Shown here: piece after piece, positions 1 to 38,784 of the stretch | Layout: each line of letters opens with the position of its first letter | Position numbering within the stretch: the first letter of the stretch is position 1 | Assembly: GCA_014378555.1 (NCBI GenBank) | Contig: JACMNN010000009.1 | Coordinates: 1 to 38,784 of the forward strand | Origin: Burkholderiales bacterium | GTDB lineage: Bacteria; Pseudomonadota; Gammaproteobacteria; Burkholderiales; Casimicrobiaceae | DNA: 38,784 bases | Direction of reading: 5' to 3' | Made by a program: the position numbers and the translations under genes | Notes under the pieces: generated by a model | What the model saw: the letters and a program-made list of their open reading frames with translations, nothing else | What the model was told of the DNA's origin: nothing | Databases searched by the model: none

Positions 1-947
1 CGCTCGGGTTTGACCTCAAGCAGCAGCGCGCCGGTGGAGTCCACCACACGCGGGTCTTCTGGCATAAACGGCAGCTTCACGGCTTGCGACCCGGCGGCGA
101 TGATGCACTTCTGAAACTTGATGACTTTCTTCTCGCCGGTCATGTCCCAAGAGGTGCCACTGGTGATTTCAACTTCGACATGGTGGGCGTCGAGAAATTT
201 GCCAACGCCGCGAACCACGTCAACCTTTCTCGCTTTGGCCATGCCCGCGAGGCCGCCGGTGAGTTTTTTCACCACGCCGTTTTTAAAGTCGCGCAGCCTA
301 GCCATGTCAATCACCGGCGCACCGAATGTGATGCCGTGCTTCGCCATAGTTTTGACTTCATCCATGACCGATGCGGTGTGCAACAGCGCCTTCGACGGGA
401 TGCAGCCGACGTTCAAACACACGCCACCGAGTGTGGCGTAGCGCTCGATCAGCACGGTCTGCATGCCCAGATCGGCGGCACGAAATGCCGCGCTGTAGCC
501 GCCCGGCCCAGCGCCGAGCACGAGCATTTCGCATTCGATGTCGGCGGTGTAGCTCCCTCCCCCCGGGGGGGTAGAGCCTGCCCCGGCGAAGGCCGGGGGT
601 TGGGGAGAGGGTGGTGGGGTAACAGGTGGGCTTGCTTTAACGGATTCGCGTGGCACTGTTATCACCCTCTCCCCTAACCCCTCCCCCCCAGGGGGAGGGG
701 GAGAAACCGCAGCTGCTTCAATGACCGCCACCACCGTGCCCATGCTGACCTTGTCGCCCAGCTTGACGCGAATCTCTTTGACCACGCCCGCGGTATCGGC
801 GGGCACTTCCATCGTGGCTTTGTCCGATTCGAGTGTGACCAGCGATTGCTCTTTGACAACGCTGTCGCCCACTTTCACCAATACTTCGATGACTGGGATG
901 TCTGCGTAGTCGCCAATGTCCGGCACTTTCAGTTCAACCGTACTCAT
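1..947 (-). CDS. lpdA: Dihydrolipoyl dehydrogenase (E3) with N-terminal lipoyl domain; C-terminal part runs off the window
   Basis: Translated by hand from ATG at 947: MSTVELKVPDIGDYADIPVIEVLVKVGD...ESDKATMEVP (lipoyl domain), Pro/Gly-rich linker, then ECEMLVLGAGPGGYSAAFRAADLG...GGVCLNVGCIPSKALLH (FAD and redox-active disulfide motifs). ATGA overlap with the aceF stop. No stop before the window edge, so absent from the ORF track. Confidence 0.95.
   Translation of the reverse strand, partial: MSTVELKVPDIGDYADIPVIEVLVKVGDSVVKEQSLVTLESDKATMEVPADTAGVVKEIRVKLGDKVSMGTVVAVIEAAAVSPPPPGGEGLGERVITVPRESVKASPPVTPPPSPQPPAFAGAGSTPPGGGSYTADIECEMLVLGAGPGGYSAAFRAADLGMQTVLIERYATLGGVCLNVGCIPSKALLHTASVMDEVKTMAKHGITFGAPVIDMARLRDFKNGVVKKLTGGLAGMAKARKVDVVRGVGKFLDAHHVEVEITSGTSWDMTGEKKVIKFQKCIIAAGSQAVKLPFMPEDPRVVDSTGALLLEVKPE
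555..701 (-). repeat. Inverted pair of palindromic repeats (pair A) encoding the LpdA lipoyl-E3 linker
   Basis: CCCTCCCCCCGGGGGGGTAGAGCCTGCCCCGGCGAAGGCCGGGGGTTGGGGAGAGGGTG and CACCCTCTCCCCTAACCCCTCCCCCCCAGGGGGAGGGG, tails inward. Confidence 0.85.
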
Positions 948-2671
948 AGCGCAATCCTGCGGAAGTCCGCTAGCAATACGCCCAGATACGCATTGAATCG
1001 CGCTGCAGTTGCACCATCGATCACGCGATGATCGTATGAAAGAGACAACGGCAGCATCAGCTTTGGCATGAATTCTTTGCCGTTCCACTTCGGCTTTATT
1101 TCTCCGCGTGAAAGCCCAAGAATCGCCACTTCCGGCGCGTTGATAATCGGCGAAAACGCGGTGCCGCCAATGCCGCCTAATGAGCTGATCGAGAAGCAGC
1201 CGCCCTGCATATCCGCTGGGCCAAGCTTGCCTTCGCGCGCCTTGAGTGACAACTCGGTCATTTCTTTGGCGATTTGCATAATGCCTTTTTGATCAGCATT
1301 TTTTAGCACCGGCACCACCAAGCCATTGGGCGTGTCTGCCGCGAAGCCGATGTTGAAATACTTTTTGTAGACCAGATTGTCGCCATCAAGCGAGGCGTTG
1401 AAGTCTGGAAATTTCTTCAGCGCTGCAACGCAGGCCTTGATCACGAAAGCGAGCATGGTGACCTTAATGCCACTCTTCTCGTTTTCCTTGTTCAACTGAA
1501 CTCGCAACGCGTCTAGCTCGGTGATGTCACATTCGTCATGATTGGTGACATGCGGAATCATCACCCAATTGCGGTGCAGGTTGGCACCGGAAATTTTCTT
1601 GATGCGCGACAGCGGTTTGGATTCAATTTCGCCAAACTTGGTGAAATCCACCTTCGGCCAAGGCAACAGGCCGAGCGCCGCACCGGATTCGCCGCTGTTT
1701 GCAGCTGCTGCTGCCGCCGGAGGTGCCGTCATCACGCCCTTGACGAAACTTTGCACGTCCTCCAGCAGCACTCGGTTTTTGGGACCCGTGGCTTTAACGC
1801 GACCCAGATCAACACCCAGCTCTCGCGCGAATTTGCGAATCGACGGCGAGGCGTGCGCCTTGCTGAAACTTGCTTCGTCAATGGCGCCGGTCGCAGCTAC
1901 GGGTTTGGGCCCCTCTCCCTTGACAGGAGAGGGTTGGAGTGAGGGTGATGGCGGAGTTGGAGTTGCCGCTGCTTTTGCGGCAGCCCCCTCACCCCCGCCC
2001 TCTCCCGCGAGGGGAGAGGGGGTAGAACTTGCAGCCGCTGCATCAGATGAGACGACGACTACCACCGCGCCTTTGGACACCTTGTCACCCAGCTTGATTT
2101 TGATTTCTTTCACAATGCCGGCGACGGTTGACGGCACCTCCATCGTGGCCTTGTCGGATTCGAGGGTGACCAGCGACTGCTCAACCTTCACCGTGTCGCC
2201 AACTTTAACCAGAATTTCGATGACCGGAATATCAGTGAAATCCCCGATATCAGGGACCGTCACGTCAATCAGGCTCCCTCCCCCCGGGGGGGTAGAGCCT
2301 GCCCCGGCGAAGGCCGGGGGCTGGGGAGACGGTGAAACGGTTGCCAATGCAGGTTGCTTGTCAGAGGTTGCCTGGTTTGCCAGCACCCTCTCCCCTAGCC
2401 CCTCTCCCCCGGGGGGAGGGGAAGAAACCGCAGCCGCTACTTCAATCACCGCCACCACCGTGCCCATGCTGCACTTGTCGCCCAGCTTGACGCGCAGCTC
2501 CTTGATCACGCCGGCCACATCGGCGGGCACCTCCATCGTCGCCTTGTCGGATTCGAGGGTAACGATGGATTGTTCTTTAGCGACGGTGTCGCCTACTTTC
2601 ACCAAAATTTCGATCACTGGAATGTCGGTGAAATCGCCGATATCCGGCACTTTTAGCTCTTGCGTTGCCAT
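944..2671 (-). CDS. aceF: Pyruvate dehydrogenase complex E2, dihydrolipoamide acetyltransferase, two lipoyl domains
   Basis: Two ESDKATMEVP lipoyl motifs, peripheral-subunit-binding domain (ASPSIRKFARELGVDL), catalytic C-terminus with SYDHRVIDGA; next to aceE and lpdA. Confidence 0.96.
   Translation of the reverse strand: MATQELKVPDIGDFTDIPVIEILVKVGDTVAKEQSIVTLESDKATMEVPADVAGVIKELRVKLGDKCSMGTVVAVIEVAAAVSSPPPGGEGLGERVLANQATSDKQPALATVSPSPQPPAFAGAGSTPPGGGSLIDVTVPDIGDFTDIPVIEILVKVGDTVKVEQSLVTLESDKATMEVPSTVAGIVKEIKIKLGDKVSKGAVVVVVSSDAAAASSTPSPLAGEGGGEGAAAKAAATPTPPSPSLQPSPVKGEGPKPVAATGAIDEASFSKAHASPSIRKFARELGVDLGRVKATGPKNRVLLEDVQSFVKGVMTAPPAAAAAANSGESGAALGLLPWPKVDFTKFGEIESKPLSRIKKISGANLHRNWVMIPHVTNHDECDITELDALRVQLNKENEKSGIKVTMLAFVIKACVAALKKFPDFNASLDGDNLVYKKYFNIGFAADTPNGLVVPVLKNADQKGIMQIAKEMTELSLKAREGKLGPADMQGGCFSISSLGGIGGTAFSPIINAPEVAILGLSRGEIKPKWNGKEFMPKLMLPLSLSYDHRVIDGATAARFNAYLGVLLADFRRIAL
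1910..2022 (-). repeat. Inverted pair of palindromic repeats (pair B) in AceF linker 2
   Basis: CCCCTCTCCCTTGACAGGAGAGGGTTGGAGTGAGGGTGATGG and CCCCCTCACCCCCGCCCTCTCCCGCGAGGGGAGAGGGGG, tails inward; same family as the lipB copies. Confidence 0.88.
2276..2421 (-). repeat. Inverted pair of palindromic repeats (pair C) in AceF linker 1
   Basis: Differs from pair A at about 2 of 59 bases in one copy; other copy CACCCTCTCCCCTAGCCCCTCTCCCCCGGGGGGAGGGG. Confidence 0.88.
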
Positions 2672-2685
2672 GATGTTCCCGCTCC

Positions 2686-5379
2686 TTACACCGTGGTTGG
2701 ATTAGGTTTATTCGGGTCGATGCCGTATTTCGTGATGGCGTCGGCGAGCAGCTTGCGCTCGATTACGCCGTCGTCGGCCAGCGCGCTCAACGCAGCGAGC
2801 GTCACATAAAAACGGTTCACTTCAAAAAAGCGACGCAGATTTTCTCGGCTATCGGAGCGACCGAAACCGTCAGTACCGAGCACCTTGAATGTTTTCTTGA
2901 TGTAGGGACGCACGCTGTCAGCGTAAATGCGCATGTAGTCGGTTGCGGCGATCACCGGACCCGGCTTCGACGCCACGCACGCAGCAACGTGCGGCACCCG
3001 CTGCATTTCCATCGGATGCAGCAGATTCCAACGCTCGCAATCGATGCCGTCGCGGCGCAGTTCGTTGAAACTTGGCGCACTCCAGATATCCGATTCGACG
3101 CCCCAATCATCACGCAGCAAATCTGCCGCAGCAATGACCTCACGCAAAATGGTGCCAGATCCGGTGAGCTGCACGCGCATGCCCTTTTTCTTGTCCTTGC
3201 CACCTTCCTTAAACAGGTACATGCCCTTGATGATGTCGGCCTGAATGGTGTCGCCCGTCGGGATGTCCGGATGGGTGTAGTTCTCGTTCATCACGGTCAG
3301 GTAGTAGTACTCATCCTTCTGATCAGTAAGCATGCATTTCACCGCGTGCTGCGTGATCACCGCTACTTCGTATTGGAAGGTCGGGTCATAGGTGCGCACG
3401 TTCGGAATGGCGCTGAACCACACATGTGAGTGGCCGTCTTCGTGCTGCAGGCCTTCGCCATTCAACGTGGTGCGACCGGCGGTGCCGCCGACCAGCAAAC
3501 CACGTGCGCGCATGTCGCCAGCGGCCCAGCACAAATCGCCGATGCGTTGCACGCCAAACATCGAATAGAAAATGTAGACCGGCAACATCGGCACATTGCT
3601 GTTGCTGTAGCTGGTCGCTGCGGCGATCCAGTCGGCCATGCCGCCGGCCTCATTGATGCCTTCCTGCAGAATTTGGCCGTCTTTCGCCTCTCGGTAGAAC
3701 ATCAATTGATCGGCATCAACCGGCGCGTAGTTCTGGCCTTGCTGGTTCCAGATTCCGAGTTGGCGGAACATGCCCTCCATACCAAAGGTGCGCGATTCAT
3801 CGGGCACGATCGGCACCACATTGCGACCAATCGATTTATCTTTGACCAGCGTGTTCAGGATGCGCACAAAGGCCATCGTGGTTGAAATTTCACGCTCGCC
3901 GGTGCCCTTAAGCTGCGACTCAAACGCTGACAATTCGGGCGTCGGCAGTGACACGCTTTTCATGCGTCGCTGCGGCAAATAGCCACCGAGTGCTGCACGA
4001 CGCTCGCGCATGTATTTGCCCTCCGGCGAATCAGCAGCGGGCTTGAAGTACGGGTAACTCGCGAGGTCTTCATCCTTGACTGGAATGCCGAAACGGTCGC
4101 GCATTTGCTTGAGCGATTCGATGTCCATTTTCTTGGCCTGATGGGCGATGTTCAGCCCCTCACCGCTTTGGCCCATGCCGTAGCCCTTCACCGTTTTGGC
4201 AAGGATTACGGTCGGCTGACCTTTGTGCTTTACAGCGCTGTCGTAGGCGGCATAAATTTTGTGCGGATCATGGCCGCCACGGTTCAAACGCCACACGTCA
4301 TCATCGGACATGCTGGCGACCATTTCACGCAACTGCGGATATTTGCCGAAGAAGTTTTCGCGAACGTATTTGCCGTCACGTGCCTTCATCACCTGATACT
4401 CGCCGTCAACCACCTCTTCCATGCGCTTGACCAGCAGCCCGTCTTTGTCACGCGCTAGCAGTTGATCCCAATAGCCGCCCCAGATCAGCTTCAGCACATT
4501 CCAACCGGAGCCGCGGAAGTCGCCCTCAAGCTCCTGAATGATTTTGCCGTTGCCACGCACCGGGCCGTCGAGGCGCTGCAAATTGCAGTTGATGACGAAC
4601 ACCAGGTTGTCGAGCTTTTCGCGGCCCGCCATGCTGATCGCGCCGAGCGATTCTGGTTCGTCCATTTCGCCGTCGCCGCAAAACACCCAGACCTTGCGGC
4701 CTTCGGTGTTGGCCAAGCCACGCGCATGCAGGTATTTGAGAAAACGCGCCTGATAAATCCCCATCAACGGACCAAGCCCCATTGACACCGTCGGCAGCTG
4801 CCAAAAATCGGGCATCAGCCATGGATGCGGATAGCTTGAAATGCCCTTGCCATCGACCTCCTGACGGAAGTTGTCCATCTGCTCTTGACTCAATCGGTCG
4901 AGCATGAAGGCGCGTGCATACACGCCCGGCGAGCTGTGTCCCTGTATGTAGACCAGATCACCGCCATGGTCCGCGCTGGGCGCATGCCAGAAGTGATTGA
5001 AGCCGACGTCATACAGCGTGGCGGCCGACGCAAACGACGAAATATGTCCACCAAGTTCGAGATCTTTTTTACCACCGCGCAGCACCATCATTGCGGCATT
5101 CCAGCGCACGTAACTGCGCAGCTTGTGCTCTATCTCATGGTCGCCGGGACTCTTGGCCTCAAGGTGTGTGGGGATGGTGTTGAGGTACGCCGTGTTAGGC
5201 GTGAACGGCGCATGGCCGCCGGTGCGCCGCGCTTTGTCGAACAACGCTTCCAATAGGAAATGCGCGCGTTCGTAGCCTTCGTTGGCGATGACGCTGTCGA
5301 GTGAATCGAGCCAGTCGCTGGTCTCTTTAGGGTCCAAATCGCCCGCGCCTGTCGGATCGGTGGGGTTTACGTTCTGCAT
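2686..5379 (-). CDS. aceE: Pyruvate dehydrogenase E1 component, homodimeric type
   Basis: 897 aa; ThDP motif region VFCGDGEMDEPESLGAISMAGREKLDNLVFVINCNLQRLDGPVRGNGKIIQELE; typical aceE length and operon position. Confidence 0.97.
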   Translation of the reverse strand: MQNVNPTDPTGAGDLDPKETSDWLDSLDSVIANEGYERAHFLLEALFDKARRTGGHAPFTPNTAYLNTIPTHLEAKSPGDHEIEHKLRSYVRWNAAMMVLRGGKKDLELGGHISSFASAATLYDVGFNHFWHAPSADHGGDLVYIQGHSSPGVYARAFMLDRLSQEQMDNFRQEVDGKGISSYPHPWLMPDFWQLPTVSMGLGPLMGIYQARFLKYLHARGLANTEGRKVWVFCGDGEMDEPESLGAISMAGREKLDNLVFVINCNLQRLDGPVRGNGKIIQELEGDFRGSGWNVLKLIWGGYWDQLLARDKDGLLVKRMEEVVDGEYQVMKARDGKYVRENFFGKYPQLREMVASMSDDDVWRLNRGGHDPHKIYAAYDSAVKHKGQPTVILAKTVKGYGMGQSGEGLNIAHQAKKMDIESLKQMRDRFGIPVKDEDLASYPYFKPAADSPEGKYMRERRAALGGYLPQRRMKSVSLPTPELSAFESQLKGTGEREISTTMAFVRILNTLVKDKSIGRNVVPIVPDESRTFGMEGMFRQLGIWNQQGQNYAPVDADQLMFYREAKDGQILQEGINEAGGMADWIAAATSYSNSNVPMLPVYIFYSMFGVQRIGDLCWAAGDMRARGLLVGGTAGRTTLNGEGLQHEDGHSHVWFSAIPNVRTYDPTFQYEVAVITQHAVKCMLTDQKDEYYYLTVMNENYTHPDIPTGDTIQADIIKGMYLFKEGGKDKKKGMRVQLTGSGTILREVIAAADLLRDDWGVESDIWSAPSFNELRRDGIDCERWNLLHPMEMQRVPHVAACVASKPGPVIAATDYMRIYADSVRPYIKKTFKVLGTDGFGRSDSRENLRRFFEVNRFYVTLAALSALADDGVIERKLLADAITKYGIDPNKPNPTTV

Positions 5380-5548
5380 GTTCGTCCTCCTTATTTGTCA
5401 CTGGTAATACTCGCGCTGATCGCCGTCAGCCGCCTGTCACTGCGGGCCATGACCGCTTGCTCGCCATTGTCGCGCGTGTGCACTGCAGCATAAAAAAAGT
5501 GCCGCAAACACACCTCACAACAATAAATTCTAAGATAAATTTCATTGG

Positions 5549-5565
5549 ATGGAAAGCGCTTCCAT
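5549..5565. promoter_or_regulatory. Near-palindrome ATGGAAAGCGCTTCCAT in the divergent aceE / Bug-protein intergenic region; LacI/GalR-like operator candidate
   Basis: ATGGA..AAGCGCTT..TCCAT symmetry around a central CG, in the ~410 bp between two divergent genes. No regulator identified. Confidence 0.3.
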
Positions 5566-5790
5566 TAATTAACGCCTTGGATACAGCTTTACGCCATCTT
5601 TCCCATTTAATAAAGGCTGCGGCATAGCTTTTATTAAAAGTCGACAATCGTTCATTTACTGCTTTTAGCCCAATTAAACCGGCAGTTTCACTAACAAGCT
5701 GCTAGCTGCACATCGGGTTTTCGCCGCCATTTGCGCACCCCGTATTCTTAAAATCAAGCCCAGTCCATTCAGTTAACCCAAAGGAATTCC

Positions 5791-6765
5791 ATGCAATTTC
5801 CCCCTGTTCGCAGCGTGGCTCACGCCCTCGTTGCCAGCGCCCTGCTCCTTGCCGCGCCGCTCGTTTTTGCCCAGAGCTATCCCAATAAAACCATCAAATT
5901 TCTGGTGCCATTTCCTGCCGGTAGCGCCACCGATGTCGCCGCTCGGGTACTGGCTGAGTCCATGGGCAAAGAGCTGGGACAGGCCATCGTCGTCGACAAC
6001 AAGGCCGGTGCGCTAGGCACCATCGGCGCCAACGAAGTTAAGGCCGCCGCCGCCGACGGTTACACCATTCTGGTGACCACCAGCACCACGCAGGCCGCCG
6101 TAATGAGCCTGCTGAAAAAAGTGCCGTACGACCCGATCAAGGATTTCACGCCGATCGGCAAAATCGCAACTACGCCGTTTGTACTCATCGTCAACGAAAA
6201 AGTCCCAGCGACCGATCTCAAGAGCTTTATTGCCTACGTCAAGGCCAATCCGGGCAAAGTGCGTTTCGGCCAAGGCTCCAGCGGCTCGTACGTGTCGGGC
6301 TCACTGTTCGCCAGCATGATCGGTGGCGACATGCAGATGATTCCGTACAAAGGTATCCCACCAGCGATTACCGACATGCTTGGCGGCAACATCGAGGTCG
6401 TATTCTCAGACCTCGGTAATGCGCAGGCGCAGTTAAAAGGCACCAAAGTAAAAGCGTTCGGCGTCACCAGCAGCAAGCGTTCCAGCGCGCTTCCTGATCT
6501 TCCGGCGATCGCCGAACAAGTGCCAGGCTACGAACTGGTGCCGTGGTTTGCGCTGATGGCGCCGGCCAACCTACCCAAAGACGTCGCCTCGAAACTCACC
6601 ACGACACTGCAAAAAGTGCTGCTTGCGCCCGAGGTGAAGCAGAAGCTCGTCGCCGGCGGTTTCGACATCGATTCCACCGATGCAGCTGGCCTCGCCAAAC
6701 TCATCGATAGCGAAATTAAACGCTGGGCGCAGCTCACCAAAGCCGCGAAGATCGAGGCTGAGTAA
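5791..6765 (+). CDS. Bug/TctC-family tripartite tricarboxylate transporter substrate-binding protein
   Basis: Signal peptide, then SYPNKTIKFLVPFPAGSATDVAARVLAESMGKELGQAIVVDNKAGALGTIGANEV, typical Bug family sequence. Confidence 0.93.
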   Translation: MQFPPVRSVAHALVASALLLAAPLVFAQSYPNKTIKFLVPFPAGSATDVAARVLAESMGKELGQAIVVDNKAGALGTIGANEVKAAAADGYTILVTTSTTQAAVMSLLKKVPYDPIKDFTPIGKIATTPFVLIVNEKVPATDLKSFIAYVKANPGKVRFGQGSSGSYVSGSLFASMIGGDMQMIPYKGIPPAITDMLGGNIEVVFSDLGNAQAQLKGTKVKAFGVTSSKRSSALPDLPAIAEQVPGYELVPWFALMAPANLPKDVASKLTTTLQKVLLAPEVKQKLVAGGFDIDSTDAAGLAKLIDSEIKRWAQLTKAAKIEAE

Positions 6766-6813
6766 ACATTTTCAGGCCATCGCTCAATTAGTGGCGGTGA
6801 GTCGCGCTTAACG

Positions 6814-7473
6814 TTGAGTGCATCCATGCGTTATCAAGGCAAACTCGTTGAATGGCACGACGCTAAGGGCTTCGGCTTCGTGTTGCCCAACGCGGGCGGT
6901 ATGAAGTTTTTCGTTCACATGAACGACTTCGCGCCCGCACCACGGCGCCCCGCGATGAACGACCTCATCACATTCGAAATGGGGCGCGACAAATCGGGGC
7001 GAAATTGCGCGATTAATGTCGCACTCGTGCCTACTTCGCAACAGCGCGTGCAGCGTGAACGGCGGATGCGTCAGCGCGAAGCAGCGTATTCATCGGCATG
7101 CTATCTCGCGGGATTTTGGATCCTGCTTTTGTTCGTTGCAATGGCGACCAAGCGACTGCCTTGGCAATTGGTAACGGCGGTCGTGGTGTTCAGCGCGATC
7201 ACCTACGCCGCCTACAGCGGCGATAAGCAAGCCGCGGAATCAGGGCGGCGACGCACACCTGAGAACACGTTCCACTTGCTAGCACTGATCGGGGGTTGGC
7301 CGGGTGCCGCCATCGCGCAGCAACGCTTACGTCACAAAACGACCAAACAGCCGTTTCGCAGCGTTTACTGGCTGACCGTATTTTTGAACTGCGCAACCGT
7401 GATTTGGTTATTTGCATCGGGCAACGGACGCGGCTGGATGGAGGCGATCACTGCGGCCGGATTCAGAATGTAG
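6814..7473 (+). CDS. Cold-shock-domain plus DUF1294 membrane protein
   Basis: N-terminal YQGKLVEWHDAKGFGFVLPNAGGMKFFVHMNDF (CSD); C-terminal TPENTFHLLALIGGWPGAAIAQQRLRHKTTKQPFRSVYW (DUF1294). ATG at 6826 is an alternative start. Confidence 0.88.
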   Translation: MSASMRYQGKLVEWHDAKGFGFVLPNAGGMKFFVHMNDFAPAPRRPAMNDLITFEMGRDKSGRNCAINVALVPTSQQRVQRERRMRQREAAYSSACYLAGFWILLLFVAMATKRLPWQLVTAVVVFSAITYAAYSGDKQAAESGRRRTPENTFHLLALIGGWPGAAIAQQRLRHKTTKQPFRSVYWLTVFLNCATVIWLFASGNGRGWMEAITAAGFRM

Positions 7474-7531
7474 CAGTGCATCGTCCTCGAAATCGCTTGA
7501 TGCGACAATTGATCGAGCTAGGAGCCAAGCG

Positions 7532-7840
7532 ATGCGCACCACACTCACCTTTGATGACGAACTTTTTGCAAACGCTAAACAACACGCTATTCAGCAGCGG
7601 TCGGCACTAGTCAATGAAGCGCTCCGCGCTGCTCTGCATCGCGCCGCAGCGCAGTGCTTGAAATTACTCGGCGGTTGCAAGGCTAGTTTTAAATTGCCGT
7701 CTAAAAAAGCGCCCTTCAATATCGAAGCCGCGTCACGTCCATCTAAACCAATTGGCGTCAGCACGTCTTTCCCGCGCCGAGCTTCGGGCGCGCGAAAAGC
7801 GACGGGCGACCCTCGCAAACGAATCTGCAATTCGTTTTGA
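7532..7840 (+). CDS. VapB/ribbon-helix-helix type II antitoxin-like protein with atypical C-terminal extension; no toxin partner next to it
   Basis: MRTTLTFDDELFANAKQHAIQQRSALVNEALRAALHRAAAQCLKLLGG matches VapB-type antitoxin N-termini; the following SDR gene is not a toxin. Confidence 0.6.
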   Translation: MRTTLTFDDELFANAKQHAIQQRSALVNEALRAALHRAAAQCLKLLGGCKASFKLPSKKAPFNIEAASRPSKPIGVSTSFPRRASGARKATGDPRKRICNSF

Positions 7841-7882
7841 ACATACACGAATTCTTTGACTTTCAAACTGTGGAGCACAAAT

Positions 7883-8644
7883 ATGCGTCTTAAAAACAAA
7901 GTCGCCATCATCACCGGTGGCGCACAAGGCTTCGGCTATGGCATTGCCGAGCGCTACGTGCAAGAAGGCTGCAATGTGATGTTGGTGGACATTCAGGCGC
8001 ATGCTGTTGAACTGGCCGCTGCGCGACTGCAGGCGCACGCCAAGGGCTTACCGGTCGTCGCCCAACAGGCGGACGTGTCAAAGTCGGTTGATTGGGACGA
8101 GCTGGTAACCGCCGCATTGGTGGCGTTTGGACGGATTGATATTGTGGTCAATAACGCTGGTGTGTCGCACAAAAATCAGCCGATGCTCGATGTCGACGAG
8201 GCAGAATTTGACCGCGTTTATGCGGTGAATGTGAAGTCGATTTATCTCTCGGCCAAGCATTGTGTGCCGGTGTTTCGTTCGCAACATGGCGGTTGTTTTG
8301 TGCAGATCGCGTCGACCGCAGGCGTGCGTCCGCGTCCTGGCCTTACCTGGTACAACGGCTCTAAGGGTGCGGTGATTGTGACCAGCAAATCGATGGCGGT
8401 AGAGCTCGCCAAAGACAACATCCGAGTCAACTGTATCAACCCGGTGGCCGGTGAAACGCCATTGTTGGCAACGTTCATGGGAGAGGACACACCGGAGAAA
8501 CGCGCGCTGTTTAAGGCGTCAATCCCGTTGGGTCGATTGTCTACTCCGCTCGACATTGCCAATGCGGCGCTGTTTTTGGCGAGTGACGAGGCCAACTTTA
8601 TTACCGGCGCATGCCTTGAGGTGGACGGCGGGCGCTGCGTGTAA
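7883..8644 (+). CDS. SDR family oxidoreductase
   Basis: TGGAQGFGYGIA (TGxxxGxG), NNAG, YNGSKG active-site motif, C-terminal GACLEVDGGRCV. ATG at 7883. Confidence 0.92.
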   Translation: MRLKNKVAIITGGAQGFGYGIAERYVQEGCNVMLVDIQAHAVELAAARLQAHAKGLPVVAQQADVSKSVDWDELVTAALVAFGRIDIVVNNAGVSHKNQPMLDVDEAEFDRVYAVNVKSIYLSAKHCVPVFRSQHGGCFVQIASTAGVRPRPGLTWYNGSKGAVIVTSKSMAVELAKDNIRVNCINPVAGETPLLATFMGEDTPEKRALFKASIPLGRLSTPLDIANAALFLASDEANFITGACLEVDGGRCV

Positions 8645-8770
8645 CTCCGAACGATTCACGCCGCCTGGTGCGACCGAGCGAAGCGCTGCAGCCGACCCAG
8701 GTCGCTGCAGGCCGCCTGTGCAACGGCGACGCGGTAAATCGTCTATCCTATTTCGCTGGAGGAAAGCATC

Positions 8771-10360
8771 ATGGCCAACACAACGTTATCCACTCTTTCA
8801 GGACTTGACGCAACGTTTCTGTATTTAGAAACGCCCGAGCAGCCAATGCATGTTTCGAGCTTGTGTCTTTACGAAGTACCGCCGAAGCTGAAACGTTCGT
8901 TTTCGAAGGCGGTCGTTACGCATTTGAAAAAGCGATTGCACCTCGCGCCGATTTTCACCCACGTTATTGAGTCAGCGCGATTTGGCTTAGGCCATCCGAG
9001 CTGGCAAACAGTAGAGGCCGCTGACGGCATCGATTTTGACTACCACGTGCAACGCGTCAGTTTGCCCAAACCGGGCACTATGCGCCAACTTGAGGCCGCT
9101 GTGGCGGAAGCGCATTCGCGACTGCTCGATCGCAGCCATCCGTTGTGGCAGTTCACGATTTTCTCAGGCTTAAGTAGCGGTGAAATCGGCTTTTATGCCA
9201 AGGTGCATCATGCCGCACTCGATGGCAAGGGCGGCACCGTGCTCGCCAATTCCATTCTTGATCTGTCAGCCACGCCACGCGAAGTGCCACCACCTGAGGT
9301 CACGCCCGACGCGGCCACAGCGAAGCCCGACGCCAAAATCGGCGCCATGATTGGTGCAGCATTCTCGAATTCTTTGGCGCAGTACGGAAAGATTATTCGT
9401 GCCATTCCGAGCGTCGCAGGTAAGGTGGCAGAGCTTGCCAAGCCGGTGCTGCAAAAGGTAATTGCCACACGTAGCGCACCGTTCAAATTTGCGCCGCGCA
9501 CGCCGTTCAATGTGAACATTTCGGCAACGCGCAATTTCGTCACGGCGACGCTGCCGTTTGCAGAAGTGCGCGCCGCCGCAAAGGTGCTCGGCGGCTCGGT
9601 GAACGACGGTATTTTGTTCGTCTGCTCATCAGCATTGCGCACCTACTTGAAGGGCCTCAACGATTTGCCGAAGCGCACGCTGGTTGCAGCGATGCCGGTG
9701 AGTCTGCGCGAGGAAAATAACCAGCAACTGAATAATCAGGCGTCGATGGTGCTTGCTGAACTGGGCACCCATCACGGCGACGCGGCGAAGCGTTGGAAGG
9801 CGATTCTGACCTCCACCAGCAAGGTCAAAGAATCGCTCAACAGCTTAAAGAGCGTGCTGCCAACCGACTATCCCGGCCTGCTCGCGCCGGTGCTGGTATC
9901 GCGGCTGAACGCGTTGGTGGCCAGCAGCAAACTGATGGAGCGCATGCCGGCAGTGGCCAACGTTGTCATCAGCAATGTGCCGGGGCCAAAGGTGCCGCTG
10001 TACCTCGCCGGCGCCGAGATGAAAACGTTCTTCCCGGTGTCGATCATCACCCACGGATTGGCGCTCAACATTACGGTGCAAACCTATTGCGCCAACATCG
10101 ATTTTGGCATCATCGCGTGCAAAGTTGCGGTGCCGGATTTAAACGATTTGGGTACGGCCATTGCCGGCGGGTTCGACGAATTGGTCGCACTGGCGCAGGC
10201 GAAAGTTGCGCTGGATAAAGAGCGCGATGCCGCTGTGCCGGCTGAGGCGGCGCCAGCGCCAGCAGTCAAAAAACGCCGAGCTGCCAAAACCAGCAAAACG
10301 GCAAAAGAAGAACCTATCGTTACCCGACCGTCGAGCAAACGCTCCAGCGCATCCCGTTAA
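8771..10360 (+). CDS. Wax ester synthase/diacylglycerol acyltransferase (WS/DGAT) family protein
   Basis: LSGLDATFLYLETPEQPMHV N-terminus; HHAALDGKGG (HHxxxDG acyltransferase motif); NVVISNVPGPKVPLYLAGA. Confidence 0.92.
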   Translation: MANTTLSTLSGLDATFLYLETPEQPMHVSSLCLYEVPPKLKRSFSKAVVTHLKKRLHLAPIFTHVIESARFGLGHPSWQTVEAADGIDFDYHVQRVSLPKPGTMRQLEAAVAEAHSRLLDRSHPLWQFTIFSGLSSGEIGFYAKVHHAALDGKGGTVLANSILDLSATPREVPPPEVTPDAATAKPDAKIGAMIGAAFSNSLAQYGKIIRAIPSVAGKVAELAKPVLQKVIATRSAPFKFAPRTPFNVNISATRNFVTATLPFAEVRAAAKVLGGSVNDGILFVCSSALRTYLKGLNDLPKRTLVAAMPVSLREENNQQLNNQASMVLAELGTHHGDAAKRWKAILTSTSKVKESLNSLKSVLPTDYPGLLAPVLVSRLNALVASSKLMERMPAVANVVISNVPGPKVPLYLAGAEMKTFFPVSIITHGLALNITVQTYCANIDFGIIACKVAVPDLNDLGTAIAGGFDELVALAQAKVALDKERDAAVPAEAAPAPAVKKRRAAKTSKTAKEEPIVTRPSSKRSSASR

Positions 10361-10395
10361 GCTCAATTTAACTTTACTTAGCCACTGATCACCAC

Positions 10396-11175
10396 GTGCC
10401 GACCCCATCCGCTCAACCGAAAGCCCCGAACCCATTTTTAGTTGCACTGGAGGCGCGGGCTCCGTGGGAATGGGGAGCATCGCTGGCCGCGTGGCCGATG
10501 CTGAAAATGATCGGCGCCTGGCCGAGGCCAACCGAAGCAAACCCGCAGCATGTGATTGTGTATCCAGGCCTAGCGGCGGGGGACACCTCAACGCGACCGC
10601 TGCGCGCGTTTCTCGAGGATTTGGGCTATGTCGTTCACGGCTGGTACCAAGGCATGAATCGCGGGCCGGGGCGGGGTGTTCTTACGCGACTACGCGAGCA
10701 ATTAGTTGCCGTGCATCGCGACAGCTTGCAACCGGTGTCGTTGATCGGCTGGAGCCTCGGTGGCGTGTACGCACGCGAGTTGTCGAAGCTCGAACCGAAG
10801 TGCGTGCGCAACGTGATCACGCTGGGCACACCGTTCGCGGAAAGTCCGCGCGCCACTAACGCCTCGCGCGTGTATTCAATGCTCTCTGGCGAGCGGCTGC
10901 CCGACGAGCTGATGTTGCGCCAATTAGCGGTTGCCCCGCCGGTACCGTTCACCAGTGTGTACTCAAAAACCGACGGCGTGGTGGCGTGGCAAGCGAGCAT
11001 TCAGAAAGCCAGCAACGACAACGCGTTTATCGAAAATGTGCAAGTTTTTGCGAGCCATTTAGGCATCGGCTGCAACGCTGCGGCGTGGTACGCGATTGCC
11101 GATCGCTTGGCACAACCGAAAGACAAATGGGCAGCGTTCGCGCCGCCGATGGCTGCACGATTTTTATTCGGATAA
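10396..11175 (+). CDS. Alpha/beta hydrolase, lipase/PGAP1-like
   Basis: VSLIGWSLGGVYARELSKLEPKCVRNVITLGTPF (GxSxG nucleophile elbow). GTG start. Confidence 0.85.
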   Translation: MPTPSAQPKAPNPFLVALEARAPWEWGASLAAWPMLKMIGAWPRPTEANPQHVIVYPGLAAGDTSTRPLRAFLEDLGYVVHGWYQGMNRGPGRGVLTRLREQLVAVHRDSLQPVSLIGWSLGGVYARELSKLEPKCVRNVITLGTPFAESPRATNASRVYSMLSGERLPDELMLRQLAVAPPVPFTSVYSKTDGVVAWQASIQKASNDNAFIENVQVFASHLGIGCNAAAWYAIADRLAQPKDKWAAFAPPMAARFLFG

Positions 11176-11179
11176 TGCG

Positions 11180-12121
11180 ATGAAAGTAACTTCTAACGGT
11201 GGCGAATTCGAGGTCGTCATCAACGAACCGGCAGGCGTCAAGGTTACGCCTGACACGCCCACGGTGCTGCTCATCATGGGCCTCGGCATGCAGCTTATCG
11301 CCTGGCCCATAGACTTTGTGAACGCGCTGACCCACGCCGGTTACCGCGTGGTGCGGCTGGACAATCGCGACATTGGTTTGTCGCACAAGACCAGCGCGGC
11401 GATGCCGAGCCTGGTCTGGATGGCGCTCAGGCATCGCGTCCGTTTACCGGTCACGGCGGCGTACACCCTTCGCGACATGGTCGAGGACACCGGTGGCGTG
11501 CTTGAGGCGTTGAATATTTCGCGCTGTCATGTCATCGGCGTATCCATGGGCGGAATGATCGCGCAGGGCCTTGCTAGCCATCATCCGGATCGCGTGGCGT
11601 CACTGACCAGCATCATGAGCACCACCGGCGCGCGCGGCCTGCCGCAGGCCACGCCCAAGGCTGCAATGGCGCTGCTGTCGCGCCCGAAAAGTAAGCTGCG
11701 AGACGACATCATCACTCATTTCGTGCGCGTGCTCGGCATCATTGGCAGCCCCAAATTTCCGATGCCTGAAGCGGACGTGCGGCAGCGTATCGGAGAGGCG
11801 TTTGACCGCTCGTTTTATCCTGCCGGCACCATCAAACAAATGGCCGCAATCATGGCCTCGGGCGACCGCAGTGACGAGGTTCGCCGCATCAGCGTGCCAA
11901 CACTGGTGATCCACGGTAATGCGGACCCGCTGGTGCCGTTGCAGAACGGTGCAGACACCGCGAACAAGGTTGAGGACAGCGAATACACGGTGATCGACGG
12001 CATGGGCCACGACCTCGGCGCGCTGGCCGCTGTTACCGAGCGCGTTTTGCTGTTTTTACAGAAACATACGCGGCCGCGTGAATCATCAACTTTTGATGCC
12101 TCCTTACGGGAAAAACCATAG
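11180..12121 (+). CDS. Alpha/beta hydrolase
   Basis: VIGVSMGGMIAQGLASHHPDRVASLTSIMSTTG (GxSxG) and LVIHGNADPLVP; ATG at 11180. Confidence 0.9.
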   Translation: MKVTSNGGEFEVVINEPAGVKVTPDTPTVLLIMGLGMQLIAWPIDFVNALTHAGYRVVRLDNRDIGLSHKTSAAMPSLVWMALRHRVRLPVTAAYTLRDMVEDTGGVLEALNISRCHVIGVSMGGMIAQGLASHHPDRVASLTSIMSTTGARGLPQATPKAAMALLSRPKSKLRDDIITHFVRVLGIIGSPKFPMPEADVRQRIGEAFDRSFYPAGTIKQMAAIMASGDRSDEVRRISVPTLVIHGNADPLVPLQNGADTANKVEDSEYTVIDGMGHDLGALAAVTERVLLFLQKHTRPRESSTFDASLREKP

Positions 12122-12445
12122 CAACGTATGCAGGCAGGCCATCCCGATCAGCAGTGAAACCAGCATGCCACCGCGCCATCCAGCGTAGATGCCAGTGATG
12201 ATCGCGGCCACCGCATGCGGCCAACGCATCGCCAGATTCAACTGATTGTTTTGAAACAAGATCAGCGGCACCACTAACGCGGCAAAAATCGCTGGCACCG
12301 CTAATTGCAACGCCCGCTCAAATCGCGGCGGCAACTTTTTGCCTGCGAGCAAACCGATGAACGAATAGCGAATAGCAAACGTGCCGATAGCTAATCCGAC
12401 AATCGCCAGCCAGCCGTCCAACGTGCCAAAACCGCCCCAGTTCAT
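12104..12445 (-). CDS. azlD: AzlD family branched-chain amino acid exporter subunit
   Basis: ~113 aa with hydrophobic segments (AIVGLAIGTFAIRYSFIGLLAGKKLPPRFERALQLAVPAIFAALVVPLI), directly after azlC with overlapping stop/start. Confidence 0.85.
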   Translation of the reverse strand: MNWGGFGTLDGWLAIVGLAIGTFAIRYSFIGLLAGKKLPPRFERALQLAVPAIFAALVVPLILFQNNQLNLAMRWPHAVAAIITGIYAGWRGGMLVSLLIGMACLHTLLWFFP

Positions 12446-13182
12446 TGCCGCGTCTCGGATGTTTTTAGTTTCAACAAGGCGTCCACCAACATGCCCACGC
12501 AGGTGCCCAACGCACAGGCCGCAATCAAGCCAAGCTTGAGCGGCATCGCGTAGAGCAACACGCCCGCCGCTCCGCCAGCAATCGCCGCCAAAATCTGGCT
12601 TTGCGACTTGAGCAACGGCACCACCATCGCTACAAACGACAACGGAATGGTGAAATCCAGCTGCCAACTGGCGGGCAATTTTGCTCCGGCAAACGCACCA
12701 ATTGCGTTCATCAACACCCACCACGGCCACAGCGTCAGCGCGCAGCCGAGATAGAACGCCAGCGGATGCTTCATGTGCTCGCCGCGCTGATGCCGCACCT
12801 CGTTCGAGATGAAGGTTTGATCCACCAAAAACAGTGCCCACAACACGCGCTGTTTCGGCGTCGCGCCGGCGATGCGCGGCGCAATCGCCGCACTGTAAAC
12901 AGCCATGCGCAAATTCACCACCAAGCCGGAAATAATGGCAATTGACAGCGGCGCGCCGCTCGACAAAAACTGTGTCAACACCGCCTGCGACGACCCAGCA
13001 AACGCAAACGCCGCGAGCGCCACTGCACCCCATTCGCCCAGCCCCGCCTGCACAGCCGCCACGCCGCACACCAGACCAAACGGAATGTAGGATGGGATAA
13101 GTTGCAGGCACTCGATCACGCCTGCTTTAAATGCCGCCCTAGATTCCGCGTGACTGTCTGCGTGGTTCGCCGGGCTGCTCAC
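12442..13182 (-). CDS. azlC: AzlC family ABC-independent branched-chain amino acid exporter
   Basis: FKAGVIECLQLIPSYIPFGLVCGVAAVQAGL...FAGSSQAVLTQFLSSGAPLSIAIISGLVVNLRM, typical AzlC. Confidence 0.92.
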   Translation of the reverse strand: MSSPANHADSHAESRAAFKAGVIECLQLIPSYIPFGLVCGVAAVQAGLGEWGAVALAAFAFAGSSQAVLTQFLSSGAPLSIAIISGLVVNLRMAVYSAAIAPRIAGATPKQRVLWALFLVDQTFISNEVRHQRGEHMKHPLAFYLGCALTLWPWWVLMNAIGAFAGAKLPASWQLDFTIPLSFVAMVVPLLKSQSQILAAIAGGAAGVLLYAMPLKLGLIAACALGTCVGMLVDALLKLKTSETRQ

Positions 13183-13694
13183 AGGCGGACGTAATGCACG
13201 AATGAAAATGCAACGTCAGGCCCGCCCAATCGCAGCGGAGCGGCGTGAGGCTCGCGTGACGCTTCGCGAAACTGCGCGCGGTCCCAGGCCGGGAACGTGG
13301 TGTCTCCATCAACGTTCGCCTCGATTTCGGTCAAGTACAAATCGTCGGCTAACGGCAGCGCTTCAAGGTACATCGCGTTGCCGCCAATCACAAAAACCGG
13401 CTGCTCCGCAGGTTGCGGCAAGGCCAACGCTTGTGCCAACGAACGCACAGCCAGGACGCCGTCCGGAAGCGTGAGCGCAAGTGACGTCACCACCACATGT
13501 TCACGATTAGGCAACGGCTTGGGAAACGACTGCCAGGTGCGTCGCCCCATCACGATGCGCTTGCCGCTGGTGAGGTTTTTGAAATGCTTGAGGTCAGCGG
13601 AAAGATGCCAAGGCAGTATGCCGTTGAGGCCAATGGTGCCATTGGCGGCGACGGCGGCAATCAGAGCCAGACGAGGCCGGGGGAAAGAAGTCAT
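13179..13694 (-). CDS. folA: Dihydrofolate reductase
   Basis: ALIAAVAANGTIGLNGILPWHLSADLKHFKNLTSGKRIVMGRRTWQSFPKPLPNREHVVVT, clear DHFR. Confidence 0.96.
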   Translation of the reverse strand: MTSFPRPRLALIAAVAANGTIGLNGILPWHLSADLKHFKNLTSGKRIVMGRRTWQSFPKPLPNREHVVVTSLALTLPDGVLAVRSLAQALALPQPAEQPVFVIGGNAMYLEALPLADDLYLTEIEANVDGDTTFPAWDRAQFREASREPHAAPLRLGGPDVAFSFVHYVRL

Positions 13695-13723
13695 GGCGAA
13701 ATTATATTAAGTCCACCTTCGTC

Positions 13724-13773
13724 GTGATGATGGGTGGGCGCGGCAGTTCGCACTGCCCAGCCCAACGCATCAC
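13724..13773. repeat. Imperfect long hairpin (GTGATG...GGCAG/CTGCC...CATCAC), possible dispersed palindrome or terminator
   Basis: Outer arms GTGATG/CATCAC and inner arms GGCAG/CTGCC flank a short loop; overlaps the stop of the pteridine reductase gene. Confidence 0.4.
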
Positions 13774-14528
13774 AATGCGATACTGCGCCCTCCGTCGACG
13801 TTGATCGTTTGTCCGGTGACGTAATTTGCATCACACACTAGGTACTTAACCGCCTCGGCAATTTGCGCGGTTCCGCCTTCGCGTTTGAGCGGTACGTGAT
13901 CCAAGATCCGGTCGCGTTCTACCGCTGAAATCTGTCCGTCATCGGGCCATTCAATGGGCCCCGGAGCGACCGCATTAACCCGAATCTCGGGCGCTAAGTC
14001 ACGCGCCAATGCGCGCGTCAGGCCACGTAATCCGGCCTTTGCCACGTTGTAAATCAAATAGCCCGCCATCGGAAGTTCAGCGTGAATATCGGTGATATTC
14101 ACAATGCAACCGCTTGCAGCTTTTAGATGCGGAGCAGCGGCTTGCGCCAGAAAAAGCGGCGCTTTTAGATTGCTGCCGATCAACGTTGTCCAATCGGCAT
14201 CAGTGAATTCCGCAACCGCCGTTGGATAGAAAGTAGACGCGTTATTGACCAATGCGTCGAGCTGGCCATAGGCCGCAACAACCTGCTCAATAAGCGCGCC
14301 CAGCGTCGCTGTTTGCAACAAATCCGCCTGAACGATGATCGCCGAATCAGCACGCGACGCGTTCAGTGTGGCCGCCAATGCAGTGGCTTCGTCCGCTGAT
14401 GCGCGATAATGGATTGCCACTCGCCAGCCCTCGTGGTGCAGGCGTTTAGCAATGGCAGCACCCACCCGTTTTGCCCCGCCCGTCACCAGTACAACCGGCG
14501 CCATTTTCGCGTTTTTTTGATTTAGCAT
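13770..14528 (-). CDS. Pteridine reductase-like SDR
   Basis: VLVTGGAKRVGAAIAKRLHHEGWRVAIHYRAS ... NNASTFYPT ... YNVAKAGLRGLTRALARDLAPEIRVNAVAPGPI; ATG at 14504 is an alternative start. Confidence 0.88.
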   Translation of the reverse strand: MLNQKNAKMAPVVLVTGGAKRVGAAIAKRLHHEGWRVAIHYRASADEATALAATLNASRADSAIIVQADLLQTATLGALIEQVVAAYGQLDALVNNASTFYPTAVAEFTDADWTTLIGSNLKAPLFLAQAAAPHLKAASGCIVNITDIHAELPMAGYLIYNVAKAGLRGLTRALARDLAPEIRVNAVAPGPIEWPDDGQISAVERDRILDHVPLKREGGTAQIAEAVKYLVCDANYVTGQTINVDGGRSIAL

Positions 14529-15774
14529 GGCTTCAAAACTGCCACTTTCTGGCCCATCGGGATTGCCCGCTTCGTCGCTTGAAGCTCAAGCTCACGGCAT
14601 AAAGGTTGCCGCTCATTTGCGCGCGTTGATCGGTGCATCTCAAACATCGGGATCGCTCGATTCAGGTTCAATTTCGTTCGCTGATTTTATGCGCGCCGCC
14701 CTTTTCGCGCCGGGCCTCGGTTATTACACGGCCGGCGCGACCAAACTCGGCATCGGTGGCGACTTTGTAACCGCACCCGAGATGTCCCCCTTCTTCGGCG
14801 CGGCGCTGGCCGACGCCTTTGCCGCGATGGGCGCAGCCAACGTGCTCGAACTGGGTGCAGGTTCCGGCAAGTTAGCGCGGGATTTTTTAGCGGCTTGCGA
14901 CGGCAAACCGCCCTATTCAATCCTCGAAGTCAGCGCTGATCTGCGCGATCGCCAGCAGACGTTGCTGGCAAACCGAAAAGTCACATGGCTTGACGCGTTG
15001 CCAGATGAAATCGAGGGGTTGGTCATCGCCAACGAAGTGCTCGATGCGATCCCATGCGAGATCGTACGATTTCACGATGACCACTACGAACAAGCGCGCG
15101 TTACTGTGGCGCCGCCAAGCGGTAGTGCGGTGCGCTCTGTTCGGCCCCCTCTCCCGCGCGCGGGAGAGGGCTGGGGTGAGGGCGATGAAAATCAAACCCC
15201 CCTCACGCAAATCTGGCAACCCCTTCTAACCGGCCATCTTTTAGCCGCCGCCAAACTAAGAATCCCCCCCATCGAAGGCTACACCTCCGAAATCAATCTC
15301 GAAGCCGAGGCCCTCGTTGCCACGCTCGCCGCGCGCCTCACCAACGGCGCCCTTTGCTTCGTCGACTACGGCTTCCCGCGCCGCGAGTATTACCTGCCCG
15401 ACCGCGCGACGGGCACACTGGCTTGCCACTACCAGCAACGCGTTCACTTTGACCCGTTGATCCTTGCAGGCTTACAGGACGTCACCGCGCATGTGGATTT
15501 CACCGCGATGGCGGAAGCCGCGGTGGACGCCGGCGCCAGCGTCATCAGTTATTCGACACAAGCGCAATTTTTGTTGCACGCCGGACTACTAAAGCGCCTC
15601 GAATCATACGAATTTGCGAGCGACGCGCAACGCGCAACCGCGCTCGGTGCCGTGCAAAAAATGCTTTCGCCGGCCGAGATGGGCGAATTGTTCAAAGTGC
15701 TCATCGTCGGCAAAGGCGCGGCAATCGAGCAACTGGCCGCCATGAGCACCGTGGATCAGTGCTACAAGTTGTAA
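14527..15774 (+). CDS. MidA/DUF185 (NDUFAF7-like) SAM-dependent methyltransferase with an in-frame palindromic repeat
   Basis: ISFADFMRAALFAPGLGYYTAGATKLGIGGDFVTAPEMSPFFGAALA ... VLELGAGSGKLARDFL ... VIANEVLDAIPCE; repeat-derived segment PPLPRAGEGWGEGD at ~15145-15187. Confidence 0.92.
   Translation: MASKLPLSGPSGLPASSLEAQAHGIKVAAHLRALIGASQTSGSLDSGSISFADFMRAALFAPGLGYYTAGATKLGIGGDFVTAPEMSPFFGAALADAFAAMGAANVLELGAGSGKLARDFLAACDGKPPYSILEVSADLRDRQQTLLANRKVTWLDALPDEIEGLVIANEVLDAIPCEIVRFHDDHYEQARVTVAPPSGSAVRSVRPPLPRAGEGWGEGDENQTPLTQIWQPLLTGHLLAAAKLRIPPIEGYTSEINLEAEALVATLAARLTNGALCFVDYGFPRREYYLPDRATGTLACHYQQRVHFDPLILAGLQDVTAHVDFTAMAEAAVDAGASVISYSTQAQFLLHAGLLKRLESYEFASDAQRATALGAVQKMLSPAEMGELFKVLIVGKGAAIEQLAAMSTVDQCYKL
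15145..15187 (+). repeat. Palindromic repeat, solo copy D, in the MidA-like CDS
   Basis: CCCCCTCTCCCGCGCGCGGGAGAGGGCTGGGGTGAGGGCGATG: palindrome plus asymmetric tail, nearly identical to the lipB copies. Confidence 0.9.
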
Positions 15775-15897
15775 CGGCTTTACGCGCTGGCCCAATGTTG
15801 GTATTGGCATAGGGCGCGATTTTCGTTTATATCGACTTCTTCCATTTCGTTGATCCCACGCCTTTTGGTACGCCGTTCCAGCAAAAAGCTGATGCGC

Positions 15898-16866
15898 CTA
15901 TTTTCCGGTCAACGTTGCTTTGAGCCACACCTGACGATCCTTCTTTGCCTCGTCGTTGAGCAACTCGTCCGAGTCAAACATTTGCCGTGATTTTGGCAGC
16001 GTGGCGGCGCGATACAAATCCACCTGCTCTAGCGTTTGCACCCATGCGTCGCTGCTGGCGAACTGAAAGTGCAGCTTGGCGGGGGCGGCGTATTTAATCC
16101 ACTTTTCGGGGTCGAGCGGTTCAATGGCGCTCAAGTAGGCGACCCAATTAGCTTTGTCAAAACTGTCGCGAAACGCCTTCGCTTTCGGCTGTTCGGTCAC
16201 CTGCAGCCAGCCGCTCGGCTTACCGGGCGGGCTCATCAGCACGGCAGCGGCCACCCTTGCATCCACCCCCACCAGCAGTGCTGCTGCCCAAGCGCCGTAG
16301 CGCTGGCCAACCACGGCTAACTTCTCGACGTTGAACTCGGGTCGGGTGGCGGCCCAATCGATAGCGCGTCGCGCGTCGATCACCGCATTTCGGATCACGT
16401 CGGCGTCGCCCGCGTTGTCGTCGGCGCGGTGCACGTAGGGTTGTTTGAACGGCAGCTCAACGAGCAGCGAGGCGATGCCGCTGGCGGCAAGCGTTTCTGC
16501 CTCTTGCACAAACATCGCGCGGCGAACATCAGCGCCTTCACGGTGCAACCAGAGGACGGTGGGATGCTTGCCTTTGCTCAGCGGTGCGACGACCGTCAAC
16601 TCAACTTCGCTGCTGCCGCCTGCGGTTGGGCTGGTGAGCTTCCACTCCGACACATCACAGCAGCGCGGCTTGCGCACCACGCCTCCGGACATCGCGGGAA
16701 CGCTGTCGGTCTTTGCGTAGTCGAACTTCATTGCTTCATCAGGTGGCGCCTTATCGGCATACGCCGCGGTGGCGAGACAAAGCGGCAGCGCCAAAGCCAA
16801 ACGGGTGACAATTGCGTATACGGTGCTGGTACGCAAATCGGGTGCGGTGCCGAAGAAGTGGCGCAT
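15898..16866 (-). CDS. Secreted alpha/beta hydrolase (dienelactone hydrolase-like)
   Basis: Signal-peptide-like N-terminus; PTVLWLHREGADVRRAMFVQEAETLAASGIASLLVELPF...AIDWAATRPEFNVEKLAVVGQRYGAWAAALL. The elbow reads GQRYG rather than canonical GxSxG. Confidence 0.7.
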   Translation of the reverse strand: MRHFFGTAPDLRTSTVYAIVTRLALALPLCLATAAYADKAPPDEAMKFDYAKTDSVPAMSGGVVRKPRCCDVSEWKLTSPTAGGSSEVELTVVAPLSKGKHPTVLWLHREGADVRRAMFVQEAETLAASGIASLLVELPFKQPYVHRADDNAGDADVIRNAVIDARRAIDWAATRPEFNVEKLAVVGQRYGAWAAALLVGVDARVAAAVLMSPPGKPSGWLQVTEQPKAKAFRDSFDKANWVAYLSAIEPLDPEKWIKYAAPAKLHFQFASSDAWVQTLEQVDLYRAATLPKSRQMFDSDELLNDEAKKDRQVWLKATLTGK

Positions 16867-16928
16867 GGAAGGTGTCTCCTTGTTGAGGCGAATTACTGAA
16901 ATTGCACAGATTGGTTTAAAGGATTGTT

Positions 16929-17885
16929 ATGTTGATTCGTCGTTCTACCGACATTTTGCCCTCAGAGATCACCACGGAGAGCCAATACAACTCGCGTCGC
17001 GACTGGCTAAAGGCGGCGGGCGCAATGGGGCTTATCGCGGGCTTGCCTGCACTGTCCGCGCGCGACGCGCAGGCGCAGGCCGGAAAGCTCGCGGGCGTTA
17101 AGCCAAATGCGGCCTACGGCCTGCCCGATGGCGAAAAGCTCAATAAATTTGATGAGTTGAAAAATTACTGCAACTTCTACGAATTTGGCACCGACAAGAC
17201 CGACCCACCCGCCAACGCCAAATCGCTGAAAACGCGGCCGTGGACGGTTGCGGTTGAAGGCGAAGTACTAAAGCCGAAAGTCTTCGACATTGACGAGTTG
17301 TTTAAGCTCGCACCGCTTGAAGAGCGCATCTACCGCTTTCGCTGCGTCGAGGCATGGTCGATGGTGGTGCCGTGGGTCGGTTTTCCGCTGTCGGCGCTGA
17401 TCAACGCGGTGCAACCGAAGGGCAACGCCAAATTTGTTGAATTTGTCACGCTCGCCGACAAGGCGCAAATGCCCGGCTTGCGCGCAGGCGTGCTCGACTG
17501 GCCCTACACCGAGGGCCTGCGCATGGACGAGGCGATGCACCCGCTGACGCTGTTGACGCTGGGCGCGTTTGGCGAGGCGCTGCCGAATCAGAACGGCGCG
17601 CCGATCCGCATGACAATTCCGTGGAAATATGGGTTCAAAGGCGGCAAGTCGATTGTGAAAATTCGCTTTGTTGAAAAAGAGCCGCGCACCGCCTGGGTTA
17701 AAGCGGGTCCGAGTGAATATGGCTTCTATTCCAACGTGAATCCCACGGTCGATCACGCACGATGGACACAGGCGACCGAGCGCCGTCTTGGCGAATTCGG
17801 CAAGCGCAAATCACTGATGTTTAATGGCTACACCGATCAAGTGGCGTCGATGTACACCGGAATGGACTTGAAGAAGTTTTTTTGA
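16929..17885 (+). CDS. msrP: Protein-methionine-sulfoxide reductase catalytic subunit MsrP (YedY)
   Basis: N-terminal [51 protein letters not shown] molybdopterin-binding motif. Confidence 0.95.
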
Positions 17886-18065
17886 GCGGTGGTTTGGCGC
17901 TCGCGTCGTACGGTGAGCACCCCGTCCCCACCCTACAGGCTGACCGATGATTCTCGACCAATTTCGACCGTTGGCGAACGCCTTGAACCCTTGATCGCGG
18001 GCGGATTGTTATGGCGAGGCGTCGCTGCTGAAATAGCGCGATCGCCACCCGCCAAGCAGCCCATT

Positions 18066-18455
18066 ATGACCACCGCAACGCCGTTCGTTTATGCCCATCT
18101 CGCCACCGTTTTGCCCGCATTCGTAATTGGCACGTACCTGATGGTTGCGCGCAAGGGCTCAAAAAAGCATCGCTTGCTGGGCAAAATTTATATGCTGCTG
18201 ATGCTAGCCACTGCGATCATCGCCTTGTTCATCAATGCCGAAGTTGGCCCCAAATTGCTAGGCCATTTCGGTTTCATCCACCTATTTTCGGTCTTGGTTT
18301 TATACAGCGTGCCCAGTGCCTATTTCGCAGCAAAACGGCATGACCGCAGAACGCACGCCAGCAATATGATCGGCCTTTATTTCGGCGGGCTGCTGATTGC
18401 AGGTGGTTTCACGCTGATGCCCGGCCGGCTGATCCACACATGGCTATTCACCTAA
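18066..18455 (+). CDS. DUF2306-like small membrane protein
   Basis: FVYAHLATVLPAFVIGTYLMVARKGSKKHRLLGKIYMLLMLATAIIALFI ... HFGFIHLFSVLVLY ... RRTHASNMIGLYFGGLLIAGGFTLMPGR. Confidence 0.8.
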   Translation: MTTATPFVYAHLATVLPAFVIGTYLMVARKGSKKHRLLGKIYMLLMLATAIIALFINAEVGPKLLGHFGFIHLFSVLVLYSVPSAYFAAKRHDRRTHASNMIGLYFGGLLIAGGFTLMPGRLIHTWLFT

Positions 18456-19102
18456 ACAATTTTCGCTCGCCATCGGCAACTTTTGTGCAACGCGTCAAGT
18501 GGCTGTTGATCGTGCTCGGCATGATGCCGCTGCTGCGGCTGATTGCGGGCTTTCCGCTCGGGTGGTTGGGCGCCAACCCGATTGAATTTATTACCCGCTC
18601 GACCGGTACGTGGACCATTGTCGGTATTGCCGTCACGCTGTCCATCACGCCGCTGCGCAAACTGCTGAACTGGCCGTGGTTGATTCGGCTGCGGCGCGCA
18701 GCGGGCTTGCTGGCCTTTTTCTATGCCAGCCTGCACTTCACTACCTACATCTGGTTTGATCGCTTTTTTGACGTCGACGACATCATCAAAGACATCATCA
18801 AGCGTCCGTTCATCACGGTGGGTTTTGCTGCGTTTGTTTTGCTGATACCGCTGGCGGCAACGTCGAAAAACAGCATCATAAAAAAGCTTGGCGCCAAGCG
18901 CTGGCAACGCATTCACTATCTGATTTATTTGATCGCGATACTGGCGGTGATTCACTACTGGTGGCTAGTCAAAAAAGACCTGACGCAACCGATTATTTAC
19001 GCCGTCGTGTTCGCCGTACTGCTTGGCGTGCGACTTATCTGGAAACTACGCTCGGTGTCCAGCGAAAAACCGCCGCTTGTCGCAAAGCCGCCCTCTGACT
19101 GA
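18440..19102 (+). CDS. msrQ: Heme-binding membrane subunit MsrQ (YedZ)
   Basis: TGTWTIVGIAVTLSITPLRKLLNWPWLIRLRRAAGLLAFFYASLHFTTYIWFDRFFD ... WQRIHYLIYLIAILAVIHYWWLVK. Confidence 0.94.
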   Translation: MAIHLNNFRSPSATFVQRVKWLLIVLGMMPLLRLIAGFPLGWLGANPIEFITRSTGTWTIVGIAVTLSITPLRKLLNWPWLIRLRRAAGLLAFFYASLHFTTYIWFDRFFDVDDIIKDIIKRPFITVGFAAFVLLIPLAATSKNSIIKKLGAKRWQRIHYLIYLIAILAVIHYWWLVKKDLTQPIIYAVVFAVLLGVRLIWKLRSVSSEKPPLVAKPPSD

Positions 19103-19132
19103 ATTATGCTTGCGGTGTTTGATGCTTGATCC

Positions 19133-20482
19133 GTGAGCACGACCCACTCTGTAAGCGCTATGAATTCTGTTGTCCCCCGTTTTTTCGCCGTCGCTGTCTG
19201 TTTGCCGCTGTTAACTGCGTCGGTGTGGGCCCAAGATGTTGAGGAAGACTGGGGCATCAAGTTCCAGTCCACCTATGTCGCGCAGAGCAAGCGCGCCTTT
19301 GCCGCCGCATACTCGGGGCCAAATAGTCTGATTACGAAAAAAGAATTTAGCTATTCGTTCACGGCAACTGCCGCGCTAGGTTATCGCCCTTGGGCGGGGG
19401 CGGAAATTTATCTCAATCCCGAACTATCGCAAGGGGTGCCACTGTCTGGCCTGACCGGGCTCGGCGGGTTCCCCAACGGGGAGCTGGCGCGAACCTCCGG
19501 CCCTACGCCCACGCTGTATCGCGCTCGCACCTTCATCCGGCAGACTTGGGGTCTTGGCGGTGACAGCGAAAAGGTCGAAAGTGACTTCAATCAATTGGCA
19601 GGTACCGTGCGCAAACAGCGACTGGTGCTCACCGTGGGCACGGTGTCAATTCAAGACATTTTTGACGAAAACGCCTACAGTCACGACCCGCGAACACAGT
19701 TCCTTAACTGGGCGCTTATTACCCACGGCGCATATGACTTTGCCGCCGACGCGCGTGGCTACACCTCGGGCGCGGCAATCGAATACTTCGACGACAATTG
19801 GGCCATCCGCTTCGGTCGTTTTGCGCAGCCAAAAGAGCCCAATCAAATGGCGCTGGACGATCGACTGTTGAAAAATTACGGCGATCAGTTGGAGATTGAG
19901 CGCGCCCATACCGTGCTGGAACAGCCGGGCAAAGTTCGTGTGCTCGCGTTTCGCAACGTGGCGAAGATGTCGCGCTACAACGATGCACTTGCCCTCGCCA
20001 CACTTGCCCGCGCTACGCCTGACCTTAACGCAGTGCGCACCGGTCAGCGCGTGAAGTACGGCGTTGGCGTGAATATTGAGCAGGCCATCACACCGGATGT
20101 CGGCGTTTTTGCGCGGGCGATGTGGGCCGACGGCAATACCGAAACCTACGCGTACACCGAGATCGATCGCTCGTTTTCGTTGGGCGCGTTGATCAAGGGC
20201 ACCACCTGGGGCCGCGCGCAGGATACGCTCGGCATTGCGCTCGCCGTGAACGGCCTGTCGACGCCGCACCAACGCTATCTAGAGCGTGGTGGCATCGGCT
20301 TTTTCATCGGCGATGGCGCGTTGAACTACCGACCCGAGACCATCTTGGAAACGTTCTACAGCGTCAATCTGTTTAAGGGCACCTGGCTTAGTGCAGACGC
20401 ACAATACACACGTAACCCGGCCTACAACGCTGATCGCGGGCCGGTGAAAGTTGCCAGCCTTCGCTTGCACGTAGAGTTCTAA
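19133..20482 (+). CDS. Carbohydrate porin, OprB-like outer membrane protein
   Basis: Signal peptide, beta-rich repeats, YNADRGPVKVASLRLHVEF C-terminus ending in F; FDENAYSHDPRTQFLNWALITHGAYDFAADARGYT. ATG at ~19160 is an alternative start. Confidence 0.78.
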   Translation: MSTTHSVSAMNSVVPRFFAVAVCLPLLTASVWAQDVEEDWGIKFQSTYVAQSKRAFAAAYSGPNSLITKKEFSYSFTATAALGYRPWAGAEIYLNPELSQGVPLSGLTGLGGFPNGELARTSGPTPTLYRARTFIRQTWGLGGDSEKVESDFNQLAGTVRKQRLVLTVGTVSIQDIFDENAYSHDPRTQFLNWALITHGAYDFAADARGYTSGAAIEYFDDNWAIRFGRFAQPKEPNQMALDDRLLKNYGDQLEIERAHTVLEQPGKVRVLAFRNVAKMSRYNDALALATLARATPDLNAVRTGQRVKYGVGVNIEQAITPDVGVFARAMWADGNTETYAYTEIDRSFSLGALIKGTTWGRAQDTLGIALAVNGLSTPHQRYLERGGIGFFIGDGALNYRPETILETFYSVNLFKGTWLSADAQYTRNPAYNADRGPVKVASLRLHVEF

Positions 20483-20635
20483 GACTCGCGCTACGGCTGC
20501 CCGTCGCCGCGCGAAGGTCATGCTCATTTCGCATTGATGCCGGCTTGGCATCGGCGGATGCTGGCGTTCCGCTACGAATCTTTCTAGCATTCATTGCATC
20601 GGTTGTCTCAAACGACCTTAGTGGTGCGAAAGTTC

Positions 20636-21904
20636 ATGAAGCGCGTATTAGTTCTTGGTGCCGGAATCCTCGGCGTACACACAGCATATTTTTTGCGACA
20701 ACGCGGCTTTGACGTCACCGTGGTCGACCGCCAACCTGGTCCGGCACTGGAAACCAGTTTTGCCAATGGTAGCCAGATTTCGGTGAGCCAGTCCGACCCG
20801 TGGGCGAGCCCACATGCACCGTTCAAAATTCTGAAGTGGCTTGGCAAAGAAGACGCACCGCTGCTGTTTCGTCTGAAGTGGGACATCAATCAGTGGCGTT
20901 GGGGCCTGCGCTTCCTGTACGAATGCCTTCCCGGCCGCGCTGAGCACAATACGTTGCAGGCGATGCGCCTGTCGGAATACAGCCGTCGTACGCTGCAAAT
21001 GCTGCGCAAAGAAACCGCCATCCAGTATGACCATGCCGAAGCAGGCATCATGATGATTCACTCCAATCGGCAGAGCTTTGATGAGGCGGCTGAGGCCGCG
21101 CAATTGCTGATTCGCAACGGTGAGCGGCGCGACGTTTTGTCGGTGGCCGAAGCGGTGACCATTGAGCCTGCGTTGGCGCACACTGCGCCTACTTTGGCCG
21201 GGGCAATTTATGCGCCGAACGATGAATCGGGCGATGCTTACAAGTTCACCGTTGCGCTGGCGGAACGCGCGGCGGCCATGGGCGTTGAGTTTCTCTACAA
21301 CACCACGATCGAGCGAATTGATCGAGGGCAAGGCGGCGTGACGGGAGTGGTCGTAGCCCCCTCCTCAACCAGCGCAGGCGCGGGCAGAACATTGACCGCC
21401 GACAGCTACGTGGTGGCGCTGGGCTCGTATTCCACTAGCCTATTGAAAGGTGTTGGTGTCGACGCTTTGATCTATCCTGCCAAAGGCTACAGCGCAACGC
21501 TGCCGATTGTGAATCAGCCCGGCGCTCCCAAGGGCAGCATTACCGATGACGAAATGAAGATTGTGTTCACCACTATCGGTGATCGTTTACGTATTGCCGG
21601 TACGGCGGAATTGAACGGATTCGACACCACGCTTAACCCGGTCCGCTGCGCAGCGCTGACCAACCGCGCAAAGCATCATTTTCCTGATCTTTGCGATTGG
21701 CAGGCAGTGCAATACTGGACGGGCTTGCGTCCCGCAACGCCGTCCAATCTGCCCATCATCGGTCAATCAAAACTCAAAAATCTTTACTTGAACACCGGAC
21801 ACGGCACACTAGGCTGGACCGAGGGGCCCGGCTCAGCGCGCGCGTTGGCGGACATCATCGCAGGCGAAAAACCCGAAGTGGATTACGAGTTTCTAGGCGC
21901 GTAG
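20636..21904 (+). CDS. dadA: D-amino acid dehydrogenase family FAD oxidoreductase
   Basis: MKRVLVLGAGILGVHTAYFLRQRGFDVTVVDRQPGPALETSFANGSQISVSQSDPWASP ... GTLGWTEGPGSARALADIIAG. Confidence 0.92.
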   Translation: MKRVLVLGAGILGVHTAYFLRQRGFDVTVVDRQPGPALETSFANGSQISVSQSDPWASPHAPFKILKWLGKEDAPLLFRLKWDINQWRWGLRFLYECLPGRAEHNTLQAMRLSEYSRRTLQMLRKETAIQYDHAEAGIMMIHSNRQSFDEAAEAAQLLIRNGERRDVLSVAEAVTIEPALAHTAPTLAGAIYAPNDESGDAYKFTVALAERAAAMGVEFLYNTTIERIDRGQGGVTGVVVAPSSTSAGAGRTLTADSYVVALGSYSTSLLKGVGVDALIYPAKGYSATLPIVNQPGAPKGSITDDEMKIVFTTIGDRLRIAGTAELNGFDTTLNPVRCAALTNRAKHHFPDLCDWQAVQYWTGLRPATPSNLPIIGQSKLKNLYLNTGHGTLGWTEGPGSARALADIIAGEKPEVDYEFLGA

Positions 21905-22054
21905 GCCCGACCGTCAAGCATCGGGTGCGCGCAGCAGGTCCACACGTCGCAGCGAATAATCAGCGCGGAACTCGCGAAGGTTCGCTGCGTTGAGCGCCCT
22001 CTATGTAGCGCCTGCCTCGTAAAATCAGTCGCTCACCCGTCATGAAATGCCCAC

Positions 22055-23275
22055 GTGAATAAATCTTTGTCTGCTGTGTTGGCCGCGGGCGCCACGCTCG
22101 CCGCTGCCAGCCTTCTCTTTGCGCAATCGGCCGTAATGCCGGCAACGCCCGCCCCACCTACCGTTGCTGCCGTCGCTGCCGCCGCTGCAACGTCGGTCCC
22201 CATTGCCGCGCCCGCCATTAATGCCGCCGCCTATCTGGTTGTTGAAGCCACCAGTGGCCAGGTTTTGGCCGAATCCAACACCAAACTGCGCCGTGATCCG
22301 GCCTCCCTCACTAAGCTGATGACGGCCTACCTGGTGTTCGATGCGTTGCATCAAAAGCAACTATCGCTCGGGCAACGCCTGCCGGTTCCGGAGCGCGCAT
22401 GGAAGGCGGAGGGCTCGCGCATGTTTATTGAGCCCGGCGTGCCGATCACCACCGAGGATTTGCTGCGCGGGTTGATTATTCAATCCGGTAACGACGCAGC
22501 GATTGCATTGGCCATTGCAGTGGCTGGCAACGAAAGCGAATTCGTGGTGCGCATGAATCGTGAGGCGAAGCGTTTGGGCATGGCCGACACCCAGTTTTTA
22601 AACCCGACCGGCCTCACCCAACAGGGGCATTATTCGACGGCACACGACCTCGCCATTTTGGCGTTGGCGCTGATGCGAAACTTTCCGCAGTACACCAAGT
22701 TTTATGCAGAAAAAAGCTACACCTACAACCGCATCGTTCAGGAAAATCGTAACCGCCTACTGTTTTCTGATCCGACCGTGGACGGCCTGAAAACGGGCCA
22801 TACAGAGGCCGCTGGTTGGTGTCTGATTGCCACCGTTAATCGTCCGCCACGCAGGCTTTTAACGGTCGTGCTCGGCGCGCCGTCGGAAGCTTTGCGTATC
22901 GCTGAATCGAGAAAATTGATTGAATGGGCATTCACGGCATACGAAGGACGCAAGTTGTTTGAGGGCGGCAAAGCCATTCAGCAGCTCGCGGTGTGGAAGT
23001 CCACAGTTGACGCCATTCCAGTGGGTGTACGCGAAGATGTCATCGCGGTCAGCGATACTGGAAAAGGCTCGAGTATCAGTACCGAATTGATCATTCCTGA
23101 ACCGCGCCTTGGGCCGCTGGTGGCGGGTGACACGGTGGGCAAATTGCGGGTGCTGCGAGCGGGTAGCGTAATTTACGAGCGCGACGTTATCGCCATGGAA
23201 TCGGCACCGGGTGCCCCCCTATGGAAGCGTGCCGTGCATTCAGTTGTGTTGTGGTGGAAAGGAATGTTTAAATGA
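22055..23275 (+). CDS. dacC: D-alanyl-D-alanine carboxypeptidase (PBP5/6 family)
   Basis: SLTKLMTAYLVFDAL (SxxK), SGNDAAIALA (SxN), DGLKTGHTEAAGWCL (KTG). GTG start. Confidence 0.93.
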   Translation: MNKSLSAVLAAGATLAAASLLFAQSAVMPATPAPPTVAAVAAAAATSVPIAAPAINAAAYLVVEATSGQVLAESNTKLRRDPASLTKLMTAYLVFDALHQKQLSLGQRLPVPERAWKAEGSRMFIEPGVPITTEDLLRGLIIQSGNDAAIALAIAVAGNESEFVVRMNREAKRLGMADTQFLNPTGLTQQGHYSTAHDLAILALALMRNFPQYTKFYAEKSYTYNRIVQENRNRLLFSDPTVDGLKTGHTEAAGWCLIATVNRPPRRLLTVVLGAPSEALRIAESRKLIEWAFTAYEGRKLFEGGKAIQQLAVWKSTVDAIPVGVREDVIAVSDTGKGSSISTELIIPEPRLGPLVAGDTVGKLRVLRAGSVIYERDVIAMESAPGAPLWKRAVHSVVLWWKGMFK

Positions 23276-24123
23276 TTTTTTTGAATGGGGCTTGGATGCC
23301 CGTTGAAGAGGCCAAAGTCAGCGTGCTCGATCGCGGCTTTATTTATGGCGACGGTGTGTATGAGTACGTGCCGGTGATCAACGGAAAACCGTATCGCCTT
23401 GAAGGACACCTCAATCGATTGAGTAATTCTTGCAAAGAAATTGGCCTCAAGAACCCGTATTCGCACGCCGAATGGGCAGCGTTGGTCGACCAGATTGTCG
23501 AAAAGAACGGCGCTCACGATCAGGGTGTCTATTGGCAGATCACGCGCGGCGTGGCCAAGCGCGACCACAGTTTTCCGGTGGGCGTCGAACCGACGGTGTT
23601 CATGATGTCGAACCCGTTGCCGAAGCTCACGCAGCAGCAAATTGACAACGGCGTACCGTGTTACACCTTCCCCGATACACGCTGGCATCGCTGCCACATT
23701 AAAAGCATTTCGCTGCTCGGTAACGTGCTTGCCAAGCAATATGCGACTGAACACGGCGGTGCCGAAGTGGTGATGTTGCGCGATGGCGTTCTGACTGAAG
23801 CAGCAGCGTCAAATGTGTTTTGCGTGTTCGGTGACACCATCGTTTCTGCGCCGAAGGACAATCATATTTTGGTCGGCATCACGCTCGATGCCGTCTCCGA
23901 GCTTGCCAAAAAAGCCGGTATGAAGTTAGAGGTCCGTCCAGTAAAAGAGGCCGAGATGTGGGCGGCTGACGAAATGTGGCTGTCGTCATCGAGCAAAGGC
24001 GTGCTTGCCATCACCACACTCGACGATAAGCCCATTGGTAACGCCGCCCATGTGGGCAAGCCGGGCCCGATGTTCAAGAAGATGTTCGCCCTAGTGCAAG
24101 CTGATTTATTTGGCACGCATTGA
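23272..24123 (+). CDS. dat: D-amino acid aminotransferase (class IV)
   Basis: VSVLDRGFIYGDGVYEYVPVINGKPYRLEGHLNRL ... KSISLLGNVLAKQYA ... LTEAAASNVF. Confidence 0.92.
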   Translation: MIFLNGAWMPVEEAKVSVLDRGFIYGDGVYEYVPVINGKPYRLEGHLNRLSNSCKEIGLKNPYSHAEWAALVDQIVEKNGAHDQGVYWQITRGVAKRDHSFPVGVEPTVFMMSNPLPKLTQQQIDNGVPCYTFPDTRWHRCHIKSISLLGNVLAKQYATEHGGAEVVMLRDGVLTEAAASNVFCVFGDTIVSAPKDNHILVGITLDAVSELAKKAGMKLEVRPVKEAEMWAADEMWLSSSSKGVLAITTLDDKPIGNAAHVGKPGPMFKKMFALVQADLFGTH

Positions 24124-24136
24124 GGCGGGTGCAATC

Positions 24137-24448
24137 ATGACCGACAGCCCTCCAGAAAAGCCGAAGACCCCCGCGAAAGTAGCTGCATACAAAGACACGC
24201 TGTTTGAATTTCCTACGGAATATCCACTGAAAGTCGTCGGCAAAAACATTCCCGGATTTGAGAAAACGGTACTCGAGCTTGTGAGCCGTCATGTGCTTGA
24301 TTTTGATCACGCAACAGTGACTGCGCGCGAATCCAAGGGCGGCAAATATCTGGCTGTGTCGGTGAGCTTTGTTGCCCAGTCCAAGGTGCAACTAGACGCG
24401 CTGTATCAAGACCTGACCGATCACGTGGACATCGTCTGGGCGCTATAG
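24137..24448 (+). CDS. ybeD: DUF493 (YbeD-like) protein
   Basis: LFEFPTEYPLKVVGKNIPGFEKTVLELVSRHV...ARESKGGKYLAVSVSFVAQSKVQLDALYQDLTDHVDIVWAL; located upstream of lipB. Confidence 0.92.
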   Translation: MTDSPPEKPKTPAKVAAYKDTLFEFPTEYPLKVVGKNIPGFEKTVLELVSRHVLDFDHATVTARESKGGKYLAVSVSFVAQSKVQLDALYQDLTDHVDIVWAL

Positions 24449-24458
24449 CCAATTCATC

Positions 24459-25556
24459 GTGATCATTCGCCAACTGGGTCGCGTTGACTATTTGCCGACA
24501 TGGGAAAAGATGCGCGCGTTCACCGATGCGCGCAGCCCCGACACCGAGGACGAACTGTGGGTCTGCGAGCACGCGCCAGTGTTCACGCAAGGCGTGGCGG
24601 GAAAGCCTGAACATCTATTGCTTAACCCGGCAAATATCCCAGTCATAAAAACAGATCGCGGCGGCCAGATCACCTATCACGGGCCGGGGCAGGCCATGGT
24701 CTACGTGCTGTTCAATCTTAAACGCGCGGGATACGGCGTGCGTGAGCTGGTGCTGCGGATCGAGAACGCGGTGATTGTGTTGCTGGCGGCCCATGGCGTG
24801 GCGGCCTACGGAAAACGCGATGCGCCTGGGGTGTACGTCGAACTGCCTAGCCCCCTCTCCCGCAGCGCGGGAGAGGGTTGGGGTGAGGGCGGTGATCAGC
24901 ACAACTACCTAAGCATAAATCCCGCCTCGCAACTCCCACAAGATCTAAAGCATTACGCCAGAGAAATGCGCGCGAATGCGACCGATGCTGAAGCTTTGAT
25001 ATGGAGTCTCGTGCGCGGCCGACGCCTGCTCGGACTGAAGTTTCGAAGACAGCACACCGTCGGTCGTTACATCCTTGATTTTTACTGCGAAGAATTGCAG
25101 CTAGCGATAGAACTTGATGGAGGGCAGCATCAGGAGCAGGTTAATTACGACGCAGAACGTACCGAAAAACTTGAAAAACACGGCATTACTGTTCTACGGT
25201 TTTGGAACAACGACGTGATGACGCAAACTGAGGTTGTGATGCAAGATTTATTCAATCGCATTCAGTCTATGCAATCGCCCTCACCCCAACCCTCTCCCGC
25301 GCTGCGGGAGAGGGGGTCGAACCCAGAAGCAAAGATCGCAGCCTTGGGCTTGAAAGTACGAAACGGCCACACCTATCACGGCCTCGCTTTTAATGTCGAC
25401 ATGGACTTAACCCCGTTTTCTGCCATCAACCCATGCGGCTACTCCGGCCTGCGTGTCACTCATCTCCATGAGCTTGGCGTCAGTCTCACGCTGGAGACAG
25501 CCGGAATGAGCCTCGCCGAAGAACTGCGTCGGCAGCTGAGCGCACCCGTCAAGTGA
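24459..25556 (+). CDS. lipB: Octanoyltransferase LipB interrupted in frame by a DUF559 nuclease-like domain element (365 aa)
   Basis: LipB N-part ...TDRGGQITYHGPGQAMVYVLFNLKRAGYGVRELV...KRDAPGVYVE; LipB C-part AKIAALGLKVRNGHTYHGLAFNVDMDLTPFSAINPCGYSGL; in between a complete DUF559-like domain bounded by inverted repeats; one continuous ORF. Confidence 0.95.
   Translation: MIIRQLGRVDYLPTWEKMRAFTDARSPDTEDELWVCEHAPVFTQGVAGKPEHLLLNPANIPVIKTDRGGQITYHGPGQAMVYVLFNLKRAGYGVRELVLRIENAVIVLLAAHGVAAYGKRDAPGVYVELPSPLSRSAGEGWGEGGDQHNYLSINPASQLPQDLKHYAREMRANATDAEALIWSLVRGRRLLGLKFRRQHTVGRYILDFYCEELQLAIELDGGQHQEQVNYDAERTEKLEKHGITVLRFWNNDVMTQTEVVMQDLFNRIQSMQSPSPQPSPALRERGSNPEAKIAALGLKVRNGHTYHGLAFNVDMDLTPFSAINPCGYSGLRVTHLHELGVSLTLETAGMSLAEELRRQLSAPVK
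24851..25316 (+). mobile_element. Candidate DUF559-carrying palindromic mobile element in lipB with ~41-bp perfect terminal inverted repeats
   Basis: Left end CCCCCTCTCCCGCAGCGCGGGAGAGGGTTGGGGTGAGGGCG (24851-24891) is the exact reverse complement of 25276-25316. Cargo encodes HYAREMRANATDAEALIWSLVRGRRLLGLKFRRQHTVGRYILDFYCEELQLAIELDGGQHQEQVNYDAERTEKLEKHGITVLRFWNNDVMTQTEVVMQDLFNRI. Confidence 0.75.
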
Positions 25557-25568
25557 GAAAATAGCCGC

Positions 25569-26552
25569 ATGGACTTGTTAACCACCGCCCCAGAAACTGC
25601 CTCCCTCAGCAACGCCGCTGGAATCAAGCATAAGGGGGATGCCAAAACCGCACGCATCCCGATCAAAATTGTGTCGGCGCCGATGCTGCGCAAGCCCGAC
25701 TGGATTCGCGTTAAGGCACCCACCGGCGAGGCGGCAATTCGCTTTACCGAGATCAAAAAAATCCTTCGCGAACACAATTTGCACTCGGTGTGTGAAGAGG
25801 CGAGCTGCCCGAACATCGGCGAATGTTTCGGCAAGGGCACAGCCACCTTTATGATCATGGGCGACATCTGCACGCGGCGTTGCCCGTTTTGCGATGTGGG
25901 CCACGGTCGCCCAAATCCACTCGACGTTGACGAGCCAAAAAATCTCGCCAAAACCATTGCCGCGCTGCGCCTGAAATACGTGGTGATCACCAGCGTGGAT
26001 CGCGATGATCTGCGCGACGGCGGTGCTGGGCATTTCGTCGAATGCATTAGGCAGGTTCGCGAGTTGTCACCTCAGACGCAGATCGAAGTGCTAGTGCCTG
26101 ATTTCCGAGGTCGTGTCGACAAGGCGCTGGCCATTCTGGAGGCGGCACCGCCGGACATCATGAATCACAACATGGAAACCGTGCCGCGTCTCTACAAGCA
26201 GGCGCGCCCCGGCTCCGACTACGCGCATTCGTTGGCACTGTTGCGAGATTTCAAGGCCAAATTTCCGGCGGTGCCGACCAAGAGCGGCCTCATGGTCGGC
26301 CTCGGCGAAACCGACGAGGAAATCCTCGGCGTCATGCGCGACATGCGCGCGCACCACATCGATATGCTCACCATTGGCCAGTATCTGCAACCCTCCCTTA
26401 GTCACTTGCCGGTGCTGCGCTACGTGCATCCCGATACCTTCGCCATGTTCGAGCGCGAAGCCTACGCGATGGGCTTCAAACACGCAGCGGTCGGCGCGAT
26501 GGTGCGCAGTTCGTACCATGCGGATAAGCAGGCCGATGGCGTGGTGGGCTGA
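25569..26552 (+). CDS. lipA: Lipoyl synthase
   Basis: [13 protein letters not shown] and [15 protein letters not shown] cluster motifs (CxxxxxC; CxxxCxxC), radical SAM. Confidence 0.97.
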
Positions 26553-26742
26553 GGCATTCTTAAAGCCATCGGGACTTTAGGGAAACACGGACTTGTTCAC
26601 TCTTTTCGTCTTTCCGTCCCGGCCCTCGCCGTGGTGACTGTTGGCCGGAATCCATGCCCCCTACCCACCCAAAACGAAAATAAGTACTTCCCCGCCGCGG
26701 CCGGCAACAGGATTGCCTCGTGGCGCGCCCAGATCATTGCAT

Positions 26743-27666
26743 TTGAATCCCAGCACTTTCTTTACTAACCGCAAGACGGCGTTTCTGCTTGCTTCGTTCT
26801 GCTGCCTGTTGTGGGGCAGCGCCTATCCGGCGATCAAATCCGGTTATGCGCTGTTCAGCATTGCCGCCGGAGACATTCCTTCGAAACTGCTGTTTGCCGG
26901 GTATCGCTTCCTTCCGGCCGGGCTGCTGTTGCTGCTGATTGCTGCACTGACCAAGAAAAACATCTTCTCGCTAACGCCGCGTGCGCTTGCGCAGCTAACC
27001 CTGCTCGGTCTCACCCAGACGACTTTGCAATATCTTTTTTTCTACACCGGTCTCGCGTACGCCACCGGAGTAAAAAGCGCTATCTTGAATGCAACTGGCA
27101 CCTTTTTCAGCGTGTTACTGGCGCATTACCTTTATAAAAATGATCGCCTGAGCGCGAACAAACTGATCGGTTGCGCCGTCGGTTTTGTCGGCGTAATGGT
27201 GGTGAATTTCAGCGATAGTCTGCTGACGTTTGATTTCACGTTGCTCGGCGAAGGCTCGGTGGTGATCGCAGCGTTTGTGTTCTCGGCGGCGTCAATTTAC
27301 GGCAAACGCATTTCGCAACAGATGGATTCCGTGGTGATGGCGGGCTATCAGCTCGCCATCGGTGGCGTGGCGCTGTTGCTGATCGGCTGGGCAAGCGGCG
27401 GCACTTTGTCCGGCTTCACCGCCAGGTCCGCAGCGTTGTTGATTTACATGGTGCTTTTGTCGGCGGCAGCGTTCGCACTGTGGAGCATTTTGCTAAAGTA
27501 CAACCGCGTCAGCATGGTGACCGCGTTCAATTTCATGATCCCAGTGTTCGGCGCCCTGCTCTCGGCCCTGTTTCTCGGCGAAACCATCTTCGAATGGAAA
27601 AACGCTGTTGCGCTGCTGCTGGTGTGCGGCGGCATCTGGATAGTGACAAAGGAAAAAAACGGGTAA
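26743..27666 (+). CDS. EamA-family DMT transporter (start uncertain)
   Basis: FLLASFCCLLWGSAYPAIKSGYALF ... GEGSVVIAAFVFSAASIYGKRIS ... FMIPVFGALLSALFLGETIFEWKNAVALLLVCGGIWIV. ORF track opens at 26641, but its first ~34 codons look non-coding. Confidence 0.88.
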   Translation: MNPSTFFTNRKTAFLLASFCCLLWGSAYPAIKSGYALFSIAAGDIPSKLLFAGYRFLPAGLLLLLIAALTKKNIFSLTPRALAQLTLLGLTQTTLQYLFFYTGLAYATGVKSAILNATGTFFSVLLAHYLYKNDRLSANKLIGCAVGFVGVMVVNFSDSLLTFDFTLLGEGSVVIAAFVFSAASIYGKRISQQMDSVVMAGYQLAIGGVALLLIGWASGGTLSGFTARSAALLIYMVLLSAAAFALWSILLKYNRVSMVTAFNFMIPVFGALLSALFLGETIFEWKNAVALLLVCGGIWIVTKEKNG

Positions 27667-27803
27667 CGGCTTTCGCGCGCAACCCCATTCAATAGGGGCT
27701 AATAGCTGAATGATGATGTATATCGACCCAAAGCATTTAATGGGTCTTAGCCCAAGCGCAATAAGGCTTTCGGACAAAAGTTGATTCACGCAATGAGCAA
27801 AAA

Positions 27804-28580
27804 CTAGCGCCCACAAACCTCGCACTGAGCGTCGCGTTTCACTCGCAACGTGGTGACTTCCATGGTCTTGGCGTCGATGCTGAGCAATCGCCCGCATAGC
27901 GTTTCAACAGCGCCTAGATTGGCGAGTAGTTTCAGCGCTTCTGCTGCCTGCATGCTTCCGATGATGCCAACCAGTGGCGCGAACACGCCCATTTCGGCGC
28001 ACGCCGTTTCCTCAAAATCCTTGGTGTCCGGGTAGATGCAGTGATAGCAGGGCGAGCTGTCGAAACGGGGGTCGAACACGCTGACTTGGCCGTCGAAGCG
28101 GATCGCCGCACCGGAAACAAGTGGCTTTTTTGCTGCGACACAGGCACGATTGATGGCGTGGCGGGTGCTGAACCGATCAGTACAGTCGAGCACCACGTCG
28201 GCGTTGGCGACCGCACGTTGCAGCGCCGCGCCGTCGAGCTGATTTGCGATCTGCTGCACGGTGATCCGCGGATTGATCGCATGCATGCGCCAAGCGAGCG
28301 ACTGCACTTTTAGTTCGCCAACGCTCGCCGTTTCGTGGCCAATTTGTCGCTGCAGGTTGGTCAGGTCAACGCGATCGTCGTCGGCGATGCTGATCGTGCC
28401 AACCCCGGCTGAGGCGAGAAACAGTGCCGCAGGACAGCCGAGACCACCCGCACCGATGATGAGAGCGTGGGATGCGGCCAAGCGCTCTTGGCCGGCAACA
28501 CCCCACTCGTCGAGCAGGATGTGGCGTGAATAGCGAAGTAGCGCCTCGTCGTCAAGGCTAGGTTTCTGAGCGGCTGACAT
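27804..28580 (-). CDS. moeB: HesA/MoeB/ThiF family adenylyltransferase
   Basis: RYSRHILLDEWGVAGQERLAASHALIIGAGGLGCPAALFLASAGVGTISIADDDRVDLTNLQRQIGH; CYHCIYPD and CEVC Zn ligands. ATG at 28580. Confidence 0.93.
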   Translation of the reverse strand: MSAAQKPSLDDEALLRYSRHILLDEWGVAGQERLAASHALIIGAGGLGCPAALFLASAGVGTISIADDDRVDLTNLQRQIGHETASVGELKVQSLAWRMHAINPRITVQQIANQLDGAALQRAVANADVVLDCTDRFSTRHAINRACVAAKKPLVSGAAIRFDGQVSVFDPRFDSSPCYHCIYPDTKDFEETACAEMGVFAPLVGIIGSMQAAEALKLLANLGAVETLCGRLLSIDAKTMEVTTLRVKRDAQCEVCGR

Positions 28581-28598
28581 GCGTTTCGTTAAGTGCTG

Positions 28599-28625
28599 CC
28601 CCTCTCCCACAACGCGGGAGAGAGG
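28599..28625. repeat. Decayed solo palindromic repeat (copy G) between ctpA and moeB
   Basis: CCCCTCTCCCACAACGCGGGAGAGAGG; lacks the asymmetric tail. Confidence 0.75.
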
Positions 28626-28640
28626 ACAGGCGACGCGAGC

Positions 28641-30092
28641 CTATTTCGAGGGCTGCGCAGCAGGCACTACAGCCTTGGCCGTCGTGCCCACGGCCTCCAC
28701 AGTAGAACGCACCACCGGCAAGCCTTTGAGCTTGTTGATCGCCTGTGAGTACAGATAGTCTTTGTCGTTGCCCCAATCAAAACCCTTGAGCTTTTTATTG
28801 TCGTCGCGGGCTTTGATCATCTTGGCCTCTTGAGCGTCTTCGGACGTATCCTCGTCGGCGTTCGATTCTTTCTTCTCGTCCTTGCCAACCAAATGACGGC
28901 TTAGGTCTTTCTCGCGTTGCAGCTTGGGCGACATAACGCCATCTGATGTCAACTGTTCAATCAACACATCAGGCTCAATGCCGGTGCCCTGAATGGAGCG
29001 ACCATTCGGCGTGAAGTAGCGTGACGTGGTGAGCTTGACACCAGTCGTTTGCGACAGCGGAATAATGTTCTGCACCGAGCCCTTACCGAAGGTCGTGGTG
29101 CCCATCACCGTGGCGCGTTTGTGGTCCTGCAGCGCGCCAGCAACGATTTCGGAAGCAGAGGCTGCTCCGCCGTTAATTAGCACCACAATCGGCACGGTTT
29201 TGAGGATGTCTGGCGCGTTGGCGAGCGCATCGGCGCCGCGCCGAGAATAGAACTCTTTCGACGCGAAATATTTCGTTCGGCTGCCATCCATTCGACCTTC
29301 GGTGTACACCACCAGCGCATCTTTCGGCAGGAACATTGCGGACAAGCCAACCGCCGCATCAAGCAATCCGCCGGGGTTGTTGCGTAAGTCCAGCACCACG
29401 CCTTTGAGCGGCGATTGCGCGTTCTGTTCGGTCAGCACTTTGGCCACGTCAGACACTGTGGTTTCGTTGAACATGCGCACCCGCACAAACGAAACGCCGG
29501 GCTCAATCAGCTTGGCTTTGACGCCCTGAATCTTGATTTGCTCGCGCGTTAAGGTGTAGGTTTGAGTGCTGCGATCGTCCTTACGAAACACTTCAAGTTT
29601 GACCTTAGTGCCAGGCAAACCGCGCATCATGTCAACGGCTTTAGTCGTGGTCAAACCACGGGTCGACTCGCCGTCCACCTTGGTAATTAGGTCGCCCGAG
29701 CGAAAGCCTGCCTTGGCTGCCGGCGTTTCGTCAATGGGCGTGACAACTTTAATAAAGCCGTCTTCAATGCCGATCTCGATACCAATGCCGCCGAATTTTC
29801 CGGTGGTCGAGGTGCGCAAATCTTTAAACGCCGCGTCATCCAGAAAATTTGAGTGCGGATCAAGGCTCGACACCATGCCGCTAATGGCCTGCTCAATCAG
29901 TTTTTTGTCACTCACCGGCTCGACGTAATCATTTTTGATGCGCGCGAACACTTCCGAAAAAACGCGCAACTCATCAATCGGAATCGCAGTTTTTGCGTCC
30001 CTCTGCGCATCGACCGTAATGGCCAACGACAGCGCTACGCCCAACGTTGCGCCCGCGCCGATCCACGTGAATTTTTGCCATGTTCCGCTCAT
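28641..30092 (-). CDS. ctpA: C-terminal processing peptidase (S41 family)
   Basis: PDZ domain (GGIGIEIGIEDGFIKVVTPIDETPAAKAGFRSGDLITKVDG) and protease core DLRNNPGGLLDAAV ... VLINGGAASASEIVAGALQDHKRATVMGTTTFGKGSVQ. Confidence 0.95.
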   Translation of the reverse strand: MSGTWQKFTWIGAGATLGVALSLAITVDAQRDAKTAIPIDELRVFSEVFARIKNDYVEPVSDKKLIEQAISGMVSSLDPHSNFLDDAAFKDLRTSTTGKFGGIGIEIGIEDGFIKVVTPIDETPAAKAGFRSGDLITKVDGESTRGLTTTKAVDMMRGLPGTKVKLEVFRKDDRSTQTYTLTREQIKIQGVKAKLIEPGVSFVRVRMFNETTVSDVAKVLTEQNAQSPLKGVVLDLRNNPGGLLDAAVGLSAMFLPKDALVVYTEGRMDGSRTKYFASKEFYSRRGADALANAPDILKTVPIVVLINGGAASASEIVAGALQDHKRATVMGTTTFGKGSVQNIIPLSQTTGVKLTTSRYFTPNGRSIQGTGIEPDVLIEQLTSDGVMSPKLQREKDLSRHLVGKDEKKESNADEDTSEDAQEAKMIKARDDNKKLKGFDWGNDKDYLYSQAINKLKGLPVVRSTVEAVGTTAKAVVPAAQPSK

Positions 30093-30224
30093 TGAAAACC
30101 TCTTTAACTACCGGAGTGATGCTTGCGTGTCATGCATTCTTAATGCTTGACACGCGATATTAGACGATTCGCGGACGGCGTGACGCCGTACTTAGTAACC
30201 AAAAGTGACACCGCTGCTGCGGCA

Positions 30225-30261
30225 ATAAAAAAGGGCGACCCATCGTTAGATAAAGTCGCCC
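30225..30261 (-). terminator. Rho-independent terminator
   Basis: 7-bp perfect stem GGGCGAC/GTCGCCC (30233-30239 / 30255-30261) followed on the minus strand by TTTTTTATT. Confidence 0.8.
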
Positions 30262-30341
30262 TGAACGTCACCATAGGCGGGCCGGGGGAAGTCCGCCATG
30301 GGAGGATGACAGACGCACGGAAGAGGGGGTCAACCGTGCGT
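30233..30341 (-). ncRNA. Candidate structured sRNA with two C-rich-loop hairpins and a rho-independent terminator
   Basis: Minus strand: ACGCACGG-TTGACCCCCTCTT-CCGTGCGT; CCATGGCGG-ACTTCCCCCGGC-CCGCC(T)ATGG; GGGCGAC-loop-GTCGCCC-TTTTTTATT. The 5' end is unknown and may extend toward 30411. Confidence 0.55.
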
Positions 30342-30411
30342 TGTCTTGCCACAACAGTAAGAACACCTGACTTTCGAAAAGTTCAAATATTCCTTGCAAC
30401 TCCTAAGTGAT

Positions 30412-31326
30412 TTACGAGGAAATCAGTGCATTGGTTTCAGCCCGGTTGGGAATGCCCACCCGACCACCGAATCTTGAGCATTTGATCGACGCGGCAGCCG
30501 TGGCAAATTGCAGCGCTTGCTGCAATGGTTGACGTTCGGCCAGCGCCAACGCCAACGCCCCGTGCCAAGTGTCGCCAGCCGCAAGGGTGTCGATGCAGAC
30601 GGTGGCGCGCGCGGGCAGATGCCGCACTGCAACACCGTCAAACCACATTACGCCGCGCTCGCCCAGCGTCACAGCACAGAACACATTGTTGCCGCCAAAC
30701 GCACGCGGCAACGCGATGCGTGGCGGTCCCCAGCCAAGGCTGGTCAACATCGGTTCGCTAAATGCTGAATGCGTGGCGCGTTGCGAGATAGTGAGCACTT
30801 CTTTCGCGTCGCCCGCGTCGGCATCAAACACGCCTGGAATATTCGCAGCAAAGGCAGCGTCGAACAGCGCAATCGCACCCGCCTTCCAGCGTGAATCGGC
30901 ATGGACAGCGTCGGCCCGCTTCACGTCATCCAGCGGCAACCACGATGTGTCCGGTGGATACCCCTGCGACGGGGCGGAGCACACTAACCGCTCGCCGCGC
31001 GCATCGACCAAAATGGCAGCGGTCTTCGATCGCGCACCGGGCAGACGGTGGACGTGATCCACGTTGACATGCTCGAGCCTTAGCAGGCGAAGGATCTGAT
31101 CGCCCACATCGTCGTCCCCGACGCGGCCCCAATACTGCGCCTCGCCGCCCAGCCGTTGCACAGCAACCGCAGCGTTGGCGGCCATTCCGCCGCCGGTGAC
31201 GATAAATTCGGTGGCGCGAAATTTAGCCGGCGCAGGCGGAATGTGATCGACCCGAAATATTTGGTCGAGCGTGGCCACACCAAGGCAAATGACCTTTGCT
31301 TTGCGTGGCGAAGCAGCAGGATTCAC
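30412..31326 (-). CDS. PfkB-family (ribokinase-like) sugar kinase
   Basis: [38 protein letters not shown] ... [21 protein letters not shown] (DTxGAGD-like). Confidence 0.92.
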
Positions 31327-31769
31327 GTTCGTCCGGTGCTGCCGAACCCACCGGTGCCGCGATCACTGGCCGTAAATTCGGTGACCTCTTGAAAAGCCGC
31401 TTGCTGCACCGGCACGATGAGCAACTGCGCAATGCGCTCCTGCGGCGTAATGGTGAAGGCCGCACTACCGCGATTCCAGCAGCTCACCATAAGTTCGCCC
31501 TGATAGTCGCTGTCGATCAACCCCACAAGGTTGCCGAGCACGATGCCATGCTTGTGGCCTAAACCCGAGCGCGGCAGGATGAGTGCGGCGAAGCCGGGGT
31601 CGCCAATGTGGATCGCGAGGCCGGTCGGGATGAGGGTGGTTGCGCCGGGCACGAGTTCAATGCGTTCGTCAATGCATGCCCGTAAATCAAGACCCGCAGA
31701 ACCTTGCGTTGCATAAGCCGGAAGGTGGGCGCGCGCGGCTTCACGCAGCACTTTAAATTGAATGTTCAT
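31323..31769 (-). CDS. dut: Deoxyuridine 5'-triphosphate nucleotidohydrolase
   Basis: [56 protein letters not shown] dUTPase motifs. Confidence 0.97.
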
Positions 31770-31925
31770 AATTTTTCTAGGTGGTAACCGAGCTTACTCT
31801 CAACACTTTTTTTGCGCCAGACCGCATCGCGCAGCGAGTGTTTGCTGTCAGTTTTTAGGTGCCGAGGTGGATATCAACCGTGAATTGGCCGTGCTCCGGT
31901 CTTCACCGCCACACGCTATGGGCTT

Positions 31926-31946
31926 CTGTCATCCACACCATGACAG
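31926..31946 (-). terminator. Hairpin just downstream of the glrR-like stop, possible attenuator or terminator without a U-run
   Basis: Perfect CTGTCAT-CCACACC-ATGACAG, 7-bp stem and 7-nt loop. Confidence 0.35.
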
Positions 31947-31954
31947 GCCGACGC

Positions 31955-33322
31955 CTAGGTCTTGAACATGCCCGGCTCAAGGCTATGCCGTTGTAACAGT
32001 TTGTAAAACTCGGTGCGATTGCGCCCCGCCATCTGCGCAGCTTGCGCCGCGTTGCCGGCCGTCAGTTTCAAAATACGCACCAAATAATCGCGCTCAAAGG
32101 TTTTGCGCGCCGACTCGAACGACACTAACGGCGCGGCACTGTCGTCGAGGCTAGGGCGAATTAGCGACAGCGGAATCACATGCGTCGTCGACAGCGCAAC
32201 CGCCTGTTCCAGCAGATTTTCCAGTTGCCGCACATTGCCCGGCCACGGCGTGCTGACAATGGCCGCCAGCGCGTCTGGCGCAAGCGTCGGCACCGGTTTT
32301 CGATATCGCGTGGCGATTTTTCGTAAAAAGTGCGCCGCCAATAGCGGTATGTCTTCGCGCCGTTCGGCCAGCGACGGCAGTTTTAGCGCAACCACATTCA
32401 GCCGATAAAACAAGTCTTCGCGAAACGTGCGATCTGCGCGCATTTGATCGAGATTTCGATGCGTAGCTGAAATGATCCGCACATCCACATTCACCGTTTG
32501 CGTCGAGCCCACCGGCCGCACTGCACTGTCCTGCAACACGCGCAAAAGCTTCGCCTGAAGCGACAACGGCATATCGCCAATCTCGTCGAGAAATAGGCTG
32601 CCGCCATCGGCCGCTTGGAACAAACCGCGCTGCGCAGTGGCCGCCCCGGTGAACGCCCCCTTCGCATAACCGAACAGTTCGCTCTCCAGTAATTGTTCGG
32701 GGATGGCCGCACAGTTGATCGCCATGAACGGCTTCGCGGCTCGATTGCTCGCCGCATGAATGGCGCGGGCCAGCAACTCTTTTCCGGTACCGGATTCGCC
32801 CAGCACCAACACTGACGCCATCGAATCCGCCACCAGTCGCGCCCGGCGCAATAGGTCGTCCATTTTGGCGCTGCGGGTCACGATTTCTGCGCGCCATGCG
32901 CTCTCCGTCGCGCTGCCACCCGCCGAATTGCCGCCTACGCCGCTGTCCCGCGCTTCGCCGGAAACGGTCACCGCTTGCGCTACTTTTTTCAGTAAATCTT
33001 GCGGGTCGAAGGGCTTAGTTAGAAATCCGAAAACGCCGCGCTGCGTCGCCGCTACCGCATCGGGAATGGTGCCATGCGCAGTGAGAATAATTACTGGTAG
33101 CGTGGGGTGCTGCGCATTGATCTGCTCAAACAATTGCAGCCCGTCAATCCCGGGCATACGCAAATCAGTGACCACTACGGCCGGCCGCGACACGGCTATT
33201 TGCGCCAAAGCGATTTCGCCGCTTTCGGCATTTTTTACGCGATAACCTGCCGCTGACAAGCGCAAGCTGATCAGCTTGAGCAAATCGCGATCGTCGTCAA
33301 CCAGCAGAATTTCAGCAGCCAT
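31955..33322 (-). CDS. glrR: Sigma-54-dependent response regulator, GlrR/QseF-like
   Basis: Receiver LLVDDDRDLLKLI...VVTDLRMPGIDGL; AAA+ GESGTGKELLARAIH, GAFTGA loop; C-terminal Fis-type HTH AAQAAQMAGRNRTEFYKLLQRHSLEP. Confidence 0.9.
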   Translation of the reverse strand: MAAEILLVDDDRDLLKLISLRLSAAGYRVKNAESGEIALAQIAVSRPAVVVTDLRMPGIDGLQLFEQINAQHPTLPVIILTAHGTIPDAVAATQRGVFGFLTKPFDPQDLLKKVAQAVTVSGEARDSGVGGNSAGGSATESAWRAEIVTRSAKMDDLLRRARLVADSMASVLVLGESGTGKELLARAIHAASNRAAKPFMAINCAAIPEQLLESELFGYAKGAFTGAATAQRGLFQAADGGSLFLDEIGDMPLSLQAKLLRVLQDSAVRPVGSTQTVNVDVRIISATHRNLDQMRADRTFREDLFYRLNVVALKLPSLAERREDIPLLAAHFLRKIATRYRKPVPTLAPDALAAIVSTPWPGNVRQLENLLEQAVALSTTHVIPLSLIRPSLDDSAAPLVSFESARKTFERDYLVRILKLTAGNAAQAAQMAGRNRTEFYKLLQRHSLEPGMFKT

Positions 33323-33327
33323 AACGA

Positions 33328-33945
33328 CTAATTCCTGCGCCGTTCGCGGTCGAGCAAATTTTTCTCGATCGCTTTAAGCGCGTCAAGTTTTTGTTGTAGC
33401 GCATCTGCTCGCTTTTGTTCTTCTTTAAGTTGTCGCGTTCGCTCCGCCAACAACGCGAGCATCACGTCTGCGACCGGCCGCAGCGGATGTGTCGCAGCGA
33501 AGCCGCCTTTCGCCATCAGCGGCTCCAGAAGTCCTTGCAGGCGCGCATCGTCACCCGCGGTGGCTCCAAGCAATCCTGAAATCCACGCGTAACGCAAACG
33601 ATTAACGCTGCTCTTGTCTTTGTTGAATACCGTTTGTGATGCCAAAAAATCTTTACGCAATTCATCAGGTGACGCATTGGCGTAGCGCGCCATTTCAATC
33701 AGCAGCGCGAGGCTTTGCTCCTGATCATCAGGTAATTTGATTGGCCCGGGCGTTGGCACCACAGCTGGAACCGATTTTTCCACCTCAACATAAACCGGCA
33801 CATAGACCGTTTGCGTCACCGCTGGGATCGCTGGCGCCTCCGGCAGCAGCGGAGGTTCCGGCGCGGTAGCGCAGCCTGTCAACAGTATCGCTGGCAGAAA
33901 CGCCACCAACCATGCTCCCGTAAAAGAAGCGCTACTACGCCGCAA
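33328..33945 (-). CDS. Putative lipoprotein between sensor kinase and regulator (QseG-position)
   Basis: Signal peptide with lipobox LLTGC; C-terminal coiled-coil-like; lies between kinase and regulator genes. Confidence 0.75.
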   Translation of the reverse strand: MRRSSASFTGAWLVAFLPAILLTGCATAPEPPLLPEAPAIPAVTQTVYVPVYVEVEKSVPAVVPTPGPIKLPDDQEQSLALLIEMARYANASPDELRKDFLASQTVFNKDKSSVNRLRYAWISGLLGATAGDDARLQGLLEPLMAKGGFAATHPLRPVADVMLALLAERTRQLKEEQKRADALQQKLDALKAIEKNLLDRERRRN

Positions 33946-35533
33946 TTGAATCTCCCTGCATCACAGTCTGTGGCCCTTCAGAGCGCGTTAAATCAAGCGG
34001 CAACCGCACCCGGAAACGGCCACCGGATTTGCCCGGCTCAACAACAAAAACATAGCCGTGATGTGCCAGCACATACTCACGGACAATCGCTAAGCCAAGA
34101 CCCGAACCCTTGATTTTGCCGTTGGTACTGGCACCGCCGCGATAAAACGATTCGAACACGCGTTCCTGCTCCTCGAGCGCGACCCCGGGGCCGTCGTCTT
34201 CAATATCAATCTGTGCCATCCCGTCATCGAGCGTGCTGATGATGCGAATTCTTCCGCCACGTGGCGTGTACTTAATGGCATTCGAGAAAAGATTATCCAA
34301 CACCACTCGCAATTGCTCCCGATCGCCAAGCAACATCGGCGCTTGGCCCTGAATATCCACGGAAATCACGCGCGACAACATTTCAAGCCGATGTTCGCGC
34401 ACCACGCGATCAATCAGATGTTGCATCTCAACGGCTTCCACTTTAACTTGCGTCGCGCTCTTGTGCTGCTGATATGACAGCAAATCTTCAATCAAGCGCT
34501 GCAACGACAACGTGTTGTCGCGAATAATGCGCACGATATCGGTTTGCTGCGTCGATAGCTCTCCGACAATTCGATCGTTCAGAAGTTCGGAGCCTTCACG
34601 TACCGCCGTCAACGGCGTCTTCAACTCGTGCGACACATGGCGCAAGAATCGCGATTGATGTGTTTCGAGCTCGAGCAAACGGCGACGCAACCAGTCGAGC
34701 CGTTCGCCCAGTGAGCGGAGATCACGCGGGCCTTTAATCAGAATCCCTTCGTTAAATTCGCCACGGCCCAACTTGCGAATGCTGCGATCAATATTGCGCA
34801 ACGGCCGTGAAATCAAAATCGAAAATCCAACCGCCAGCAACAGCGCGGTCACCGCAGCGACGCCCAAAAACCACGGCCAATTTTCGCGTGTCTTAGCCGC
34901 CATTTCCCGCAGGGTAACCACCTCCCGTTCAGTCACGCGCCCAAGCAGCGCCGCGGCTTGGGCGGCATTGTCGGCGAGATCAGCGGCAGTTTCGCCAAGC
35001 TTCGGTCGTTCGCTCGCGTCTGGCAGGCCATTCTTCATCGCGGTTGACAGCGCGATACGTTGCCCGCTCAGCTTCTTCAACACATCGCGCTCATCGTCGG
35101 TTAAGGGCAAGCTCTGACTGCGAATCAACGACGTGTCGAGCTGCGCATCGAGCTTGCGATAACTGTCGATCAGTGTGGCGTCTTCCAGCACGATCGATTG
35201 CCGCACAGCACGCTCAATTTTGCTGGTCAAGTCACGCAATTCACGCGATGACGCACTCGCCGCCTCAGCCTCACGCACCGAAAGCTGTGAGCGTTTGGCC
35301 AGACTATCCAAGCCAAACGCCAACTCGGCCAAAGCCACCACCAAAGGCACGGCCGACAGCACGAAGCAAGCAAGGATTACGTTGGTGAGGGAGCGAGGGT
35401 AATACACAGGACGATTGTAGGATGCGTACCGAGCAGTGATGCGCGGCTCAGAATTCTGGTGCGCAGGACGTTCAGTGCTGCGACCGCAGGTGGCTAACCC
35501 TGTACCAAATAATCCGCGCTGACCGGGCGCCAC
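33935..35533 (-). CDS. glrK: Sensor histidine kinase, GlrK/QseE-like (GTG at 35407 is an alternative start)
   Basis: Two TM segments, HAMP-like region, H-box FLRHVSHELKTPLTAVREGSELL, N-box LDNLFSNAIKYTPRGG, DDGPGVALEEQERVFESFYRG. Confidence 0.9.
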   Translation of the reverse strand: MAPGQRGLFGTGLATCGRSTERPAHQNSEPRITARYASYNRPVYYPRSLTNVILACFVLSAVPLVVALAELAFGLDSLAKRSQLSVREAEAASASSRELRDLTSKIERAVRQSIVLEDATLIDSYRKLDAQLDTSLIRSQSLPLTDDERDVLKKLSGQRIALSTAMKNGLPDASERPKLGETAADLADNAAQAAALLGRVTEREVVTLREMAAKTRENWPWFLGVAAVTALLLAVGFSILISRPLRNIDRSIRKLGRGEFNEGILIKGPRDLRSLGERLDWLRRRLLELETHQSRFLRHVSHELKTPLTAVREGSELLNDRIVGELSTQQTDIVRIIRDNTLSLQRLIEDLLSYQQHKSATQVKVEAVEMQHLIDRVVREHRLEMLSRVISVDIQGQAPMLLGDREQLRVVLDNLFSNAIKYTPRGGRIRIISTLDDGMAQIDIEDDGPGVALEEQERVFESFYRGGASTNGKIKGSGLGLAIVREYVLAHHGYVFVVEPGKSGGRFRVRLPLDLTRSEGPQTVMQGDSIAA

Positions 35534-36030
35534 ATGTGGAGCTTGTCTAAGTACGCGCTGGTCGCTTTTACGGCCCGTGTTTCGCGACCAAACGTCAAAA
35601 ATCCGAGCTTTGAGTAGAGCCGCACTGCCGCCAAATTGTCTGCCGTAACAGTAAGATTTATCAGCTCAATGCTGCTCAACTTACGCGACTCGGCAAGCGC
35701 CTCATCGAGCAGGCGCCGGCCAACGCCCCTGCCTGCGTAATCCTTCATGACGTACATGGCGGTAAGCTGGACCTTGTGACGCTCCCGCAATCGTTGGTAC
35801 GCCTCCAACCGAGCTGTGCCGATCAGCGCATCGCCCAAATCGAACGCACCGATCGTGACGGTGGTGGGGTCTTGCAGGCGCTTGGTCCACCATTCGATCG
35901 GCTTGTTCGCGCGCTCCTCAAAAGTGGACGTAAACGCCGTGTCATGTTCGCTGTAGGCGCGCAACATCAGCGCGCGATACACACCTGCGTCTACTGCAGC
36001 AAGCCGTTTAATTGAGATACCCGCACTCAT
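35494..36030 (-). CDS. GNAT family N-acetyltransferase
   Basis: MYVMKDYAGRGVGRRLLDEALAESRKLSSIELINLTVTADNLAAVRLYSKLGFLTFG acetyl-CoA motif A/B. Confidence 0.92.
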   Translation of the reverse strand: MSAGISIKRLAAVDAGVYRALMLRAYSEHDTAFTSTFEERANKPIEWWTKRLQDPTTVTIGAFDLGDALIGTARLEAYQRLRERHKVQLTAMYVMKDYAGRGVGRRLLDEALAESRKLSSIELINLTVTADNLAAVRLYSKLGFLTFGRETRAVKATSAYLDKLHMWRPVSADYLVQG

Positions 36031-36048
36031 CGCGTTCTCCGAAATAGG

Positions 36049-38784
36049 TTATTCGCCCGCCTGCGGCACAGGATGCTGCGCAAGTGATTCGGCCTCGGCG
36101 ATCTCGCGTTCGCGAACGCCGCGGCCGGCCCGCGCTAAGAGAGTGTACGCGGTGGGCACTACGAACAGCGTCAACGTGGTGCCGAGCAACATACCGCCTA
36201 CGATCACCCAGCCGATAACCTGACGGCTCTCCGCGCCCGCGCCAACGGCGCGCGCTAGCGGCACCGCGCCCAACACCATAGCACCGGTGGTCATCAAAAT
36301 CGGGCGCAGCCGCAGCACCGCGGCCTCAATCACGGCCTCACGAATGCCCATGCCCTGATCGCGCAACTGATTGGAAAATTCCACCAGCAAAATACCGTGC
36401 TTGGTGATCAGCCCGACCAGCGTAATCAACCCGATCTGGCTGTAAATATTTAGTGTGTTGCCGGTCAACGTCAGCGCCAGCAACGCGCCGGCCATCGACA
36501 GCGGTACTGTGAGCATGATGATGAACGGATCAACAAAACTCTCAAACTGCGCAGCTAGCACCAAATAGATGAACCCGAGCGCGAGCAGAAACACAAAGTA
36601 AATATCGCTCGATGAGTCACGGAACTCGCGCGCCTGTCCCGACAAATCGTTTTGCACCGTGGCGGGCAGCACACGTTTGGCGGCATCATTCATGTAGGCG
36701 AGCGCTTCGCCCTGAGTAAATCCTGGAGCGAGATTGGCGTTGACCGTGGCGGCGCGGACGCGCTGAAAGTGCGCAATACCGCGTGGGCTGACGCCTTCAC
36801 TTACGGTGACCAAATTCGACAGCGGCACCATATCGCCGTTGCGGTTGCGCACGTTGATTTCGCTGATGCGCTCGGGCGTGTCGCGGCCATCGCGTGCGAC
36901 CTGCACGATCACATCATACTGCTCACCATCTTGCTTAAACCGCGTCACCAGACGACCACCAAGCATCGTTTCCAGCGTGCGGCCAACCACGTCCACATTG
37001 GCCCCGACGTCCACCACTTTATCGCGGTTGACGCGCACCCGCAGCTCCGGCGTGTTCATGCGCAAATCGGTGTCAATGTTGACGAAGCCGGGGTTTTTAG
37101 CCATTTCGGCCTGCATTGAGCGCACGAACGCCTGCATCTGCTCATAAGGCACGGCCGCCAGCACCACAAACTCAATCGGTTTGGCGCGCGGGTTAGCGCC
37201 GAGCGAGCCGGGCTGCGTCGGGAAGGCCTGCACCCCGGCGATTGCTTGAAATTTAGGCGTCAGTTCTTTGGCGATTTCGGACTGTGTGCGGGTACGATCT
37301 TTCCAGTCTTTCAGCCGCAACAATGCGGTGCCGTCCGATACGTTCGGAAAGCCGCCGTTGCCACCGTAAGCTAGCGTTTCCGGCAGCAATTTGTAGATGC
37401 TCTCAATCTGTTCCACGTACTTCACGACGTAGTCGGAGTTTGATCCTTCTGGCGCCGACACGAAACCGAAGATGACGCCACGATCTTCCAGCGGCGACAG
37501 TTCTGTTTTGATGTTTTTGAACAATAGTGCAGCCGATCCGGCGACGATCAGAACGATCAGCACCATGATCAGCCGGTTGTCGAGCGCCACGTTGAGCAGC
37601 CGTTTGTAGCCGCGCGTGAACGCCTCAAAGCCATTTTCGATCCAGACGTAAACTTTGGAATGCTTGGTCTCATGCTTGAGCAGCACCGAGCACATCATCG
37701 GCGAAAGCGTCAGCGCGACGAAGCCGGACACCACCACCGCGCCGGCCAGCGCCAGCGCAAATTCGATGAACAAACGTCCGGTGCGGCCGGTGGCAAATGC
37801 CAATGGAGCGAACACAGCAGCCAACGTCAACGTCATCGCGACCACCGCGAAGCCGATTTCACGAGTACCGACCAGGGCCGCCTGCAAGCGCCCCATGCCG
37901 TTTTCAATGTGGCGATGAATATTTTCAAGCACCACAATGGCGTCGTCCACCACCAGTCCGACCGCGAGCACCATCGCCAACAACGTCAATGTGTTGATGG
38001 TGAAGCCGAACGCGTACATGATGAAAAACGCGCCGGTTAACGCGACCGGAATCGTGATCAACGGGATGATCGTGGCGCGGAAACTACGCAAGAAAAAGAA
38101 GATCACCAGTGCAACCAGAATGACCGCTTCGCCAATGGTGCTGAACACCGCCTTGATGGACTCAGCAATAAACACCGAGCTGTCGTAATTAAGCTCGATC
38201 TTCATGCCTTTTGGCAGCGATTCCTGAATACGTGGAATTTCTGCAATCGCTGCTTTGGATAAATCCAGCGGATTGCCCGTGGACTGGCGGATGATGCCGA
38301 AACCGACCGCCGTCTTACCCATAAAGCGCTGGAAACCGCGCTCTTCCGCTGCAGCGACCTCCACCCGAGCCACGTCGCGAATGCGGATTGGATAGCCGCC
38401 CGATTGCGCGATGGTGATGGCGCCGAATTCTTCCGGTGTTTGCAGATCGGTTTGCGCCAGCACGTTGAACTCGCGTAGTCGGCTCTCGATACGTCCCGCG
38501 GGAATTTCCACATTCTGCGCGCGCAGTGCGCTCTCGACGTCGGCGACGGTCAGGCGAAACGCGGCGAGCTTGGCGGGCTCGACAAAGATTCGCATTGAGG
38601 TCTTGCGCTCACCAAAAATACGTAGATCGGCGGCACCGGGTAACACCAGCATGCGCGGCTTGATCAATCGGTTAACGGCGTCGGACAGTTGCAATTGAGT
38701 GTGCGTCTCGGAGGTCAATGCAAACCACATCACCGGCGAGGCATCAGCGTCGACCTTGGCAATCACCGGCTCGTCGGCTGAAGC
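36049..38784 (-). CDS. RND efflux pump inner membrane permease (AcrB/MexF-like); N-terminus beyond the window
   Basis: GFTINTLTLLAMVLAVGLVVDDAIVVLENIHRHIENG, RLFIEFALALAGAVVVSGFVALTLSPMMCSVLL, AQFESFVDPFIIMLTVPLSMAGAL. Frame stays open to 38784. Confidence 0.96.
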   Translation of the reverse strand, partial: ASADEPVIAKVDADASPVMWFALTSETHTQLQLSDAVNRLIKPRMLVLPGAADLRIFGERKTSMRIFVEPAKLAAFRLTVADVESALRAQNVEIPAGRIESRLREFNVLAQTDLQTPEEFGAITIAQSGGYPIRIRDVARVEVAAAEERGFQRFMGKTAVGFGIIRQSTGNPLDLSKAAIAEIPRIQESLPKGMKIELNYDSSVFIAESIKAVFSTIGEAVILVALVIFFFLRSFRATIIPLITIPVALTGAFFIMYAFGFTINTLTLLAMVLAVGLVVDDAIVVLENIHRHIENGMGRLQAALVGTREIGFAVVAMTLTLAAVFAPLAFATGRTGRLFIEFALALAGAVVVSGFVALTLSPMMCSVLLKHETKHSKVYVWIENGFEAFTRGYKRLLNVALDNRLIMVLIVLIVAGSAALLFKNIKTELSPLEDRGVIFGFVSAPEGSNSDYVVKYVEQIESIYKLLPETLAYGGNGGFPNVSDGTALLRLKDWKDRTRTQSEIAKELTPKFQAIAGVQAFPTQPGSLGANPRAKPIEFVVLAAVPYEQMQAFVRSMQAEMAKNPGFVNIDTDLRMNTPELRVRVNRDKVVDVGANVDVVGRTLETMLGGRLVTRFKQDGEQYDVIVQVARDGRDTPERISEINVRNRNGDMVPLSNLVTVSEGVSPRGIAHFQRVRAATVNANLAPGFTQGEALAYMNDAAKRVLPATVQNDLSGQAREFRDSSSDIYFVFLLALGFIYLVLAAQFESFVDPFIIMLTVPLSMAGALLALTLTGNTLNIYSQIGLITLVGLITKHGILLVEFSNQLRDQGMGIREAVIEAAVLRLRPILMTTGAMVLGAVPLARAVGAGAESRQVIGWVIVGGMLLGTTLTLFVVPTAYTLLARAGRGVREREIAEAESLAQHPVPQAGE

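Follow-up and report, generated by a model that had tools for sequence, protein, structure and literature searches.

The intergenic region between a PfkB-type carbohydrate kinase gene and ctpA in this Burkholderiales genome raises the question of whether it encodes an RNA in its own right and, if so, what that RNA does. An initial annotation of the window (the whole 38,784-nt stretch of contig JACMNN010000009.1 that was analysed) placed a candidate small RNA (sRNA) with C-rich, anti-Shine-Dalgarno (anti-SD)-like loops at 30225-30411 on the minus strand. We conclude that the locus is almost certainly a real conserved sRNA gene, but that this span is too wide on its 5' side, where it includes the kinase spacer and the promoter, the RNA running from about 30350 to 30227. 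The features of the locus are as follows.

30412 to 31326, minus strand: PfkB-type carbohydrate kinase gene, upstream neighbour (from the list of open reading frames; name as in the initial annotation)
30411 to 30386, minus strand: spacer 3' of the kinase stop codon
30358 to 30385, minus strand: sigma-E (RpoE/ECF)-type promoter, TGAACTTT-N15-TCTTA, conserved in 13 of 13 aligned sequences
About 30350, minus strand: 5' end predicted from promoter geometry, at the G of GGCAAGAC
30227 to 30350, minus strand: sRNA gene, about 124 nt, with its start predicted from promoter geometry and its end from the terminator
30308 to 30345, minus strand: hairpin H1, an 8-bp stem plus a further outer stem, with the loop UUGACCCCCUCUU at 30333-30321
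30300 to 30307, minus strand: linker AUCCUCCC, anti-SD-like, with CCUCCC invariant in 13 of 13
30271 to 30300, minus strand: hairpin H2, with the C-rich loop ACUUCCCCCGGC at 30292-30281 and a C-run at 30288-30284
30262 to 30272, minus strand: conserved GGUGACGUUCA, separating H2 from the terminator and nearly invariant in relatives
30227 to 30261, minus strand: intrinsic terminator H3, GGGCGAC...GUCGCCC-UUUUUU, conserved
30157 to 30167, minus strand: TCGTCTAATAT upstream of ctpA, present in almost every ctpA upstream region aligned
28641 to 30092, minus strand: ctpA, C-terminal processing protease gene, downstream neighbour (from the list of open reading frames; name as in the initial annotation)

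All of the elements first described, three strong minus-strand hairpins with C-rich loops and a terminator, are present. The 8-bp stem of H1 pairs ACGCACGG (30341-30334) with CCGUGCGU (30320-30313). Read with one more flanking position, the linker is CAUCCUCCC (30308-30300), and its 3' UCCC could form pairs with the GGUGA at the base of H2, whose stem (30300-30293 and 30280-30271) contains one bulge and may be closed by part of GGUGACGUUCA. H3 consists of a 7-bp stem, GGGCGAC/GUCGCCC (30261-30255 and 30239-30233), followed by UUUUUUAUU. The suggested folding check gave -71 kcal/mol for 30225-30411, with z = -5.05 against dinucleotide shuffles; the 130-nt core scored z = -5.16 against shuffles, and values ranged from -3.4 to -6.1 over the ten sequences folded. 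Relatives share no conserved reading frame, in agreement with the earlier view that no credible ORF fits the region.

An alignment of 13 sequences, made from the ctpA upstream regions of the window and of 12 relatives, shows flanks that are not conserved and, between them, blocks that are: the promoter, the initial GUGGCAAGAC, the CCCUC of the H1 loop (nearly invariant), CCUCCC, UUCCCCCG within H2 (invariant in 13 of 13), GGUGACGUU and the terminator. Compensatory changes occur in 15 of the 33 pairs of the consensus fold. Double changes fall in five of six pairs of helix 2 of H1 and one of four of helix 3, in six of the eight stem pairs of H2, and in three of nine pairs of H3; the basal helix between the linker UCCC and the GGUGA of H2 never varies, so that covariation is neutral on it. 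Double-change cells number 36 against 13.5 in shuffles (0 of 500 shuffles as high), and 94.4% of cells pair, against 86.5% in shuffles and 36-62% in slid versions, with the caution that related sequences may beat such shuffles even without structure. The double changes in 15 pairs, together with the collapse on sliding, are strong evidence for structure. Both compensatory stem changes and near-invariant C-runs and linker, whose absence had been named beforehand as grounds for abandoning the sRNA, are thus found in the 13 sequences, and the proposal of an sRNA with C-rich anti-SD-like loops stands.

Where a weak upstream promoter had been suspected, we find instead a conserved promoter of the sigma-E type in every aligned sequence. 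The window carries a -35 GAACTT (30384-30379), a 16-nt spacer and a -10 TCTTA (30362-30358); the aligned upstream block reads TTGAACTTTT...CATCTTA, with GAACTT separated from TCT by 16 nt in 12 aligned sequences and 17 in one, and the -10 context of the window, TTCTTA, departs most from the CATCTTA of relatives. The strict motif TGAACTTT-N15-TCTNA is present as a single copy in 12 of the genus's 17 genomes, always before the sRNA, and the reversed-motif control matched three times over all 17. Published sigma-E boxes are GGAACTTTT and GTCAAA (PMC1804206); the -35 of the window equals the former, while its -10 TCTTA differs from the latter. Among the attributes expected of a sigma-E-dependent sRNA, the locus shows GAACTT and TC[AT] boxes 16-17 nt apart, its own intrinsic terminator and no conserved ORF.

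RpoE is found above the curated cut-off in 15 of the 17 genomes, and in all 14 readable rpoE loci GAACT[TC]-N16/17-TC[AT] stands some 80-140 nt ahead of rpoE. When the motif was relaxed and searched across the family, TTGAACTT-N16-TCT[GC]A also came up upstream of hfq, in 11 of 16 loci, with near matches in others, among them GAACTC-N16-TCTGA in the genome studied here (L194). Shared by the sRNA, rpoE and hfq, the motif acts like the lineage's own sigma-E box, which puts the sRNA in the core set; on the strength of these boxes, transcription of the sRNA by sigma-E is very probable. The hfq box of the genus (L191-L205) lies about 90-125 nt upstream and is of a conserved sigma-E type, and hfq itself seems, from its promoter, to belong to the envelope stress regulon in this genus. 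We also note the motif in sister genus g5 (L118, L120 and L121) before a gene with a BepA/YfgC-like N-terminus, as judged by eye, and in genus g3 (L132-L134) before a gene for a small exported protein; both are presumptive members of the sigma-E regulon.

A covariance model (R1) detects the sRNA in 16 of the 17 genomes of the genus, the sole genome without a match being G003, an assembly of 1010 contigs that is 85% complete. Clear matches in a DNA search of 60 related genomes were confined to the same genus, and the covariance model gave no convincing match in 47 other genomes of the family (sister genera) or among 300 genomes sampled from the order. Matches in G020, G028 and G319 were judged unrelated from their sequences, and an extra weak match in G007 also looks unrelated. 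A pattern scan of GTDB contigs returned seven loci, all in Betaproteobacteria/Burkholderiales MAGs and coinciding with the genus genomes. The sRNA keeps its position between the kinase and ctpA in G002, G008 and G016, although in the small and diverged G008 and G016 little is left beyond a hairpin with the loop UUUCCCCCGA and a terminator, and no sigma-E box is visible at the sRNA locus of these two. In these reduced genomes of 2.5-2.6 Mb the sRNA (L082 and L083) has also lost most of H1.

The arrangement of the locus invites the idea, raised in the initial annotation, that the RNA derives from the 3'UTR of the kinase mRNA, or the related one that it is just an elaborate kinase terminator; in the window the sRNA does start about 60 nt beyond the kinase stop codon and on the strand of the kinase. 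The sRNA nonetheless has its own conserved promoter, and although a kinase orthologue lies at the same place in most relatives, none was found there in G001, G010 and G015. G001 and G015 have in its place an ABC transporter gene that diverges from the sRNA, and G010 has another, co-directional gene. The sRNA is thus not derived from the kinase 3'UTR and does not need transcription of the kinase, and we reject that origin. A simple terminator, in turn, fits poorly with H1, the linker and H2 keeping their loops conserved too, and this whole explanation appears extremely improbable. On the other side, a ctpA orthologue follows the sRNA on its own strand in every relative examined, a position that could instead point to a cis-acting 5' leader or attenuator of ctpA, for which stress control would be plausible given that CtpA is an envelope protease. 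A strong conserved terminator, however, precedes ctpA, the distance between sRNA and ctpA varies (several hundred nt in L012 and L014), and the conserved C-rich loops are better suited to pairing in trans. Further downstream, ctpA retains its own conserved -10-like element, TCGTCTAATAT, which is probably its -10 region, so that we consider the leader very unlikely. Nearly all relatives keep this element, with no -35 conserved to the same degree.

For an independently transcribed sRNA, it could still be asked whether its promoter is read by an ECF sigma factor other than RpoE, since ECF promoters resemble one another and several genomes encode a second, more distant RpoE-like sigma factor. Against this, rpoE carries the same kind of boxes, as expected for autoregulation, and the -35 is identical to the published sigma-E box (PMC1804206); the alternative is unlikely. 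Similarly improbable is that the sRNA titrates a protein, such as an RNA-binding regulator, instead of pairing with mRNA. Its repeated single-stranded C-rich patches are possible protein-binding sites and GGUGACGUUCA is conserved without an assigned role, but the patches are complementary to the SD, as in experimentally studied sRNAs of the same order (PMC12235514), and there are none of the GGA-in-loop repeats typical of CsrA/RsmA sponges.

We return to a sigma-E-driven sRNA that pairs in trans and ask where it stands among known RNAs. The Infernal/Rfam check recommended at the outset found no Rfam family at gathering score anywhere in the window. C-rich loops act against SD regions in RsaE, Rhodobacter CcsR1-4 and the Neisseria sibling sRNAs, to which the candidate had been likened; the likeness stands as a functional analogy and is not accompanied by an Rfam match at the locus. 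MicA and RybB pair via a 5' seed, and neither matches the sRNA in Rfam, at gathering or at E <= 10. In Escherichia/Salmonella these two are about 70 and 80 nt long (PMC1804206), and in enteric bacteria sigma-E sRNAs act to repress the synthesis of outer-membrane proteins (PMC8103513). The sRNA resembles them as a stand-alone intergenic gene with sigma-E -35/-10 boxes and, in its proposed role, as the repressive side of the envelope stress response (PMC1804206; PMC8103513). It differs from them in its length of about 124 nt, its three internal C-rich patches and its gene neighbours. ErsA, a sigma-22/AlgU-dependent sRNA of Pseudomonas, offers a further example driven by an envelope-stress ECF factor in a non-enteric proteobacterium, likened here by description and not by sequence, as its lineage and neighbourhood are different. 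The best reading is that the sRNA is a functional analogue of MicA, RybB and ErsA and not a known homologue.

In Bordetella, of the same order, the main Hfq hubs are sRNAs that are rich in C/T and complementary to the SD (PMC12235514). Two of these from Bordetella pertussis, CT_433 and CT_521, share with the sRNA, by description, a conserved C/T-rich SD-complementary stretch before the terminator and are Hfq dependent, but they lie at other loci (CT_521 beside rpoH) and CT_433 is apparently Bvg controlled (PMC12235514). CT_532 of the same species is a proposed MicA homologue with proposed pairing to the ompA 5'UTR, and because its level is unchanged in an rseA mutant it is apparently RpoE independent (PMC12235514), whereas the sRNA described here is predicted to be sigma-E driven. 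An exact-word search of part of the literature found no sigma-E-dependent sRNAs in Betaproteobacteria, which is weak evidence.

Three Rfam families of Burkholderiales sRNAs were considered and rejected: RF02278 (Betaproteobacteria toxic sRNA; best score 12 bits against a gathering score of 50), RF02837 (anti-hemB; at most 24.4 bits in relatives against 49.5) and RF02871 (ncS54; best score 11.6 bits against 43), the first two of which also have CCUCC/C-rich stretches and a terminator. Matches to RF02278 within the genus lie elsewhere than the sRNA locus, and those in sister genera are different CCUCC-rich RNAs. These sister-genus RNAs (L046, L049, L053, L055, L056 and L062) share an upstream palindrome-like cTTGC[AG]TTGTGCAGTGCAATATG, similar to a PhaR box that overlaps a promoter. 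Two genomes of the genus hold a second C-rich candidate sRNA (L059, 1501-1543 and upstream; L068, 1501-1544 and upstream) with a sigma-70-like TTGACA...TAATAT, a hairpin with the loop ACCCCCUCGAUACACCUCC, a terminator and a weak RF02278 match of 24-26 bits. The sRNA upstream of ctpA lies outside every described RNA family tested and represents a new family within a known kind of RNA.

Taken as a whole, the locus probably encodes an independently transcribed and terminated trans-acting sRNA of about 124 nt, driven by sigma-E and acting as an anti-SD repressor, probably with Hfq. This reading takes conservation, covariation, the promoter, the terminator and promoter sharing with rpoE and hfq from the sequence, and we infer transcription, dependence on sigma-E and Hfq, the anti-SD mode and the targets. 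Envelope stress would free sigma-E, which would transcribe rpoE (autoregulation), hfq and the sRNA from one type of promoter. The sRNA, probably with Hfq, would then expose up to three C-rich patches (the H1 loop GACCCCCUCU, the linker AUCCUCCC and the H2 loop CUUCCCCCGG) that could pair with G-rich SD regions and keep envelope and other mRNAs from being translated, which would provide sigma-E with a repressive arm. Hfq is encoded in 16 of the 17 genomes, the sRNA has a 3' U-run, and Hfq binding is predicted; by analogy with related systems, repression in trans through anti-SD pairing and Hfq seems reasonably likely.

Prediction of targets is more speculative. Complements of the H2 loop before ATG number 158 against 52 in the reversed control, a comparison confounded by SD richness, and the recurrent target clusters (PII [glnB/glnK], a membrane protein and an exported protein) are indistinguishable from plain SD conservation; only PII and a membrane protein form clusters spanning four genomes. 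The PII start region carries CGGGGGAA, the exact complement of the H2 loop, a few nucleotides before ATG in four genomes (L229, L158, L241 and L258), and could be a target of the sRNA or just an SD. For one porin group, whose SD is of the AAGGAGGAUU type, the linker is an unusually good partner: in six genomes 0-11% of background start regions do as well. Other porin start regions pair like the background, which is a small set of 38 start regions from this window only, and the H1-loop pattern covers five of nine genomes. Almost any strong SD can serve as a partner of the C-rich patches, porins generally do no better than background, and it is rather doubtful that outer-membrane proteins are the main targets. 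We suggest, as tentatively, that one sigma-E signal might deliver both an anti-SD sRNA and the chaperone it needs, through hfq, so that the sRNA would serve as a broad brake on translation and not as a porin-specific repressor.

The locus adds a genus-wide RNA family without an Rfam model, together with a likely trigger in sigma-E and a probable partner in Hfq, whose gene has a matching promoter. Given that CT_532 of Bordetella is apparently RpoE independent, the sRNA would represent an independently built repressive arm of the sigma-E response in Betaproteobacteria. If this is true, it would be a case of convergent network wiring reached by a different pairing strategy, with C-rich anti-SD patches in place of a 5' seed.
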